The translations under genes were made by a program, and so were the position numbers. Under the pieces are notes generated by a model, which worked only from the letters and a program-made list of their open reading frames with translations, was not told the origin of the DNA and did no database searches. A DNA stretch of 64,000 nucleotides from the NCBI GenBank assembly GCA_020161755.1, contig JAIUOS010000003.1, forward strand, positions 1-64,000. The letters are read 5' to 3'. The stretch is from Actinomycetota bacterium. GTDB lineage: Bacteria > Actinomycetota > Actinomycetes > Propionibacteriales > Propionibacteriaceae. Shown piece after piece: positions 1 through 64,000 of the stretch. Position 1 is the first letter of the stretch; each line of letters opens with the position of its first letter.

Positions 1-73
1 ATGTCCTGAAACCAACGACCGCGGCCGCGACCGGGACTTGCCTCCCGGCCGCCGCTTGACATAGGAGAAACTC

Positions 74-1054
74 ATGGGCAAGCCTGACCGGGGCGCGGTT
101 CCCTACTACGCCATCACTGTGCTGTTGTTCCCCCTCTCGCTGATCGGGTACGTGCTCTGGGTGGCCGCCGCACTCTCCCGGACGAAACGGTCGGGGGTGT
201 CGATGACCGCGCAGGGCCCGCTGTCCACCCGCTGGGCGATGCACCGTTTCGGCGTCCGGTCCGACCCGGCCGCCGACCGCATCATGCCGATCCTGCCCGG
301 CGTCCCGCGGCTGGCGAGCCGACTCGTCAGCACCCCCGCCGAGCTCGCACACCGACTCACCGGCTTCGTGCCGAAGACGTTCCGCTACCCCTTCGAGGGC
401 GCGGTGCCGCCGCAGTCCGAGGCGGCCGCCCGGGTCACGTTCTTCGACCGGGTGGTGGACGAGGAACTGCCCGCCATCGACCAGCTCGTGATCCTCGGCG
501 CCGGGTTCGACACCCGTCCGTACCGGCTGCCGGCGGACACCCCCGTCCGCTCGTTCGAGGTGGAGATGCCGGCCACGCTCGCGATCAAGCAGCAGGTGCT
601 CACCGAGGCGGCGATCGACACCCGCGGCGTCACCTTCGTCCCGGCTGACTTCGGGAGGGACGACTGGCTGGCCCGGCTCGTCGACGCCGGGTTCGACAGC
701 CACCGTCCCGCACTGTTCCTGTGGGAGGGCGTGATCATCTACCTCGAGCCGGACGCCGTCCGCGAGACGCTGCGGAAGGTGGCGTCCTGCGCGCCGGGCA
801 GCCTGATCGCGTTCGACTACTACACGTCGATGAGCCTGGAGTCCGACGCGGCCTTCTGGCGGATGGCGCGATCGACGACAGCCCGGGCGGGCGAGCCGCT
901 GCGGTTCGGCGTCGACGCCACCCCGCCGGTCACCGAGCGGCTGACCGAACTGCTCGCCGGGTGCGGTCTCGTCCAGCGGGAGAACCAGGTGCACGGCACC
1001 GAGTCCGCGACCGAACGGGCCTGGGGCGGCTTCGCGGTGGCCGCCGTCGCCTGA
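74..1054 (+). CDS. Class I SAM-dependent methyltransferase of the leucine carboxyl methyltransferase-like (PPM) family
   Basis: The 326-residue protein has a hydrophobic segment at about residues 11-33, which suggests membrane anchoring. A methyltransferase domain follows. The SAM-binding motif ILGAGFDTRPYRL lies at 140-152, followed by the acidic FEVE strand end at 161-164 and LWEGVIIYL near 220. These are typical of the TIGR00027/PF04072 family, whose members methylate varied and mostly unknown substrates. An AGGAGA ribosome-binding site sits just upstream of the ATG. The gene converges on purL and a hairpin repeat lies between them. Substrate cannot be inferred from context. Confidence 0.8.
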   Translation: MGKPDRGAVPYYAITVLLFPLSLIGYVLWVAAALSRTKRSGVSMTAQGPLSTRWAMHRFGVRSDPAADRIMPILPGVPRLASRLVSTPAELAHRLTGFVPKTFRYPFEGAVPPQSEAAARVTFFDRVVDEELPAIDQLVILGAGFDTRPYRLPADTPVRSFEVEMPATLAIKQQVLTEAAIDTRGVTFVPADFGRDDWLARLVDAGFDSHRPALFLWEGVIIYLEPDAVRETLRKVASCAPGSLIAFDYYTSMSLESDAAFWRMARSTTARAGEPLRFGVDATPPVTERLTELLAGCGLVQRENQVHGTESATERAWGGFAVAAVA

Positions 1055-1059
1055 GGCGC

Positions 1060-1090
1060 GGACCAAAAGGGGACAGTCCCCTTTTGGTCC
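1060..1090. repeat. 31-bp palindrome, GGGGAC-core family, probable bidirectional terminator
   Basis: Fifteen-base arms (GGACCAAAAGGGGAC and its complement) flank one central base. It lies between the convergent methyltransferase and purL genes. A near-identical copy at 6163-6193 has a compensatory pair change, and a third relative is at 44309-44340. The hairpin could terminate transcription from both sides. Confidence 0.85.
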
Positions 1091-1174
1091 GGGGCTCACT
1101 CACCCTGTCATGCTTCCGGCCCGTGGGGGAGCCGGCAATCCCCGATGATGCGTAGCGATCGCTGTTGCGTCGGT

Positions 1175-4100
1175 TCAGCCCACTCGGACGCGCGCGTTGC
1201 GGAACATCCGCAGCCACGGGCTCTCGGCGCCGATCGGCCCGTCGGTCCAGGACAGCTGCGCGTTGCGGGACACCCGCTCGGGGTGCGGCATCATCGCCGT
1301 GAACCGCCCATCGGTGGTGGTCACCGCGGTCAGACCGTCGGGGGAACCGTTCGGGTTCGCCGGGTAGGTCGTGGTCGGGACGCCGTACGCGTCCACGAAC
1401 CGCGCCGCCCGCTGCACAGACGCAAGGTCGCCGCGGGCGTCGAAGTTCGCCAGGCCCTCGCCGTGGGCGACCGCGATCGGCAGCAGGCTGCCCGCCATGC
1501 CGGTGAAGAAGATGGACGGCGAGTCGAGCACCTCCACCTGGCTGAGCCGCGCCTCGTACTGCTCGGACCGGTTGCGGGTGAACAGCGGCCACGCCTCGGC
1601 GCCCGGGATCAGGTCGGCCAGCGCGGCGAACATCTGGCAGCCGTTGCAGATGCCCAGGCCGAAGGTGTCGCTGCGGGCGAAGAAGGCGCCGAACGCCTCG
1701 GTCAGCCGCGGGTTGAACGCGACCGTGCGCGCCCAGCCCTCGCCGGCGCCCAGGGTGTCGCCGTAGGAGAACCCGCCGCAGGCCACCAGCCCGGCCACGT
1801 CGGCCAGGTCGAAGCGCCCGGCGAGCAGGTCGGTCATGTGCACGTCGTAGGCGTCGAAGCCCGCGCGGTCGAATGCGTAGGCGGTCTCGACGTGGCTGTT
1901 CACGCCCTGCTCGCGCAGGATCGCCACCTTCGGGCGCACCCCGGACGCGATGAACGGCGCCGCGATGTCCTCGCCCGGGTCGAACGTCGGCGCGACCACC
2001 AGCCCGGGGGCGTCGGCGGCGAAGGCGTCGTGCTCTTCGTCGGCGCACTCGGGGTTGTCGCGCAGCGCGGCGATCCGCCACGACACCTCGTCCCAGGCCT
2101 GGCCAAGGTCGCGCAGCGACTCGTCCAGCAGCGGCTCACCGGCCACGCTCACCCGGACGCGCCGGTCGTCGGCGGCCTGCCCGACGATGCGGCTGAGCCC
2201 GTCCAGCCCGTGTGCGGCCAGCACCGCGAACACCGGGTCGACGTCGTCGTCCGCCACGCCCAGCACCGCGCCCAGCTCCTCGCTGAACAGCGCGGGCACG
2301 GTGGGGACGTCGAGGTCGACACCGGTCGCGCCGGCGAACCCGAGCTCGCACGCCGCCGCCCACAGGCCGCCGTCCGAGCGGTCGTGGTAGGCGCTGACCA
2401 GCCCCTTCGCCCGCAGCTCGGTGAGCGCGGACGCGAGCGCGACAAGCCGCGACGGGTCGTCCAGGTCGGGCACGACGTCGCCGAACTGGTTGGTCACCTG
2501 CGCCAGCATCGAGCCGCCGAGCCGGTCCCTGCCGGCGCCGAGGTCGACCAGCACGAGGGTCGAGCCGGGGCGCAGCTGCGGCGTCCAGGTGCCGGTGACG
2601 TCCGGCAGGGACGCGAACGCCGACACCACCAGCGACACCGGCGACGTCACCTGCCGGGCCGCGCCGGAGGCGTCCGTCCAGCGGGTGCGCATGCTCAGGG
2701 AGTCCTTGCCGACCGGCACCGAGATGCCGAGCGCGGGGCACAGCTCCATCGCGACCGCGCGGACGGTGTCGTACAGCGCGGCGTCCTCGCCGTCCTCGCC
2801 GCAGGCGGCCATCCAGTTGCACGACAGCTTCACACCGGCGAGGTCGACCGGCGCGGCGAGCAGGTTGGTGAGTGCCTCGCCGACCGCCATCCGTCCGGAC
2901 GCCGGGGCGTCGACCGCGGCCAGCGGCATCCGCTCACCGGAGGCCATCGCCTGCCCGGCCAGCCCGGTGTGGTCCGACAGCGTCACCGCCACGTCGGCCA
3001 CCGGCACCTGCCACGGCCCGACCATCTGGTCGCGGTGGTTGAGGCCGCCGACGGTGCGGTCGGCGATCGTGACGAGGAACCGCTTTGACGCCACCGACGG
3101 GTGCCGCAGCACCGCGTACGCCGCGTCGCGGAGGTCGAGGCCGGCCAGTTCGACCGCCGGCGCGCGGTGGGTGACCCGGGCCACGTCGCGGGTCATGCGC
3201 GGCGGCTTGCCCAGGAGCACGTCCATCGGCATGTCGATCGGGCGGTCGTCGCCCGGCGCGTCCTGCGCGGCCGGGGCGAGCACCAGCTGGCCGTCGTCGC
3301 GGGCCACGCCCACCACCGAGAACGGGCAGCGTTCCCGCGCGCACAGGGCGGCGAACCGCTCCAGCGACTCCGGCGCGATCGCCAGGACGTAACGCTCCTG
3401 GCTCTCGTTGCACCAGATCTCCTTGGGTGCCAGCCCGGACTCCTCCTGCGGCACCGCGTCCATCACGAAGCGGGCGCCCAGGCCCGCGCCGTCGACGAGC
3501 TCGGGGAACGCGTTCGACAGCCCGCCCGCGCCCACGTCGTGGATCGACAGGATCGGGTTGTCCGCGCCCAGGTTCACGCAGTGGTTGATGACCTCCTGGC
3601 CGCGCCGCTGGATCTCGGGGTTGCCGCGCTGCACCGAGTCGAAGTCGAGTTCGGCGGCGTTGGCGCCGGCCGCCATCGAGGAGGCGGCCCCGCCGCCCAT
3701 GCCGATGCGCATGCCCGGGCCGCCGATCTGGATCAGCAGGGTGCCGGCCGGGAAGGCCTGCTTGTGGGTCTGGGACGCGCTGATCCAGCCGAGGCCGCCC
3801 GCGCTCATGATCGGCTTGTGGTAGCCGCGGCGGACGCCGTCCACGGTCTGCTCGTAGACGCGGAAGAAGCCGCCCAGGCCGGGACGTCCGAACTCGTTGT
3901 TGAACGCGGCCGCGCCCAGCGGGCCGGCGGTCATGATCTCCAGCGGGGTGGCGAGGTGGGCGGGCGCGCCGTACGGGTCGCGCTCCCAGGGCTCGTCGGT
4001 GCCGGGCAGGTGCAGGTTGGAGACCGCGAAGCCGGTCAGGCCGGCCTTCGGCGCCGAGCCGCGTCCGGTGGCGCCCTCGTCGCGGATCTCGCCGCCGGAG

Positions 4101-5065
4101 CCGGTCGCCGCACCCGGGAACGGGCTGATCGCGGTCGGGTGGTTGTGGGTCTCCACCTTCATCAGCACGTGGACGTCCTCGTCGCGCGCGGTGTAGCGGC
4201 TCGGCCCGTCCGCGCCTTCGGGGGCCCAGCGGCTGACCCGGCCGCCGGCCATGATCGAGGCGTTGTCGGAGTAGGCGACCACGGTGCCCTGGCCGGCGAC
4301 GGACTCGGTGTGCCGGATCATGCCGAACAGCGACTTCTCCTGCGCGACCCCGTCGACGATGAAGTCGGCGTTGAAGATCTTGTGCCGGCAGTGCTCGGAG
4401 TTGGCCTGGGCGAACATGGTCAGCTCGACGTCGGTGGGGTTGCGGCGCAGGTCGCCGAACGCGGTCACCAGGTAGTCGATCTCGTCGTCGGACAGGGCGA
4501 GTCCGAAGGTGGTGTTGGCCTCTTCGATGGCCGCGCGGCCGCGTCCGAGGACATCGACGTGGGCCATCGGCTCGGCCTCGCGCTCGGCGAACAGGGCGGC
4601 GGACGCAGCCACGTCGCCGAAGGCGGACTCGGTCATGCGGTCGTGCAGGAGGTCCGCGCACGCGTCCCATTCCTGCGGGGTGAGCGGGGCGTCCAGGGCG
4701 AGGGTGTACTCGACGACCCGTTCGACCCGGCGGACGGCGACCCCGCAGTTGTGCGCGATGTCGGTCGCCTTCGACGCCCACGGGCTCAGGGTGCCCAGCC
4801 GGGGCGCGACGGCCACCACCGTGGTGTGCGGGCCGGCGGCCGGCGGCACGGGCGGCGGGCCGTACGTCAGCAGCTGGTCCAGCACCGCCCGGGTGGCGTC
4901 GTCCAGCGCGGCGTCGCTCGCCACCCAGTGCACGTACCGGGCGGTCACCGCCGACACGGACGGGACGGACGCCTGGAGGCGGCGCAGCAGGGCCGCGGCG
5001 CGGAAGGGCGAGAGGGCGTTGCCGCCCCCGAAGACGGTCAGCACGAGCGCATGCGGCAGGGGCAT
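1175..5065 (-). CDS. purL: Phosphoribosylformylglycinamidine synthase, long single-chain form
   Basis: Catalyses ATP- and glutamine-dependent conversion of FGAR to FGAM in purine synthesis. The chain of 1296 residues carries, in order, the PurS-like N-terminal domain, two AIRS-type ATP-binding halves ([20 protein letters not shown] in the first) and a C-terminal class I glutaminase. The glutaminase has nucleophile motif GICNGCQ and the MPHPERV triad segment. This is the long type known from Gammaproteobacteria and some Actinomycetota, rather than separate PurS, PurQ and PurL. I chose ATG at 5065 because GGAGG lies 4 nt upstream and the protein then begins at the conserved domain; an open frame continues upstream to 5152. 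It is divergent from purC. Confidence 0.97.
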
Positions 5066-5100
5066 GGAACCTCCGGGTCGGCTGGACGGGCGGCGGGTAC

Positions 5101-5106
5101 AGGCTA
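5101..5106 (-). promoter_or_regulatory. Predicted -10 box for purL
   Basis: TAGCCT read on the minus strand. Transcription would start near 5094, giving a leader of about 29 nt that contains the GGAGG site of purL. Confidence 0.5.
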
Positions 5107-5180
5107 ACGGCAGCGGCCCGCGGCGGCGTGCCCGTCGAGCCTGCCGAGACACGGCCGGGCCGCCGGGGGAGGCGTCCCCC

Positions 5181-5186
5181 TAAGCT
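5181..5186 (+). promoter_or_regulatory. Predicted -10 box giving a leaderless purC mRNA
   Basis: TAAGCT is followed by 6 nt (GGCGCC) and then the GTG start of purC. A transcript initiated at the usual distance would begin at or beside the start codon. The only purine-rich run upstream is about 20 nt away, too far for a good ribosome-binding site. Confidence 0.6.
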
Positions 5187-5192
5187 GGCGCC

Positions 5193-6038
5193 GTGCTCGA
5201 CGCCCCGATCCATGCCGGCAAGGTCCGGCGGCTGTACGCCTGGCCCGGCGACCTGATCCTGATGGTCGCGACCGACGCGATCTCCGCCTACGACCACGTG
5301 CTGCCCACGCCGATCCCCGACAAGGGCGCGGTGCTGACCCAGCTCTCGCTGTGGTGGTTCGACCAGCTGGCCGACCTGACCCCCAACCACGTGGTCTCCA
5401 CCGACGTGCCCGCCGAGGTCGCCGGACGGGCGGTCGTGGTCGAGAAGCTGGCCATGGTGCCGGTCGAGTGCGTGGCCCGTGGGTACCTCACCGGGTCGGG
5501 CTGGGCCGAGTACCAGGCGTCCCGGTCGGTGTGCGGGGTGCCGCTGCCGGAGGGGCTGCTGGACGGCTCGAAGCTGCCGGAGCCGATCTTCACGCCCGCG
5601 ATCAAGGCGCCGATGGGCGAGCACGACGAGAACGTCGACTTCGCGACGATCGTCGACCTGCACGGCGCCGAGCTGGCCGGACGCCTGCGCGACGCGACGC
5701 TGGCGATCTACACCCGGGCGGCCGAGCTGGCCGCCGAGCGGGGCATCCTGCTGGCCGACACCAAGTTCGAGTTCGGCCTGCGTCCGGACGGCACCCTGGT
5801 GCTGGCCGACGAGGTGCTCACCCCCGACTCGTCCCGGTTCTGGGACGCGTCCGCGTGGCAGCCCGGACGCAGCCTGCCCAGCTTCGACAAGCAGTACGTC
5901 CGCGACTGGTTGGCGAAGGACTCCGGCTGGGACCGTGAGTCCGCGCCGCCCGAGCTCCCCGCCGACGTGGTCGCCGCCACCCGCGGCCGCTACCTCGAGG
6001 CCTACCGCCGACTGACCGGCCACGACTTCCCCGCCTGA
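5193..6038 (+). CDS. purC: SAICAR synthetase
   Basis: Phosphoribosylaminoimidazole-succinocarboxamide synthase joins aspartate to CAIR using ATP. The 281-residue length fits the family. Both family signatures are visible: VECVARGYLTGSGW, and LADTKFEFG in the nucleotide-binding half. The N-terminal GKVRRLYAW is the phosphate-binding turn. The GTG start appears leaderless, with a -10 hexamer at 5181-5186. It is divergent from purL, so two purine steps share one intergenic region of 127 nt. It converges on the kinase gene at 6397. Confidence 0.96.
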   Translation: MLDAPIHAGKVRRLYAWPGDLILMVATDAISAYDHVLPTPIPDKGAVLTQLSLWWFDQLADLTPNHVVSTDVPAEVAGRAVVVEKLAMVPVECVARGYLTGSGWAEYQASRSVCGVPLPEGLLDGSKLPEPIFTPAIKAPMGEHDENVDFATIVDLHGAELAGRLRDATLAIYTRAAELAAERGILLADTKFEFGLRPDGTLVLADEVLTPDSSRFWDASAWQPGRSLPSFDKQYVRDWLAKDSGWDRESAPPELPADVVAATRGRYLEAYRRLTGHDFPA

Positions 6039-6040
6039 CA

Positions 6041-6140
6041 CCGGGGACGGTTCTCCAAATCCGCCAGATTCCGGCGGGAATCGGGGACGGTTCTTCGATC
6101 CGCCAGATTTTGGCGGGAATCGGGGACGGTTCTTCGATCC
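6041..6140. repeat. Tandem repeat, three copies of a 39-40 bp unit
   Basis: GGGGACGGTTCT begins at 6043, 6083 and 6122. Each of the first two copies is followed by a CCGCCAGATT..GGCGGGAA hairpin element; the third breaks off after GATCC. Inverted copies of the same words occur at 6316-6370. The gap 6039-6396 between the convergent purC and kinase genes holds only this repeat, the palindrome at 6163-6193 and the inverted copies. I see no coding sequence in it. Confidence 0.85.
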
Positions 6141-6162
6141 CTCACCCAGGTTGGCCAACACT

Positions 6163-6193
6163 GGACCGAAAGGGGACAGTCCCCTTTCGGTCC
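6163..6193. repeat. 31-bp palindrome, GGGGAC-core family, second copy
   Basis: Identical to the palindrome at 1060-1090 except that one A-T stem pair is replaced by G-C in both arms (GGACCG..CGGTCC). This is a compensatory change that preserves the hairpin. It lies between the convergent purC and kinase genes. Confidence 0.85.
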
Positions 6194-6315
6194 GGTTCCT
6201 GGCAGGCTCGCGGCGAGGAGTGCTGTTCCCAGCCACCCGAGCCCTTCGCGAGGCGCTGGATCGGTTTCTCCGGCGAAGCCCGGAGTCTCTCTCATCCCGC
6301 AGCCGTGGTGGGCGG

Positions 6316-6370
6316 ATGAAGAACTGTCCCCGTTTTCCGCCGGAATTTGGCGGATCGAAGAACCGTCCCC
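6316..6370. repeat. Inverted copies of the 6041-6140 repeat unit
   Basis: GAAGAACTGTCCCCG and GATCGAAGAACCGTCCCC are reverse complements of the GGGGACGGTTCTTC words at 6043-6140. Together with the tandem copies they could form one long stem enclosing the 6163-6193 hairpin. Confidence 0.75.
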
Positions 6371-6396
6371 ACTTGGCCGGTGGACGGTTCGTCGGC

Positions 6397-7308
6397 TCAG
6401 GCTTCGGCGCGGGCGACCAGGCTCGAGAGTGGGCTGTCCTCGCCGAGGTTGGCCAGCAGCGCCGCACCGAGCAGCGCGTTGCCCATCGGGTCGGCCAACT
6501 GCAGGTCGGGCCACTGCATGCGCAGGTAGCGGGTGAACCGTTCACGGATGTGGCGTGAGCGGAGCACCTGACCCAGCGCGCAGACCTGCGGCGGTTCGGA
6601 GCCCATCATCGAGACCCGGCGCAGCCCGGCGAGGACGGACTCGCTCAGCTCGGCCGCGGCGGCGTCCATGATGCCCCGGGCCACCGGATCGTCGTCGGCC
6701 AGTTCGTCGACCACCTTGGCGAAGTCGGCGATCCGGCTGACCCGGCGGTCGTCGGACTGGAGCTCCACGTACGCCGCGGACAGGTCGGGGAACAGCTCGC
6801 GCAGCCGCTTGGTCAGCGGCGTCATCCGGCCGCGGCCGTCGAAGCCGCGCATCGCGGCGTCCATGCCCGCCCGACCGATCCAGTAGGCGCTCCCCGCGTC
6901 ACCGATCAGGTAGCCCCAGCCGTCGATCCGGGCGACGGAGCGGACGCCGACCGCGAGCGTGACCACCCCGGTGCCGGCGGCGATCACCGCGCCGGGCGCA
7001 TCGCCGAGCGCGCCCAGGTAGCTGGTGGTGGAGTCGTGGGCGACCGCGACCTCGGTGATCCCGTACCGGGTGACCAGGCCGAGCAACTCGTGGGCCTCCG
7101 GTGTCACCAGGCCCGAACAGCCCACCCCGACGACGTTCGGCGAGAGCCGGTGCTCGCCGACGAAGGCGCCGACGGCGTCGGCGAGCTGCGGCATCAGCGG
7201 ACGGTCGGTGAGCACCCCGGCGGTCGCGCCCTCGAGGCGCTCGAGGCCGTGCTCCCAGCGCAGCTTGATGCCGGTCTGGCCGGCATCGACAGCGAGGAGT
7301 CCACCCAT
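6397..7308 (-). CDS. BadF/BadG/BcrA-type ATPase, N-acetylglucosamine/N-acetylmuramate kinase-like
   Basis: The 303-residue ASKHA-fold protein begins with the phosphate-binding strand GGLLAVDAGQTGIKLRW. It has AAGTGVVTLAV in the middle and GNALLGAALLANLG near the end. Members phosphorylate amino sugars such as GlcNAc or MurNAc, so salvage of cell-wall sugars is a reasonable guess. No transporter or NagA/MurQ-like partner is adjacent to support a substrate. The start lies 6 nt after a TAGGCT hexamer on the minus strand, so the mRNA is probably leaderless. It is a monocistronic unit between convergent purC and the pabBC gene, which is also on the minus strand. Confidence 0.82.
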   Translation of the reverse strand: MGGLLAVDAGQTGIKLRWEHGLERLEGATAGVLTDRPLMPQLADAVGAFVGEHRLSPNVVGVGCSGLVTPEAHELLGLVTRYGITEVAVAHDSTTSYLGALGDAPGAVIAAGTGVVTLAVGVRSVARIDGWGYLIGDAGSAYWIGRAGMDAAMRGFDGRGRMTPLTKRLRELFPDLSAAYVELQSDDRRVSRIADFAKVVDELADDDPVARGIMDAAAAELSESVLAGLRRVSMMGSEPPQVCALGQVLRSRHIRERFTRYLRMQWPDLQLADPMGNALLGAALLANLGEDSPLSSLVARAEA

Positions 7309-7314
7309 GGGGCG

Positions 7315-7320
7315 AGCCTA
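7315..7320 (-). promoter_or_regulatory. Predicted -10 box giving a leaderless kinase mRNA
   Basis: TAGGCT on the minus strand, then CGCCCC, then ATG at 7308. No ribosome-binding site is present. Confidence 0.6.
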
Positions 7321-7377
7321 ACCGAGCCGGTCGCGCGCCGGGTCTGCAGCGCGAAAACGGGACGGGATCGCGCAGCC

Positions 7378-9102
7378 TCAGGCCAGCACCGCCGGGCACC
7401 AGCCGCGCAGGTCGTTGACGAACGCGATGCCCTCGGCCCGGTCGAGGTCGGCCGGCACCAGGCGCGCCTCCCGCAGCGCACCGGACGCGAGCAGTTCGGC
7501 CCGCAGCGTGCCCGGCAGCAGACCCGCGGACGCCGGCGGCGTCAGCCACTCCCCGGCCAGCTGGACGGCGAGGTTGCCGAACGTGCACTCGGTCAGCTCG
7601 CCCCTGGGGTTGGTGCAGATCACGTCGTCGACGTCCTGGCCCGCCGCCAGCCGCAGCCGGTCGTAGTGCGCGCGGTGCGTGGTCTTGTGGACGATCACCG
7701 GCCCGAGCGGCCCGTCGGCGTCCAGGGGGTCGGACGCCAGCCGCAGCCGCATCGTCCGCCCGCGTTCCGGCGCCGGCGAGACGTCCACCACCGGGGCGCC
7801 GCCGCCGGCCACCAGCCGCAGCCGGTGCGTCCCGCCCGGGTGCGCCTCCCGGACGCGGTCGAGCGCCGCCCGCACCCCTTCGGCGTCGAGGGCCAGCCCG
7901 TGCGCCGCGCAGGTGCGGGCCAGCCGCGCCAGGTGCGCGTGCTCGTGCAGCACCTCGCCGTCGGTGAGCAGCAAGGTCTCCAGCCCGCGCAACGGGACCC
8001 CGCCGAGGAACACCGACTTGGCGTCCCACTCGGCGAGTTCGGCGGCAGGCACCGAGTCCGCCACGATGCCGCTCCCGACCCCGCAGGCCAGCGCGTCCCC
8101 GGTCCTGGTCACCGTCCGGATCGGCACGTTGAACACCGCCTCGCCGCCCGGACGGATCACGCCCAGCGCCCCGCAGTACCAGCCGCGCGCGGGCTCCAGC
8201 CCGGCGATCACGCGCATCGCGGCCAGCTTGGGCGCCCCGGTCACCGAGCCGCACGGGAACAGCGCAGCGAACACGTCCGCCAGCGTCGCGCCCTCCCTGG
8301 TGCGCCCGGTCACGGTCGAGGTCAGCTGCCACACCGTCGGCAGCCGCAGCAGCTCGAACAGCGCCTCCACCCGCACGGTGCCGGGACGGCAGACCCGGCC
8401 CAGGTCGTTGCGCAGCAGGTCGACGATCATCAGGTTCTCGGCCCGCTCCTTGGGTGCGGCCAGCACCGACGGGTCGGCGTCGGACGGGGCGGTGCCCTTC
8501 ATCGGCTGGGTCACCACCAGCTCTCCCCGACGGGCGAAGAACAGTTCGGGCGAGACGCTGGCGATCCCGGCGGCCTCGGAGAACACCGCGTAGCCGCCGG
8601 GCTGCGCGGCGGCCAGCGCACAGAAGTAGCCGAACAGGTCGAGCCCGGGCGCCTCGGCCCGCCAGCGGGTGGTGAGGTTCACCTGGTAGCAGTCGCCGGC
8701 CGCGACGTGGTCGAGCACCTCCTCGATGCCCTCTGCAGGGGAGCGCCCACCGGCCAGGCCGGGGTCGCGGCGCCAGTCGAGCGCCGGCAGCTCCGCGGGT
8801 TCGACCGGCCACGGCTCGGGCGGGTCGGGGTACACCTCGAAGTGGGCGCACGGGGTGTCGTCACGGGTCGCCACCTGCGCGGCGTCCCAGGCCCCGGACG
8901 CGGCGTAGGACAGCCCGCCCAGCACCCAGTGCCCGGCCAGCGCGGCGGCCTCGGCGGCGTCGACGACGTCCGGCACCTCGGCGGGGGTGTCGGCGCGCAG
9001 CACGGTCGGCTCGGAGTCGAACCGGCCACGCAGCCGGGCCTGCCGTCCCGGCGGGTCCGCCGGGATGTCGAACGCGGCCCGCGGCGCGGGGCTCAAGCCC
9101 AC
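7378..9102 (-). CDS. pabB: Fused aminodeoxychorismate synthase component I and aminodeoxychorismate lyase
   Basis: Makes p-aminobenzoate for folate from chorismate. The first about 375 residues form the chorismate-binding domain, with QPMKGTAPSDAD and the hallmark CGSVTGAPKLAAMRVI. The C-terminal about 185 residues are a PLP-dependent class IV lyase, with the lysine region VIVHKTTHRAHYDRL and the conserved ECTFGNLAV. The glutaminase partner PabA is not nearby. The 574-residue length fits known PabB-PabC fusions. The GTG start overlaps the end of the upstream aldehyde dehydrogenase by 10 nt, so translation is coupled. Salicylate or anthranilate synthases resemble the first half, but the fused lyase makes pABA synthesis most likely. 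Confidence 0.88.
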   Translation of the reverse strand: MGLSPAPRAAFDIPADPPGRQARLRGRFDSEPTVLRADTPAEVPDVVDAAEAAALAGHWVLGGLSYAASGAWDAAQVATRDDTPCAHFEVYPDPPEPWPVEPAELPALDWRRDPGLAGGRSPAEGIEEVLDHVAAGDCYQVNLTTRWRAEAPGLDLFGYFCALAAAQPGGYAVFSEAAGIASVSPELFFARRGELVVTQPMKGTAPSDADPSVLAAPKERAENLMIVDLLRNDLGRVCRPGTVRVEALFELLRLPTVWQLTSTVTGRTREGATLADVFAALFPCGSVTGAPKLAAMRVIAGLEPARGWYCGALGVIRPGGEAVFNVPIRTVTRTGDALACGVGSGIVADSVPAAELAEWDAKSVFLGGVPLRGLETLLLTDGEVLHEHAHLARLARTCAAHGLALDAEGVRAALDRVREAHPGGTHRLRLVAGGGAPVVDVSPAPERGRTMRLRLASDPLDADGPLGPVIVHKTTHRAHYDRLRLAAGQDVDDVICTNPRGELTECTFGNLAVQLAGEWLTPPASAGLLPGTLRAELLASGALREARLVPADLDRAEGIAFVNDLRGWCPAVLA

Positions 9103-10577
9103 CCCACCCGGTTCAGCAGCCCGATCGCCTTCGTCATCAGCCGCGCGTAGCCCTCGTTGTCCAGGAACGGCGGCGGCGCGATCGGGTGCAGCCGTTGCTC
9201 GGCCACCGTCTGCGACTCGGTGAACTTCAGCAGCCCCTGGCTGCCGTGCCGCCGGCCGATGCCGGAGTCACCCAGGCCGCCCATCGGTGCCCCGTGCGAC
9301 CCCCAGGCCGCCGCGTACCCCTCGTTCACGTTCACGCCGCCCACCCGCAGCCGCGCGGCGACCGCGGGGCCCCGGGTCGCCGACCAGACGCTCGCGCTCA
9401 GGCCGTAGCGGGAGTCGTTGGCACGCGCGATCGCCTCGTCCTCGGACGCGACCCGGTACAGCGACAGCACCGGGCCGAAGGTCTCCTCCCGGCACAGCAC
9501 CATGTCCTGCGTGACGTCGGCCAGCACGGTCGGCTCGTAGCAGTACGGGCCCAGGTCCGGACGCGCGCGTCCCCCGGCCAGCACGGTCGCGCCCTTCGCG
9601 ACCGCGTCCGCGACGTGCGCGCCGACGGACGCGAGCTGCTCGGCCGAGGCCAGCGAGCCGACGTCCAGGTCCCAGTCGTAGCCGACGCCCAGCCGCAGGC
9701 CCCACACGTGCCGCAGCAGGAGGTCGACGAAGTCGTCGTACACCTCGTCCACGATGTAGGCGCGCTCGATGCCCACGCACACCTGCCCGGTGTTGGCGAA
9801 CGCGGCGCGGGCGGTCCCGGCCGCCGCCGCCCACAGGTCGGCGTCGTCGAGCACCAGCAACGGGTTCTTCCCACCCAGCTCGGCGGAGAAGCCGATCAGC
9901 CGTTCGGCGCACGCCTTCGCCAGCACCCGCCCGGTCCGGACCGAGCCGGTGAGCATCAGGTGGTCGACCTCCGCGACGAGGGCGGGGCCGAGCTCCGAGC
10001 CGGGGCCGGGCAGCACTCCGAACAGGTCCCGTGGCAGCCCGGCCTCCGTCAGCAGGTCGGCCAGCAGCAGCGCGGTGAACGGGGTGCGCGAGTCGGGTTT
10101 CAGCAGCACGGCGTTGCCGGCGAGCAGCGCCTGCGCGGTGTCGGAGGCGGGCAGGGTGAACGGGTAGTTCCACGGGGTGATGATGCCGACCACGCCCACC
10201 GGCAGCGCGCGTTCGGTCGTGCGGGTGAGGCCGGGGATCGCCCCGCCACGACGCCGCGGACGCAGCTGCGTGGGCGCCTGCCGGGCGAACACCCGCGCGG
10301 CGCGGGCGGCGTCCAGCACCTCCTCGAACGCGCTGATCCGGGCCTTGCCGGTCTCGGCCTGGATGGTGTCGAGGATCCGGTCGCGGTGGGCGAGGACCAG
10401 CCGTGCGAACCGGCTGAGGACGGCGGCGCGCCCGGCCACGGGGACCTGGGCCCACGACTGCTGCGCGCTGCGCGCCCTCGCCGCCGCGGACGCCACGTCG
10501 GAGGGGGTCGCCGCCGGCAGGACCCCGTACACGGTGTCGTCGAATGGACGACGGACGACCAGGTGCTCTCCTGCCAC
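9093..10577 (-). CDS. gabD2: NAD(P)-dependent succinate-semialdehyde dehydrogenase (GabD2-like)
   Basis: Oxidises succinate semialdehyde to succinate, or a related aldehyde. This 494-residue ALDH protein has ITPWNYPF in the cofactor fold. The catalytic glutamate is in ELGGKNP and the catalytic cysteine in NTGQVCVG; EETFGPVLS follows. The subtype assignment rests on overall resemblance to actinobacterial GabD2 and is less certain than the family. Its GTG start follows TAGCCT plus 6 nt on the minus strand, suggesting a leaderless mRNA. The promoter is back-to-back with that of the DUF4870 gene. pabB follows with a 10-nt overlap. Confidence 0.85.
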   Translation of the reverse strand: MAGEHLVVRRPFDDTVYGVLPAATPSDVASAAARARSAQQSWAQVPVAGRAAVLSRFARLVLAHRDRILDTIQAETGKARISAFEEVLDAARAARVFARQAPTQLRPRRRGGAIPGLTRTTERALPVGVVGIITPWNYPFTLPASDTAQALLAGNAVLLKPDSRTPFTALLLADLLTEAGLPRDLFGVLPGPGSELGPALVAEVDHLMLTGSVRTGRVLAKACAERLIGFSAELGGKNPLLVLDDADLWAAAAGTARAAFANTGQVCVGIERAYIVDEVYDDFVDLLLRHVWGLRLGVGYDWDLDVGSLASAEQLASVGAHVADAVAKGATVLAGGRARPDLGPYCYEPTVLADVTQDMVLCREETFGPVLSLYRVASEDEAIARANDSRYGLSASVWSATRGPAVAARLRVGGVNVNEGYAAAWGSHGAPMGGLGDSGIGRRHGSQGLLKFTESQTVAEQRLHPIAPPPFLDNEGYARLMTKAIGLLNRVGWA

Positions 10578-10583
10578 GGCCTC

Positions 10584-10589
10584 AGGCTA
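10584..10589 (-). promoter_or_regulatory. Predicted -10 box giving a leaderless gabD2 mRNA
   Basis: TAGCCT on the minus strand, then GAGGCC, then GTG at 10577. Confidence 0.6.
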
Positions 10590-10676
10590 GTGCCGCTCCC
10601 CGGACGCGGCACCGCGCAACCCTGATTCCTCCCCGGGCAACCACGGGGGTGCCTGTTCGGCGCCCGAACCCGGTCC

Positions 10677-10682
10677 TAGGGT
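10677..10682 (+). promoter_or_regulatory. Predicted -10 box giving a leaderless mRNA for the DUF4870 gene
   Basis: TAGGGT followed by 7 nt and then ATG at 10690. This supports the ATG at 10690 rather than the in-frame GTG at 10681, which overlaps the hexamer. Confidence 0.55.
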
Positions 10683-10689
10683 GAAGGCC

Positions 10690-11631
10690 ATGAGCACCAC
10701 GCCCGCTGACCAGGTCCCCACCAGCCCGCCCGAGCCGGAGGCGACCCTGCCCATGACCCCCGACGTCGAGCCCGCTGAGGCCGTCGAGGTCGAGCCCGCC
10801 GAACCCGAGGCCCCCCTCGAGCCCGCCGTGCTCGAGCCCGCCCCGAACCGGCTGGCCATCGAGGAGAGCGAGCCGGAGGCCCTGCCCACGCCCGACCTGG
10901 ACGCCGTCGAGTCCTCGGCTCCGGTCCCGTCCGGCCCGGCCACCAGCTTTGACATGCCGGCCCCGGCCCAGCCCGGAGCGGCGACCAACCTCGACCTGCC
11001 CAGCATCGAACTGCCGCACCCGATCCCGGAGCCCACGCCCCCGCCGCAGCCCCCGGCACCGCCAGCCACGTCCGGCGGCGTGCCGTACACCGGAGGCGAC
11101 TACGCGCAGAACCTCGCGCAGTCCTCCTACGGCCAACCGTCCCCGCAGCCGGCTCCCGTGCCGCCGCCCCCGCCCGCCGCGCCCTACGCCCCGACGCCGT
11201 ACGGCACCCCGTCCGCCCAGGGCCAGCAGCCCCACTACGCCCAGCCGGGCTACCCGCAGCAGCTGGGCTACGGGCTGGTCCCGGTCCCCGGGCTGTCGCT
11301 CTCGGAGGAGAGCACCTGGTCGAGCGCCGCGCACTGGAGCTCCCTGCTGGCCGGCCTGATCAGCCTGCCGTTCCTCGGCCCGCTGCTGGTCATGCTGATC
11401 CAGGGCCCGAAGAGCGCTCGGGTGCGCGCGAACGCGGTGGAGTCGCTGAACTTCGACCTGACGATGGTCATCGCGATGATCGCCTGCTTCCTGCTCTCGT
11501 TCGTGGTGATCGGGGTGTTCCTGATCCCGGTCGTCGCGATCCTGTGGTTCATCCTGAAGATCGTCGCCGCGGTCCAGACCAGCCAGGGCAACGACTACCG
11601 CTACCCGTTCTCGATCCGCATGGTGAAGTGA
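10690..11631 (+). CDS. Proline-rich membrane protein with C-terminal DUF4870 domain
   Basis: The 313-residue protein begins with about 195 residues rich in Pro, Glu, Ala and Tyr: low complexity, first acidic, then Pro/Gln/Tyr-rich with repeated PYAP/PYG words. A compact membrane domain follows with about three hydrophobic helices. The segment ARVRANAVESLNFDLTMVIAM, followed by a WFILKIVAAVQTSQG..YRYPFSIRMVK ending, is characteristic of DUF4870 (a Tic20-like fold). Function is unknown. Actinobacterial proteins with such disordered tails are often envelope- or division-associated, but nothing here proves that. It lies upstream of purF in the same direction, with separate predicted promoters. 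Confidence 0.8.
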   Translation: MSTTPADQVPTSPPEPEATLPMTPDVEPAEAVEVEPAEPEAPLEPAVLEPAPNRLAIEESEPEALPTPDLDAVESSAPVPSGPATSFDMPAPAQPGAATNLDLPSIELPHPIPEPTPPPQPPAPPATSGGVPYTGGDYAQNLAQSSYGQPSPQPAPVPPPPPAAPYAPTPYGTPSAQGQQPHYAQPGYPQQLGYGLVPVPGLSLSEESTWSSAAHWSSLLAGLISLPFLGPLLVMLIQGPKSARVRANAVESLNFDLTMVIAMIACFLLSFVVIGVFLIPVVAILWFILKIVAAVQTSQGNDYRYPFSIRMVK

Positions 11632-11661
11632 ACCGGATGCCGGCCCGGGTCCCCGGGCCGG

Positions 11662-11667
11662 TAGGGT
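11662..11667 (+). promoter_or_regulatory. Predicted -10 box giving a leaderless purF mRNA
   Basis: TAGGGT followed by 6 nt and then GTG at 11674. A GC-rich inverted repeat (CGGCCCGGGTCC..GGGCCGG) just upstream may end the preceding transcript. Confidence 0.55.
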
Positions 11668-11673
11668 TGCCCC

Positions 11674-13131
11674 GTGCAGATGCCGGGCGATGACTGGACC
11701 GACGACCCCGGCCCGAAGGACGCCTGTGGCGTGTTCGGCGTGTGGGCCCCCGGCGAGGAGGTCGCCAAACTCACCTACTTCGGCCTGTACGCGCTCCAGC
11801 ACCGCGGCCAGGAGTCGGCGGGCATGGCGGTCAGCAACGGCGAGCGGATCATGGTCTTCAAGGACATGGGCCTGGTCTCGCAGGTGTTCGACGAACCGAC
11901 CCTGAACTCCCTGAAGGGCTTCATGGCGGTCGGCCACTGCCGCTACTCCACCACCGGCGCCAGCACCTGGGACAACTCCCAGCCCACGTTCCGCGGCGCC
12001 CGCGACTTCGGCCTCGCACTGGCCCACAACGGCAACCTCACCAACACCGACGAACTCGAGGCCTGGCTCGGCCAGAGCGTCGCGGCGTCCGAGGTGCCCC
12101 ACAAGAACCGCATGGACTCCACGTCCGACACCGCGCTGGTCACCGCGCTGATGACCGCGCACGCCGACGAGGGCCTGAAGCAGGCCGCGCTGACCGTGCT
12201 GCCGCGCCTCCAGGGCGCGTTCTGCCTGGTGTTCTCCAACGAGCACCAGCTGTTCGCCGCCCGCGACCCGCAGGGCATCCACCCGCTGGTGCTGGGACGG
12301 CTCGCCGGCGGATGGGTGGTGGCCAGCGAGACCGCGGCGCTCGACATCATCGGGGCGTCGCTGATCCGCGAGGTCGAGCCCGGCGAGCTGATCTGGATCG
12401 ACGAGTCCGGCCTGAACAGCGCCCGGTTCGCCGAGGCCGACCCCAAGGGCTGCCTGTTCGAGTACGTCTACCTGGCCCGCCCCGACACGCTGATCTCCGG
12501 ACGCCGGGTGCACGCCGCCCGGGTCGAGATCGGACGCACGCTGGCCATGGAGGCGCCGGTCGACGCCGACCTGGTGATCCCCACGCCGGAGTCGGGGACG
12601 CCGTCCGCGATCGGCTACGCGGAGGCGTCCGGCATCCCGTTCGGCCTGGGCCTGGTGAAGAACTCCTACGTCGGACGGACCTTCATCCAGCCGTCCCAGA
12701 CGATCCGGCAGCTCGGCATCCGGCTGAAGCTGAACCCGATCCGCGACATCATCGAGGGCAAGCGCCTGGTGGTGGTCGACGACTCGATCGTCCGCGGCAA
12801 CACCCAGCGCGCGCTGGTGAAGATGCTGCGCGAGGCCGGCGCCGCCGAGGTGCACGTGCGCATCTCGTCACCGCCCGTGCAGTGGCCGTGCTTCTACGGC
12901 ATCGACTTCGCCACCCGCGCCGAGCTGATCGCCCCCGGGCTGAGCGTCGAGGAGATCTGCCGCTCGCTCGGTGCCGACTCGCTCGGCTACATCAGCCTGG
13001 AGGGCCTGACCGCCTCCACCGGGATCTCCGCGCGCCGGCTGTGCCGCGCGTGCTTCGACGGCACCTACCCGGTGCCGATCCCGGCCGACCGTGCCCGCCA
13101 GATGGGATTGGAGCAGAAAGTTGGCTGCTGA
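11674..13131 (+). CDS. purF: Amidophosphoribosyltransferase
   Basis: First committed enzyme of purine synthesis: PRPP plus glutamine gives phosphoribosylamine. In this 485-residue protein a short propeptide of about 17 residues precedes the catalytic cysteine of DACGVFGV, which must be exposed by processing. LQHRGQESAG and the phosphoribosyltransferase PRPP loop LVVVDDSIVRGNTQ are both present. Cysteines near the C-terminus (RRLCRACFDG) together with CHxYSTTG-type residues suggest the iron-sulfur form of the Bacillus type. The start is GTG at 11674, probably leaderless. It overlaps purM by 11 nt. Confidence 0.97.
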   Translation: MQMPGDDWTDDPGPKDACGVFGVWAPGEEVAKLTYFGLYALQHRGQESAGMAVSNGERIMVFKDMGLVSQVFDEPTLNSLKGFMAVGHCRYSTTGASTWDNSQPTFRGARDFGLALAHNGNLTNTDELEAWLGQSVAASEVPHKNRMDSTSDTALVTALMTAHADEGLKQAALTVLPRLQGAFCLVFSNEHQLFAARDPQGIHPLVLGRLAGGWVVASETAALDIIGASLIREVEPGELIWIDESGLNSARFAEADPKGCLFEYVYLARPDTLISGRRVHAARVEIGRTLAMEAPVDADLVIPTPESGTPSAIGYAEASGIPFGLGLVKNSYVGRTFIQPSQTIRQLGIRLKLNPIRDIIEGKRLVVVDDSIVRGNTQRALVKMLREAGAAEVHVRISSPPVQWPCFYGIDFATRAELIAPGLSVEEICRSLGADSLGYISLEGLTASTGISARRLCRACFDGTYPVPIPADRARQMGLEQKVGC

Positions 13132-14182
13132 GCAGAGCGCCTACGCCGCCGCCGGGGTCGACATCGACGCCGGCGACCGTGCCGTCGAACTGATGAAGGC
13201 GTCCGTGGCGGCCAGCCACCGGCCCGAGGTGCTGGGCGGCCTGGGCGGCTTCGCCGGCTTCTTCGACGCCTCGGCGCTGGCGCGCTACCGGCGTCCGGTC
13301 CTGGCCACGTCCACCGACGGGGTCGGCACCAAGGTGGCCATCGCCCAGGCCATGGGACGCTACGACACCATCGGCTTCGACCTGATCGGCATGCTCGTCG
13401 ACGACCTGGTGGTCACCGGCGCCGAGCCGCTGTTCGTCACCGACTACATCGCGTGCGGCAAGGTCTTCCCCGAGCGCATCGCGGCCATCGTCGGCGGCGT
13501 CGCCGCGGCCTGCACCGCGGCCGGTGCCGCGCTGCTGGGCGGCGAGACCGCCGAGCACCCGGGGCTGCTGGAACCCGACGAGTTCGACATGGCCGGCGCC
13601 ACCACGGGCGTGGTGGAGTACGACCGGATCCTCGGTGCGGACCGGGTGCGGCCCGGCGACGTGGTGCTGGCGCTGGCGTCCTCGGGCCTGCACTCCAACG
13701 GGTACTCGCTGGTGCGGCACGTGATCGGCACGGCCGGCTGGGCGCTCGACCGCGACGTCCCGGAGTTCGGACGCACCCTGGGCGAGGAACTGCTCACCCC
13801 GACCCGGGTCTACGCCCGTGACCTGCTGGCGATCATCGACAGCGTCGAGGTGCACTCGATCAGCCACATCACCGGTGGCGGGTTGGCCAACAACCTCGTC
13901 CGGGTGCTGCCCGACGGCGTGGTCGCCGACCTGTCCCGGACCACCTGGACGCCGCCGCCGGTCTTCCGCGTGCTCCAGGAGCTGGGCGGGGTCTCCCAGC
14001 CCGATCTGGAGGCCACCCTGAACCAGGGTGTGGGGATGGCGCTGGTGCTCCCGGCGGCCTCGGTGGACATCGCGGCCACGCTCGCCGAACGCGCCGGGAT
14101 CGCGTCCTGGGTCCTCGGCGAGGTCCGCTCCGAGCCCGGCGCCCCGGCCCGCGTGGACCTGCACGGGGACCACCCGGCCTGA
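13121..14182 (+). CDS. purM: Phosphoribosylformylglycinamidine cyclo-ligase (AIR synthetase)
   Basis: ATP-dependent ring closure of FGAM to AIR, the step after PurL. Conserved blocks are visible in order: STDGVGTKVAIAQAM, DLIGMLVDDLVVTGAEPLF, LLGGETAEHPG, SSGLHSNGYSLVR and HITGGGLANNLVR. The 353-residue length is normal. I chose TTG at 13121, which has GGAG 7 nt upstream and lies inside the last codons of purF. An in-frame GTG at 13091 would add ten unconserved residues. Overlap with purF implies coupled translation. Confidence 0.96.
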   Translation: MAAEQSAYAAAGVDIDAGDRAVELMKASVAASHRPEVLGGLGGFAGFFDASALARYRRPVLATSTDGVGTKVAIAQAMGRYDTIGFDLIGMLVDDLVVTGAEPLFVTDYIACGKVFPERIAAIVGGVAAACTAAGAALLGGETAEHPGLLEPDEFDMAGATTGVVEYDRILGADRVRPGDVVLALASSGLHSNGYSLVRHVIGTAGWALDRDVPEFGRTLGEELLTPTRVYARDLLAIIDSVEVHSISHITGGGLANNLVRVLPDGVVADLSRTTWTPPPVFRVLQELGGVSQPDLEATLNQGVGMALVLPAASVDIAATLAERAGIASWVLGEVRSEPGAPARVDLHGDHPA

Positions 14183-14291
14183 GCCCGGGCGTCGTCTTTG
14201 CGGCCGTGCCCTGATTGGGTACCCTTGGCCTCACGAACATACTTTGATTGATTCTTGAAGCGGCTCGACCGCTGCGAAGGGGGCTGACCTC

Positions 14292-14540
14292 ATGGGGCGC
14301 GGCCGTGCGAAGGCGAAGCAGACCAAGGTCGCTCGCGATCTGAAGTACCGTTCCTACTCGACCGATTTCGGGTCGCTGGAACGCGAGCTTCGAGGCGATC
14401 CCTACGAACCGGGTGCGGAGCCCGAGTTCGAGGAGTCGACGGAAGAGGACACCGAGGACGACCAGTACGGTGACCTCGCCGACCGCTACGGCGACGACGG
14501 CGACCGCGACGAGCCCGAGGACTACCGCCGCATCGGCTGA
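14292..14540 (+). CDS. Conserved actinobacterial DUF3073 protein
   Basis: This 82-residue protein has a basic N-terminus, MGRGRAKAKQTKVARDLKY, followed by a very acidic tail rich in Asp and Glu. That pattern is typical of DUF3073, a small family found across Actinomycetota and often beside purM or other purine genes. Function is unknown; the charge split suggests nucleic-acid or protein binding. A GAAGGGGG site precedes the ATG. An AT-richer patch at 14228-14262, unusual for the window, probably carries its promoter. Confidence 0.85.
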   Translation: MGRGRAKAKQTKVARDLKYRSYSTDFGSLERELRGDPYEPGAEPEFEESTEEDTEDDQYGDLADRYGDDGDRDEPEDYRRIG

Positions 14541-14543
14541 GCC

Positions 14544-14582
14544 GGGACCTTGGTCCCTCCCCGTGGGTCGAAGGACCGGGGA
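14544..14582 (+). terminator. Two adjacent GC-rich hairpins after the DUF3073 gene
   Basis: GGGACCTTGGTCCC (14544-14557) is a perfect palindrome. CTCCCCG..CGGGGAG (14556-14582) forms a second stem. There is no U-run, as is common in actinobacteria. The first element also resembles GGGACCT motifs upstream of flp and of the gene at 26846, so it may be regulatory instead. Confidence 0.4.
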
Positions 14583-14684
14583 GCGGATGGTGTGATCCGG
14601 CGCCAATCACGCGCTGGCAAGTATGGATGTGTATGAACCCGCTGGGGGGCCGTAGGACCCTCTCCGCCGTGGGAAGGGCGCCGG

Positions 14685-14690
14685 TAGGCT
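14685..14690 (+). promoter_or_regulatory. Predicted -10 box for the Tad operon
   Basis: TAGGCT, with a transcription start expected near 14697 and a leader of about 28 nt before ATG 14725. I see no Shine-Dalgarno in that leader. Confidence 0.45.
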
Positions 14691-14724
14691 GACGCCGACC
14701 CATCCCACCGACGAACACCCCACC

Positions 14725-15555
14725 ATGACCACACTCACCCCTGGCGTGGCCGGCGCGCGAGTCCTTGCCCTCGGCATCGCCGGCAGCCGTTTCGACACCG
14801 CTGACCTGTCGGCGCTCCTGGACTTCGTCGAGGCCGCCCCGGCGGGCGTCGGCGCGCGCCCGACGGTCCTCATCCTGGCCACGGCCGCCGGGGAGGCCGA
14901 GCACCTCGTGCTCGCGCACCGGCTGCGCGGCCTCGCCGAGGGCTGCGACGTCGCCGTCGTGCCGCTGGACCTCGCGGCGACCGCCGTCGAACTCACCGCC
15001 CGGATGGTCGCGGGCAGCGCCGACCTGGTGGATCCCGACCTGCTCCCCGAGCTCGCGCTGGCGTTCGCCGGTGCGATCGACACCGCGGCCGTCCTCGGCG
15101 ATGTCTCGCGGCTCCGCGAACCGACGCCCACGCTCGCCCAGCACGCCCGTGGCCTGCTGCCGGGGGCGTGCTTCCTGGTGTCGCCGGCCGCTCCCGTGCT
15201 GTCGGGACGGGCGCTCGTCCAGCCGGCGTGGGAGGCGCTGGTGGCCGGTTCGGGCCCGCTGCGCATCGCTTCGGCCTCCCCGGGCGACCGGTTGGCCGCG
15301 TTCGTCGCGGCCCTGCCCGAAGGCACGGTCGTGGTCGACCCGCCGCCCGGCGCGCACGCCCAGCGCTGGGGTGCACGGAACTGGGTGGAGCTGTCGTGGC
15401 TCGGCGAGGACCCGGACGCCATCCGCCGGACCCTGTGCCAGCGGGAGACGTCCCGCTGCGACAACTGTGGACGCCGTGCCCTCACCGAGGTGTGCCCGTT
15501 CTGTTCCGCGGTTACCTATGGACTGCCCAGGCGACAGGAGGCCCAGACGTCATGA
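14725..15555 (+). CDS. Unrecognised Tad-operon protein with C-terminal zinc ribbon
   Basis: I do not recognise the first about 245 residues of this 276-residue protein. They are Ala/Leu/Val-rich alpha-beta sequence with no transmembrane helix and no Walker motif. The C-terminus has a clear four-cysteine zinc ribbon, CDNCGRRALTEVCPFCS. It is the first gene of the Tad locus and overlaps cpaB by 4 nt (ATGA), so it is probably co-expressed with the pilus genes. A structural, regulatory or scaffold role at the cytoplasmic face is possible, but only position suggests it. Confidence 0.75.
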   Translation: MTTLTPGVAGARVLALGIAGSRFDTADLSALLDFVEAAPAGVGARPTVLILATAAGEAEHLVLAHRLRGLAEGCDVAVVPLDLAATAVELTARMVAGSADLVDPDLLPELALAFAGAIDTAAVLGDVSRLREPTPTLAQHARGLLPGACFLVSPAAPVLSGRALVQPAWEALVAGSGPLRIASASPGDRLAAFVAALPEGTVVVDPPPGAHAQRWGARNWVELSWLGEDPDAIRRTLCQRETSRCDNCGRRALTEVCPFCSAVTYGLPRRQEAQTS

Positions 15556-16253
15556 ACCCACGGCAGCGACGGGGGGTGCTGCTCATGGTGATCGCGCTGA
15601 TCGGCGCGCTCGCCGTCTTCATCTCCGTGCTCACCTTCGTCTCGAGCGTGAACGCCAACGTCGGCGGCAAGGTGAACGTGGTGACCCTGACCCGGGACGT
15701 CAAGGCCTACCACCCGATCGAGCTCGACATGGTCCAGACCGTGCAGGTGCCCGAGAAGTGGGTCTCGCCGACCGATGCCCGCGACCCCTCCGAGGTGGTG
15801 GGGCTGGTGCCCGTGGCCGACCTGTCCTCGGGCAGCTACGTCGACCGCGCGATGGTGACCTCACGTCCGGGCATCGCCAACGGGTTCCGCGAGATCGCGA
15901 TCATGGTGGACGCCGAGACCGGCGTCGGCGGCAAGATCGGCTCCGGGGACCGGGTCGACATCATCGCCACCTTCGCCGGCCAGGACGAGAAGGCGCCGGT
16001 CGCCTCGTTCGTGGTCACCGATGCCCTGATCATCGACGTCGGCGTGGCCGAGGACGTCGAGAAGGCCAACTCCAGCGGCGGCTTCTCCGAGGGCAAGGCG
16101 CTGCCGGTCACGTTCGCGCTCACCGTGCGGGACGCCCTCCGGCTGGCGAGTGCGGAGAGTTTCGCCGTGAAGGTGCGGCTGGCGCTGCGGGCGAAGAACG
16201 ACTCGTCCGACATCCCCTCACCGGACCGCACCTATGAGGAGGGTTACCGCTGA
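15552..16253 (+). CDS. cpaB: Flp pilus assembly protein CpaB/RcpC-like, SAF domain
   Basis: The 233-residue protein has one N-terminal transmembrane helix (about residues 9-31), then an SAF-type domain (VKAYHPIELDMVQTVQVPEKWVS). A CpaB-typical segment, GIANGFREIAIMVDAETGVGGKIGSGDRVDIIATF, appears in two parts. In Tad systems this protein acts in the envelope, proposed to bind peptidoglycan or shape the secretion channel. It overlaps the upstream gene by 4 nt and the following gene by 1 nt (TGATG), so the genes are tightly coupled. Confidence 0.88.
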   Translation: MNPRQRRGVLLMVIALIGALAVFISVLTFVSSVNANVGGKVNVVTLTRDVKAYHPIELDMVQTVQVPEKWVSPTDARDPSEVVGLVPVADLSSGSYVDRAMVTSRPGIANGFREIAIMVDAETGVGGKIGSGDRVDIIATFAGQDEKAPVASFVVTDALIIDVGVAEDVEKANSSGGFSEGKALPVTFALTVRDALRLASAESFAVKVRLALRAKNDSSDIPSPDRTYEEGYR

Positions 16254-17809
16254 TGCCGACCATGGTCGCGCTGGTCACTGCCAGCCAGGAGCTGCGCAGC
16301 TCGTTCGGCACGGTGGTGGCGGAAGCGCCCGAGATCGAGCTGGTCGGTGTCGTCAGCTCCACCAACGAACTGAACTCGCTGGTGCAGGAGACCCCCGATC
16401 TCGACGTGGTCGTGGTGGACGCCGGCATGTTCGACCCGCCCGGCCTCGAGGTCGTCCGCGAACTCGGGCTGAACGCGCCGCTGGTCGCGGTGGTGGTCGT
16501 CGGCAATGCCACCACCACCCTGGCCGCCGTCGTCGCAGCGGGCGGACGCGCGATGCTGAACCGCCCGCTGTCGCTCCAGGAGGTGCAGTCCCAGCTGGAG
16601 ACCGCCGCCGCCTGGAGCCGGTCGCTGCGGCAGCACGTGAGCGGAAACGTGCACGGTGGACGCAACGAGCGCGGCGGCATCGTCGCGCTCGCCGGCGCGA
16701 AGGGCGGGGTGGGTACCTCCGTGCTCGCGACCGTGCTGGCCACGCAGGCCGCCGCCCTGGGCGAGACCGTCTGCCTGGTCGACCTCGACCTGCGGGCCGG
16801 TGACCTGGCCTTCCTCTGCGGTGTCTCGCCGCGCCGCAACATCTCCGACCTCGCCGGGCTGGTCGGCGACCTCACCATCCGCGGCATCCGCGAGGTGACG
16901 GTGGAGGTGCCGGCCGGCTTCACGCTCCTCGCCGCCCCCGATCGGGTCGAGCAGGCCGACGACGCCTCCGCCCCGGCGGTGCGCCAGATGCTGAACGAAC
17001 TGCGCCGCCACTTCTCGGTGATCGTCGTCGACGCGGGTTCGGCCCTGGACGACGCCCGGGCGGCCGCGCTCGAACTGGCCGACGAGGCGATCCTGGTCGC
17101 CGACTGCGAGTTGATCAGCATCCGCGCCGGACGCCGGACCCTGGACGCCTGGGACCGGTTGAGCGTCCGCGAGTCCGGTGGGGTGCGGTTGGTGGTGAAC
17201 CGCACCGACCGGCGCCGCGAGGTGCAGCCCGACCTGGTGGCGAAGCTGGTGAAGGTGCCGCTCACCCGTGCCTTCCCCGACGTGGTCGACGAGGTCGAGG
17301 AGCCGGTGAACTCCGGGCAACTGACCTCGGCGCGGATGCCGCAATTGGAGCGGGTGGCCAGGCAGCTCCTCGGCGACCTGGGCATCGGCACTCCGGTGAA
17401 CGGCGCCGCCCTGGAACCGGCCACCGCCGGCGTGCGGCACCGGCGCCCGTTCGGCCTGCGGGCGCGCACCGAGGCCGGTAGTGCCGCGGTCGAACTGCCG
17501 GTGTTCATCACGATCTTCCTGATCGCGTTCTTCGCCGCCGCCCAGGCACTGGCGGTCGGGTTGGGCTACATCGTCGCCGGCAATGCGGCGAACGAAGTGG
17601 CCCGGGCGGCGTCGGTCGGCGCCACCGACGCGCAGATCGCCGCCACCGCCGACCACGCGATGGGCGGGTTCAGGCTCGAGCCGCGTGCCCGCGTGAACCG
17701 AGCCGCCCACACCGTGACGGTCGAGGTCAGCGTCCCGCAGCTGTACGGCTGGCTGCCTGAGGGTCTCGACCACGCGTCCGCGTCCACGTCCTACATCCCG
17801 GAGGACTGA
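16253..17809 (+). CDS. Fusion of TadZ/CpaE-type ATPase with a TadE-type pseudopilin
   Basis: One continuous frame of 518 residues. Residues 1-130 form a receiver-like domain and 140-390 a MinD/ParA-type ATPase with the deviant Walker A AGAKGGVGTSVLA and VCLVDLDLRAGDL. This is TadZ, which positions Tad machinery at the pole. The C-terminus is a complete TadE prepilin: an intact cleavage site, TEAG-SAAVELPVF, at G409/S410, glutamate at mature position +5 (E414), a hydrophobic helix to about 435 and a TadE tail. These are normally two proteins. The prepilin peptidase TadV (26092-26763) cuts on the cytoplasmic side and could release both parts. An in-frame GTG at residue 394, without a clear ribosome-binding site, is an alternative way to make TadE alone. 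Confidence 0.9.
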   Translation: MPTMVALVTASQELRSSFGTVVAEAPEIELVGVVSSTNELNSLVQETPDLDVVVVDAGMFDPPGLEVVRELGLNAPLVAVVVVGNATTTLAAVVAAGGRAMLNRPLSLQEVQSQLETAAAWSRSLRQHVSGNVHGGRNERGGIVALAGAKGGVGTSVLATVLATQAAALGETVCLVDLDLRAGDLAFLCGVSPRRNISDLAGLVGDLTIRGIREVTVEVPAGFTLLAAPDRVEQADDASAPAVRQMLNELRRHFSVIVVDAGSALDDARAAALELADEAILVADCELISIRAGRRTLDAWDRLSVRESGGVRLVVNRTDRRREVQPDLVAKLVKVPLTRAFPDVVDEVEEPVNSGQLTSARMPQLERVARQLLGDLGIGTPVNGAALEPATAGVRHRRPFGLRARTEAGSAAVELPVFITIFLIAFFAAAQALAVGLGYIVAGNAANEVARAASVGATDAQIAATADHAMGGFRLEPRARVNRAAHTVTVEVSVPQLYGWLPEGLDHASASTSYIPED

Positions 17810-17810
17810 C

Positions 17811-18176
17811 ATGGGCCGCGACGAGAAGGGCTCGGTGCTGATCGAGGTGGTGGTGGCGGTGCCGCTGCTGGTGCTGTGCACGATGCTGATCGTCCAGGGT
17901 CTCGTGCTGACGTCCGGCCTCGGCTCGATCGAGGTCGCGGCGAAGGACGCGGCCCGCGCGGCCGCCGACAGCTGCTCGTCGGTCACGCCCGGCACCGCCG
18001 CGCGCCGGGCCGTTCCCGAGTTCGTCACCGTCCGCGAGGTCGACATCGAACGGCTCGGTGACACCTACCAGGCACGCGTGGTCGCCGGGCTGCGGTACGG
18101 GGTCGCGCACATGGCCAGCGGCGAGTTCGAAGTGAGCCGCACCGCACGGATGCCGAGGCTCGACTCATGCCGCTGA
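17811..18176 (+). CDS. tadE: TadE-like minor prepilin
   Basis: A 121-residue prepilin with a very short leader, MGRDEKG. The predicted cut gives SVLIEVVVAVPLLVL, with glutamate at +5 as in the Flp, TadE and fusion proteins of this locus. The hydrophobic helix covers about residues 8-30, and the remainder is a small extracytoplasmic domain with a cysteine pair (C55, C120 region). It starts one base after the fusion gene ends and overlaps tadA by 10 nt. Probably a minor pilin that initiates or caps the Flp pilus. Confidence 0.85.
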   Translation: MGRDEKGSVLIEVVVAVPLLVLCTMLIVQGLVLTSGLGSIEVAAKDAARAAADSCSSVTPGTAARRAVPEFVTVREVDIERLGDTYQARVVAGLRYGVAHMASGEFEVSRTARMPRLDSCR

Positions 18177-19483
18177 GGGATCGCGTCGTCCACTCCGAGG
18201 CGAGGGCGGACGCCGAGAAGGTCGACCTGGTCGGGGCCTACCTGACCCGGCTGATCGACGAGCTCGACCGGGAGGAGCTGCGCAACCTCAGCGACGCCCA
18301 GCGACGGGTGCGCCTCGAGCGGCGCCTCGGTGAGCTGATCAGCATCGAGGGCCCGGTGATGAGCGCCCGCGAGCGCGCCGACTTCATCAAGCGCGTGGTC
18401 GACGAGGCGCTCGGCCTCGGCGTCCTCGAACCGCTGCTCGCCGACCCGTCGGTGACCGAGATCATGGTCAACGGGCCCGCCACCGTCTACGTGGAACGGC
18501 GCGGCGTCGTCGAGCGCAGCCCGATCGCCTTCTCGTCCGAGGCGCAGCTGATGCAGACCATCGACCGCATCGTCTCCCGCGCCAATCGCCGGGTGGACGA
18601 GTCCAGCCCGATGGTGGACGTCCGGCTCGCCACCGGCGAGCGCGTGAACGTGATCATCCCGCCGCTGGCGGTGGACGGGGCGCTGGTGACGATCCGGCGC
18701 TTCCCGCGGTCGTTCCGGCTCTCCGAACTGGTCGAGCGGGAGACCCTCGACCAGCAGGCGATGCTGCTGCTGAGCGCGTGCGTGCGGGCGGAGTTCAACA
18801 TCGTGATCTCCGGCGGCACCGGCACCGGCAAGACCACCTTCCTCAACGCGCTGTCGGCGATGATCCCGCCCGAGGACCGCATCATCACGATCGAGGACGT
18901 CGCGGAGCTCTCGCTGCAGCAGCCGCACGTCGGACGCCTGGAGGCGCGCCCGGCGAACGTCGAGGGCAAGGGCCAGATCACGATCCGCGACCTGGTGCGC
19001 AACAGCCTGCGGATGCGTCCCGACCGGATCGTGGTGGGCGAGGTCAGGGGCGGGGAGACCCTCGACATGCTCCAGGCCATGAACACCGGCCACGCCGGCT
19101 CGATGGCGACCGTGCACGCGAACTCGGCCGAGGACGCGCTGGTGCGGCTGGAGACCCTGGCCTCGATGAGCGAGCTCGACCTGCCGGTCGAGGTGCTCCG
19201 CGACCAGATCAACGGTGCGATCGACGTGATCGTCCACCTGAGCCGGTTCCCCGACGGCAGCCGCAAGGTGGTGGAGATCAGCGTCCTGACCTCGAAGCGC
19301 CGCGAGAACTACACCGTCGCGCCGATCCTGGAGTTCGTGCACGAGCCGCTCGTCCGCGGCCAGTCGGTGACCGGCCGGTTCGTGGCGCACGAACTGCCCG
19401 CCGACCTGGTGGAACGACTGGTCTCCAGCGGCGAGAACGTGCCCGCGGCGTTCACCGAAGGAGGCCGGCGATGGATGCCATGA
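18167..19483 (+). CDS. tadA: Tad/Flp pilus assembly ATPase TadA (CpaF)
   Basis: Hexameric secretion ATPase that powers pilus assembly at the inner face of the membrane. The 438-residue protein has the N-terminal CpaF region (VDEALGLGVLEPLLADPSVTE), Walker A GGTGTGKTTFLN near residue 215, the Asp box ITIEDVAEL, and Walker B RIVVGEVRGGE. The HAGSMATVHANS histidine box follows. All are intact. It overlaps tadE upstream by 10 nt and tadB downstream by 13 nt. Confidence 0.96.
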   Translation: MPLRDRVVHSEARADAEKVDLVGAYLTRLIDELDREELRNLSDAQRRVRLERRLGELISIEGPVMSARERADFIKRVVDEALGLGVLEPLLADPSVTEIMVNGPATVYVERRGVVERSPIAFSSEAQLMQTIDRIVSRANRRVDESSPMVDVRLATGERVNVIIPPLAVDGALVTIRRFPRSFRLSELVERETLDQQAMLLLSACVRAEFNIVISGGTGTGKTTFLNALSAMIPPEDRIITIEDVAELSLQQPHVGRLEARPANVEGKGQITIRDLVRNSLRMRPDRIVVGEVRGGETLDMLQAMNTGHAGSMATVHANSAEDALVRLETLASMSELDLPVEVLRDQINGAIDVIVHLSRFPDGSRKVVEISVLTSKRRENYTVAPILEFVHEPLVRGQSVTGRFVAHELPADLVERLVSSGENVPAAFTEGGRRWMP

Positions 19484-20397
19484 CCATCATCGTGCTGACG
19501 TTGGTGGCGCTGGCGCTCGCGCTGATCGCCGGCGCGGCCCTGTACGACGCGGGCAGTCGCAAACAGGAGATCGTGCTGGCCTCCAGCGGCGACCAGAACA
19601 CCGGGGTGTTCACCCGCTGGCGGCGGCTCGCCAACACCTCCCTGCGTTCCACCCGGTGGGGGCTGCGGCTCGACCAGCGGCTGGCCGGCGCCAGCCTGGA
19701 CCTCGGGCCCGCCGACTACGTGATGGTGGTCGGCGGAGTCGCGCTCCTGGTCGGCCTGACCGGACGCCCCCTGCTGGGCTATCTCGGCGCCGGCGTGATC
19801 ATGTTCGGCATCGCCTTCCTCGCCGACCGGTGGCTGTCGCGGCAGCAGCGGCGGCGTGCCGAACGGTTCATCCTCCAGCTGCCCGAGCTCGCCCGGGTGC
19901 TCGGCAACGCCGCCAGCGCGGGCCTCGCGCTGCGCAGCGGCATCGACCTGGTGGCGCGGGAGATGGACGCGCCCGCATCGGAGGAGTTCGCCGAGGTCGG
20001 GCGCCGGCTCAGCCTCGGTACGCCGCTGGAGGACGCCCTGCGCGACCTCTCCCGTCGGCTGCCGTCCCCGGAGCTGGCGGTGCTGGTGAAGACGATCGTG
20101 GTGCAGAGCCGGGCCGGTGGTGCGCTGGTGACCGCTCTGACGAGCATCGCCAACACCCTGGACGACCGCCGCGAGCTGAACCGGGAACTGAAGACCACCG
20201 TGACCGGCGCGGTGTTCATCGGGTGGCTGGTGGTCGCGATCGCGATCGGCTCGGTGCTGGTGATGAACGTGATCTCGCCGGGGGCGCTGGACGCACTGGT
20301 GCAGACCCTCCCCGGCCAGATCGTGCTGGTCGTCGCGGGGTCGCTCTTCGTGGTCGGCCACCTCCTGATCGGCCGGATCACCAGGATCGAGGTGTGA
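19471..20397 (+). CDS. tadB: Tad pilus inner-membrane platform protein TadB
   Basis: A 308-residue type II secretion F-domain protein. It has an N-terminal helix, a helix pair at about 85-118, the cytoplasmic F domain (LQLPELARVLGNAASAGLAL and VQSRAGGALVTALTSIANTL) and two C-terminal helices. GAAGGAGG ends 6 nt before ATG 19471, which favours this start over the ATG at 19480. Together with TadC it forms the platform on which TadA acts. Confidence 0.92.
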   Translation: MDAMTIIVLTLVALALALIAGAALYDAGSRKQEIVLASSGDQNTGVFTRWRRLANTSLRSTRWGLRLDQRLAGASLDLGPADYVMVVGGVALLVGLTGRPLLGYLGAGVIMFGIAFLADRWLSRQQRRRAERFILQLPELARVLGNAASAGLALRSGIDLVAREMDAPASEEFAEVGRRLSLGTPLEDALRDLSRRLPSPELAVLVKTIVVQSRAGGALVTALTSIANTLDDRRELNRELKTTVTGAVFIGWLVVAIAIGSVLVMNVISPGALDALVQTLPGQIVLVVAGSLFVVGHLLIGRITRIEV

Positions 20398-20398
20398 G

Positions 20399-21289
20399 GT
20401 GCCGTTGATCCTCGCCCTCGCCACCACCGCGGTCTTCGCGCTGTGGGTGGCCGGCTGGCGGCTGAGCCGTTCCACCGGGCTGGAGGACGTGGAGGAGCAG
20501 CTGGTGCCGCCGGTGGCGGGCGAGGCGCGCGGGCCCGGCCCGGTGGTGCGGATCAGCGAGTTCCTCGGCATCCGGTTCCAGCGCTACCTGTTCTCGCTGT
20601 ACGGCCCGTACCGGATCCAGCAGCTCGACCTGCTGCTCGACCGGGCCGGCCGCCCGGAGGGAATGAGCGCCCGCGACTTCATCCGCCGCCAGGCCGGCAT
20701 GATCGCGATCGGCGTGTTCACCGGTGGCCTGCTCCTGATCGCCGGGATGTGGATCTTCGCCGTGCTGGTCGTGGCCGCGTTCTCGGCGATGCTGCCGCTG
20801 TGGTTGCGCGGCCTGGCGCGGCGCCGGCAGGCGTCCATCTCCCGCGACCTGCCCGACTTCCTCGACGTCCTCGCGGTCACGGTCTCGGCCGGGTTGTCGT
20901 TGCAGAGCGCGATGGAACGGGTCGCCGAGGCCGACGACCGGCCGCTGAGCACCGAGATCCGGCGCGTCCTGGAGGATCTACGGCTGGGGGTCAGCCGGCG
21001 CGAGGCGCTCACCGCGCTGCGCGACCGCAACGACAGTCCCTCGGTCGGGTCGTGGGTGACCGCGATGCTGCACGCCGAGGAGCTCGGCTCGCCCCTGTCC
21101 GGCGCCCTGAACGAGATCGCCGCGGACATTCGCCGGGAGGCCGCGCAGCTGGCCCGCCGGCAGGCCGCCAAGACCTCTCCGAAGGTGAGCCTCGTGGTCA
21201 GCATGGTGATCCTGCCCGGGGCGATGCTGTTGATCCTGGCCTCGATCGTGCTCACGAACTCCGACCTGCTGGGGTCGTTGACGAAATGA
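20399..21289 (+). CDS. tadC: Tad pilus inner-membrane platform protein TadC
   Basis: Second type II secretion F-domain protein, 296 residues. DLPDFLDVLAVTVSAGLSLQSAMERVAE and the helical hairpin near HAEELGSPLSGALNEIA are typical. Hydrophobic helices lie near the N-terminus, at about 95-140 and at the C-terminus. GTG start one base after tadB, so translation is coupled. Ends in an ATGA overlap with the histidine kinase gene. Confidence 0.92.
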   Translation: MPLILALATTAVFALWVAGWRLSRSTGLEDVEEQLVPPVAGEARGPGPVVRISEFLGIRFQRYLFSLYGPYRIQQLDLLLDRAGRPEGMSARDFIRRQAGMIAIGVFTGGLLLIAGMWIFAVLVVAAFSAMLPLWLRGLARRRQASISRDLPDFLDVLAVTVSAGLSLQSAMERVAEADDRPLSTEIRRVLEDLRLGVSRREALTALRDRNDSPSVGSWVTAMLHAEELGSPLSGALNEIAADIRREAAQLARRQAAKTSPKVSLVVSMVILPGAMLLILASIVLTNSDLLGSLTK

Positions 21290-22476
21290 AACCCGACCAG
21301 ATCCACGAACTGGCCATGGCGGTCAAGGTGCTGTGCGACGTCCGCCTGGCCTGCAGCGCCCTGATGGTGGTCGCGGTGCCGGCGATGGGCCTGGGCCCGG
21401 AGGTGCTGGCGGTCATCGGCGCGAGCCTGGCCATGTCGTACGTGTTGCTGCGCCACTGGGACCCGCTGGGGGCCCGCCTCGTGCAGGGCTGGGTGTTCCC
21501 GTCGCTGGAGTCGCTGGTGGCCATGCTGCTGTTCGTCGAGTTCGGCAACAGTGGTCTGGGCGGGGCCTATCTCGGCGCCACCCTGGCGCTGCTGGCGTGC
21601 GCGGGCGGGGTCCGGGCGATGCTGCTGTCGTTCGGCGCCTTCATCCCGATCGTGGTGCTGGCGGTGTGGGGGGTGTTCCCCACCCTCGGCGGGGCCAGCG
21701 TCCGGGAGTGGATCTGGCTGCTCAGCCTGGTGATCCTCCAGGTCGCCTGCGGGCTGGGCGGGTTCTACCTCCGCACGATGCTGTTCTCCCGGGTCGACCT
21801 CGTCGAGCAGCGGCGGGCCGTCGAGCTCGTGGAGGCGTCCAGCCGGGAACGGCTGCGGCTCGCGCACGAGTTGCACGACGGCGTCAGCAAGTCACTGCAC
21901 GGCTGCCACATGATCGCGGAGTCGCTGAGCCGCCAGCTGGCGCGGGAGGACCACCCGCAGACGCCGAAGGCGCGCGAGCTCACCCACTCCCTCGACGTCG
22001 CCCGGCAGGAGTCGCGCGACCTGCTGTACGAGCTCCGGCAGGTGCCGGCCGACGACCTGGTCCCGCCGCTGCGTTCGGTCCTGGGACGGTGGGCCGAGCA
22101 CAACCCCGGGGTCGAGGTGCACGACGAGCTGGGCACCGCGCCGGTCGTGGTGACCGTCCGGGTGCGGCACGAGGTGGCGCGGGCGGTGGGGGAACTGCTG
22201 GAGAACGTCCGGCGGCACAGCGGCAGCACCGACGTGCGGGTCACGCTGGCCCCGGTGGCTGACGGACACGCGCTGCTGACGGTCGCCGACACCGGCGTCG
22301 GCATGGCCGTGGCCGACCCCGAACGGCTCAAGCGGGAGGGGCACTTCGGGCTGGCCGGGGTGCAGGAGCGGGCCGAACTCGTCGGCGGCTCCTGCCGCAC
22401 GGTGTCGGGCCCGGGCGGCACCCGGGTGCAGATCGGGTTCCCGGTCGTGGACGACGAGGAGAGGGGCGCGGCATGA
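21286..22476 (+). CDS. Sensor histidine kinase of the NarL/DesK type embedded in the Tad operon
   Basis: The 396-residue protein has an N-terminal membrane domain of about five or six helices (residues 15-170) with no obvious extracytoplasmic sensor domain. A coiled linker follows, then a HisKA_3 domain with phospho-acceptor histidine in LAHELHDGVSKSLHG (about residues 190-205). A C-terminal HATPase domain carries ELLENVRRHSGS and ADTGVGM. It pairs with the response regulator that follows with an ATGA overlap. Its place between tadC and flp suggests it senses envelope or assembly status and controls pilus genes; that is inference from position. Confidence 0.9.
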   Translation: MKPDQIHELAMAVKVLCDVRLACSALMVVAVPAMGLGPEVLAVIGASLAMSYVLLRHWDPLGARLVQGWVFPSLESLVAMLLFVEFGNSGLGGAYLGATLALLACAGGVRAMLLSFGAFIPIVVLAVWGVFPTLGGASVREWIWLLSLVILQVACGLGGFYLRTMLFSRVDLVEQRRAVELVEASSRERLRLAHELHDGVSKSLHGCHMIAESLSRQLAREDHPQTPKARELTHSLDVARQESRDLLYELRQVPADDLVPPLRSVLGRWAEHNPGVEVHDELGTAPVVVTVRVRHEVARAVGELLENVRRHSGSTDVRVTLAPVADGHALLTVADTGVGMAVADPERLKREGHFGLAGVQERAELVGGSCRTVSGPGGTRVQIGFPVVDDEERGAA

Positions 22477-23102
22477 GGGTCCTGGTGGTGGACGACAACC
22501 CGATCGTCCGGGTCGGCCTGCGGACGATGCTCACCGATCTGCCACAGGTGCGGGAGGTCGTCGAGGCGGTGAACGGGCGACAGGCCCTGGAGCGCCTCGC
22601 CGGGCCGGACCGGTTCGACGTGGTGTTCCTCGACGTGCGGATGCCCGTGTTGGACGGTCTCGGAGCCCTCGAGGGCATCACCGACACCCCGGTCGTGATG
22701 TTGACCAGTTCCGACGAGCCCGACACCGTGCGCAGGGCGCTCGCACTGGGCGCGCGCGGCTATCTGGTGCACGGCGAGTTCGGCGAGGCGGAACTGGTCG
22801 CGGCGCTGGCCACCTGCAGCCAGGGTGGCATGGTGCTCAGCCCGCCCGCCGTCGAGGCGATGTTCGCGCCGGCGCCGTCCACCGACCCCGTGGATGACAC
22901 CGTCGAGAAGGCCGAGCGGCTGGGCCTGACCGCCCGTGAGGCCGAGCTGGTGTCCGCGCTGGCGGACGGCCTGAGCAACGCCCAGATCGCCAAGCGGCTG
23001 TACCTGTCGGAGAAGACGGTGAAGAACCACCTCAACCGCATCTACGCCAAGATGGCCGTCACCAGCCGGGCCGAGGCCATCGTGGCCTGGCTGAGCCACT
23101 GA
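22473..23102 (+). CDS. NarL/LuxR-family response regulator embedded in the Tad operon
   Basis: A 209-residue regulator. The receiver domain has acidic pocket VVDDNP and phospho-acceptor aspartate in VVFLDVRMP. The LuxR-type helix-turn-helix has LTAREAELVSALADGLSNAQIAKRLYLSEKTVKNHLNRIYAKM. It overlaps the kinase gene by 4 nt. The pilin gene starts 132 nt downstream with its own probable promoter, a likely target. GGGACCT-type sequences upstream of flp (23106) and of the gene at 26846 (26772) are candidate binding sites. Confidence 0.92.
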   Translation: MRVLVVDDNPIVRVGLRTMLTDLPQVREVVEAVNGRQALERLAGPDRFDVVFLDVRMPVLDGLGALEGITDTPVVMLTSSDEPDTVRRALALGARGYLVHGEFGEAELVAALATCSQGGMVLSPPAVEAMFAPAPSTDPVDDTVEKAERLGLTAREAELVSALADGLSNAQIAKRLYLSEKTVKNHLNRIYAKMAVTSRAEAIVAWLSH

Positions 23103-23105
23103 GGT

Positions 23106-23118
23106 GGGACCTGTGGCC
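23106..23118. promoter_or_regulatory. Candidate regulator site GGGACCT..GGCC upstream of flp
   Basis: Shares GGGACCTnnGGCC with 26772-26785 and GGGACCT with 14544-14557, and both this region and the one at 26772 also have GCTCTGGG downstream. A binding site for the adjacent response regulator is possible; this rests on motif sharing alone. Confidence 0.3.
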
Positions 23119-23177
23119 GGACGAGATTGGGTCCCCGGGTGGGCCTTACGGCTCTGGGAGCCGACGACGCCGCTCCG

Positions 23178-23183
23178 TAGTGT
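23178..23183 (+). promoter_or_regulatory. Predicted -10 box for flp
   Basis: TAGTGT in a locally AT-richer stretch. The start would be near 23190, giving a leader of about 44 nt that ends with the AGGAG site before ATG 23234. Confidence 0.4.
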
Positions 23184-23233
23184 TTCTGGTGTCAAGCCAC
23201 CCCCCGCAAGGGACAACAGGAAGCAGGAGCATC

Positions 23234-23455
23234 ATGAACAAGGCACTGGAACTGTACGTGAAGGCCACCACCGGCCTGGAGCACCTGCGTCGCTCGGAGC
23301 GCGGCCAGGGCACGATCGAGTACGTCGGGATCCTGTTCATCGTCGCGGCGATCTGCGCCGCCGTGCTGACCTTCGTGAAGGGCGCGGACGGTACCCCGAT
23401 CGGCCAGGCAGTGATCGACGCCGTGGTGAAGGCGATCACGGACCTGGTCGGCTGA
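23234..23455 (+). CDS. flp: Flp-type major pilin
   Basis: A 73-residue Flp prepilin. The leader ends at RSERG, giving mature QGTIEYVGILFIVAAICAAVL with glutamate at +5 followed by tyrosine, the Flp signature. The rest is a short amphipathic tail, so the pilus is built almost entirely of the helix. A good AGGAG site precedes the ATG. A strong hairpin follows at 23469-23502 and probably sets pilin expression above that of downstream genes. This is the smallest and presumably most abundant product of the locus. Confidence 0.93.
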   Translation: MNKALELYVKATTGLEHLRRSERGQGTIEYVGILFIVAAICAAVLTFVKGADGTPIGQAVIDAVVKAITDLVG

Positions 23456-23468
23456 CCACCCCCATCCG

Positions 23469-23502
23469 GCCGGGTGCCCGCTCTCAACGGCGGGCACCCG
23501 GC
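23469..23502 (+). terminator. Strong hairpin after flp
   Basis: A perfect 13-bp stem (GCCGGGTGCCCGC and complement) with an 8-nt loop, starting 14 nt after the flp stop. Only a weak T-rich run follows (TTCGTGGCATT), so it may be a partial terminator or an mRNA 3' stabiliser rather than a full stop. Confidence 0.7.
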
Positions 23503-23541
23503 TTCGTGGCATTCTCGGGGGACAGGCAACGAGGAGGCGGA

Positions 23542-25053
23542 ATGACCAAGGTGATCCCGGTCCTGGCGGCGCTGCTGCTCGCGCTCGTCGGGTGCACGCC
23601 GACCCAGCCGACCACGCCGAGCCCGACCGCGCCGGCGACGACGGCCGGCACGTCCGCCACACCGACGGCGACCCCGGTGGCACCCGGACAGCGCTACGAG
23701 CTCCCCGCCGACACCGACGTCGCGCAGTGGGGTGAGCCGCTCGCGAGCCTGACCGGCAAGAAGCTCTCCGACCCTCGGCTGATCACCAGCCGCCAGGGCT
23801 GGCGGGTCGACCTGATGGGTGTGTACCGGCTGGCTCCCGACCGGGTGCTGGCCGAGTTCCGGTTGAACGCCGACAACGCCGTCCGTCCCGACCTGAAGGT
23901 CTGGAACGACCCCGACTACGACTGGTGGTTCCACCCGAACGACCCGAAGAACGCCGGCTACACCGGCACCGTCTGGGAGTTCTCCGACGTCCAGCTGAAA
24001 GTGGACGGCGACGACACCAGCTACCGGGCGGTGCGCACCGCGTCCCACTACTGCCTGTGCACGATGAGCACCGAGAACGTGAAGGGCTTCGGCGACTACC
24101 CGGCCTACGTCGTGCTGACCACCCCCACCGACGCGTCGACGGTGAACCTGTCGCTGCGCGACGTCGGCACGTTCTCCGACGTCGCGGTGAGCGCCGGCAT
24201 GCCGGAGCGTTCGGTGGTGCCGCTGGGCTTCGGCTACCAGTTGCGTCTCGGAGCGGTGACCCGGCCGGTGGCGGGGACGGTCCGCGTCCGGTTCTCCCTC
24301 GAACTGCCGGCGGCCGGGATCGCGGGCACGACGTTCCGTCCGCGCTACATGTACCAGGTGGGCGGGGCGGCGCCCTGGAAGGAGCTCGTCGACTCCTCCA
24401 GCAGCTACCAGAACCTGATCGCGCTGGATCCCGGCGGGGTCGACGGCGGCTGGCCGAAGACGAGCAGCCAGGGCAAGTGCGAGAGCTGCACGGTCACGCA
24501 GGGGTACCTGTCGAAGCCGGGCACGGCGATGGACCTCGAGATCGACCTGCCCGACCCGGGCAGTGCGACGGTGATGGTCGCACCGACCGTCGGCTGGCCG
24601 TTCTCCGCGGTGCCCAGCGACGGCACGGCGAGTGCGAACAGCGGCCTGGTGCACTACCGCCCGCAGTCGAGGACGACCGGTGCCGACATCTCCGACGGCG
24701 ACTTCAACCTCGACACGGCCGTGCTGTTCAAGGTCGACAAGGCGACGCTGACCGCCCGGGCCAGCGCCACCCTCGACAAGGTGGCCAAGGCGCTGCAGGG
24801 CCAGTCGGGACGGGCGGTGGTGATCGTCGGCCACACCGACAGCACCGGCAGCAACGCGCACAACCTGGACCTGTCGCGGCGCCGTGCGGCCGCGGTGGAG
24901 GCCGCGCTGGAGAAGCGCCTGGGCGCTGGCTGGACGTTCACGACCGACGGAAAGGGCGAGGGTGACCCGCGGGTGCGCGAGAGCGGCCTGTCCGGGGCCC
25001 AGCTGGAACGGGCCCGCGCGCTGAACCGGCGGGTGGAGGTGAGCGTGAAATGA
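23542..25053 (+). CDS. Lipoprotein with C-terminal OmpA-like peptidoglycan-binding domain
   Basis: A 503-residue lipoprotein. The signal peptide ends in lipobox ALVGC with the lipidated cysteine at about residue 18; a Thr/Pro/Ala-rich linker follows to about residue 50. The middle, about 55-380, is unrecognised, with cysteine pairs HYCLC and CESC that could form disulfides. The C-terminus is an OmpA domain (NLDTAVLFKVDKATL; VIVGHTDSTGSNAHNLDLSRRRA). OmpA domains bind peptidoglycan. The gene lies between flp and tadG, and its stop overlaps tadG (ATGA). Likely role: anchoring the pilus or its channel to the cell wall (inference). GAGGAGG precedes the ATG. Confidence 0.85.
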   Translation: MTKVIPVLAALLLALVGCTPTQPTTPSPTAPATTAGTSATPTATPVAPGQRYELPADTDVAQWGEPLASLTGKKLSDPRLITSRQGWRVDLMGVYRLAPDRVLAEFRLNADNAVRPDLKVWNDPDYDWWFHPNDPKNAGYTGTVWEFSDVQLKVDGDDTSYRAVRTASHYCLCTMSTENVKGFGDYPAYVVLTTPTDASTVNLSLRDVGTFSDVAVSAGMPERSVVPLGFGYQLRLGAVTRPVAGTVRVRFSLELPAAGIAGTTFRPRYMYQVGGAAPWKELVDSSSSYQNLIALDPGGVDGGWPKTSSQGKCESCTVTQGYLSKPGTAMDLEIDLPDPGSATVMVAPTVGWPFSAVPSDGTASANSGLVHYRPQSRTTGADISDGDFNLDTAVLFKVDKATLTARASATLDKVAKALQGQSGRAVVIVGHTDSTGSNAHNLDLSRRRAAAVEAALEKRLGAGWTFTTDGKGEGDPRVRESGLSGAQLERARALNRRVEVSVK

Positions 25054-25733
25054 CCCCGGCCGGCCGGGGCCGCCGACGCGACCAGCGCGGACAGGCCTCG
25101 ATGGTGCTCGTCCTCGCCGTCCCGGCGTTGCTCGTGATCGCGCTGATCCTGGTCAGCGTCCTCGGTGACGCGGTGATGAAGCGGACCGAGACGAGCACCG
25201 CGGCGGACGCGGCCGCCCTGGCCGCGGCGGAGGAGTGGCGCAGCTACGTCGCCGACGAGCTGGGCGCGGCCGACGACCTGCTGCCCGCCGAGGCGCTCGA
25301 CCGGCTGAGGGTGCTGCTCACCACCGATGCCGCCCTGCTCGACCGGGGTCGCGTGGCGAGCCGCGCGCGCGAACTCGCCGCGGGCAACGACGCCACCGTG
25401 ACCAGCCTCACCGTGCGGCGGACCGTGCGTGGGCTGGAGTTCGCGGTGAGCACCCGCAACGTCGACGTGGTCAACGAGAGTTCGGCCAGGGCGGAGGCGC
25501 AGGCGACCGCCGCCGTCGAGCTCACCGCCGGCGCGTGCTGGCGGGGCGCGGTGCTCGGGCTGGTCTACGAGGGCCGCTGCCTGGACTGGGAGGGCCTCTC
25601 GGACGAGCTGGTCCCCGCACCCCCCAGGGAGCCGGCTCCCGAGCCGGACCCCGACGAGCCGACCCCCTCGCCGACGCCCACCCCCAGGGTGGCACTGACC
25701 CCGTTCCGGGCGGACACCCGGCTGGTCGCGTGA
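25050..25733 (+). CDS. tadG: TadG-like pilus assembly protein
   Basis: A 227-residue protein with a short basic N-terminus and then RGQASMVLVLAVPALLVIALILVSVLG, a TadG/TadE-like (PF13400) membrane helix. It lacks the +5 glutamate seen in the pilins of this locus. ADAAALAAAEEW is the usual TadG continuation. One cysteine pair (ACWRG, GRCLDW) lies near residues 165-180, and the tail is Pro/Asp/Glu-rich. It overlaps both neighbours by 4 nt. Probably a minor envelope component of the Flp apparatus. Confidence 0.82.
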   Translation: MTPAGRGRRRDQRGQASMVLVLAVPALLVIALILVSVLGDAVMKRTETSTAADAAALAAAEEWRSYVADELGAADDLLPAEALDRLRVLLTTDAALLDRGRVASRARELAAGNDATVTSLTVRRTVRGLEFAVSTRNVDVVNESSARAEAQATAAVELTAGACWRGAVLGLVYEGRCLDWEGLSDELVPAPPREPAPEPDPDEPTPSPTPTPRVALTPFRADTRLVA

Positions 25734-26095
25734 GCCGGCCCATCGCCGGACCCGGGCCGGGCGTGCTCCTCCACAACGGCTCCCCGGTGGCCCCGCTGCT
25801 GGTGGCCGACACGGCTGCGGCCCGTGCCCGCGGGCTGCTGGGCACCGACGGGATCGACGGCGCGCTCTGGCTGGAGCCGTGCCCCAGCGTGCACATGATG
25901 GGCATGCGCTACCCGATCGACGCCGCCACGCTCGCTGCGGACGGCACCGTCCTCGACGTCCGGACGCTGCGTCCCTGGGTCGGGATGACGCCGGTCCGGC
26001 GTGGCGCGAAGGTCACCGTCGAGGCATCGGCGGGCTTCCTCGCCTCCCACGGGATCGGTGTCGGCGACCGGCTGGCGATCGGCGAGGCGGAGTGA
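25730..26095 (+). CDS. DUF192 family protein within the Tad operon
   Basis: A 121-residue DUF192 protein. ARARGLLGTDGIDGALWLEPCPSVHMMGMRYPIDAATLA and the later VLDVRTLRPWVGM are family hallmarks. Many DUF192 proteins are secreted, but I see no signal peptide here. The family's biochemical function is unsettled; a copy is common in actinobacterial Tad loci, so a link to pilus assembly is plausible. GTG start in a GTGA overlap with tadG; its own stop overlaps tadV the same way. Confidence 0.82.
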   Translation: MSRPIAGPGPGVLLHNGSPVAPLLVADTAAARARGLLGTDGIDGALWLEPCPSVHMMGMRYPIDAATLAADGTVLDVRTLRPWVGMTPVRRGAKVTVEASAGFLASHGIGVGDRLAIGEAE

Positions 26096-26763
26096 CCCCA
26101 CAGGTGTTCGTCGGCCTCGTGCTGGCGGTGTCGGTCGCGGTCGGCCTGTGCGTCACCGCGTGGCTGCGGCGGGGCCGGCACCGGCGGCCCGACGAGCAGG
26201 ACCTGCCGCGGCGGTCCTTCCTCTGGGTCGCGTTGCTCACGCCGGTGGCGGCGACCGTGGCCGCGATCGGGCTGGTGAGCCGCTGGCCGATCGGGGTGGC
26301 TGCCGGACCTGTGCTGTTCGTCCTGGGCTGGGTGCTCGCGGCCGGTGTGGACGCCGACGTGGGCCGCCTGCCGAACCGGCTCACCGTGCCGCTGGCGGGA
26401 ACGGCCCTCGTCTGGGGGGTGGCGCTGGCGGCCGTCCGCGGTGACGTCGGGGCCGGGGTGCGGACGGTCCTGGGGGCGGTCGCGCTCGGTGGCGCCTACC
26501 TGGCGTTGATGGCGTTGTCCGGACTGGTCACCGGCCACGGCGGCGGCCTGGGTGCCGGCGACGCGAAGCTGGCGCTCAGCATCGGTGCCGTCCTGGGCTG
26601 GTTCAGCTGGGGGAGCATCCTGGGCGGGTTCCTGCTCGCCTTCGTCCTGGGCGCGGCCCAGGCACTGGTCCTGGTGGTGGCCCGGCGCGCCCGCCGGAGC
26701 GACGCGTTCAGCTTCGGCCCGGCCATGGCGTTCGGCGCTGCCCTCGCCCTCGTCGTGGCGTGA
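26092..26763 (+). CDS. tadV: Type IV prepilin peptidase (TadV/CpaA-like)
   Basis: A 223-residue A24-family aspartic protease with about six membrane helices. The two catalytic aspartates are in VDADVGRLPNRLTVP (about residue 84) and GLGAGDAKLALSIGA (the GxGD motif, about residue 153). It removes the leader of Flp, TadE and, by prediction, the TadE half of the fusion protein. It lacks the N-terminal methylase domain of PilD-type enzymes, as usual for TadV. GTG start in a 4-nt overlap with the DUF192 gene. Confidence 0.9.
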   Translation: MTPQVFVGLVLAVSVAVGLCVTAWLRRGRHRRPDEQDLPRRSFLWVALLTPVAATVAAIGLVSRWPIGVAAGPVLFVLGWVLAAGVDADVGRLPNRLTVPLAGTALVWGVALAAVRGDVGAGVRTVLGAVALGGAYLALMALSGLVTGHGGGLGAGDAKLALSIGAVLGWFSWGSILGGFLLAFVLGAAQALVLVVARRARRSDAFSFGPAMAFGAALALVVA

Positions 26764-26771
26764 GCAGATCC

Positions 26772-26785
26772 GGGACCTAGGGCCC
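26772..26785. promoter_or_regulatory. Candidate regulator site GGGACCTAGGGCCC upstream of the large pilin-like gene
   Basis: A near-palindrome sharing GGGACCTnnGGCC with 23106-23118. A further GGGACC is at 26795-26800 and GCTCTGGG at 26804. The 82-nt gap after tadV is the only sizeable break in the second half of the Tad locus, so it may hold a separate promoter. Confidence 0.3.
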
Positions 26786-26845
26786 AGTGCAGCCGGGACC
26801 ATGCGCTCTGGGCGAGGGCCCTGCGGCGCACCCAGGATTGACCTC

Positions 26846-28345
26846 ATGATCGTTGAGGTTGACCACACCCCCGCCACGAGGACGCGTTCGCAACGCGGCG
26901 TGGCCACGGTCGAGTTCGCGGGGATCATCTTCGTCGTGATGGTGATCATGTCCGGCGTGGTCAGCCGCATGGACGCCACCCCCTATCCCTCCGCGTTCTG
27001 GTGGGGCGTCTGCAAGGCCTACAGCACCGCTCCCGGCGTCACCGGCATCCAGTGCGGCACCCCACCCTCGGGTGATCCGGCCAACCCCGACAACCCGGCC
27101 GCCGAGGACCGGGCCGACGACCTGAACATCGCCTGCGTCGCCAGCCAGACCAACCGCACCGACGGCATCAACGTGGTCGTCTACGGCATCCGGGTCGGCG
27201 AGGGCGGCACCGACGAGATCAGGATCAACGCCGACGGCACCGCGACCGTCACCCTCAGCCAGACCACCGAGGCGGGCGTCGAGGCGGCCATCGCCAACGG
27301 CTCCCTCAAGGGCAGCGTGTACGCGGTCGGGAACGGCGAACTGAAGTACACCTACAACTTCCCCGACGCCGCGTCGGCCAAGAAGTTCCTCGACGAGCGC
27401 CGCAACGTCCTCAACCGGGTCACCGACACGGTGATCCCCGGCGCCCAGACCCTCAACGAGCTCTCCACCCGCCTGGGCAACTGGATGGGCGAGAACATTG
27501 GCGACAAGATGCCGTGGGTCAGCGACGCAGACCGGGCCGCGAACGACCAGGAGCGCGCCAACAACACCGCGGACGCGATCAGCATCGCCGTCGGCGCGAA
27601 GGCCAACGCCTCCGGCAAGGTCGGCACGGGCGACATCAAGGGCCAGGCCGAGATCGAGCTGAGCGCCAAGGGCGAGGCGCTGGTCAACTTCGACTCCAGC
27701 AAGGGGTCCTCGTTCACCGGCACCGTCGAGGGCAAGCTGAGCGCCGGCGTGAGCGCGAAGTTCGGCGATCCGAAGAACGGTGTCGGCGCACTGTTCGGGG
27801 TGAGCGCCCAAGGCGGCGCGAAGGGCGGCTACAAGGTGGTCTTCGACTCCGACGGCAACCCCACCCAGCTGGTCCTGACGCGGGAGCTGACCGGCCAGGC
27901 CGTCGGTGACGCGACCCTCCAGGCCGGCACCGCGAAGCTGCCCGGCGCGAAGGGCGGTGTCGGCGGGATCTGGGCGACGACCTGGACCCTCGACCTCTCC
28001 GATCCGGCGAACCGTGCTGCCTTCGACGCCACGTTCACCGTCGGCTCGGTCAGCGCCGGCGACTACACCGGTGCGGTTGCGCTGCCGAACCTGTCCATGA
28101 CGCCGGAACAGATCTCGAAGTGGCTCACCCTGGCCGACCGGATCGACGCCGACAGCTACGAGGCGAACTACAAGTATGTCCTCGCCAGCGGCTCCGTCAG
28201 TCCCAGCGACAAGGACTACGAGCTCAAGGAGGGGGTGTTCGGGGCCGGCCTGACCATCACCGAGACCAGCCGTATGCTGAACAGCGCCACGGGACGCGAC
28301 CACCGCACCGGCGGGCCCGAGGTGCCGCTGGCCACCTGCGAGTGA
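26846..28345 (+). CDS. Large prepilin-like protein of unknown type
   Basis: The 499-residue protein has a TadE/Flp-type N-terminus. A basic leader ends TRSQRG, then VATVEFAGIIFVVMVIMSGVV, with glutamate at mature +5 exactly as in the pilins of this locus. The remaining about 450 residues are extracytoplasmic by prediction and unlike TadE or TadG. A Cys-containing, Pro/Asp-rich segment comes first. Regions rich in alternating Gly/Ala/Lys/Thr (GKVGTGDIKGQAEIELSAKG, FTGTVEGKLSAGVSAKFG) follow and look like beta-strand repeats. I do not recognise the domain. A tip or adhesin-like pseudopilin carried by the Flp machinery is my inference. ATG 26846 is chosen because it gives a proper leader; its ribosome-binding site (AGGA) is weak. 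Confidence 0.8.
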   Translation: MIVEVDHTPATRTRSQRGVATVEFAGIIFVVMVIMSGVVSRMDATPYPSAFWWGVCKAYSTAPGVTGIQCGTPPSGDPANPDNPAAEDRADDLNIACVASQTNRTDGINVVVYGIRVGEGGTDEIRINADGTATVTLSQTTEAGVEAAIANGSLKGSVYAVGNGELKYTYNFPDAASAKKFLDERRNVLNRVTDTVIPGAQTLNELSTRLGNWMGENIGDKMPWVSDADRAANDQERANNTADAISIAVGAKANASGKVGTGDIKGQAEIELSAKGEALVNFDSSKGSSFTGTVEGKLSAGVSAKFGDPKNGVGALFGVSAQGGAKGGYKVVFDSDGNPTQLVLTRELTGQAVGDATLQAGTAKLPGAKGGVGGIWATTWTLDLSDPANRAAFDATFTVGSVSAGDYTGAVALPNLSMTPEQISKWLTLADRIDADSYEANYKYVLASGSVSPSDKDYELKEGVFGAGLTITETSRMLNSATGRDHRTGGPEVPLATCE

Positions 28346-28392
28346 TCGTGGCAGCAACACGTGTTCCTCGATCGCGGGAAAGGACATCGACG

Positions 28393-29031
28393 ATGCGGGG
28401 TTTCCTGACCGCCCTTGTGGTGGGCACGCTCGCGGCAGCGCTGGGCGGGTGCACCGGTGGGACGCCGGCATCGTCCGGCCCGGCGACCACTGCCGGCACC
28501 CCGGCCGCGAGCGCGAGCGCCGCGGTGCCCGACGGCTACACGCGGCGCACCGGCGACCACTTCCGGGTGGACGTCCCGTCCGGCTGGAGCGACATCGCCG
28601 CCGACGCCCGTTCCTACCCGGAGGCCGCCCTGGAGGTGGGTGTCCCGTTCACCGGCCAGCCGACGCTGCAACCCCGGCTCGTGGTCTGGGTCGACCGGTC
28701 GGACAACCTGGGCACCGCCACGTCCCAGGCGCAGCTCACCGAGACCAGGATCCGCTCCGAGATCGCCGGGGTGAAGGTCGGGGACATCACCGAGGCGAGC
28801 GTGGCCGGTGCGGTCAGCGCGGTGTGGTTCGAGTACAGCTACCACATGGACGAGGCCACCTCGAAGCAGGACACCATCCTCGAGGCCGCCGACTACCGCA
28901 TCCGTGACCTCACCGTGCAGGTCGACGGCAAGCCGCAGTTCGGCTTCCGCTACAGCGCGGAGGCGAACGCGTTCGACGAGAGCGTCTGGGCGACGATGCT
29001 GTCGAGCATCGTCGTGAGTTCCGACGGCTGA
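28393..29031 (+). CDS. Lipoprotein downstream of the Tad locus
   Basis: A 212-residue lipoprotein with signal peptide MRGFLTALVVGTLAAALGGC and a Ser/Thr/Ala-rich linker. A single domain follows, beginning YTRRTGDHFRVDVPSGWSDIA, of a general PsbP/LpqN-like look (short lipoproteins with a DFxVxxPxGW start). GAAAGGA lies about 10 nt before the ATG. It follows the large pilin-like gene by 47 nt in the same direction and is probably co-expressed. Function unknown. Confidence 0.75.
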   Translation: MRGFLTALVVGTLAAALGGCTGGTPASSGPATTAGTPAASASAAVPDGYTRRTGDHFRVDVPSGWSDIAADARSYPEAALEVGVPFTGQPTLQPRLVVWVDRSDNLGTATSQAQLTETRIRSEIAGVKVGDITEASVAGAVSAVWFEYSYHMDEATSKQDTILEAADYRIRDLTVQVDGKPQFGFRYSAEANAFDESVWATMLSSIVVSSDG

Positions 29032-29033
29032 GG

Positions 29034-29498
29034 ATGGGCGGGGTGCGCAGGATCTCCTGGGGCAGTGCGGTGATCGGCGGGCTGCTCGGGCTGGCGCTGG
29101 TGCTGCTGTTCGTCTACGTCGTCGCGGAGCCGATGCTGGCCGGGCTGTCCCGGCTGGGCAGCATCATCAGCGTGGGCACGATGGTCCTCGTGCTCGCGCT
29201 GCTGCGGGTGGTGGCGGGCATGTGGACCGCCCAGCTGGTGCGGCGCCGCTACGAGGTGCTGCACCGCACCGAATTCCTGCCGACGGCGCTCGTGGCCGCG
29301 GTCATCGGGTGGGCGCTCTACAGTGCCCTCGTGCTCGTCGCCGCCGGGCCGATGGGCACCGCCGTCGATGTCGGACGGCTGTTCCTCGACGTCCTGCAGT
29401 GGCTGTTCGAGTACGGCATCGGCGCCTTCCTGGTCTCGCCCCGCCTGCCGGCGGCGCGTCCCGGTCCGGCGGCGAACGTCCAGCGCCGGCGGCGCTGA
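29034..29498 (+). CDS. Small polytopic membrane protein, unknown function
   Basis: A 154-residue protein with about four hydrophobic helices (about 11-31, 40-62, 83-103, 115-135) and a basic C-terminal tail. No family is recognised. It starts 2 nt after the lipoprotein stop, so the two are likely translated together. It converges on the DUF3592 gene with only 4 nt between stop codons; a small hairpin with CTGAG arms contains both stops and may end both transcripts. Confidence 0.65.
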   Translation: MGGVRRISWGSAVIGGLLGLALVLLFVYVVAEPMLAGLSRLGSIISVGTMVLVLALLRVVAGMWTAQLVRRRYEVLHRTEFLPTALVAAVIGWALYSALVLVAAGPMGTAVDVGRLFLDVLQWLFEYGIGAFLVSPRLPAARPGPAANVQRRRR

Positions 29499-29502
29499 GG
29501 GC

Positions 29503-29934
29503 TCAGCCCGCCCAGCGGGCGGCGAACCAGTACAGGAACAGGCCGATCCCCACGCTGAGGGCGATGCCGAACAGGTTCGTGACGACACGGCCGGTCAGCG
29601 GACCCGGGACGACCTCGGCCGAGCCTGCGGGGTCGGCCGGGTCGAACCAGACCGGCAGGGTTCCGCCCGGCTCGGGGCAGGCGTCGACGGGCTCGGAATT
29701 CCGGAAGCGTCGGTTGTTCCCGCTGCCGTCGGCGAACTCGACCAGGGGCGTCCGGGTGGTCGCCATGCCTTCGCCCGCGGACTCGTAGCCGAGTTCGACC
29801 TGGAGCACCCGGCCGGTCGTGGTGGCGCCGCCGCGGCGGCGACGAGCGCCGGCGAGCAGTCGCGCCAGGTTCACCACGCAGAGCAGGCCGCAGCCGAACA
29901 GCGCGACCAGACCGATGACCAGCCAGACCGGCAC
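29503..29934 (-). CDS. DUF3592-like membrane protein
   Basis: A 143-residue protein with a transmembrane helix near each end (about 4-28 and 118-138) flanking a soluble domain. The domain, GRVLQVELGYES..TPLVEFADGSGNNRRFRNS, then DPADPAGSAEVVPG, matches the DUF3592 pattern of small membrane proteins with an extracytoplasmic beta domain. Function is unknown. It is separated by 40 nt from the upstream membrane-protein gene and probably shares its transcript. Confidence 0.65.
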   Translation of the reverse strand: MPVWLVIGLVALFGCGLLCVVNLARLLAGARRRRGGATTTGRVLQVELGYESAGEGMATTRTPLVEFADGSGNNRRFRNSEPVDACPEPGGTLPVWFDPADPAGSAEVVPGPLTGRVVTNLFGIALSVGIGLFLYWFAARWAG

Positions 29935-29974
29935 GGGGCCTCCTCCGCTCGCAGGGCGTCCGTCGTCCTCGACT

Positions 29975-30868
29975 CTAGCGAGCAGCCCTCGCCGGGTCGG
30001 GGACGGACAGCGCGGCCAGCGTCACGAACACCAGACCGGTGACACCGATCGCCAGCAGCGGGGACGCCATCGGCGCCACCGTGAGCGAGACGATCGAACC
30101 GGCGACGGTGGCCACGTCCTCCCCGACGCGCTGGAGCAGTGCCTGCGCACCCCACCCCAGGACGCCGCCGAACAGCAGCGCCCAGCCGAGCAGGCACGCG
30201 CCGAGCGTGATCAGGCCGGTGCGGACGCCGGGCCACGTCCAGACGGCGAGCACGGCCAGCGCCAGCGCCAGCCACGGCAGCCAGCCGGAGAGCGCGTCGA
30301 GTACCCGATACCCGGTCTGGAGCCCAGGCAGCAGGGCCGGGTCGACCGTGACCAGGGTGATGCCGCCACTCACCTGCGGCAGCCGGTCCAGGAACGGGAC
30401 GCCGGCGGCGGTCAGTCGTTCCTTGAGCGCGTCCGCGAACGGGGCGAACCGCAGCTGCACCTGGCCGTCGACCACCTGGAGGCGTCCGGGGTCGTCGGTG
30501 AGCAGCGAGACGAGTTCGTCGTGCGCGAGGCGCAGTCCGGCCGTGGTCGCGTCCGCGAACAGGTCACTGCCCGCCGCCTCGGTGACCACGCGTCCGACCA
30601 GCGCGGTGAGCAGGCGGTTCTCGCCGAAGCCCAGCTGCTGCACCACCGCGTCGGTCAGGCGTCGGGTGAGCACCTCCTGCACGGGCTGGCTGCTCACGAC
30701 GGGGGAGTAGGTGGCGACGAACGCATCGGTGTCGCCGACCAGTTCGTGCGCGCGGTCGGCCACCACGCCCAGGCAGGCGGCCAGCCCGGCGAGCAGGGCC
30801 AGGAGGACGGCGACCGCCGTCCGGGCCGCGTTCAGCCCTCGCCCACCACTTCGGCCAGCTCCAGCCAC
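29975..30868 (-). CDS. Membrane protein with large extracytoplasmic domain, unknown function
   Basis: A 297-residue protein with an N-terminal helix (about 14-38), a helical domain of about 160 residues, then three C-terminal helices. The middle domain has alpha-helical sequence with VVSSQPVQEVLTRRLTDAVVQQ. I recognise the general architecture from actinobacterial integral membrane proteins but no named family. The GTG start at 30868 has GGAGG about 5 nt upstream and overlaps the end of the ABC-F gene by 37 nt, unusually long, so a later start is possible. It is probably transcribed with the ABC-F gene. Confidence 0.6.
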   Translation of the reverse strand: MAGAGRSGGRGLNAARTAVAVLLALLAGLAACLGVVADRAHELVGDTDAFVATYSPVVSSQPVQEVLTRRLTDAVVQQLGFGENRLLTALVGRVVTEAAGSDLFADATTAGLRLAHDELVSLLTDDPGRLQVVDGQVQLRFAPFADALKERLTAAGVPFLDRLPQVSGGITLVTVDPALLPGLQTGYRVLDALSGWLPWLALALAVLAVWTWPGVRTGLITLGACLLGWALLFGGVLGWGAQALLQRVGEDVATVAGSIVSLTVAPMASPLLAIGVTGLVFVTLAALSVPDPARAAR

Positions 30869-32709
30869 TGCCCCTCCAGCTCCTCCTGGCGCGCCAGCTC
30901 GGAGTCGAGGTGTTCGCCCAGTGCGACCAGTCTCTCGTAATCGGCGGCGTGGGTGGCCAGCTGTGCGTGAAGTTCCTCGATGCGGGCGCCGGTCTTCTCC
31001 AGCTGCGACTCCACCCGGGCGAGGTCCTTGCGGGCCTGGCGCTGGCGGGCGGCGTCGGAGGCGGAGGGACGGGGGCCTTCGGGACGCGTCCGGCCTCGTT
31101 CGTCGCCCGGGCGCTCCTCAGTGACCTTCCTGGCGCGACGGCGTTCCAGGTACTCCTCGACGCCGCCGGGCAGCAGTACGCAGCTGCCGTCGCCGAGCAG
31201 CGCGTACTGCACGTCACAGGTGCGCTCGAGGAAGTAGCGGTCGTGAGAGACCACCAGCAGCGTGCCGGGCCAGCTGTCGAGGTAGTCCTCGATCACGGTG
31301 AGGGTGTCGATGTCGAGGTCGTTGGTGGGCTCGTCCAGCAGCAGCACGTTCGGCTCGCTCAGCAGCAGCCGCAGGAACTGGAGCCGGCGCCGCTCGCCGC
31401 CGGACAGCTCCCCGATCCGGGTCACCAGCCGCTGGCCGGAGAAGCCGAAGTCCTCCAACAGGCTGGACGCGGACGCGTCGCGTCCGGTCGCCAGGCGCAC
31501 CTGGTTCTGGAGCCGCTGCACCGACTCCAGCACGCGCTCGGTGTCGTCCAGCTCGGTGACCGCCTGTTCCTCGGCGCGCTGGCGCGCCCCGCGTCGAGAC
31601 TCGCGCTCGTCCTGACGCTCCGCGCCCGGACGACCACTCGTCTGGGAGAGGTGGCCGACGCGCAGGGTGCGTCCCTGCTTGACCTTGCCCTGCTGCGGCG
31701 CCACCTCGCCGGTCAGCAGCCGGAGCAGGGTGGTCTTGCCCGAACCGTTCACGCCGACGATGCCGATGCGGTCGCCCGGCCCGATCGAGAGGTCGAGGTG
31801 GTCGACGAGCACCCGTCCGTCCGGGATGGCGTAGCTCACGCCGTGCAGGTCGAACACGTCCTTGCCCAGCCGGGCGGTGGCGAACTCGCGCAGCGCCATC
31901 GTGTCGCGGGCGGGCGGCTCGTCCCGGATCAGCACGTTGGCGGCGTCGATCCGGAACTTCGGCTTGCTGGTGCGCGCGGGCGGGCCGCGGCGCAGCCAGG
32001 CGAGCTCCTTGCGCAGCAGGTTCTGCCGGCGGGACTCGTTCGCGGCGGCCTGCCGGACGCGCTCGGCGCGGGCCAGCACGTACGCCGCGTAGCCGCCGTC
32101 GTAGGCGTCGACGACCGCGTCGTGCACCTCCCACACCCGGTTGCAGACCGCGTCGAGGAACCAGCGGTCGTGGCTGACCACGAGCATCGCGGTGCCGGCG
32201 GCCTGGAGCAGGTTGAGGTGCGCGGCCAGCCAGGCGACCGCCTCCACGTCGAGGTGGTTGGTGGGCTCGTCGAGCACCAGCAGGTCGTGGCCGGCCAGCA
32301 GCACCCGGGCCAGGCTCACCCGGCGCCGCTCGCCGCCACTGAGTTCGGCGACCGGCCGGGCCAGGTCGATGGTGCCGAGCAGGTGCGTGACCACCGCGCG
32401 CTTGGCGGCGTCCGCGGCCCACACGTGGTCGGCACGTCCGCCGACCACGACGTCACGGACGCTGGCGTTCTCGGCGAAGTCCTCCACCTGGCCCAGGTGG
32501 CCGATGGACGCCGACCGGTTGCAAACGACCTGCCCGGTGTCGGGCTCGCGCTCACCGACCAGCAGCTGGAGCAGCGTCGACTTGCCGTCGCCGTTGCGTC
32601 CGACGACGCCGACCACGTCACCGGTGTCGAGGCCGAGGCTCACCCCGTCCAGCAGGATGCGCGTGCCGAAGGCGAGTGAGACCCGCTCGGCGTTGACCAG
32701 GTTCGCCAA
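30832..32709 (-). CDS. ABC-F family ATPase, Uup-like
   Basis: A 625-residue protein with two ABC domains: Walker A GRNGDGKST and GVNGSGKTT, signatures LSGGERRR twice, and Walker B LLVLDEPTNHLD and VLLLDEPTNDLD. They are joined by an interdomain linker. A C-terminal coiled coil (about 555-620) fits Uup-type proteins rather than antibiotic-resistance ABC-Fs. There are no membrane helices. ABC-F proteins act on ribosomes; Uup is linked to translation or DNA transposition effects in E. coli. The second domain has a basic insert of about 35 residues after GHLSQTSG. The apparent start is TTG with no obvious ribosome-binding site, 12 nt after the DUF4191 stop. Confidence 0.9.
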   Translation of the reverse strand: MANLVNAERVSLAFGTRILLDGVSLGLDTGDVVGVVGRNGDGKSTLLQLLVGEREPDTGQVVCNRSASIGHLGQVEDFAENASVRDVVVGGRADHVWAADAAKRAVVTHLLGTIDLARPVAELSGGERRRVSLARVLLAGHDLLVLDEPTNHLDVEAVAWLAAHLNLLQAAGTAMLVVSHDRWFLDAVCNRVWEVHDAVVDAYDGGYAAYVLARAERVRQAAANESRRQNLLRKELAWLRRGPPARTSKPKFRIDAANVLIRDEPPARDTMALREFATARLGKDVFDLHGVSYAIPDGRVLVDHLDLSIGPGDRIGIVGVNGSGKTTLLRLLTGEVAPQQGKVKQGRTLRVGHLSQTSGRPGAERQDERESRRGARQRAEEQAVTELDDTERVLESVQRLQNQVRLATGRDASASSLLEDFGFSGQRLVTRIGELSGGERRRLQFLRLLLSEPNVLLLDEPTNDLDIDTLTVIEDYLDSWPGTLLVVSHDRYFLERTCDVQYALLGDGSCVLLPGGVEEYLERRRARKVTEERPGDERGRTRPEGPRPSASDAARQRQARKDLARVESQLEKTGARIEELHAQLATHAADYERLVALGEHLDSELARQEELEGQWLELAEVVGEG

Positions 32710-32721
32710 GGGAGGGGGCGC

Positions 32722-33483
32722 TCAGCGTCCGCGCATCGCCCGGTTGACGCCCTTCGAGCTGGGCAGCGGGCCGCGCGGCATCGGCACCTTGGGCCGGACC
32801 GCGTCCAGCGCCTTCAGCCGGGCCTTCAGGTCGGTGACCTGGCTGGGCTCCAGCTTCTTGGGGAGCTTCTTGATGGTGTCGGCGAGCTTCGCCAGCGGCA
32901 CCTGGCCCTCGCCGTCCCCCATCACGATGGTGGTGACGACCACGCCGTAGGCGACCTGCTCGTGCTTCTTGGTCTCGGCGGCCAGCAGCGTCTTCACCCG
33001 GCTCGGGACGCCCTCGCCGATCAGCACGACGCCGCCCGGCCCGACCGCGCGGTGGATCACGTCCAGCTGGCGGGTGGCGGTGATCACCGGGCTGTAGAAC
33101 CACTTCTTCTTGTCCAGCATCGACAACGCGACCTCGGCCGAGCCGGGCTGGCCGGCGTAGCGGACGAAGGTGGCCTTCTTGGCGCGGTCGAGCAGCACCC
33201 ACAGCCCGGCGGTGATGCCGCTCATGACGCCGAGCAGCAGCCACGTCCACAGCGGCGGGAACAGCAGGCCGATGACCAGGCCGAGGACGACCAGGCCGAA
33301 GAAGACCACGCCGAGGTACAGGTTGAGCTTCGGGTCGGCCTCGGCGGTGACCTTGTAGGTCTGCCAAATCTGCTTGTACCACGGCCAGTCGCGCGGGTTC
33401 GTGGAGGACTTCTTCGCCAGCTTGGCCGCCTTGACTTCAGCCTTCTGCTGGGCGGCCAGCTCCTTGGCCTTCTCGCTCGCCAT
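32722..33483 (-). CDS. DUF4191 membrane protein
   Basis: A 253-residue actinobacterial protein that typically sits beside lipA. A Lys/Ala-rich N-terminus is followed by WPWYKQIWQTYKVTAEADPKL, two membrane helices (about 55-100) and a cytoplasmic domain with VVLIGEGVPSRVKTLLA. Function is unknown. Two adjacent ATGs (33486 and 33483) are possible starts; GGAG spacing favours the second. Either overlaps or abuts the lipA stop, so translation is coupled. Confidence 0.85.
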   Translation of the reverse strand: MASEKAKELAAQQKAEVKAAKLAKKSSTNPRDWPWYKQIWQTYKVTAEADPKLNLYLGVVFFGLVVLGLVIGLLFPPLWTWLLLGVMSGITAGLWVLLDRAKKATFVRYAGQPGSAEVALSMLDKKKWFYSPVITATRQLDVIHRAVGPGGVVLIGEGVPSRVKTLLAAETKKHEQVAYGVVVTTIVMGDGEGQVPLAKLADTIKKLPKKLEPSQVTDLKARLKALDAVRPKVPMPRGPLPSSKGVNRAMRGR

Positions 33484-34433
33484 CATGCACTCCGGGTCTC
33501 GTCGGGCGACTGCTGATCGCGGGCCGCCATGGCCTGCCGGTACAACCGGCCGGCTCGGTAGGAAGAACGTACCAATGGTCCGCTCAACACACCGACAAAG
33601 CCAATTCCGGTGGCCTCCTCGGCGAGCTCGTCGAACTCGGCCGGGGTGACCCAGCGGTCGATCGGGTGGTGGCGGACGGACGGGCGCAGGTACTGCGTGA
33701 TCGTCAGCAGCTCGGTGCCGGCGGCGTGCAGGTCGCGCATCGCCTCGCTGATCTCCTCGCGGGTCTCGCCCATGCCGAGGATCAGGTTCGACTTGGTGAC
33801 CAGGCCCTCCGCGCGCGCCCAGGTGAGCACCTGCAGCGACTTGTCGTAGCGGAAGCCGGGACGGATCTGCTTGAAGATGCGCGGCACGGTCTCGACGTTG
33901 TGGGCGAAGACCTCCGGGCGGGTGTCGAAGATCTGCTGGAGCAGCTCGCGGCGTCCGGAGAAGTCGGGGGCGAGCATCTCCACGCCCACCCCGGGGTTCA
34001 TCGCGTGGATCTGCCGGATGGTCTCGGCGTACAACCAGGCGCCCTCGTCGGCGAGGTCGTCGCGGCAGACACCGGTGACGGTGGCGTAGCGCAGGCCCAT
34101 CGTGCGCACGGACTCGGCGACCCGGACCGGCTCGGCGGTGTCGTACCCGGACGGCTTGCACGACTCGATCTGGCAGAAGTCGCAGCGTCGGGTGCAGGAG
34201 TCGCCGCCGATCAGGAAGGTGGCCTCGCGGTCCTGCCAGCACTCGAAGATGTTCGGGCAGCCGGCCTCCTGGCACACGGTGTGCAGGCCCTCGTCCTTCA
34301 CCAGCTGCTGGAGCTCGCGGTAGTCCGGGCCCATGGTGGCGGTGGTCTTGATCCACGACGGCTTGCGCTCGATCGGGGTCTGGGAGTTGCGGACCTCGAG
34401 GCGGAGCAGGCGTCGCGGCTGGGTGTCGGTCAC
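33483..34433 (-). CDS. lipA: Lipoyl synthase
   Basis: Radical-SAM enzyme that inserts two sulfur atoms into octanoyl groups on lipoyl domains. The 316-residue protein has both iron-sulfur cluster motifs: the auxiliary-cluster cysteines in [12 protein letters not shown] and the radical-SAM CTRRCDFC. The C-terminal RSSYRAG serine motif is present too. The GTG start lies 6 nt after TAGGAT on the minus strand, so it seems to be transcribed from its own leaderless promoter in spite of lying downstream of lipB. It supplies the cofactor for SucB nearby and for GcvH. Confidence 0.97.
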
Positions 34434-34439
34434 CCGGTC

Positions 34440-34445
34440 ATCCTA
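34440..34445 (-). promoter_or_regulatory. Predicted -10 box giving a leaderless lipA mRNA
   Basis: TAGGAT on the minus strand, then 6 nt and the GTG start at 34433. It lies just downstream of the 62-bp palindrome that separates it from lipB. Confidence 0.6.
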
Positions 34446-34525
34446 ACCGCCCTTGCCGCGCCGGACTCCGCCGCGTCCGGCCCGAACGCTCGCGGACGGA
34501 AACGCCCCCGTCCGCTTCGCCCTCC

Positions 34526-34587
34526 TCGCCACCGAATTGTCCCTTCGCCACCGGAATTCCGGTGGCGAAGGGACAATTCGGTGGCGA
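34526..34587. repeat. 62-bp perfect palindrome between lipB and lipA
   Basis: Two 31-base arms meet at an EcoRI-like centre (GGAATTCC). Each arm contains two copies of GGTGGCGA. It lies 12 nt after the lipB stop, so it could end lipB mRNA, and just before the lipA promoter. I could verify every base pair by reading both arms. Confidence 0.9.
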
Positions 34588-34598
34588 AGTTGGTCGGG

Positions 34599-35384
34599 TC
34601 AGCCGGTGAGGCCGTAGGTGATCGTGGGTGGCGCGGCCGTGTCGACCGGTTCGGCCACCGGCAGCACCACCGGGTGCAGGTCGGGCGACTGCTCGAACGG
34701 ACGGAAGGCCAGCAGCTCGCTCAGGTGGGGTTCCAGGTCGCGTCCGACCTCGACCAGGGACGGGGCGGAGCCGAGCTCGGCCGCCAGCGAGGTGACGCCG
34801 GCGTCGGTGATGCCGCAGGGCACGATGCGCCCGAAGTCGGCGAGGTCGCTGGCCACGTTCAGGGCGAAGCCGTGCATCGTGGTCTGGCGGGACACCCGGA
34901 TGCCGATCGCCGCGATCTTTCGCTCGGGCCGGTCGCCGTCGGCGGCCAGCCACACGCCGGTGCGGCCGGGAACCCGTCCGGTCGCGACGCCGTAGCCGGC
35001 CAGCAGCCGGATCAGCGCCTCCTCGACGCGACGCACGTAGTCGACGACGCCGATCCCGCGCGGCAGGAACACGATCGGGTAGCCGACCAGCTGGCCGGGC
35101 CCGTGGTAGGTGATCTTGCCGCCGCGGTCGACGTCCACCACCGGGGTGCCGTCGGACGGACGCTCGTGGGGCTCGGTGCGACGACCGGCGGTGTAGACCG
35201 GCGGGTGCTCGACGTACAGCACCTGCGGGCCCAGCTCACCGGAGGCCACCTTCGCGTGCACCTCGCGCTGCAGCGCCCACGCCTCGTGGTAGTCGGCCAG
35301 CACCCCCTCGGAGAGCCCGAGGTAGCGGTACTCGACCGGCCGGGCGTCGGCGACCTGGTCGCGTGGGCCGTCCGTCACCGTCAC
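34599..35384 (-). CDS. lipB: Lipoate-protein ligase B (octanoyltransferase)
   Basis: Transfers octanoyl from acyl carrier protein to lipoyl domains, forming the substrate for LipA. The 261-residue protein has [13 protein letters not shown], the family signature [15 protein letters not shown], the lysine of [13 protein letters not shown] and the catalytic cysteine in [13 protein letters not shown]. The C-terminus has about 30 extra residues beyond the domain. The GTG start overlaps the sucB stop by 4 nt (GTGA), so target and modifying enzyme are made from one message. Confidence 0.96.
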
Positions 35385-37210
35385 AGGTCGAACTCGCCCT
35401 CCTCGAGCCGCGCCTTCACGAAGCTGAGGAAGCGGGCCGCGTCCGCGCCGTCCACCAGCCGGTGGTCGTAGCTCATCGACAGGTACATCATGTCGCGCAC
35501 CGCGATGATCTCGCCCAGGTTGGGGTCCTTGACGACCATCGGACGCTTCACCAGCGCGCCGGTGCCCAGGATCGCCACCTGCGGCTGGTTGATGATCGGG
35601 GTGTCGAACAGGGTGCCTGCCGAGCCGTAGTTGGTGATCGTGAAGGTGCCGCCGGACAGCTCGTCCGGGGTGACCTTGTTCGAGCGGCTCCGGGACGCGA
35701 GGTCGCCGATCTTCTTGGCCAGCCCGGTCACCGACAGGTCGCCGGCGTCCTTGATCACCGGGACCATCAGGCCCTTGTCGGTGTCGACGGCGACACCGAG
35801 GTGCTCGGCGTCGGCGTAGGTGATCGTGCCCGCCTCGGTGTCGATGGTCGCGTTGACCTTCGGGAACTGCTTGAGCCCCTCGACGGCCGCCTTGGCGATG
35901 AACGGCAGGTAGCTCAGCCCGACGCCCTCGCGGGCCTTGAAAGCGTCCTTCTGCGCGGCGCGCAGCTTGGAGATGGCGGTCAGGTCGACCTCGACGGTCG
36001 CGGTCAGCTGGGCGGACACCTGGAGCGACTCCACCATGCGCTTGGCGATGGTGGCCCGGATGCGGGTCATCTTCTCGGTGGTGCCGCGCTTGGTGCCATC
36101 GGCGGACGGGGCTGCCGCCGCGGACGCGACCGGAGCCGCTGCCGGGGCGGCGGCGGCAGGAGCGGCGGCGGGACGCGCGGCCTCCTCGGCAGCTTTGCGG
36201 GCAGCCTCCTCGGCCGCCTTCTTCGCCGCGTCGGCGGCCGCGAGGACGTCCTGCTTGCGGATGCGGCCACCGACGCCGGTGCCGGTCACGCTGCCCAGGT
36301 CGACACCGGACGCCTCGGCCATCTTGCGCACGAGCGGGGTGACGTAGCCGGCGTCCGGGGAGTCCTCGGCGGCCCGGCGGGCCGGGGCCGGAGCCGCGGC
36401 GGTGGGAGCCGGAGCGGCAGCGGGAGCCGGGGCGGGAGCGGGAGCAGGCGCAGCAACCGGTTCCGGAGCAGGCGCAGCAACGGGGGCAGGAACCGGAGCA
36501 GCAACGGGTGCCGGAGCAGCGGGTGCAGCGGCTGCCGGGGCAGGCGCAGGGGCAGGCGCAGCGGGTGCCGCCGCGGCCGAACCGATGACGGCCAGCACGG
36601 CGCCCACCTGGGCCACGCCGTCCTCGGGCACCCGGATCTCCAGGACGGTGCCGGCGGCGGGCGAGGGGATCTCGGTGTCGACCTTGTCGGTGGACACCTC
36701 GACCAGCGCCTCGTCCGCTTCGACGGTGTCGCCGACCTGCTTCAGCCACCGGGAGACGGTGCCCTCGGTGACCGACTCACCCAGCTGCGGCAGCACGACC
36801 TCGGTACCGGCCTGCGCTGCGGCCGGGGCGGCCTGCGGTGCGGCGTCGGCGGGAGCGGGCTGCTCGACCGGCGCGGGAGCGGCTTCGGGAGCGGGCTGCT
36901 CGACCGGTGCCGGAGCGGCCTCGGCAGCCGGCTCGGGCTGGGGCTCCGCCGGCGCCTCACCGCCGGCCTCGCTCGCCTCGCCGATGGTGGCGAGCACCGC
37001 ACCGACCGCCGCGACGCCGTCCTCGGGGACCAGGATCTCCAGCACCACGCCGGCCACGGGGGCGGGAATCTCGGTGTCGACCTTGTCCGTCGACACCTCC
37101 ACCAGGGGCTCGTCCACCTCGACCCGGTCACCCACGCGCTTGAGCCAGCGGGAGATCGTGCCTTCAGTGACGCTTTCCCCGAGGGCCGGCAGGGGAACGG
37201 GAGTAGACAT
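35381..37210 (-). CDS. sucB: Dihydrolipoamide acyltransferase, 2-oxoglutarate dehydrogenase E2
   Basis: E2 core of a 2-oxoacid dehydrogenase complex. The 609-residue protein has two lipoyl domains (lysine in [12 protein letters not shown], near residues 43 and 160), separated by Ala/Pro/Glu-rich flexible linkers. A peripheral subunit-binding domain ([24 protein letters not shown]) and the acyltransferase domain with active-site [15 protein letters not shown] follow. Two lipoyl domains and the actinobacterial context suit the 2-oxoglutarate complex. A pyruvate-complex role cannot be excluded, since actinobacteria use one E2 for both. AAGGAG lies 7 nt before the ATG. lipB and lipA follow. Confidence 0.93.
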
Positions 37211-37250
37211 GCGAGTGCTCCTTAGCAGGTTCTGGTCAGTGCAGGTTTTC

Positions 37251-37256
37251 AGACTA
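37251..37256 (-). promoter_or_regulatory. Predicted -10 box for sucB
   Basis: TAGTCT on the minus strand, giving a leader of about 34 nt with an AAGGAG site. It lies only 17 nt from the opposing -10 box at 37274-37279, so the two promoters overlap and may interfere. Confidence 0.5.
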
Positions 37257-37273
37257 GCCCGGATTGCGCCAGC

Positions 37274-37279
37274 CATAAT
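37274..37279 (+). promoter_or_regulatory. Predicted -10 box giving a leaderless mRNA for the small gene at 37287
   Basis: CATAAT followed by 7 nt and then GTG at 37287. An in-frame ATG at 37278 overlaps the hexamer and is therefore a less likely start. Confidence 0.5.
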
Positions 37280-37286
37280 GGGCGCC

Positions 37287-37610
37287 GTGGGCTGGTTCTC
37301 GAGAAAGCGCGACAAGGGTGGAACCGCTGGTCGCGACGCGGTCATGGAGTCTGCGACGATCGCGCACCTCGAGGAGTTCATCGCCACCCGTCGCGGTGTG
37401 GAGGCCTTCATCGAACAACCCACCACGATGACCAGGGCCACCCTGTTGCTGATCGCCCACGACGGGGAGTGGACGCGGCGCACCGTCGCCGGCGTCGACT
37501 GGGCCCGCGGCTTCGCCGGCAAGCGCGGCCTGCCCGCCTACGACGCAGGCGTGGTCGGCTTCCCGCAGCGCATGCGCGACTACAACGCGCGGCGCCGCTC
37601 CGGCCACTGA
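37287..37610 (+). CDS. Conserved small actinobacterial protein, unknown function
   Basis: A 107-residue protein beginning [12 protein letters not shown]. There is no signal peptide or membrane helix. The central [26 protein letters not shown], then [22 protein letters not shown] near the end, look well conserved, and I recall similar proteins beside sucB or pepA in actinobacteria without an assigned function. It is divergent from sucB with a shared promoter region and converges on the flavoprotein gene with 16 nt between. Confidence 0.7.
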
Positions 37611-37626
37611 ACCGCCGCCCCGACGT

Positions 37627-39177
37627 TCAGGCCGACGGACGGTCGGTCGCGGCCAGGAAGGCCTCGACGAGTGCCGCGCCCAGCGCCGCTCCCGGGCCGG
37701 GGCAGGTGCCCTTGAACAGGGACGCCGCGGCGCCCCCGCAGGCGTAGAGGCCGGGCAGTGGCGTCCCGTCGGCGCGCAGCACCCGGGACCGGTCGTCGAT
37801 CACCAGGCCACCCTTCGTGCCCGAGTCGCCGGGGTAGACCTTGACCGCCCAGAACGCGGGCTTGTCGACCTTGCCCAGGCTCCCGCCGCGACGCCTGCCG
37901 CGATCACCGGGGGCGGCGGTCGCCGCCTCGCCCCGGGAGAAGTCGAGGTCCTTGCCCTTGCTCGCGAAGCCGTTGAACCGCACCACCGATCCCAGCAGCC
38001 CGGCCCGGTCGATGCCGAGGGCCTGCGCGAGGTCGTTCAGCGTCCCCGCCCGCACGATCTCGCCGGCGTCCAGCGCCTTCTTCGGCGTGCTGCCCGCGGT
38101 CCAGGGGCCCAGCGGGGTGGACTGGCGGTGCCGGTTGTCCATCACCAAGAAGGACGGCACCGCGCGCATGCCCCGGCTGCGCTCGTAGAGGGCGCGTCCG
38201 GCGGCGTTGGCCGGCAGGGACTCGTCGAAGAAGCGGTCACCGGCGGAGTCGACGATCAGCGAGTGCGGCGCGCGGCGGGCGTCGTCCAGCGCCCAGGCGC
38301 GGCCCTCGGCCAGCATCACCGGTTTCCACCACGCCTCGTCGAGGCAGGCGGTCGCGGCGCCCGCGGAGACCGCGAGGGTCAGCAGGTCGCCCACGTTCCG
38401 CGCCCCGGAGGTGGACCAGGCGGCATCGGTGGGCAGCGGCAGGTACTCCTCACGCAGGTCCTGGTTGCGTTCGAAACCGCCGCTGGCCAGCAGCACGCGG
38501 GGCGCGTCCACCGTCACGTCGGCGTCGTCCCGGCGCACCACGACGCCGGTGATGCCGTCCGGGCCGCCCTGCAGCGCGACCACCGGGGAGTCCAGCCACA
38601 CGTCCACGCCGTTCGCGGTGGCCCGGTGCAGCAGGTGCCCGGCCAGCGCCTCGCCGGCGGTCCTGGTGACGCGACCGCCGGGCAGCACGCGCGACAGGAA
38701 CCCGCGTCCCCCCTCGACCGCCGGACGCAGCGCGTCGTCCCACTCGCCCAGCACACCGCGGTCGAACGGCTGGGTGGCCAGTACCCGTCCGCCCGTCCGT
38801 CCGCCGGGAAGGTCGGGACGATCGTCGCCGAGCCCCTTCTCCACCGCGAGCGGGATGTTCGAGGAGATCAGCCAGCGGGCCAGCTTGCCGGCGGTGCGCA
38901 CATAGGCGGCGCGACGCTCGGCGGAGGAGGCCGTGGTGGTCGAGCCGAGGAGCGCGTCGAGGTACTCCGCGGCGTCCTCGACCGAGTCCTGCGGGGCCGA
39001 CCGGGGCGCCTGCGCGTCGGGGAGCCACATCATGCCGTCGGACAGCGCGGTGCTGCCGCCGGCGAGGCTGTCGGCGTCCACCACCAGCACGCGATCGCCC
39101 AGGCGTCGCGCGGCGACGGCGGCGAGGAGCCCGGCGACGCCGGCCCCCACCACCACGAGGTCGTAGCTGTCGGCCAT
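37627..39177 (-). CDS. FAD-dependent oxidoreductase, 3-ketosteroid dehydrogenase/fumarate reductase-like
   Basis: A 516-residue FAD_binding_2 protein. The dinucleotide-binding motif is DLVVVGAGVAGLLAAVAA at the N-terminus. TKGGLVIDDRSRVLRADGTPLPGLYACGGAA near the C-terminus is typical of the ketosteroid-dehydrogenase and flavocytochrome-c group, and GGSTALSDGMMW follows the first strand. Substrate cannot be told; 3-ketosteroid-1-dehydrogenases are the best-known homologues, but no steroid-degradation genes are nearby. It starts 2 nt after the pepA stop and is probably co-translated with it. Confidence 0.82.
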   Translation of the reverse strand: MADSYDLVVVGAGVAGLLAAVAARRLGDRVLVVDADSLAGGSTALSDGMMWLPDAQAPRSAPQDSVEDAAEYLDALLGSTTTASSAERRAAYVRTAGKLARWLISSNIPLAVEKGLGDDRPDLPGGRTGGRVLATQPFDRGVLGEWDDALRPAVEGGRGFLSRVLPGGRVTRTAGEALAGHLLHRATANGVDVWLDSPVVALQGGPDGITGVVVRRDDADVTVDAPRVLLASGGFERNQDLREEYLPLPTDAAWSTSGARNVGDLLTLAVSAGAATACLDEAWWKPVMLAEGRAWALDDARRAPHSLIVDSAGDRFFDESLPANAAGRALYERSRGMRAVPSFLVMDNRHRQSTPLGPWTAGSTPKKALDAGEIVRAGTLNDLAQALGIDRAGLLGSVVRFNGFASKGKDLDFSRGEAATAAPGDRGRRRGGSLGKVDKPAFWAVKVYPGDSGTKGGLVIDDRSRVLRADGTPLPGLYACGGAAASLFKGTCPGPGAALGAALVEAFLAATDRPSA

Positions 39178-39179
39178 GG

Positions 39180-40673
39180 TCAGTTGGCCAGGGCGTGCGC
39201 GAGCGCGATCAGGGTGCGCACGGCGGAGCCGGTGCCGCCGGCGGGCGTGTAGTCGTACGGGGCACCGGAGTTGAAGGAGGGCCCGGCGATGTCGAGGTGC
39301 GCCCAGGGGGTCTCCTCGGGGACGAACTCGGACAGGAACGCGGCCGCGGTGAGGGCGCCGCCGTACTTGTCACCGGTCGACTTCAGGTCGGCGACCTTCG
39401 ACTCCAGTTTGGGACGGGCGTCCTCGGGGATCGGCAGCTGCCAGAACTGCTCGCCGGCGGCCTCGGCCGCGTCCAGCACCAGGTCGGCGGTCTGGTCGTC
39501 GCGGGCCATCAGGCCAGCCACGCGCTCGCCGAGCGCGACCATGCAGGCGCCGGTCAGCGTCGCCACGTCGAGGACGAGGTTCGGCTTCTCCTCCGCCGAC
39601 TTCACCAGCGCGTCCGCCATCACCAGGCGGCCCTCGGCGTCGGAGTTGCCGTTCTCGACGGTCTTGCCGCCGTACATCGTCAGCACGTCCGAGGGACGGT
39701 AGGCGCTGCCCGAGGGCAGGTTCTCGGCCATCGCGGCCCAGCCGGTGACCCGGATCCGCAGGCCGAGCTCGGCGATCGCGGTGACCGCGGCGATCACGGC
39801 GGCCGCGCCGGCCATGTCGGTCTTCATCGTGTACATGCCGTCGGGGGTCTTGAGGTTCAGGCCGCCGGCGTCGAACGTGATGCCCTTGCCGATGATCGCG
39901 AGGTGGAAGCGGGCGCCGCGCGGGGCGTACGCGAGCTTGACCAGCCGCGGCTTGCGCGTCGAGCCGCCACCGACGGCGAGAATGCCGCCGAAGCCCTCGC
40001 GCTCCAGCGCCTTCTCGTCCCACACCTCGACGTCCACGCGGGCGGCGCGGGCGGTGGCCCTGGCGGCGTCGGCGAAGGTCTCGGGGAAGAGGAGGTTCGC
40101 GGGGGTGTTGACCCACTCGCGGGCCTGGTTGACCGCCTTCGCGGTGGTCACGGCGAGGTCGAGCGCCTGCTTGGCGTCCGGACGGCGGTTGGCGCTGACC
40201 AGCACGAACTGGCCGATGCCGGGGACGTCGGCGGCCGCCCGGTAGGAGTAGGCGCCCAGTAGCGCACCCTCGGCGGCCCCCTTGATCACCTGCGGCTCGA
40301 CGGTCTCCAGGCTGATCGCGACGGTCTGCCGGGACGGGGCGGAGAGCCCGGCGACCAGGCGGACGGCGGAGCCGACCGCGCGCCGCACCTGCTCGGGCGT
40401 CACGTCGATCGGGCCGAGGCCGACCACCACGATGCGTGCGCCACCCGGCCCGGCCACGACCACGGCCCGGCCGTTCTTCGACGAACCGCCGAGGCGTCCG
40501 GCCACGGTGGCGAGGTCGGTGCCGAACGCCTTGTTGATCGCCTTGGCCACCTCGTCGGGAAGGCCCACCAGGACGTCGCCCTCGGAGGTCTCGGCCAGAC
40601 CGACAACGAGCGCGTCCGGGTCCCTGGGAACGCTCGTCGCGAGGGAGATGGTGGGCACGTCGGTGATCGGCAC
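39180..40673 (-). CDS. pepA: Leucyl aminopeptidase (M17)
   Basis: Cytosolic metallo-exopeptidase, 497 residues. The metal site is intact: IGKGITFDAGGLNLKT and the family signature NSDAEGRLVMADAL (NTDAEGRL type), with MKTDMAGAAAVIAAV between. The N-terminal domain is the usual regulatory half. GTG start at 40673 with AGAGAGGA upstream. It forms a two-gene unit with the flavoprotein. Housekeeping peptide turnover is the likely job. Confidence 0.95.
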   Translation of the reverse strand: MPITDVPTISLATSVPRDPDALVVGLAETSEGDVLVGLPDEVAKAINKAFGTDLATVAGRLGGSSKNGRAVVVAGPGGARIVVVGLGPIDVTPEQVRRAVGSAVRLVAGLSAPSRQTVAISLETVEPQVIKGAAEGALLGAYSYRAAADVPGIGQFVLVSANRRPDAKQALDLAVTTAKAVNQAREWVNTPANLLFPETFADAARATARAARVDVEVWDEKALEREGFGGILAVGGGSTRKPRLVKLAYAPRGARFHLAIIGKGITFDAGGLNLKTPDGMYTMKTDMAGAAAVIAAVTAIAELGLRIRVTGWAAMAENLPSGSAYRPSDVLTMYGGKTVENGNSDAEGRLVMADALVKSAEEKPNLVLDVATLTGACMVALGERVAGLMARDDQTADLVLDAAEAAGEQFWQLPIPEDARPKLESKVADLKSTGDKYGGALTAAAFLSEFVPEETPWAHLDIAGPSFNSGAPYDYTPAGGTGSAVRTLIALAHALAN

Positions 40674-40716
40674 GGCAGATCCTCTCTGATGGCACTCCGA
40701 GGTCGGTTGCGACCTA

Positions 40717-40722
40717 AGGCTA
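40717..40722 (-). promoter_or_regulatory. Predicted -10 box for pepA
   Basis: TAGCCT on the minus strand with a leader of about 36 nt before GTG 40673. Confidence 0.45.
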
Positions 40723-40792
40723 GCCCCGAGTTATCCACAGATGTCGCGGGGGGTCTCGCTGTTCGGCACCGAGGTGGAGCAGCCTTGCCGCT

Positions 40793-41761
40793 GTGCGCAC
40801 CGCCCGGCCATTCCCGTTGCCCCAGCGGCCCGTCCCGCTCGCCGAATTGCTGGCCCAACCGGGCGTCACCCGGGCCGTGATCCGCAGCCGGCTGGCGTCC
40901 GGGAGCCTGCTCCGGCTGCGCGACGGGGTGTACCTGGCGGCGTCCGCCTGGCCGGCGGATCCGGTGGCGCAGCACGTGGTGCGCGCGCGGGCGGAGCAGG
41001 CCGCGAACCCGTCCGCGGTGATCAGCCACCACAGCGCCGCGCTGGTGTGGAAGCTGCCGTCTCCGCCGCTGGCCGCCTGGCTCGACCTGCCGCCCACGCT
41101 GACCTGTCACCGTGCGGGCGGCGAGCGGTCGCGGCGATCGACGAACGGGCGGGTGCTGGTGGCCGGCCTGGCCGCGCACCAGATCACGCGCGACCCCGAG
41201 GGCTGGCCGGTGACGAGCATCGCCCGAACCGCTGTCGACCTCGCCCTGGACCTGTCGCTCCGCGACGGGCTGGTGGTCGTCGACGCGGCCGCCCGCCTCC
41301 TGTGCGGGGAGCTCGTGGCTGCCCCCCGCCGTTCTGACTACGCGAACCCGGTCCTGGCCGCTTCGGCCAGGGCGTTGCTGCTCGACGCCTGCGAGGGCCG
41401 TCGTCGCACGGCCGTCGCGCGCGAGGTCATTCGGCTGGCCGATCCGCGGCGGGAGAGCCCCATCGAATCCCTGAGCGCCGCCGCCTTCCATCTCGCCGGG
41501 CTCCCCATGCCGCAGTTCCAGGTGCCCATCCGCACGCGCTTCGGCACGCTGTACCCCGACTGCCTCTGGGTCGAGGAGAACCTCATCGGCGAGGCCGACG
41601 GTGGGGGCAAGGGTGAGGGCCGCGGCGCGTACGAGCAGGAGCGGGAGCGTGAGCAGGTCCTGCGCGACCTCGGCTACCGGGTCGTGCGCTGGCTGGGCAA
41701 GGAAATCACCTATCGGCCCGAGGTGGTCGTGGCGCGCGTCGCTCGCGAACTCGGGCTGTAG
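40793..41761 (+). CDS. AbiEi-like wHTH domain protein with C-terminal nuclease-like (DUF559/VSR) domain
   Basis: A 322-residue protein of a large actinobacterial family. The N-terminus (PLAELLAQPGVTRAVIRSRLASGSLLRLRDGVYLA, read in parts) is the winged-helix domain annotated as AbiEi antitoxin. The C-terminal third looks like a restriction-endonuclease fold: ESPIESLSAAAFHLAGL, YPDCLWVEENLIGEADGGGKG, then LRDLGYRVVRW. The E..D..ExDG residues suggest a catalytic site. No AbiEii toxin partner is next to it, so a standard type IV toxin-antitoxin module is not supported. GTG start without a ribosome-binding site. Confidence 0.75.
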   Translation: MRTARPFPLPQRPVPLAELLAQPGVTRAVIRSRLASGSLLRLRDGVYLAASAWPADPVAQHVVRARAEQAANPSAVISHHSAALVWKLPSPPLAAWLDLPPTLTCHRAGGERSRRSTNGRVLVAGLAAHQITRDPEGWPVTSIARTAVDLALDLSLRDGLVVVDAAARLLCGELVAAPRRSDYANPVLAASARALLLDACEGRRRTAVAREVIRLADPRRESPIESLSAAAFHLAGLPMPQFQVPIRTRFGTLYPDCLWVEENLIGEADGGGKGEGRGAYEQEREREQVLRDLGYRVVRWLGKEITYRPEVVVARVARELGL

Positions 41762-41767
41762 CGCCCC

Positions 41768-41913
41768 GATGGTCGTTATCGGCCGGTACGTCCGGGGCCG
41801 ATCGCGCTTGTGGCGCCCTGATGGCTGTTCTGAGGCGCGGATCGGGGCTGATAACGACCATCAGAACGCCACAACCAGCGCGGACGCCGGGAGAAGCCCG
41901 AATAACGACCATC
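41768..41913. repeat. Three copies of a GATGGTCGTTATC repeat in both orientations
   Basis: Exact word at 41768-41780 (plus) and 41850-41862 (minus), with a one-mismatch copy at 41901-41913 (minus). A degraded fourth copy is near 41818. Copies carry a similar GGCGNNCYGATGG flank, so the unit is about 21 bp. The 244-nt gap between the AbiEi-like gene and the alcohol dehydrogenase contains nothing else I recognise. Confidence 0.75.
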
Positions 41914-42005
41914 GGGACGCCGCACGCATCGAGCCGGCCTTCGGAGGGCCAGTTCCCTGCCACCGGGCGGCTGCGCGCCCCGCGCCGGTGGGGCAGACTG
42001 CGGAG

Positions 42006-43130
42006 GTGACCTCCTTCACCTTCGCCACCGCCGCCCGGATCAGCTTCGGTCCGGGCCGCCGCTCCGAACTCGCCGGCGCCGTGGCCGCGCTGGGCTCGCG
42101 TCCGTTCGTCTGCACGGGATCGGACCCGAGTCGCCACGCCGAACTGCTCAACACGCTCCCGGACGCCGCCACCTTCGCGGTGCGTGGCGAGCCGACGCTC
42201 GAGGTCGTCCGCGCGGGTGCCGAGGCGGCCCGTGCCCACGGCGCGGACGTGGTCGTCGGGCTCGGCGGGGGAGCGGTGCTGGACGCGGCCAAGATCGTGG
42301 CCGCGCTGGTGACCAACGGCGGCGACCCGCTCGACTACGCGGAGGTGATCGGGGCCGGCAAGCCACTCTCCGTCCCCTGCCTGCCGCTGGTGGCGGTACC
42401 GACCACGGCCGGCACCGGCTCCGAGGTCACCGCCAACGGCGTGGTCACCTCCACCGAGCACCGGGTCAAGGTGAGCCTGCGGTCGCCCTCCATGCTCGCG
42501 CGGGTCGCGATCGTCGACCCGGAACTCACCCTCGAGTGCCCGCCGGAGGTCACCGCCCACGCCGGCCTGGACGCCCTCGTCCAGTGCATCGAACCGTTCG
42601 TCTCGCCGTTCGCCAACCCGCTCACCGACGGCTTCTGCCGCGAGGGCATCGCCCGGGCCGGACGCGGGCTGCGGCGCGCCTACGCCGACGGCACCGGCCT
42701 GGACGCCCGCACCGACGTCGCCCTCTGCTCGTTGCTGTCCGGGCTCGCGCTGGCCAACGGCAAGCTCGGAGCCGCCCACGGGCTGGCCGGCCCGCTCGGC
42801 GGCTACCTCGGCGCGCCCCACGGCGCCATCACCGCGGCCGTGATGGTCGAGGTGTGCGAGTTCAACATCGCCCACGGCGACGAGACCACCAAGGCACGGT
42901 ACGCCGAGGTCGCCCACCTGCTCACCGACCGCCGCGACCCGGTCGCCCTGCTGGACTGGTGGAACGAGACCACCGCCGAACTGGGCGTCGGCACCCTGGC
43001 CGAGCTGGGGCTCACCGAGGACGGCATCCCCGTCGTCGCCGCCGCGGCCGCGGCCGCGTCCAGCACGAAGGGGAACCCGGTCGCGGTGACCGCCGACGAC
43101 CTCGCCGGCATCCTGCACCGCTCGCTGTAG
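42006..43130 (+). CDS. Iron-type alcohol dehydrogenase family protein
   Basis: A 374-residue group III (iron-dependent) alcohol dehydrogenase. The NAD-binding segment is [14 protein letters not shown] and the typical [16 protein letters not shown] is present. Metal-ligand histidines lie in [24 protein letters not shown] and GAPHGAI, with the aspartate in HAGLD. The family includes butanol, 1,3-propanediol and maleylacetate reductases; which one applies here is unclear. The GTG start follows CAGACT plus 6 nt, a weak leaderless arrangement. The gene stands alone between repeats and gcvT. Confidence 0.85.
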
Positions 43131-43174
43131 CCGCCCGGGCGGTTCGGGCTCGCGGGGCCGGGGCACTCCTCGTC

Positions 43175-43180
43175 TAGGCT
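43175..43180 (+). promoter_or_regulatory. Predicted -10 box for gcvT
   Basis: TAGGCT with a leader of about 29 nt that contains CAGGAGGGG before ATG 43216. The leader is too short for a glycine riboswitch. Confidence 0.5.
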
Positions 43181-43215
43181 GGCCGCGAACCACGGCGAAA
43201 CAGGAGGGGCCACAG

Positions 43216-44310
43216 ATGTCCGAACCGATCACCTCGCCGCTGCACGACCGGCACGTCGCCCTGGGGGCGAAGTTCTCCGAGTTCGGCGGCTGGCTGATGC
43301 CCCTCCAGTACTCCGGGGTGGTCGCCGAGCACCGCGCCGTCCGCACCGCCGTGGGGGTGTTCGACGTCAGCCACCTCGGCAAGCTGCGCGTCAGTGGCCC
43401 GGGCGCGGCCGAATTCGTGAACTCCTGCCTGAGCAACGACCTGGGCCGGATCGCGCCCGGACAGGCCCAGTACAACCTGCTGTGCAACGACGAGGGCGGC
43501 GTGGTGGACGACCTGATCGCCTACCTGATCAGCCCCGACGAGGTGTTCCTGATCCCCAACGCGGCCAACACCACCACCGTGGGCGCCCTGCTGGCGGACG
43601 CCGCCCCGGCCGGCATCGAGGTGCGCAACGAGCACCGCGACCACGCCGTGATCGCCGTCCAGGGCACGAGTTCGGACGAGACCCTGGCTGCGCTCGGGCT
43701 GCCGGTCGGCCAGGACTACATGAGCTTCGCCACCGCCAACTGGGGTGGGGTCGACCTGATCGTGTGCCGCACCGGCTACACCGGCGAGCGTGGCTACGAG
43801 CTGGTGGTGCCGGCCGCGTCCGCCGGTGCGGTGTGGGACGCGGTGATGGCGTCCGGCGTCGAGTACGACATCCTGCCGTGCGGCCTCGGAGCCCGGGACA
43901 CGCTGCGCACCGAGATGGGCTACCCGCTGCACGGCCACGACCTCAGCCCGGAGATCTCGCCGGTGATGGCCAACCTGAACTGGGCGGTCGGCTGGGACAA
44001 GCCCGCCTTCTGGGGTGCCGACGCGCTACGCCGCCAGCGGGCGGAGAAGGCCGGCCCGATCCTGCGCGGCCTGAAGGCCGCCGGACGCGGCATCCCACGT
44101 CCGCACATGCGGGTGCAGGCGGACGGCGCCGACGTCGGCGAGGTCACCTCGGGCACCTTCTCCCCGACCCTGTCCACCGGCATCGCGCTGGCCCTCCTCG
44201 ACCGCTCGGTGCCGATCGGCAGCACGGTCGACGTGGTCGTCCGCGACCGCCAGGAGCCGTTCGAGGTGGTCAAGCCGCCGTTCGTGGAGCCCGGCGTCCG
44301 CGAGGGCTGA
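43216..44310 (+). CDS. gcvT: Aminomethyltransferase, glycine cleavage T protein
   Basis: Transfers the methylene group from aminomethyl-lipoyl GcvH to tetrahydrofolate, releasing ammonia. The 364-residue protein has [24 protein letters not shown] at the N-terminus, the folate-binding [11 protein letters not shown] and [12 protein letters not shown], and [14 protein letters not shown]. All are intact. gcvH, gcvP and lpd are not adjacent. A strong CAGGAGGGG site precedes the ATG. Its stop codon lies inside the palindrome at 44309-44340. Confidence 0.95.
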
Positions 44311-44340
44311 AACGAAAGGGGACTGTCCCCTTTTCGTTTC
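44309..44340. repeat. 32-bp palindrome, GGGGAC-core family, third copy
   Basis: Arms GAAACGAAAGGGGAC and its complement with one bulged T; outer stem bases differ from the copies at 1060 and 6163 but the GGGGAC core is the same. It lies between the convergent gcvT and hutI genes and is a likely bidirectional terminator. Confidence 0.8.
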
Positions 44341-44349
44341 GCCCGGGGG

Positions 44350-45480
44350 TCAGGCGGTCAGGACCCGCGTCACCAGCGGGACGCCCGGCCGGTAGGCCAG
44401 GTGGACGTGGCTGGGCGCGTCCAGCAGCACGAGGTCGGCGCGGGCGCCCACCCGCAGGTGGCCCACGTCGTCGCGGCGCAGCGACCGGGCGCCGCCCTCG
44501 GTGGCCGCGCGCAGCGCCTCGGTCGGGGTGAGCCCCATCTCCCGCACCGCGAGCGCGATGCAGAACGGCATCGACGAGGTGTAGGACGTGCCCGGGTTGC
44601 AGTCCGTGGCGATCGCGATGCGGACGCCGGCGTCGAGCAGGTGGCGGGCGTCGGGGTACGGGTGCCGGGTCGAGAACTCCACCCCGGGCAGCAGCCCGGC
44701 GACCACCCCGGTGTCGGCGAGCGCGGCGACGTCCGCGTTGCTGAGGTACGTGCAGTGGTCGGCCGCGGCCGCGCCGAGCTCACACGCGAGCTGGACGCCG
44801 GGCCCGTACCCCAGCTGGTTGGCGTGGATCCGTGGCAGCAGCCCGGCCGCCATGCCCGCCTCGAGCACCGCCCGGGACTGGTCGGCGTCGAACGCGCCGG
44901 TCTCGCAGAACACGTCCACCCACTTCGCCAGTGGCGCGCACCGGGCCAGCATCTCGCCGGTGACCAGGTCGACGTAGGCGTCGGCGTCCCAGCCCTGCGG
45001 CACCACGTGGGCGCCGAGGAAGGTGGTCTCCGGCGTGAGCCGGCCGGCCACCCTGAGCAGCGCCTCCTCGGTGGCGGTGTCCAGGCCGTAGCCGCTCTTG
45101 ACCTCGACGGTGGTGGTGCCCTGCGCGCGCAGCTCGGCCAGCCGCTTCCGACCGAGGGCTTCGAGGGCGTCGGCGCCGGCCTCGCGGGTGGCGGCCACGG
45201 TCGTGCGGATGCCCCCGGCCGCGTACCGCTCACCGGCCATCCGGGCGGCGAACTCGGCCGCGCGGTCGCCGGCGAAGACCAGGTGGGTGTGGGAGTCGAC
45301 GAACCCGGGGATGACGGTGCCGCCCCCGGCGTCCACCCGCTCGTCGGTGGCCGGGACGTCGGCGGACGGCCCGACCCACGCCACCCGGCCGTCCTCGACG
45401 ACCAGCGCGGCGTCGTGGCGGATCGGCTGCTCGGCCTCCCAGGTGACCAGCTCGCCGATGTCGGTGATCGCGGTGCTCAC
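44350..45480 (-). CDS. hutI: Imidazolonepropionase
   Basis: Third step of histidine degradation: imidazolone-propionate to N-formimino-glutamate. This 376-residue amidohydrolase has the metal site [14 protein letters not shown], substrate region [32 protein letters not shown] and the conserved aspartate of [13 protein letters not shown]. The GTG start overlaps the hutF stop by 4 nt. It is the last gene of the hut operon. Confidence 0.96.
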
Positions 45481-46616
45481 GCCCGGCTCCAGACCTCGTC
45501 GATGACGGCCGCGAGGTCGGCCGCGACCTGCGCGGGATCGAGGCCGGCCGGCGGTTCGACGTCGGCGGCGGAGGCTGCCCACAGCGGCTCGGTCATGCCG
45601 GAAGTCTGCACCGATTCGCGCAGGCCCACGGTGTCGGTGACGGCGAAGCCGAGCGAGGCGTGGCCGTCGGTGGTCGCCGCCCGCCAGAGCTGGTCGGCGG
45701 TCCAGCCGTCCCGGCGTCCGGACGCGAGGCGCTCGTGCATCGCGAGGCCGCGCGCCTCGGCGAACGGGTCGATGACGGTGTGGGAGTCCGACCCCAGCGT
45801 GAGCCGGGCGCCGGCCTCGCGCAGCGCGACGGACGGGCCGATGCCGTCGGCCAGTTCGGCCTCGGTGGTGGGGCAGAAGCAGACATAACCGCCGGACGCC
45901 CCGAGGGTGGCAATGTCGTCGGCGGTCAGGTGGGTGGCGTGGACGGCCGTCGTCCGCGGTCCCCAGACACCGGCCTCGGCGAGCAGCTGGACGGGCGTGC
46001 GTCCGGTCGCGGCGAGGCAGGCCTCGTTCTCGGCCGGCTGCTCGGACACGTGCACGTGCAGGGGCGCGTCCGGCAGCGTAGCGGCGGCGTCCGCCAGGTG
46101 GTCGGGAGCGACGGCGCGCACGGAGTGGATCGCGGTGCCGATCACCACCCCCTCGACGCCCGCGTAGCGGGACGCCAGGCTGGACACCCGGTGCTGCCAG
46201 GCCGGGAGCGGCAGCACGAACCGCTCCTGGGTCGGGTGCAGCGCCTCGCCGGAGAACCCCGCGCGCTCGTACAGCGTGCTCAGCAGGCAGATCCGCAGGC
46301 CGACGGCCCGGGCAGCCTCGACCACGGCGTCGGCCAGGTCGGGGGAGTGCAGGTAGTGGAACTCGCCGACGCTTCCCAAGCCGGCCAGCCGCATTTCGGC
46401 GAAGGTCGCCTTCGCGAGCCGGTGGTAGAGGTCGGCGTCCAGCGCGCCGGCGACGGCGTACATCCCGTCCCGCCAGCCCCAGAAGTCGCCGCCGCCCAGG
46501 GCACGGCCCCGCAGAGCGCGGTGGAACGCGTGGGAGTGGCAGTTGGCGAACGCGGGAACGCGTGACGTTGTGCCCCGTGTTCGGGGCACAACGTCACCCG
46601 TTGTGCCCGGTGTCAT
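45477..46616 (-). CDS. hutF: Formimidoylglutamate deiminase, N-terminally short
   Basis: Hydrolyses N-formimino-glutamate to N-formylglutamate and ammonia. The catalytic barrel is intact: [42 protein letters not shown] and [18 protein letters not shown]. The protein has only 379 residues, however; HutF is normally about 450, with some 50-60 residues of N-terminal beta domain before the HSH motif. Here only 25 residues precede it, most of them encoded by the palindrome at 46562-46597. ATG 46616 overlaps the upstream stop codon (ATGA) and there is no room for a longer form. Activity is uncertain. Confidence 0.85.
46562..46597. repeat. 36-bp palindrome inside the 5' end of hutF
   Basis: Sixteen-base arms (GTGACGTTGTGCCCCG and complement) with a 4-nt loop. 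A partial extra copy of the arm, GGGCACAACG read on the minus strand, lies just outside at 46602-46611. The element encodes about a dozen residues of the HutF N-terminus. Confidence 0.85.
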
Positions 46617-47794
46617 GCCAACTCCTCGATCACCTTGGACAGCGCAACCGTGCCGGCCTCGATGTCCTCGGGCTCGGCCGACTCCTGCGGCGCGTGGGAC
46701 ACCCCGGTCGGGTTGCGCACGAACAGCATCGCGGTCGGCACCCGGGCGGCGAGGATGCCGGCGTCGTGCCCTGCGCCGGTGGCCAGCACCGGTGCGTCCA
46801 GCAGGGCCGCCAGCCGGTGGCGCAGGGCCGGGTCGAACGTCACCGCGTCCGACTCCGACTCGGCGGTGAACCCGACCGTCGTGCCGTCGGACGCCGCCGC
46901 GGCCTCGGCCCGGGCCCGGATGCCGGCGACCATCGTGGTCAGCGCGACGTGGTCGAAGGCGCGGGCGTCCAGCCAGGCGGTCACCCGCGACGGGATCGAG
47001 TTGGTGCTGCCCGGCTCCACCCGCACCCGGCCCAGCGTCGCCCGCTGGTCGGTGGCGGTGGCGAGGTCCCGAGCGGCCAGCACGGTAGCGGCGTAGGCCA
47101 GCATCGGGTCGTGGCGGTCGGCCATCGCGGTGGCGCCGGCGTGGTTGCCCTCGCCACAGAAGTCGAAGCGGTAGCGACCGTGCGGCCAGATCGCCGAGGC
47201 GACGCCGACCGGTGCGTCGTGGGGGGCCAACCAGCGGCCCTGCTCGACGTGTAGTTCAACGTATGACGAGACGTCGGCGAGCCACGCCGACGGGCCGGCC
47301 GCGCGCGGGTCGCGGCCCTGGGCCTGCATCACCTCGGCCAGGGTGGTACCGCTGTCGTCGCGCAGCGCAAGGGCAATCGCGGGATCGATCGCACCAGTGG
47401 CGAGCCGCGAGCCCAGGCACGCGATGCCGAACCGTCCGCCCTCCTCGTCGGTGAAGTTCACCACCCCGAGCGGACGCGACGGCGTCCACCCCGACGCCTT
47501 CAGCCCGGCGACCGCGGCCAGCGCGGACGCCACCCCCAGCGGCCCGTCCAGCGGTCCGCCCTCGGGGACGGAGTCGAGGTGCGAGCCGACCAGCAGCGCG
47601 TCGGGGCCGGTGCCCCACCAGGCGATCTGGTTGCCGTTGCCGTCCTCGGTCACCTCCAGGCCGAGCGCGGCGGCCTGCCCGGCGAACCACTCGCGCAGCG
47701 CCATGGTGGCCGGGTCCCAGGCCAGCCGGGTGTACCCGCCGCCGGGCGTGCGTCCGATCGTCTCGAGGTCGGCCAGCAGGTCGGTGGTGCTCAT
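46613..47794 (-). CDS. M20 family amidohydrolase in the hut operon, probable N-formylglutamate-processing enzyme
   Basis: A 393-residue metalloamidase resembling allantoate and N-carbamoyl-amino-acid amidohydrolases. The dinuclear metal ligands are visible: [31 protein letters not shown] and SHAPQES. The complete hut operon has no hutG (N-formylglutamate deformylase), and this gene sits between hutU and hutF with 4-nt overlaps on both sides. Hydrolysis of N-formylglutamate is therefore the likely role. Allantoate hydrolysis would be the sequence-only annotation, but no purine-catabolic genes are near. Confidence 0.85.
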
Positions 47795-49437
47795 GGCATC
47801 GGGATCCGGACGCCACGCTCGCGGGCCACCTCGCGCGCCCGTTCGTAGCCGGCGTCGACGTGGCGCATCACCCCGGTGCCCGGGTCGTTGGTGAGCACGC
47901 GCTCGATCTTCTGCGCGGCCAGCTCGGTGCCGTCCGCCACGACCACCTGGCCGGCGTGGATCGACCGTCCGATGCCGACCCCGCCGCCGTGGTGGATCGA
48001 GACCCAGGTGGCGCCGGATGCGGTGTTCAGCAGCGCGTTGAGCAGCGGCCAGTCGGCGATCGCGTCTGAGCCGTCGGCCATCGCCTCGGTCTCGCGGTAG
48101 GGCGAGGCGACCGAGCCCGAGTCGAGGTGGTCGCGCCCGATCACGACCGGGGCGGACAGTTCGCCGGAGGCGACCATCTCGTTGAACTTCAGCCCGGCGC
48201 GGTGGCGTTCGCCGTAGCCGAGCCAGCAGATCCGGGCGGGCAGGCCCTCGAAGTGCACCTGCTCACCGGCCCTGGTGATCCAGCGGCGCAGGTGCTCGTC
48301 GTCTCCGAAGAGTTCGAGGATCGCCCGATCGGTGGCCGCGATGTCGGCCGGGTCGCCGGAGAGCGCCGCCCACCGGAACGGGCCCTTGCCCTCGCAGAAC
48401 AGCGGTCGGATGTAGGCCGGCACGAACCCGGGGAACGCGAACGCCCGGTCGTAGCCGCCCAGTTCGGCCTCCGCGCGCAGCGAGTTGCCGTAGTCGAACA
48501 CCTCCGCGCCGCGGTCGAGGAAGCCGACCATCGCCTCCACGTGCTTCGCCATGGACGCCCGCGCCCGCTCGGTGAAGCCGTCCGGGTCGGACGCGGCCAA
48601 CGTGTGCCACTCGTCGACGGAGACCCCGATCGGCAGGTAGCTCAGCGGGTCGTGCGCGCTGGTCTGGTCGGTGACCACGTCCACGGCGACGCCCTCGGCG
48701 AGCAGCCGCGGGAACACCTCGGCGGCGTTCCCGACCAGCCCGACCGAGAGCGGACGCCGCTCGGCCTTCGCGGCCAGCACGCGGGCCACCGCCTCGCTGT
48801 AGTCCTCGGTGTACTCGTCGAGGTAGCCGTGCTCGACGCGGCGGGCCAGCCGGGCGGCGTCCACGTCCACGATCAGCACCACGCCCTCGTTCATGGTCAC
48901 CGCCAGCGGTTGGGCGCCGCCCATGCCGCCGCAGCCGCCGGTGAGCGTGAGGGTGCCGGCGAGGGTGCCGCCGAAGCGCTTGCGGGCCACGGCGCCGAAG
49001 GTCTCGTAGGTGCCCTGGAGGATGCCCTGGGTACCGATGTAGATCCACGACCCGGCGGTCATCTGCCCGTACATGGTCAGCCCGAGCGACTCCAGGCGGC
49101 GGAACTCCGGCCAGGTCGCCCAGTCGCCGACCAGGTTTGAGTTCGCGATCAGCACCCGCGGCGCCCACTCGTGCGTCCGGAACACGCCCACCGGCCTGCC
49201 CGACTGCACGAGCAGGGTCTCGTCGTCGGCCAGGTCGCGCAGGGTCGCGGTGATCGCCTCGAACGCCTCCCAGGAGCGCGCCGCGCGTCCGGTGCCGCCG
49301 TAGACCACCAGGTCGTCGGGACGCTCGGCCACCTCGGGGTCGAGGTTGTTCATCAGCATCCGCAGCGGCGCCTCGGTCTGCCAGGACCTCGCGCTGATCT
49401 GGGTGCCGCGCGGCGCGCGGACGGGTTCGTGGTTCAT
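47791..49437 (-). CDS. hutU: Urocanate hydratase
   Basis: Second step of histidine degradation, using tightly bound NAD. The 548-residue length is typical. Conserved blocks include [28 protein letters not shown] (start), [15 protein letters not shown] for NAD binding, [30 protein letters not shown] and [18 protein letters not shown] 49437 overlaps the hutH stop by 4 nt; a long upstream open frame antisense to other frames of hutH is not coding. Confidence 0.97.
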
Positions 49438-50954
49438 GCCTTCTCCTTCGCAGCAGCCACCAGCGCACCGCTGGTGACCAGGTCGTACGTGGCCTCGATC
49501 TCGGGGGCGAGGAAGCGGTCGCCTCCCGGCCCGGGGACGCTGTCCCGCAGCAGGGCGATCGCGGCGCCGGTCGCCGGCCCCGGACGCAGCGGCGCGCGCA
49601 GGTCGATGGCCCGGGCGGCGGTCAGTACCTCGATGGCCAGGACGCGGGCGAGCCCGTCCACCGCGGTGCGCAGCTTGCGGGCCGCCGACCAGCCCATCGA
49701 GACGTGGTCCTCCTGGAGCGCGCTGGACGGGATCGAGTCGACGCTCGCCGGGACCGCCAGGCGCTTGAGGGTGGAGACGATGCCGGCCTGCGTGTACTGG
49801 GCGATCATCAGGCCCGAGTCGATGCCGGGGTCGTCGGCCAGGAAGGGCGGCAGGCCGCGGTTGCGGTTCACGTCCAGGAACCGGTCGGTGCGGCGCTCGC
49901 TGATCCCGGCCACGTCGGCCACCCCGATGGCGAGGAAGTCGAGCACGTGCGCGACCGGTGCGCCGTGGAAGTTGCCGTGCGACTCGACCCGTCCGTCGTC
50001 GAGCACCGACGGGTTGTCGATCGCGGACGCCAGCTCGAGCTCGGCGATCACGGCCGCGTAGTCGACGGCGTCCCGGGCGCTGCCGTGCACCTGCGGCGTG
50101 CACCGCAGCGAGTACGCGTCCTGCACGACACCGTCGCCGTGACGGTGGCTGGCGACGATCGGCGAGCCGGCCAGGAACCGGCGCAGGTTGCCCGCGCTCG
50201 TGCCCTGCCCGACCTGCGGACGCAGCGCCATCAGCTCGGCGGAGAACACCCGGTCGGTGCCGAGCTGGCCCTCGATGCTCATGGCCGCCGCCAGGTCGGC
50301 GACGTCGAGCAGGTTGGCCAGGTCGGCCAGCGCGAGCACCAGCATGCCGAGCATCCCGTCGGTGCCGTTGATCAGCGCCAGGCCCTCCTTCTCGGCCAGC
50401 TCGATCGGCGCCAGCCCCTGGTCGGCGAGCGCCTCCGCGGCCGGCCGGACGGTGCCGCCGTCCCACACCTCGCCCTCGCCGAGCAGCACCAGCGCGCAGT
50501 GGGCGAGCGGAGCGAGGTCGCCCGAGCAGCCGAGGCTGCCGTACTCGTGCACCACGGGCACCAGCGGCGAGTTCAGCAGCGCCGCGTACGCCTGCGCGGT
50601 CTCCAGCCGGACGCCGCTGTGCCCGCTGGCCAGCGTCTTCAGCCGCAGCAGCATCAGCGCCCGCACGACCTCGGGCTCCACGGACGGGCCGTTGCCCGCG
50701 GCGTGCGAGCGGATCAGGCTGCGCTGGAGCCGGGTGCGTTCGGACGCGGGGATGCGGCGGGTGGCCAGCGCCCCGAACCCGGTGGACACGCCGTACACGC
50801 CGTCGTCGGTGGCGGCCAGGGCGTCGATGAACCGCCGGGACACGGTGATCGCGTCCGCGGCCTCGGGGGCCAGGCGGACGCGGGCGCCGCCGCGGGCGAC
50901 CGCCACCACGTCGGCGAGCTGCAATGGGTCGGCGCCCAGGGAGATCTCGAGCAT
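49434..50954 (-). CDS. hutH: Histidine ammonia-lyase
   Basis: First step of histidine degradation, giving urocanate and ammonia. The 506-residue protein has the MIO prosthetic-group region [14 protein letters not shown]; the triad here is Cys-Ser-Gly rather than the usual Ala-Ser-Gly. Other family blocks include GVSTGFG, INGTDGM and [10 protein letters not shown] chose ATG 50954; TTG at 50966 would add four residues. The hexamer TTGAAT lies 6 nt upstream, a weak leaderless arrangement. It is divergent from the IclR regulator. Confidence 0.96.
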
Positions 50955-51004
50955 GGCGCCATTCAAGTCCCGCCGGGGCGCGGAGTGAACGGCCTACGAG
51001 GGAC

Positions 51005-51024
51005 TATCGTCTCGGATACGAGAC
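51005..51024. promoter_or_regulatory. iclR promoter -10 and overlapping palindromic operator
   Basis: TATCGT (51005-51010) is a plausible -10 box for iclR. GTCTCG-GATA-CGAGAC (51009-51024) is a 6+6 inverted repeat at the predicted transcription start. It lies between divergent hutH and iclR, so one bound dimer could control both. Confidence 0.55.
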
Positions 51025-51046
51025 TGAGCGTTGCGAGGAGGGTGTG

Positions 51047-51790
51047 ATGGGCCGACCCGTGCCGGCCGCGACCGCGGCGCTCCAGGTGCTGCGGTACTTG
51101 TCCGGGCGCACCAGCCCGGTGCCCGCGGTGCGGATCGCCGCCGAAGTCGGGCTGCCGCGGTCCACGACGTACCACCTGCTGCACGCGATGGCCGCGCAGT
51201 CGTTCGTGGTGCACTACCCCGAGGACCAGACCTGGGGCGTCGGCGTCGCGGCCTGGGAGGTCGGGCAGGGCTACACCCGGCAGGAACCGCTGAGCAGGTT
51301 GGCGCGCATCCCATTGGCCCGGCTCGTCGACTCCCTCGGCCTGTCCGCACACCTCGCCGTGCTGCTCGGCAGCGACGTCGTCTACCTGGTCGAGGAGCGG
51401 GCCGCCGGCCGTGCCCGGCTGGTCAGCGACGTGGGCGTCCGGTTGCCCGCGCACCTGACCGCGTCCGGCCGCGCGATCCTGGCGGGGCTCTCCCCGGCCC
51501 AGCTGCGGGCGCTCTACCCCTCGAAGGAGAGCCTGGTGACCCGGACGGGCGCTGGCCCGGCCTCGCGTGCGGAGTTGCGGGCGATCCTGGCCGCGACCCG
51601 GCGACGCGGGTACGCCGAGGAGGACTCCGAGATCACCGAGGGTTTCGCTTCCATCGCAGTGCCACTGGACTCGGCGTCAAACCTCGCCGCGATCGCGGTC
51701 ACCTGGCGCTCGCCGCTCCCGCTCGACCTCGCCACGGTGCTCGACCAGCTGCGGGCCACCGCCGCCACCATCGAGGCTAGGCTGCGCTGA
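51047..51790 (+). CDS. IclR-family transcriptional regulator, probable hut regulator
   Basis: A 247-residue regulator. The winged helix (ALQVLRYLSGRTSPVPAVRIAAEVGLPRSTTYHLLHAM, read in parts) is at the N-terminus. The effector domain has LPAHLTASGRAILAGL and EEDSEITEGFASIAVPL. A GAGGAGG site precedes ATG 51047. It is divergent from hutH across a short region holding a palindromic operator, so urocanate- or histidine-responsive control of the hut operon is likely (inference from position). The stop overlaps the next gene as TGATG. Confidence 0.88.
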   Translation: MGRPVPAATAALQVLRYLSGRTSPVPAVRIAAEVGLPRSTTYHLLHAMAAQSFVVHYPEDQTWGVGVAAWEVGQGYTRQEPLSRLARIPLARLVDSLGLSAHLAVLLGSDVVYLVEERAAGRARLVSDVGVRLPAHLTASGRAILAGLSPAQLRALYPSKESLVTRTGAGPASRAELRAILAATRRRGYAEEDSEITEGFASIAVPLDSASNLAAIAVTWRSPLPLDLATVLDQLRATAATIEARLR

Positions 51791-52722
51791 TGAAGACGTT
51801 CACCCTGCCGAACACCGACATCACCGTTCCCGCCGTCGTCACCGGCGTGATGCGGATCCAGGACAAGACGGACGCCGAGGTCCGCGCCCTCTACGACGCG
51901 TCGCTGGCCGCCGGCATCAACTTCTTCGACCACGCAGACATCTACGGCACGCCGCCGCACGGCTGCGAGCGCCGGTTCGCCGAGGCGCTGCGGCTGAGCC
52001 CGTCCGAGCGTGCGGGGATCACGCTCCAGACCAAGGCCGGCATCGTGCCCGAGGGCCCGTACTTCGACTTCTCCTACGCGCACCTGATCGAGACCGTCAA
52101 CGGCTCGCTCGACGCGCTCGGCACCGACTACATCGACATCCTGCTGCTGCACCGCCCCGACGCCCTGGTCGAGCCCGAGGAGGTCGCCAGGGCGTTCGAC
52201 GAGCTGGCCGCCGCCGGCAAGGTGCGCGCCTTCGGCGTCTCCAACCACACCCCGGCACAGATCGAGCTCCTGAGAAGGTACGTGAGCCAGCCGCTGGTCG
52301 CTAACCAGCTCCAGCTCTCGATCACGCACGCGCCGATCGTGGCCCAGGGCGTGGCGATGAACATGGCGGGGCTCGAGCAGTCGCTCAGCCGCGACCTCGG
52401 CGTGCTCGACTACTGCCGCCTGCACGACATCACCGTCCAGGCCTGGTCGCCGTTCCAGGCCGGGTTCTTCACCGGGGTGTTCCTCGGCAACCCCGACCAC
52501 CCGGAGCTGAACGCCGTGATCGACCGTCTGGCCGCCCGCTACGACGTGCCGGCCGAGGCCATCGCCACCGCCTGGATCACCCGCCACCCCGCGCAGATGC
52601 AGGTGGTGCTCGGCACCACCACGCCCGACCGGCTGCGCGCCGCCGCCCTCGGCGCGGACGTGGAGCTGACCCGTCCCGAGTGGTACGAGCTGTACCGCGC
52701 GGCCGGCCACCTGGTGCCCTGA
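51790..52722 (+). CDS. Aldo/keto reductase, YdhF-like
   Basis: A 310-residue NADPH-dependent oxidoreductase of the AKR fold. INFFDHADIYG carries the catalytic Asp/Tyr and QTKAGI the lysine. DYIDILLLHRPD and GKVRAFGVSNHTPAQIELL are family blocks. The YdhF subgroup is indicated by the HADIYG motif and length. The substrate is unknown. It is co-translated with the IclR regulator (1-nt overlap), which may indicate a side reaction of histidine metabolism or simple co-transcription. Confidence 0.88.
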   Translation: MKTFTLPNTDITVPAVVTGVMRIQDKTDAEVRALYDASLAAGINFFDHADIYGTPPHGCERRFAEALRLSPSERAGITLQTKAGIVPEGPYFDFSYAHLIETVNGSLDALGTDYIDILLLHRPDALVEPEEVARAFDELAAAGKVRAFGVSNHTPAQIELLRRYVSQPLVANQLQLSITHAPIVAQGVAMNMAGLEQSLSRDLGVLDYCRLHDITVQAWSPFQAGFFTGVFLGNPDHPELNAVIDRLAARYDVPAEAIATAWITRHPAQMQVVLGTTTPDRLRAAALGADVELTRPEWYELYRAAGHLVP

Positions 52723-52755
52723 GGACGCGGCCCCGCCGCTAGGCAAGATGCGCAA

Positions 52756-52770
52756 GAGAACGTTTACCGA
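52756..52770 (-). promoter_or_regulatory. LacI-type operator 1 upstream of the GH16 gene
   Basis: Read on the minus strand as CGGTAAACGTTCTC, matching GAGTAAACGTT sites at 58439, 58461 and 58529. Confidence 0.65.
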
Positions 52771-52775
52771 ATCGC

Positions 52776-52804
52776 TTGCGGGAAACGTTTACTCACCCTA
52801 TGGT
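52776..52804 (+). promoter_or_regulatory. Promoter of the GH16 gene with LacI-type operator 2
   Basis: TTGCGG (52776-52781), 17 nt, then TATGGT (52799-52804), then 6 nt and ATG 52811, so the mRNA is probably leaderless. The operator GGAAACGTTTACTC (52781-52794), minus-strand GAGTAAACGTTTCC, fills the spacer between the boxes, a classic repression layout. Confidence 0.65.
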
Positions 52805-52810
52805 GGCCGA

Positions 52811-53740
52811 ATGGACCGACGAACGTTCCTTGTTTCGGGCGCCGTGGTGACCGTGGGTGTCGCCACCGGATTCAACGCCTCTGCTGCCCAGGCCGGCACG
52901 CACGGCCACCATCCAGGAAACCGCATCCCCCGGCAGGCTTTGGGGGCAGGTTTCAACCGTCTCGTCTTCTCCGACGACTTCGATTCCCTCCGCACCATCG
53001 ACCTGGCCGGAACCGGCCGTCCGGGCAAGCTCTGGTACCGCGACCTCCCGTGGAACCTCGAGACGGTGCCGGCCAGTTCCTTCACCGAGCACCGCTCGGT
53101 GCTGACCATCGACCAGGGGGTGGAGAACTTCAACTGGGGTCTCAGTACCGCCTCGTCGATCACGAAGCGGGGCACGGCCTTCGTCCACGGCTACTACGAG
53201 GCGCGGATCCGCTTCGACCCGGCCGACGCCCTGACCACCAAGGGCTGGCCGTCCTTCTGGCTGTACGACGCGGCCTACTCGATCTACTTCGACCAGCCGG
53301 ACATGGTTCCGACCCGGTTCGGCGAGATCGACATCTTCGAGGCGTGGCACGCCGAGAACGACACCTACCTGAACGAGTTCATCGGCTCCATCAAGGAGTG
53401 GCACAAGGACGTCGGCGCGTACAGCAGCTCGAATGGCTGGTACGACACCACCGCCGACTGGAAGCAGTGGCACAAGGTCGGACTGTTGTGGGAGAAGAAC
53501 CACGCTGCGTGGTACCTCGACGACCAGCCGATCATCGACGTCACCTGGAACACCACCGGGCAGTCCACGCCGCCGGCGTCGGGCCCTGGCGAGGTTCCCG
53601 ACGGCGTCTTCAGCATCCTCGACAACCCCCGCAAGGGAATGGTGCTCATCCTCGGTACCGGCAACGGCTTCCCGATGGACGTGGACTGGGTGCGGGTGTG
53701 GGGTGGGCGTCGCTCGAAGGTGATCACCCTGCGACCCTGA
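52811..53740 (+). CDS. Secreted glycoside hydrolase family 16 protein
   Basis: A 309-residue exported enzyme. The Tat signal MDRRTFLVSGAVVTVGVATG ends near NASAAQA. The GH16 catalytic motif is GEIDIFEAWH; the ExDxxE spacing belongs to the beta-bulge group (laminarinases, agarases, carrageenases) rather than to lichenases or xyloglucan enzymes. VPDGVFSILDNPRKGMVLILGTG and MDVDWVRVWG form the typical end. No carbohydrate-binding module is present. ATG 52811 is set by the Tat motif and the leaderless promoter. Its operators match those of the ABC transporter and GH130 promoters, so it belongs to the same regulon. It converges on the fucosidase gene. Confidence 0.88.
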   Translation: MDRRTFLVSGAVVTVGVATGFNASAAQAGTHGHHPGNRIPRQALGAGFNRLVFSDDFDSLRTIDLAGTGRPGKLWYRDLPWNLETVPASSFTEHRSVLTIDQGVENFNWGLSTASSITKRGTAFVHGYYEARIRFDPADALTTKGWPSFWLYDAAYSIYFDQPDMVPTRFGEIDIFEAWHAENDTYLNEFIGSIKEWHKDVGAYSSSNGWYDTTADWKQWHKVGLLWEKNHAAWYLDDQPIIDVTWNTTGQSTPPASGPGEVPDGVFSILDNPRKGMVLILGTGNGFPMDVDWVRVWGGRRSKVITLRP

Positions 53741-53762
53741 GGGCGGCCCCGCCGGCAAGAAG

Positions 53763-53791
53763 GGGGCGGGCAGGGCTCACCTGCCCGCCCC
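53763..53791. terminator. Rho-independent terminator after the GH16 gene
   Basis: A perfect 12-bp stem (GGGGCGGGCAGG and complement) with a 5-nt loop, followed by TGTTT. It lies 22 nt after the GH16 stop. Confidence 0.85.
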
Positions 53792-53796
53792 TGTTT

Positions 53797-53881
53797 GCCG
53801 TCCCGGATGCCGGTGGGTCACCTGCCCCGGGGGGTGGGCAAGTGACAACGCGGCCCGGCATCCGGGACGGCGTCCGCCCGG
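53797..53881. terminator. Long nested hairpin between convergent GH16 and GH29 genes
   Basis: A 17-bp outer stem (GCCGTCCCGGATGCCGG and complement) encloses an inner imperfect stem with GTCAC..GTGAC arms. It can act for the fucosidase transcript coming from the right. The gap 53741-53914 contains only these two hairpins. Confidence 0.7.
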
Positions 53882-53914
53882 TTGGCTGCACTCTCCCTGA
53901 TCGGGGGAGAGGGT

Positions 53915-55290
<1,376 letters not shown>

Positions 55291-55294
<4 letters not shown>

Positions 55295-56136
55295 CCCTTC
55301 ACCGCCCCCTGGAGCAGTGCGTCCTCGAGGCGGCGTTGCAGGACGGCGTAGATCAGCAGGGTGGGCAGCATGGCCAGGAAGCAGGCGGCCATCAGGATCC
55401 CGTAGTCGGTCTGGGTCAGCGAGGTGAGCACCGGGATCGCGACCTGGATGGTGCGGACGCGGGCGTCGGAGCCCAGCAGGAGCATCGAGAAGATGTACTC
55501 GTTCCAGAACGCGAGGAAGTTGAGGATCGTCACGGTGGCGACGCCGGGCGTCACGACCGGCAGGAAGATGTGCCGCAGGATCTGCCAGCGGCGGGCGCCG
55601 TCCAGCAGCGCGCTCTCCTCCAGCTCGACCGGCACGGTCCGCATGAACTGGGTCAGCAGCAGGACGGTCAGGGGGAGCGCGGTGGCCGGGAAGTAGAGGA
55701 TCAGGAAGGTGCGGGTGTGGAACAGGCCCAGCGCGATCGCCAGCAGCACGGTCGGGACGAGGGCGGCGAAGCCGGGGACCAGCATGCCGGAGCTGAAGAT
55801 CCGCTCGGTCACCACGCCGGCCTTCGTGCGCATCCTGGCCAGGCCGTAAGCGGCGGGCACGGCCAGCAGCAGGGTGAGCAGCAGCGACCCGCCGACGACG
55901 ATGAACGAGTTGATCATCGCCGACCCCATCTCGGTGCGGTCCCAGGCCTCGAAGAAGTTCTCCAGGTCGAGGGACGCGGGCAGCGCGAGCGGGTGGGTGA
56001 AGATCTCCAGGTTGCTCTTGAACGAGGAGGCGAGCACGAACCACAGGGGCAGCACCAGCAGCGCGGCGTAGGTCCACGCCAGCGCGTAGGTGTACCACGG
56101 GAGCCGGAGTCGGCGGGCGGGGGAGATCGCTGACAT
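55291..56136 (-). CDS. Carbohydrate ABC transporter permease, MalG-type (CUT1)
   Basis: A 281-residue permease with six membrane helices. The EAA loop, ELEESALLDGARRWQILRHIFLPVVTPG (read in parts), contacts the ATPase. It pairs with the MalF-type permease directly upstream (1-nt overlap TGATG) and is followed by the fucosidase (4-nt overlap). No ATPase gene is present; actinobacterial CUT1 systems commonly use a shared MsiK/UgpC-type ATPase encoded elsewhere. Confidence 0.92.
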
Positions 56137-57089
56137 CAGTAATCCTGGCGGAAGAGGCGGAGGATGACGGCCATACCGGCGAGCCCGACGGCGATCAGGA
56201 CGACGCCGACAGCCTGGCTGTAGCCGATCTGGTAGGACAGGAAGGCCTTGTAGTAGAGGAGGAACGACCAGGTCGTGGTGGCCCGGTCCGGACCGCCGTT
56301 GGTGAGCAGCAGGATGGTCGCCGCCGAACCGAACAGCGTCCACAGGAACTGGAGCATCGCCATCACCCCGAAGTAGCTCTTCGAGATCGGGTAGGCGATG
56401 AGCCACATCCGTTGCCAGTGGCCGGCCCCGTCGAGCTCGGCCGCAGCGAAGGTCTCCGGGTCGATCGCGCCGAGCCTGGCGCTGAACAGGACGGCGTTGA
56501 AGCCGATGCCCTGCCACAGGTCGACGAGGATCACCCACGCCAGGGCGGTCTGCGGGTTGGCGAGCCACGCGGTGGTCCAGTCGCCCAGCCCGACGCTGGT
56601 GAGAAGTCCGTTCAGGATCCCGGTGGGGGCCAGGATCGCGATGAAGAACATGGACTTCACGGGGAGGGAGATCAGCGCCGGGATGAACAGGATCACCTTC
56701 AGCAGTCCGCCGAACCGCGGCTTCAGGGAGACGAAGTAGCCGAGCATGAACGACAGCACCGTGAGCACCGGGACGAGGACCAGCACCTGGATGGCGGTGA
56801 CCTGGCCGGCGCCCCAGAAGGTCGGGTCGGAGAAGACCTTGGCGTAGTTCTTCCAGCCGACCAGCTTGGGCCTGGACAAGATCCCCTGCCAGTCGGTGAA
56901 GGAGACGTAGAAGACCGCGATCAGCGGTCCGATCGTGAAGAAGAAGAAGGAGACGAGGGCCGGCACGGTCATCGTGGCGAAGCCGAGGTCCCGGCGGACG
57001 AGCCGGCGGCGGTTGTGCGCCGCACGGCCGTCCGCCTGCTCGTCCGCCGCGAGTCGACTACCGGCAACTGCTCCGGGTAGGAGGCTCAC
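56136..57089 (-). CDS. Carbohydrate ABC transporter permease, MalF-type (CUT1)
   Basis: A 317-residue permease with a basic cytoplasmic N-terminus and about six membrane helices. FFFFTIGPLIAVFYVSFTDWQG is typical for the first helix, and the EAA loop is AAAELDGAGHWQRMWLIAYPISKSY. NGGPDRATTTWSFLLYYKAF is the conserved late segment. It lies 15 nt after the binding-protein stop and overlaps the next permease by 1 nt. Substrate is not deducible from the permease; context suggests oligosaccharides carrying fucose or mannose. Confidence 0.92.
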   Translation of the reverse strand: MSLLPGAVAGSRLAADEQADGRAAHNRRRLVRRDLGFATMTVPALVSFFFFTIGPLIAVFYVSFTDWQGILSRPKLVGWKNYAKVFSDPTFWGAGQVTAIQVLVLVPVLTVLSFMLGYFVSLKPRFGGLLKVILFIPALISLPVKSMFFIAILAPTGILNGLLTSVGLGDWTTAWLANPQTALAWVILVDLWQGIGFNAVLFSARLGAIDPETFAAAELDGAGHWQRMWLIAYPISKSYFGVMAMLQFLWTLFGSAATILLLTNGGPDRATTTWSFLLYYKAFLSYQIGYSQAVGVVLIAVGLAGMAVILRLFRQDY

Positions 57090-57104
57090 GGTGGATCCGC
57101 TCCG

Positions 57105-58391
57105 TCACTCGTAGGCCGCGTCGAGCGCCGCGCACACCTGCTGGGCGGTCTTGCCGGCCGTGTAGGCGCCGCTCGCCGCGTCGGTGAACGCCTGCTGCTT
57201 GTCGGCGGGGACGAGGCTGTCCATCAGCGGGGCCAGCTGGCCACTGTCACGGACGCCCAGCGCGCTGTTGAGCACCGGGTTGTCGTAGCTCGGCGCGGTG
57301 GCCGGCGAGAAGGCGAGCACCTGGGCGGCGGCGGCCATCTTGTCGGCCACGTCCTGCTCGTACCACATCTTCACGAACTTGCCGATCCACTCGGACTTCT
57401 TCACCCCGTTGGGGCTGAGCAGCCAGCCGTTGGAGCCGTAGGTGGCGTAGTAGAGCGGCTTGTTGGTCGAGTCGGCCGGCAGCGGCATGCCGCTGGCGAC
57501 GGTGTTCGCCTGCATCTTGGCCGGCACCTCGCTGAAGACCCAGCTGCCGGCGTGCATTCCCGCAGCGGCACCGGTGAAGAACGCGGTGTTCATCTGGTCG
57601 TAGCCGTAGCCGGCGGCGTCCTTCTGGAACACGCCCGCATCGCGCAGCCGGACGAAGTACTCGATGCCCTTCATGGACGGCTCGGAGGCGCAGTAGCCGC
57701 CGTTGCGGTACAGCTCCTTGGTCTGGTCGGCGGTGGAGTACGCCTGGAACACCATCATCGCGTACTTGGCGCCCGACCAGTCCTTGCCGCCGGCCGCGAT
57801 CAGCGAGACCTTCGCCGCCTTGGCCGCGGCGACCGCGCCGGTCAGTTCGGCCTCGTTCGTGGGCGGTGCGGACAGCCCGGCCTTGCTCAGCGCGTCGGTG
57901 TTCCAGATCATCGGCCAGATGTTGCCGATCATCGGGACGCCGTAGGTGACGCCGTCGGAATTGGTCCAGTCGGCGATCGCGTCGGGGAGGACGGTGTCCT
58001 TCAGGCCCCACTGCTCGAGGTACGGGGTGGCGTCCACGGCGGCGCCCTTGGACACCCAGGTGGAGACCTTGCCCTGCGCGTTGAAGTTCACCAGGTCGGC
58101 CTCGGTGCCGGCGGCGACCGACGCCTCGTAGGCGTCCATGGCGCCGTCGCCGCTCGCTTCCGTGACGGTGACCTTGATGCCGGTCTCGGCCTCGAACTTC
58201 GAGATCACGTCGGCCTGGATGGTGCCCAGGGGCGTGCCCTTGACCATGGTCGAGTAGAGGGTGATCTCGGTGGGCTTCTCCGCACTGGAGGCGGCCGTGG
58301 ACGGGGCGGTCTGGGTGCCGCTGGCGCACCCGGTGAGGATGGTGGCGACGGCCACGCCCACCGCCACGCTCGACAAGAGTGTCTTGCTCAC
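57105..58391 (-). CDS. Extracellular sugar-binding lipoprotein (CUT1 ABC transporter)
   Basis: A 428-residue lipoprotein with signal VSKTLLSSVAVGVAVATILTGC, the lipidated cysteine in LTGC, then a short Ser/Thr/Ala linker. A family 1 solute-binding fold follows (SKFEAETGIKVTVTEASGDGAMDAYEA; GVTYGVPMIGNIWPMIWNTDAL). The GTG start at 58391 is chosen because AAAGGAG lies at the proper distance; a TTG at 58409 would add six residues before a normal signal peptide. First gene of the transporter-fucosidase operon, under three LacI-type operators. Confidence 0.93.
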   Translation of the reverse strand: MSKTLLSSVAVGVAVATILTGCASGTQTAPSTAASSAEKPTEITLYSTMVKGTPLGTIQADVISKFEAETGIKVTVTEASGDGAMDAYEASVAAGTEADLVNFNAQGKVSTWVSKGAAVDATPYLEQWGLKDTVLPDAIADWTNSDGVTYGVPMIGNIWPMIWNTDALSKAGLSAPPTNEAELTGAVAAAKAAKVSLIAAGGKDWSGAKYAMMVFQAYSTADQTKELYRNGGYCASEPSMKGIEYFVRLRDAGVFQKDAAGYGYDQMNTAFFTGAAAGMHAGSWVFSEVPAKMQANTVASGMPLPADSTNKPLYYATYGSNGWLLSPNGVKKSEWIGKFVKMWYEQDVADKMAAAAQVLAFSPATAPSYDNPVLNSALGVRDSGQLAPLMDSLVPADKQQAFTDAASGAYTAGKTAQQVCAALDAAYE

Positions 58392-58425
58392 TGCATCTCC
58401 TTTGATCAAGGCTCGTGTGCTTTCG

Positions 58426-58475
58426 AGAGTAGAGCGCTGAGTAAACGTTGTCTAGAGGATGAGTAAACGTTATCT
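58426..58475 (-). promoter_or_regulatory. Promoter of the transporter operon with two LacI-type operators
   Basis: A minus-strand -10 box TACTCT (58431-58426) with operator A GAGTAAACGTTGTCT (58439-58453) between it and the -35 region. Operator B, GAGTAAACGTTATCT (58461-58475), lies exactly 22 nt away in the same orientation, two DNA turns. Confidence 0.65.
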
Positions 58476-58514
58476 CACCGTTACCCGGCGTTTCCCCGAC
58501 GTCGCGCGGACTCC

Positions 58515-58544
58515 TTGCGCCGTGCGGTGAGTAAACGTTATCTT
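58515..58544 (+). promoter_or_regulatory. Promoter of the GH130-lacI-GH2-esterase operon with LacI-type operator C
   Basis: TTGCGC (58515-58520), 18 nt, TATCTT (58539-58544). Operator C GAGTAAACGTTATCT (58529-58543) overlaps the -10 box. The leader of about 45 nt ends with a GGGAGGAGAG site before ATG 58598. Confidence 0.6.
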
Positions 58545-58597
58545 GACTTCTGGCCACCTGCACCGGGCAGGGCGGTTCGAGACCGGGAGGAGAGGGC

Positions 58598-59725
58598 ATG
58601 GGATCGATCGACCACGGGTCGCTGGCAGCAGCGCACCAGGCGGCGCTGGACCACGGCGACCCCCCGGTCGAACTGCTAACCGTCGGCCGGTTCTCCGCGC
58701 AGTACGCCGACGCCCGCCCGTGGGCCATCGGGCCGTTCCGCCTCGACCCGTCCCTGACGTTCCGCCCGGAGGCAGACTGGGCCGACCCGACCGGCATCGG
58801 CTGGTCGAGCACCTCGCTCTTCAATCCCACCCCCATCCTTGCCGGGGACGGCCTGCACGTCTTCTACCGGGCCGCCCCGCGCAAGGAGTCCCTCGGCAGC
58901 CGGATCGGGCACGCCGTGCGCACCGCCGACGGCTGGCGGGACGATCCCGCCAACCCGGTGGTGTGGCCGACGCTGCCCAACGAGGTGCTCGGCGTCGAGG
59001 ACCCGAAGGTCTACCGGGCGCCGGACGGCAGCTACCGGCTGTTCTACAACGCCATCTGGGACGCCGCGGACGCCGGCCCCGGCGAGGCGGAGCTGCTCGC
59101 GTCCACGCCGATGCCGGGCATCGGCTGCGACATCATGGTCGCCACCAGCGACGACCTCGTGCACTGGCGCAAGCTCGGCCCGGCGGTGCCCCGCGAGGTG
59201 TCCCGCGGCTGGGCGAAGGGTGCGGTCATCCCGCGGACGCCGGCCGGCGACGCCGTCGCCATCGGCGGGGAGTTCCTGATGTACCTCTCCGAGGGCTGCG
59301 GCGGCCGGTTGGTGGTCGGACGGTCCCCGGACCTGAGCACCTGGACGTTCGCCCCGGTGCCCTACCTCGACCTGGCCCCGCTCGGCGGCAGCCTGTGCGA
59401 GGTCGCCTGCGCGAGCGTGGGCCACCACACCGGCGACGACCTGGTGCTGGACTTCTTCTACGAGGAGGTGGACGGTCGGCTGGCCGCGGGCCAGGCGCTC
59501 TACGACCGCTCCGACCCGTTCACCCAGCGCGAGCTCAGCCGGGGCGGGTCGCTGGCCTGGGGCGGCCTGGTCGCCTACTCCGGCGGCCTCTACTTCACGC
59601 AGGGCTGGGACGCCCCCGAGGGCGTCCGTGAGCTCTCCTGGTACCGCGCGGAGACCCCCGCGGGTGCACCCGCGTCCGCCGCAGACCCCGTGTTAGGCTC
59701 CGTCTCGCCGGGAGGACCACGCTGA
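58598..59725 (+). CDS. Glycoside hydrolase family 130 protein (beta-mannoside phosphorylase-like)
   Basis: A 375-residue cytoplasmic five-bladed propeller. NPTPILAGDGLHVFYRAA, SRIGHAV, GVEDPKVYRAPDG (the GH130 ED-P-R/K motif) and KGAVIPR fit GH130. These enzymes mostly cleave beta-mannosides with phosphate, yielding mannose 1-phosphate, though some are hydrolases. The pairing with a GH2 beta-mannosidase two genes on supports beta-mannoside metabolism. First gene of the rightward operon. Its stop overlaps the lacI start (TGATG). GH43-like propellers are the alternative, less likely. Confidence 0.82.
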   Translation: MGSIDHGSLAAAHQAALDHGDPPVELLTVGRFSAQYADARPWAIGPFRLDPSLTFRPEADWADPTGIGWSSTSLFNPTPILAGDGLHVFYRAAPRKESLGSRIGHAVRTADGWRDDPANPVVWPTLPNEVLGVEDPKVYRAPDGSYRLFYNAIWDAADAGPGEAELLASTPMPGIGCDIMVATSDDLVHWRKLGPAVPREVSRGWAKGAVIPRTPAGDAVAIGGEFLMYLSEGCGGRLVVGRSPDLSTWTFAPVPYLDLAPLGGSLCEVACASVGHHTGDDLVLDFFYEEVDGRLAAGQALYDRSDPFTQRELSRGGSLAWGGLVAYSGGLYFTQGWDAPEGVRELSWYRAETPAGAPASAADPVLGSVSPGGPR

Positions 59726-60705
59726 TGTCGGCTATGACCATTCGAGATGTCGCCCGGGAAGCGGGCGTCTCGATCGCCACCGCCTCCCGCGTCATCAACG
59801 GCATCTCCACGGTCGACCCGCAACTCGTCGAGCGCGTCCGCGACTCCGCGAAGCGCCTGGGCTACGTCCCCAACAACGTCGGACGCTCGCTGCGGCTCAA
59901 GCGCAGCACCTCCTGGGCGATGATCGTGCAGGGGCTGAACGCGTTCATCGCCTCGGTCGTCGAGGCCGTCGAGGAGGCGGCCGAGCGTGACGGGATCAGC
60001 GTCTACCTCGGCATCACCGGTTTCGACGACGAGCGTGAGCGGCGCTACGTCCAGACGTCGCTGAGCCAGCAGGTCGGCGGGCTGATCGTGGGTCGCGCCT
60101 CCAGCTCCGAGGCCTACACCGGCCTGGACATCCCGATCGTGTTCGTCGACCGCGGCTTCCCCGACCTCCCTCACGACTCGGTGACGATCGACAACCACCT
60201 CGCCGGGCGGCTGGTCGCCGAGCACCTCGCCGACCAGGGCTTCCGCCGGATCGCCTACATCGCCAGCGACGAGCAGGACTCGCCGGTGGCGATGCGCGCG
60301 GACGGGCTCACCGCCGCCCTCGCCGAGCGTGGCATCGACGTCCCCGCCGAGTACCGGCGCACCACCCAGTTCTCCCTGCCCGGCGGACGTGAGCAGATGG
60401 CGGCGCTGCTCCAGCTGCCCGAGCCGCCGGACGCGGTCTTCTGCACCAACGGCCCGACCACCCAGGGTGCGCACCTGGAGCTCCAGGCGGCCGGCAACCG
60501 GACGGTCGCGCTGGTCGGCACCGACGACGAGGAGTGGACCGCGCTCGCGACCCCCCCGGTCACCGTGGTGCAACAGCCGGTCGCCGAGATCGGGGCCACC
60601 GCCGCCCGCCTGCTCGCCGACCGCGCGGCCGGGTCGAAGGAACCGCCGCAGCACGTGGTGCTCCAGCCCACGCTGATCGTCCGCGAATCCAGCCTGCGCC
60701 GCTGA
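59725..60705 (+). CDS. LacI-family transcriptional regulator of the glycan locus
   Basis: A 326-residue regulator. The N-terminal helix-turn-helix and hinge (MTIRDVAREAGVSIATASRV; SLRLKRS) are followed by a periplasmic-binding-protein-like effector domain. GGAGG lies 9 nt before the ATG. It is cotranscribed with GH130 and GH2. Five copies of a LacI-type site (AAACGTT core) occur only at promoters of this locus, so it very likely represses GH16, the transporter operon and its own operon until a sugar binds (inference, but strongly supported). Confidence 0.93.
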   Translation: MSAMTIRDVAREAGVSIATASRVINGISTVDPQLVERVRDSAKRLGYVPNNVGRSLRLKRSTSWAMIVQGLNAFIASVVEAVEEAAERDGISVYLGITGFDDERERRYVQTSLSQQVGGLIVGRASSSEAYTGLDIPIVFVDRGFPDLPHDSVTIDNHLAGRLVAEHLADQGFRRIAYIASDEQDSPVAMRADGLTAALAERGIDVPAEYRRTTQFSLPGGREQMAALLQLPEPPDAVFCTNGPTTQGAHLELQAAGNRTVALVGTDDEEWTALATPPVTVVQQPVAEIGATAARLLADRAAGSKEPPQHVVLQPTLIVRESSLRR

Positions 60706-60733
60706 GCGGCACCCTGGAGAAGGGCCAACGAAA

Positions 60734-63292
60734 GTGAACACTCTCGACCTCGCTGGGCGCGCCTGGACCGTGCGCGCCGACGTGACCACCGACGCCTGGG
60801 CGGAGGTCCCCGAGGCGGTCCGTCCGGCCGTGGCCGCGGGGGTGCCCGCGTCCGTGCCCGGCTGCGTGCACACCGACCTGATGGCGGCCGGCCTGCTGGC
60901 CGACCCCTACCTCGGTGCGGCCGAGGCCGACCAGGTGTGGGTGGGCCGCCAGACGTGGGTCTACCGCTGCACCTTCGACCTGCCCGGCGACGCCGCAGAG
61001 CTCACCGCCGCGCACTGCGACCTGGTCTGCGAGGGCCTGGACACCGTCGCCGCTGTCTCGTGCAACGACGTCCTGCTGGGGCGGACCGCAAACATGCACC
61101 GTCGCTACACGTTCGCGGCCAGGGAGGCGCTGCGCGCCGGCGGCAACGTGGTCGAGGTGCGGTTCGGTCCGGCCCTGGAGCACGCCGCCGCGATGCAGGA
61201 GCTGGTCGGCGCGCGGCACCACGTCGAGGCCGACCCGTACAACCTGATCCGCAAGATGGCCTGCAACTTCGGCTGGGACTGGGGTCCGCGGCTGGTCACG
61301 TGCGGGATCTGGAAGCCGATCTCCCTGGTCAGCTGGGACGCCGTCCGCATCGCCGAGGTGACCGTGCTGGCCACCGTCGACCCGGCCGGCGCCGACCCGG
61401 CGTCCCACCGGTGGGCCGGACGGCTGGCGGTCGCGGTCCGGCTGGACGGGGACGTCGCCGGGGCCCGCGTCCGGGTCGGCGTCGCGGACGCGGAGCTCGA
61501 GGCCGAGGTGGCGGCGGAGCCGGGCTGGACCCGGCTCGAGCTCGAAGCGGCCTCGGTGCGGCCGTGGTGGCCGCACCCGCTCGGCAAACCGGTCCGCTAC
61601 GACGTGGCGATCAGCGTCCTGACGCCGGCGGGGGAGGCCGACCGCCGGGACGTCCGCACCGGGTTCCGTTCCACCGCACTTGACACCACCCCGGACGCCG
61701 ACGGCGCCGGCTCGACCTTCGGGCTGCGGATCAACGGCGTGCCGGTGTTCGTCCGGGGCGCCAACTGGATCCCCGACGACTGCTTCGTCACCCGGGTGAC
61801 CCCCGAGCGGTACCGCGAACGGATCCGCCAGGCCCGCGACGCCAACATCGACCTGCTGCGGGTGTGGGGTGGCGGAATCTACGAGACCGACGAGTTCTAC
61901 GCCGCGTGCGACGAGCTCGGCATGCTGGTGTGGCAGGACTTCTGCCTGGCCTGCTCCCCCTACCCCGAGGAGGAGCCGTTCTGGAGCGAACTCGAGGCCG
62001 AGGCCCGCGACAACGTCACCCGGCTCAGCCCGCACCCGTCGCTGGTGGTCTGGAACGGCAACAACGAGGCCACCTGGGGTCACGAGGAATGGGGCTGGCA
62101 GGACCTGGTCGGCGGTGACCTCAGCTGGGGCGGCGGCTACTACGACGAGCTCTTCCCGCGGATCATGGCCGAGCTGGACCCGTCGCGTCCGTACTGGGCG
62201 GGCAGCCCGTCCTCCGGTGTGCCCGGCGTCCCCGCCAACAGCCCCGACCACGGGTGCATGCACATCTGGGACGTGTGGAACGACCGCGACTACACCGGCT
62301 ACGACGACTACTCGCCACGCTTCGTGTCCGAGTTCGGCTACCAGGGCCCGGCGACCTGGACGACCTGGGCCCGCACCCTGGCCCCCGACCAGCTCGCCGC
62401 GGGGTCCGCGCACCTGGCGCTGCGCCAGCGGGCCGCGAACGGTGACGCGAAGCTGAACGGCGGGCTCGCCGGCCACCTCCCGGTGCCCGGCCGGGGCTTC
62501 GCCGAGTTCGACGACTGGCTGTTCACCACCCAGCTCCAGCAGGCCCGCGCGATCCGGTACGGCATCGAGCGCTGGCGGTCGCTGCGCGGGCACTGCCGCG
62601 GCTCGATCGTGTGGCAGCTCAACGACTGCTGGCCGTCCATCTCCTGGTCGGCGCTGGATTCCGGCACCGATGCGGCCGGCCGCCCGGTGGCCCGCCGCAA
62701 ACCGCTGTGGTACGCGATCCGCAGCGCCTACGACGACCACCTGGTCACGATCCGGACCGAGGGCGACCCCCCGCGCGCGGTGCTGGTCAACGACGCGGAC
62801 GCCGCCTGGGCGGCCGTGGGGCAGGTCGAGCTGCGCGACCTCTCCGGCCACCAGCTGTGGACGGTCCCGGTCGAGGCCGAGGTGCCGCCCCGGTCCACGG
62901 TGTCGGTACCGCTGCCGGCGCTCCCGTCCGAGGTCGCCGGGACGGCCCTGGTGGCTACGCTGCGTGGCGCCGAGCGCTGCGTCCGGCTGCTCGCCGAGGA
63001 CGTGGCGGCCGGGTTGCCCCAGCCACGCCTCCGGGCGAGCGTCAGCACCACCGGCAACGGTGCGGAGGTGACGCTGACGGCGTCCACGTTCGTGCGCAGC
63101 CTGTGCCTGTTCGCCGACCGGGTCGCCGAGGGTGCGCAGGTCGACACCATGCTCGTCGACCTGTTCCCCGGCGAACGCCACACGTTCGTGGTGACCGGCA
63201 ACCTCGACGACGTCGACCTCGGGGCCCTCACCCGCGCGCCGGCCCTGCGCTCGTCCTTCGGCACCGTCCGCCCGACCACCGGGGAGTCCTGA
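60734..63292 (+). CDS. Beta-mannosidase, glycoside hydrolase family 2
   Basis: An 852-residue GH2 enzyme of the beta-mannosidase type. The N-terminal jelly roll has SVPGCVHTDLMAAGLLADPYLG and NFGWDWGPRLVTCGIWKPI. The barrel begins RGANWIPDDCFVTRV and LLRVWGGGIYETDEFYAACDELG. The acid/base glutamate is in VWNGNNE (about residue 445) and the nucleophile in SEFGYQG (about 533). There is no signal peptide, so it is cytoplasmic and removes beta-mannose from imported oligosaccharides. GTG start with GAGAAGG upstream. It overlaps the esterase gene by 1 nt. Confidence 0.95.
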   Translation: MNTLDLAGRAWTVRADVTTDAWAEVPEAVRPAVAAGVPASVPGCVHTDLMAAGLLADPYLGAAEADQVWVGRQTWVYRCTFDLPGDAAELTAAHCDLVCEGLDTVAAVSCNDVLLGRTANMHRRYTFAAREALRAGGNVVEVRFGPALEHAAAMQELVGARHHVEADPYNLIRKMACNFGWDWGPRLVTCGIWKPISLVSWDAVRIAEVTVLATVDPAGADPASHRWAGRLAVAVRLDGDVAGARVRVGVADAELEAEVAAEPGWTRLELEAASVRPWWPHPLGKPVRYDVAISVLTPAGEADRRDVRTGFRSTALDTTPDADGAGSTFGLRINGVPVFVRGANWIPDDCFVTRVTPERYRERIRQARDANIDLLRVWGGGIYETDEFYAACDELGMLVWQDFCLACSPYPEEEPFWSELEAEARDNVTRLSPHPSLVVWNGNNEATWGHEEWGWQDLVGGDLSWGGGYYDELFPRIMAELDPSRPYWAGSPSSGVPGVPANSPDHGCMHIWDVWNDRDYTGYDDYSPRFVSEFGYQGPATWTTWARTLAPDQLAAGSAHLALRQRAANGDAKLNGGLAGHLPVPGRGFAEFDDWLFTTQLQQARAIRYGIERWRSLRGHCRGSIVWQLNDCWPSISWSALDSGTDAAGRPVARRKPLWYAIRSAYDDHLVTIRTEGDPPRAVLVNDADAAWAAVGQVELRDLSGHQLWTVPVEAEVPPRSTVSVPLPALPSEVAGTALVATLRGAERCVRLLAEDVAAGLPQPRLRASVSTTGNGAEVTLTASTFVRSLCLFADRVAEGAQVDTMLVDLFPGERHTFVVTGNLDDVDLGALTRAPALRSSFGTVRPTTGES

Positions 63293-64000
63293 TGCCCTCG
63301 ATCGACCTGCCCCTGGCAGACCTGCGCAGCTACCGCTCCAGCGCCCCGGAGCCGGCCGACTTCGACGCGGCGTGGCAGCGGACGCTGGCCGACGCCCGGA
63401 CGGTGCCGATGCAGGCGCAGGTCACGGAGGTGCGCACCGGGCTGCGCCTGCTGCGCAGCTTCGACGTGGTGTTCCCCGGCTTCGGCGGCGACCCGATCAG
63501 GGCCTGGCTGACCGTGCCCGCCGACGCCGCCGGCCCGCTGCCGGCGATGGTGGTCTACAACGGCTACGGGGGCGGGCGGGGCCTGCCGGTCGACCACCTG
63601 TCGTGGGCGAGCGCCGGGTTCGCCGAGCTGTTCATGGACACCCGCGGCCAGGGCTCCTCCTGGGGCAGTGGCGGCGACACCCCGGACCCCCACGACGCGG
63701 GCGTCGCCGGCCCGGGCTACCTCACCCGCGGCGTGGAGAGCTTCGAGACCTGGTACTACCGGCGGCTGGTCACCGACGCGGTGCGCGCGGTCGACGCGGT
63801 CCGGTCGATCCCGCTGGTCGACCCCGCGCGGGTGCTGGTCACCGGCGGCAGCCAGGGCGGGGCGCTGGCCATCGCCACCGCCGGACTGGCGGACGGACTG
63901 CTGGCCGCCCTGCCGGACGTGCCGTTCCTGTGCGACATCGAACGCTGCGTGGGCCTGGTCGACACCGACCCGTACCGCGAGGTGTCCCGTTACCTGGCCG
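63292..64000 (+). CDS. Acetyl esterase of the CE7 (acetylxylan esterase/cephalosporin deacetylase) family, cut by the window end
   Basis: The first 236 residues are present; the frame is open to the window edge. MPSIDLPLADLRSYRS and DFDAAWQRTLADAR are the usual start. VVYNGYGGGRGLPVDHLSWASAGFAELFMDTRGQGSS is the oxyanion region (read in parts), and the nucleophile serine is in the GGSQGG elbow. Such enzymes remove acetyl groups from sugars or small oligosaccharides in the cytoplasm. Translationally coupled to the beta-mannosidase (TGATG), which suggests that the imported mannosides are acetylated. Confidence 0.9.
   Translation, partial: MPSIDLPLADLRSYRSSAPEPADFDAAWQRTLADARTVPMQAQVTEVRTGLRLLRSFDVVFPGFGGDPIRAWLTVPADAAGPLPAMVVYNGYGGGRGLPVDHLSWASAGFAELFMDTRGQGSSWGSGGDTPDPHDAGVAGPGYLTRGVESFETWYYRRLVTDAVRAVDAVRSIPLVDPARVLVTGGSQGGALAIATAGLADGLLAALPDVPFLCDIERCVGLVDTDPYREVSRYLA

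What the first reader, a model, noticed from the sequence alone, without database searches (positions are those of the whole stretch)
16253..17809. TadZ ATPase fused in frame to a TadE pseudopilin, with an intact prepilin cleavage site at the junction
Seen: a single open frame with a MinD/ParA-type ATPase (AGAKGGVGTSVLA) and, from residue 403, a full TadE prepilin start TEAG-SAAVELPVF with Gly at -1 and Glu at +5, the same rule as Flp, TadE and the 499-residue protein in this locus. Known: TadV-type peptidases cut prepilin leaders on the cytoplasmic side. Inference: the 409-residue ATPase is in effect an enormous leader peptide. TadV would cut it into soluble TadZ and mature TadE, fixing a 1:1 ratio and tying ATPase release to pilin processing. 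If uncut, the ATPase would be membrane-tethered. I do not know of a described case.
Basis: partly seen in the sequence, partly recalled or inferred. Interest (0 to 1): 0.82.

Follow-up and report, generated by a model that had tools for sequence, protein, structure and literature searches.

The report
Pilus ATPase fused to its pilin
Many actinobacteria, including this one, make a pilus-positioning protein (TadZ) and a minor pilus subunit (TadE) as one chain with a perfectly preserved protease cutting site at the join, so one protease probably releases both parts; this arrangement is widespread, but I found no published description of it.

Summary
Confirmed. ORF 16253-17809 (518 aa) is one frame: TadZ (receiver-like domain plus atypical MinD/ParA-type ATPase, residues 1-382), a disordered linker, then a TadE-type prepilin with site TEAG|SAAVE (G409|S410, Glu414 at +5).

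It is neither an error nor a one-off. I found 65 TadZ-TadE fusions across Actinomycetota: this genus, other Propionibacteriaceae, Nocardioidaceae, Cellulomonas, Promicromonosporaceae, Thermobifida, Streptomyces, Mobiluncus and Solirubrobacter. Another 32 loci encode the same proteins as two adjacent, mostly abutting genes. In all 65 fusions residue -1 is Gly and +5 is Glu (Asp once); -3 is Asp/Glu in 62. Split and second TadE genes show the same signature. Internal initiation is not general: 24 of 65 fusions have no ATG/GTG/TTG 4-35 codons upstream of the site, and the window's GTG 17432 has no Shine-Dalgarno.

Best explanation: a two-product precursor cut by the locus's A24 peptidase (TadV, 26092-26763) into soluble TadZ and mature TadE. 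Fused and split forms interchange at least five times on the tree, which fits equivalent final products. Cleavage is inferred, not shown. The predicted ~409-residue "leader" far exceeds the 6-51 residues given in a review. No description was found in the open-access papers searched.

The parts
15540..16253 (+). RcpC/CpaB (SAF domain), upstream gene; its stop overlaps the TadZ-TadE start by 1 nt (start approximate)
   Evidence: Pfam RcpC 2.4e-18, SAF 1.6e-7; TGATG junction
16253..17809 (+). TadZ-TadE fusion gene, 518 aa
   Evidence: 65 fused homologues including this one
16253..16612 (+). receiver-like N-terminal domain of TadZ (residues 1-120)
   Evidence: sub-threshold Pfam Response_reg; PDB profile hits 4dad/4dn6 pilus-assembly CpaE receiver domains; AlphaFold pLDDT ~95
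16676..17287 (+). MinD/ParA-like ATPase domain with variant deviant Walker A KGGVGTS (residues 142-345)
   Evidence: Pfam AAA_31 6.8e-10; Foldseek 3ea0 and E. rectale TadZ 3fkq
17399..17479 (+). disordered, positively charged linker up to Gly409 (residues 383-409)
   Evidence: pLDDT <50 at 383-411; RHRRPFGLRARTEAG
17477..17482 (+). predicted prepilin-peptidase cleavage site G409|S410
   Evidence: Gly -1 in 65/65 fusions; six-frame scan
17480..17806 (+). mature TadE minor pilin (residues 410-518): 44-residue helix, short helix, three strands
   Evidence: AlphaFold pLDDT 94.5; 24 of 49 homologous domains hit Pfam TadE
17811..18176 (+). second TadE-like prepilin (DEKG|SVLIE), own Shine-Dalgarno GGAGG
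   Evidence: NCBIfam TadE_Rv3655c 23.7 bits, sub-cutoff
18167..19483 (+). TadA motor ATPase
   Evidence: Pfam T2SSE 4e-64
19470..20397 (+). TadB-like platform protein (start approximate)
   Evidence: position between TadA and TadC; no Pfam hit, inference
20399..21289 (+). TadC platform protein
   Evidence: Pfam T2SSF 6.8e-25
23234..23455 (+). Flp major pilin (SERG|QGTIEY)
25050..25733 (+). TadG-like protein
   Evidence: Pfam Tad 2.6e-7
26092..26763 (+). TadV-type A24 prepilin peptidase with both Asp motifs (DADVGRLPN, GAGD)
   Evidence: Pfam Peptidase_A24 2.4e-8; genome hit 38.7 bits, over cut-off

Best explanation
16253-17809 encodes a two-product precursor of a Tad (type IVc) pilus. Residues 1-382 are TadZ, a receiver-like domain plus a ParA/MinD-type ATP-binding domain. 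Residues 410-518 are a TadE minor pilin whose prepilin site is kept at the join. The chain inserts N-in/C-out through the TadE helix. The A24 peptidase TadV, encoded in the same locus, then cuts after Gly409 on the cytoplasmic face, releasing TadZ and a mature TadE starting at Ser410. The effect is obligatory co-production of the two proteins at the assembly site, with TadZ held at the membrane until processing. Shown: fusion, conservation, site signature, peptidase gene, two separate predicted folds. Inferred: insertion, cleavage, release and stoichiometry.
For: 65 fused homologues in a broad set of Actinomycetota. Gly at -1 in 65/65, Glu at +5 in 64/65 (Asp once), Asp/Glu at -3 in 62/65, while -4 to -8 vary freely; the signature is the same in 32 split and 96 second TadE genes. 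Both site residues are among only 15 invariant columns of 30 divergent fusions, alongside P-loop and Walker B residues. AlphaFold gives two confident modules joined by a disordered linker holding the site. The N-part matches E. rectale TadZ 3fkq over both domains. Orthologous C-parts pass the Pfam TadE cut-off, and 24 of 49 hit the family. An A24 peptidase lies 8.3 kb downstream. Fused and split states change at least five times on the TadZ tree, which fits equivalent final products. Mean net charge of -30..-1 is +3.6, as the positive-inside rule asks.
Against: No direct evidence of cleavage. The window's own C-part falls below the Pfam TadE threshold, so its identity rests on orthologues, site and gene order. 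The genome has six A24 peptidases, so the enzyme is inferred from position. 11 of 65 fusions have net charge <=0 in the 30 residues before the site. The TadE model has no significant PDB match. Known leaders are 6-51 residues (PMC6916266), so whether the peptidase accepts a folded 409-residue leader is untested.
Confidence: 0.78

Rival explanations
1. The fusion is not cut: TadE's helix serves as a permanent membrane anchor for TadZ, a fixed hub at the pilus base.
For: A membrane-bound TadZ would answer the open question of what holds the monoderm type IVc assembly complex together (PMC6916266); TadE/F were required but not found in purified M. luteus pili (PMC4322843).
Against: Nothing would then keep Gly -1 invariant in 65/65 divergent fusions. 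The +5 Glu of pilins acts with a free mature N-terminus (general knowledge). Split versions in the same clade make TadZ without an anchor.
Confidence: 0.13
2. TadE is mainly made separately from an internal start such as GTG 17432, and the long frame is incidental.
For: GTG 17432 would give an ordinary leader VRHRRPFGLRARTEAG; 11 of 65 fusions have a start with a Shine-Dalgarno-like motif upstream of the site.
Against: No Shine-Dalgarno at 17432; 24 of 65 fusions have no ATG/GTG/TTG 4-35 codons upstream, against 1 of 32 split genes; 22 of 32 split and 70 of 96 second TadE genes have start plus SD.
Confidence: 0.05
3. The protein is cut, but the fusion is a near-neutral alternative to translational coupling: it arises and breaks by loss or gain of a stop codon between abutting genes and adds no regulation. 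(This concerns what the fusion is for, and is compatible with the cleavage step of the best explanation.)
For: Split genes start -4 to +3 nt from the TadZ stop in most cases; at least five state changes, several within Streptomyces; 7 fused and 7 split among 14 carriers in an even class sample.
Against: Outside Streptomyces nearly all members found are fused, also in other classes, which suggests the fused state is at least maintained.
Confidence: 0.45
4. Sequencing or assembly error joined two genes.
For: None found.
Against: 65 fusions in separate genomes including single-contig assemblies; GC3 0.91 through the linker.
Confidence: 0.01

Closest known systems
TadZ/CpaE (E. rectale TadZ, PDB 3fkq; Ssd/Rv3660c family TIGR03815)
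   Same: Receiver-like domain plus ParA/MinD ATPase; Foldseek aligns 3fkq over 396 columns; sits in a tad locus with tadA/C, flp and tadV.
   Different: C-terminal fusion to a pilin. All 65 fusions have KGGVG[TAVC][ST] or KGGLGTT, lacking the P-loop Lys of KGGVGK[TS]. TIGR03815 score 75 is below its cut-off of 154.
TadE/TadF minor pilins (PF07811), processed by TadV in Aggregatibacter (Tomich 2006, cited)
   Same: G|xxxxE site, one hydrophobic helix, ~110-residue mature part; a second TadE-like gene follows.
   Different: The pre-region is a ~409-residue folded protein instead of a 6-51 residue leader (range); the window member scores below the Pfam cut-off.
Modular pilins such as S. sanguinis PilB/PilC
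   Same: Prepilin carrying a large extra domain.
   Different: There the extra domain is C-terminal and stays on the pilin; here it is N-terminal, cytoplasmic and predicted to be cut off.
PilM-PilN fusions (PulL, C. difficile)
   Same: Fusion of neighbouring type IV filament assembly genes.
   Different: No pilin and no protease site between the parts.

Membership tests
TadZ/CpaE | Receiver-like domain plus ParA/MinD-type ATPase with variant deviant Walker A | tested here: met
   Pfam, PDB profiles, Foldseek 3fkq, KGGVGTS
TadZ/CpaE | Encoded in a tad locus | tested here: met
   RcpC, TadA, TadC, TadG, Flp, A24 peptidase within 15-27 kb
TadZ/CpaE | Polar localisation and recruitment of other Tad proteins | not testable with these tools
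   needs microscopy
TadE minor pilin | Class III signal: Gly -1, Glu +5, hydrophobic helix | tested here: met
TadE minor pilin | Pfam TadE (PF07811) above cut-off | tested here: inconclusive
   Window member not hit; orthologues pass with 23.2, 34.9 and 24.8 against 22.9; 24 of 49 family members hit at E<=0.01
TadE minor pilin | Processed by TadV and required for piliation | not testable with these tools
   needs tadV deletion and immunoblot
Prepilins with known leader lengths | Leader of 6-51 residues (PMC6916266) | tested here: not met
   pre-region is 409 residues, unless an internal start is used
A24 prepilin peptidase (TadV) | Peptidase_A24 domain with both catalytic Asp motifs | tested here: met
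   PF01478 34.8 bits, cut-off 26.5; D in VDADVGRLPN and GAGD seen in the sequence

The most novel reading that the evidence does not exclude
A bacterial precursor polyprotein in which the prepilin peptidase, not a ribosomal stop, separates a cytoplasmic ATPase hub from its minor pilin. TadZ would stay membrane-tethered beside the peptidase and platform until TadE is processed, so pilus-base assembly would be timed and metered by pilin maturation. It would be the longest prepilin pre-region known to me and spread across a phylum.
Probability: 0.45. Interest if true: 0.78.

Novelty: new variant of a known kind. Interest (0 to 1): 0.64.

Why it matters
It implies that A24 prepilin peptidases accept a pre-region of hundreds of folded residues and can act as polyprotein-splitting enzymes. 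It gives a covalent link between TadZ, whose place in the machine is uncertain, and a named minor pilin, which bears on the open question of what holds monoderm type IVc assembly complexes together. It may also partly explain why many actinobacterial Tad systems were scored as lacking minor pilins (PMC6668835): fused TadE can fall below Pfam thresholds. Natural fused/split pairs in Streptomyces make the question directly testable.

Tried and rejected
Assembly error: rejected by homologues and GC3. Internal GTG start: rejected as a general mechanism by comparing start codons and Shine-Dalgarno in fused and split genes. Chance motif: rejected by the six-frame scan. Viral contigs and PLSDB plasmids gave no relatives. 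PDB fold search of the TadE part gave nothing significant, so its fold cannot be tied to a solved pilin. Six literature searches found no TadZ-TadE fusion; subscription journals are mostly not held, and the E. rectale TadZ paper was not available. Larger class and phylum surveys failed for technical reasons and were replaced by smaller samples.

Full report
Observation. ORF 16253-17809 is a single 518-codon frame. It starts at ATG 16253 behind a strong Shine-Dalgarno, with a 1-nt overlap with the RcpC/CpaB gene. Pfam finds AAA_31 at 143-291 and a sub-threshold receiver domain at 13-114. The C-terminus reads RHRRPFGLRARTEAG|SAAVELPVFITIFLIAFF. The predicted cut is G409|S410, and Glu414 is at +5. 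Third-position GC stays at 0.91-0.95 through the linker, so the join is coding. A six-frame scan of the whole window for G|xxxxE plus a hydrophobic stretch gives four hits, all Tad-locus prepilins.

Surroundings. The locus reads RcpC/CpaB, TadZ-TadE, a second TadE-like prepilin, TadA, a TadB-like protein, TadC, a sensor kinase and response regulator, Flp, an OmpA-like lipoprotein, TadG, and an A24 peptidase with both Asp motifs. A 499-residue prepilin-like protein follows. Flp, TadE2 and the fusion all carry Glu at -3, Gly at -1 and Glu at +5. The own genome also holds a separate, more distant TadZ-like match on another contig and six A24 peptidase genes in all.

Homologues. In the same genus, G012 and G011 have the same fusion with GEGG|QSAVE and SDSG|QSAVE. 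In another family of the order, G038 has SEAG|QIALE. A profile of these four found relatives in named genomes: Cellulomonas, Myceligenerans, Promicromonospora, Isoptericola, Thermobifida fusca and other Nocardiopsidaceae, Aeromicrobium, Nocardioides, many Streptomyces, Mobiluncus and Solirubrobacter. An order-wide search added more. Profiles for the two halves classified the loci as 65 fused (the window included), 32 with TadE as a separate adjacent gene, and 96 second TadE genes. In even samples, 14 of 118 genomes of the class and 7 of 149 of the phylum carry this TadZ clade. Of the 14, seven are fused and seven split, and three further phylum genomes outside the class are fused.

Site conservation. 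In fusions -1 is Gly in 65/65, +5 Glu in 64/65 (Asp once), -3 Asp or Glu in 62/65, and +1 is Gln, Ala or Ser; positions -4 to -8 vary. Split and second TadE genes show the same pattern at -3, -1 and +5. In 30 divergent fusions only 15 columns are invariant, among them P-loop and Walker B residues, and Gly-1 and Glu+5. One caution: the TadE profile was seeded with sequences found through a G/A/S-xxxx-E pattern. However, every locus with a strong TadZ hit that is not cut off by a contig end yielded a TadE hit, so few exceptions can have been missed.

Internal initiation. 24 of 65 fusions have no ATG/GTG/TTG 4-35 codons upstream of the site, against 1 of 32 split genes. Start plus Shine-Dalgarno-like motif is present in 11 of 65 fused, 22 of 32 split and 70 of 96 second genes. 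The window's GTG 17432 has no such motif. Split genes mostly start -4 to +3 nt from the TadZ stop, so the two-gene form looks translationally coupled.

History. On a tree of the TadZ part, fused and split states need at least five changes, with mixed branches in Streptomyces and fusions almost everywhere else. The root is not inferred and the search began from fused queries, so fusion-first is suggested, not shown. If the two forms replace each other, the simplest view is that both end as the same two proteins; this is an inference.

Structure. AlphaFold on 30 fusions gives mean pLDDT 90 but pTM 0.58: confident TadZ (1-382) and TadE (408-518) modules separated by a disordered stretch 383-411 that contains the site. 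Foldseek ranks a ParA ATPase first and E. rectale TadZ (3fkq, identified as TadZ from general knowledge of that entry) second, the latter over both domains. The TadE part alone gives pLDDT 94.5, a long helix plus a small sheet, with no significant PDB match. Half of 49 homologous C-domains hit Pfam TadE, so family identity is good although the window member alone is below cut-off. All 65 fused TadZ proteins lack the second P-loop lysine. A review describes TadZ as having an atypical Walker A that binds ATP with low ATPase activity (PMC6668835).

Mechanism. Prepilins insert with the leader in the cytoplasm, and the peptidase cuts on the cytoplasmic face after Gly or Ala (PMC10191384). A pre-region with an average charge of +3.6 before the helix fits this orientation. 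I conclude that the most likely fate is a cut after Gly409 by the locus's TadV, giving TadZ and mature TadE. What the fusion gains is open: obligatory co-production and temporary tethering of TadZ, or a near-neutral equivalent of coupling.

Novelty. A review gives prepilin leaders of 6-51 residues (PMC6916266). No paper in the searched open-access library describes a TadZ-TadE fusion. Both parts are known families, so this is a new variant of a known kind; the interest lies in the conserved internal processing site, its phylum-wide spread and its ready testability.

Noticed in passing
26846-28345: A 499-residue protein with a prepilin start (TRTRSQRG|VATVEFAGIIFVV), just after tadV: a large modular pilin candidate, possibly a tip adhesin.
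   Followed up: partly
23542-25053: Lipoprotein-like protein with a C-terminal OmpA-type peptidoglycan-binding domain between flp and tadG; could be a monoderm pilus anchor.
   Followed up: no
21273-23102: Sensor histidine kinase and LuxR-type response regulator inside the tad operon, between tadC and flp; probable pilus regulation.
   Followed up: no
25050-25733: TadG-like protein has a cleavage-like DQRG|QASMV start but no Glu at +5, unlike the prepilins of the locus.
   Followed up: no
own genome, contig C20 ~63620-68664: A second Tad-like locus with a more distant TadZ-like ATPase and its own A24 peptidase about 4 kb away; the genome has six A24 peptidase genes.
   Followed up: partly
L034:4001-5551 (Cellulomonas avistercoris): The only fusion with Asp instead of Glu at +5 (GDAG|QAAVDLP).
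   Followed up: no
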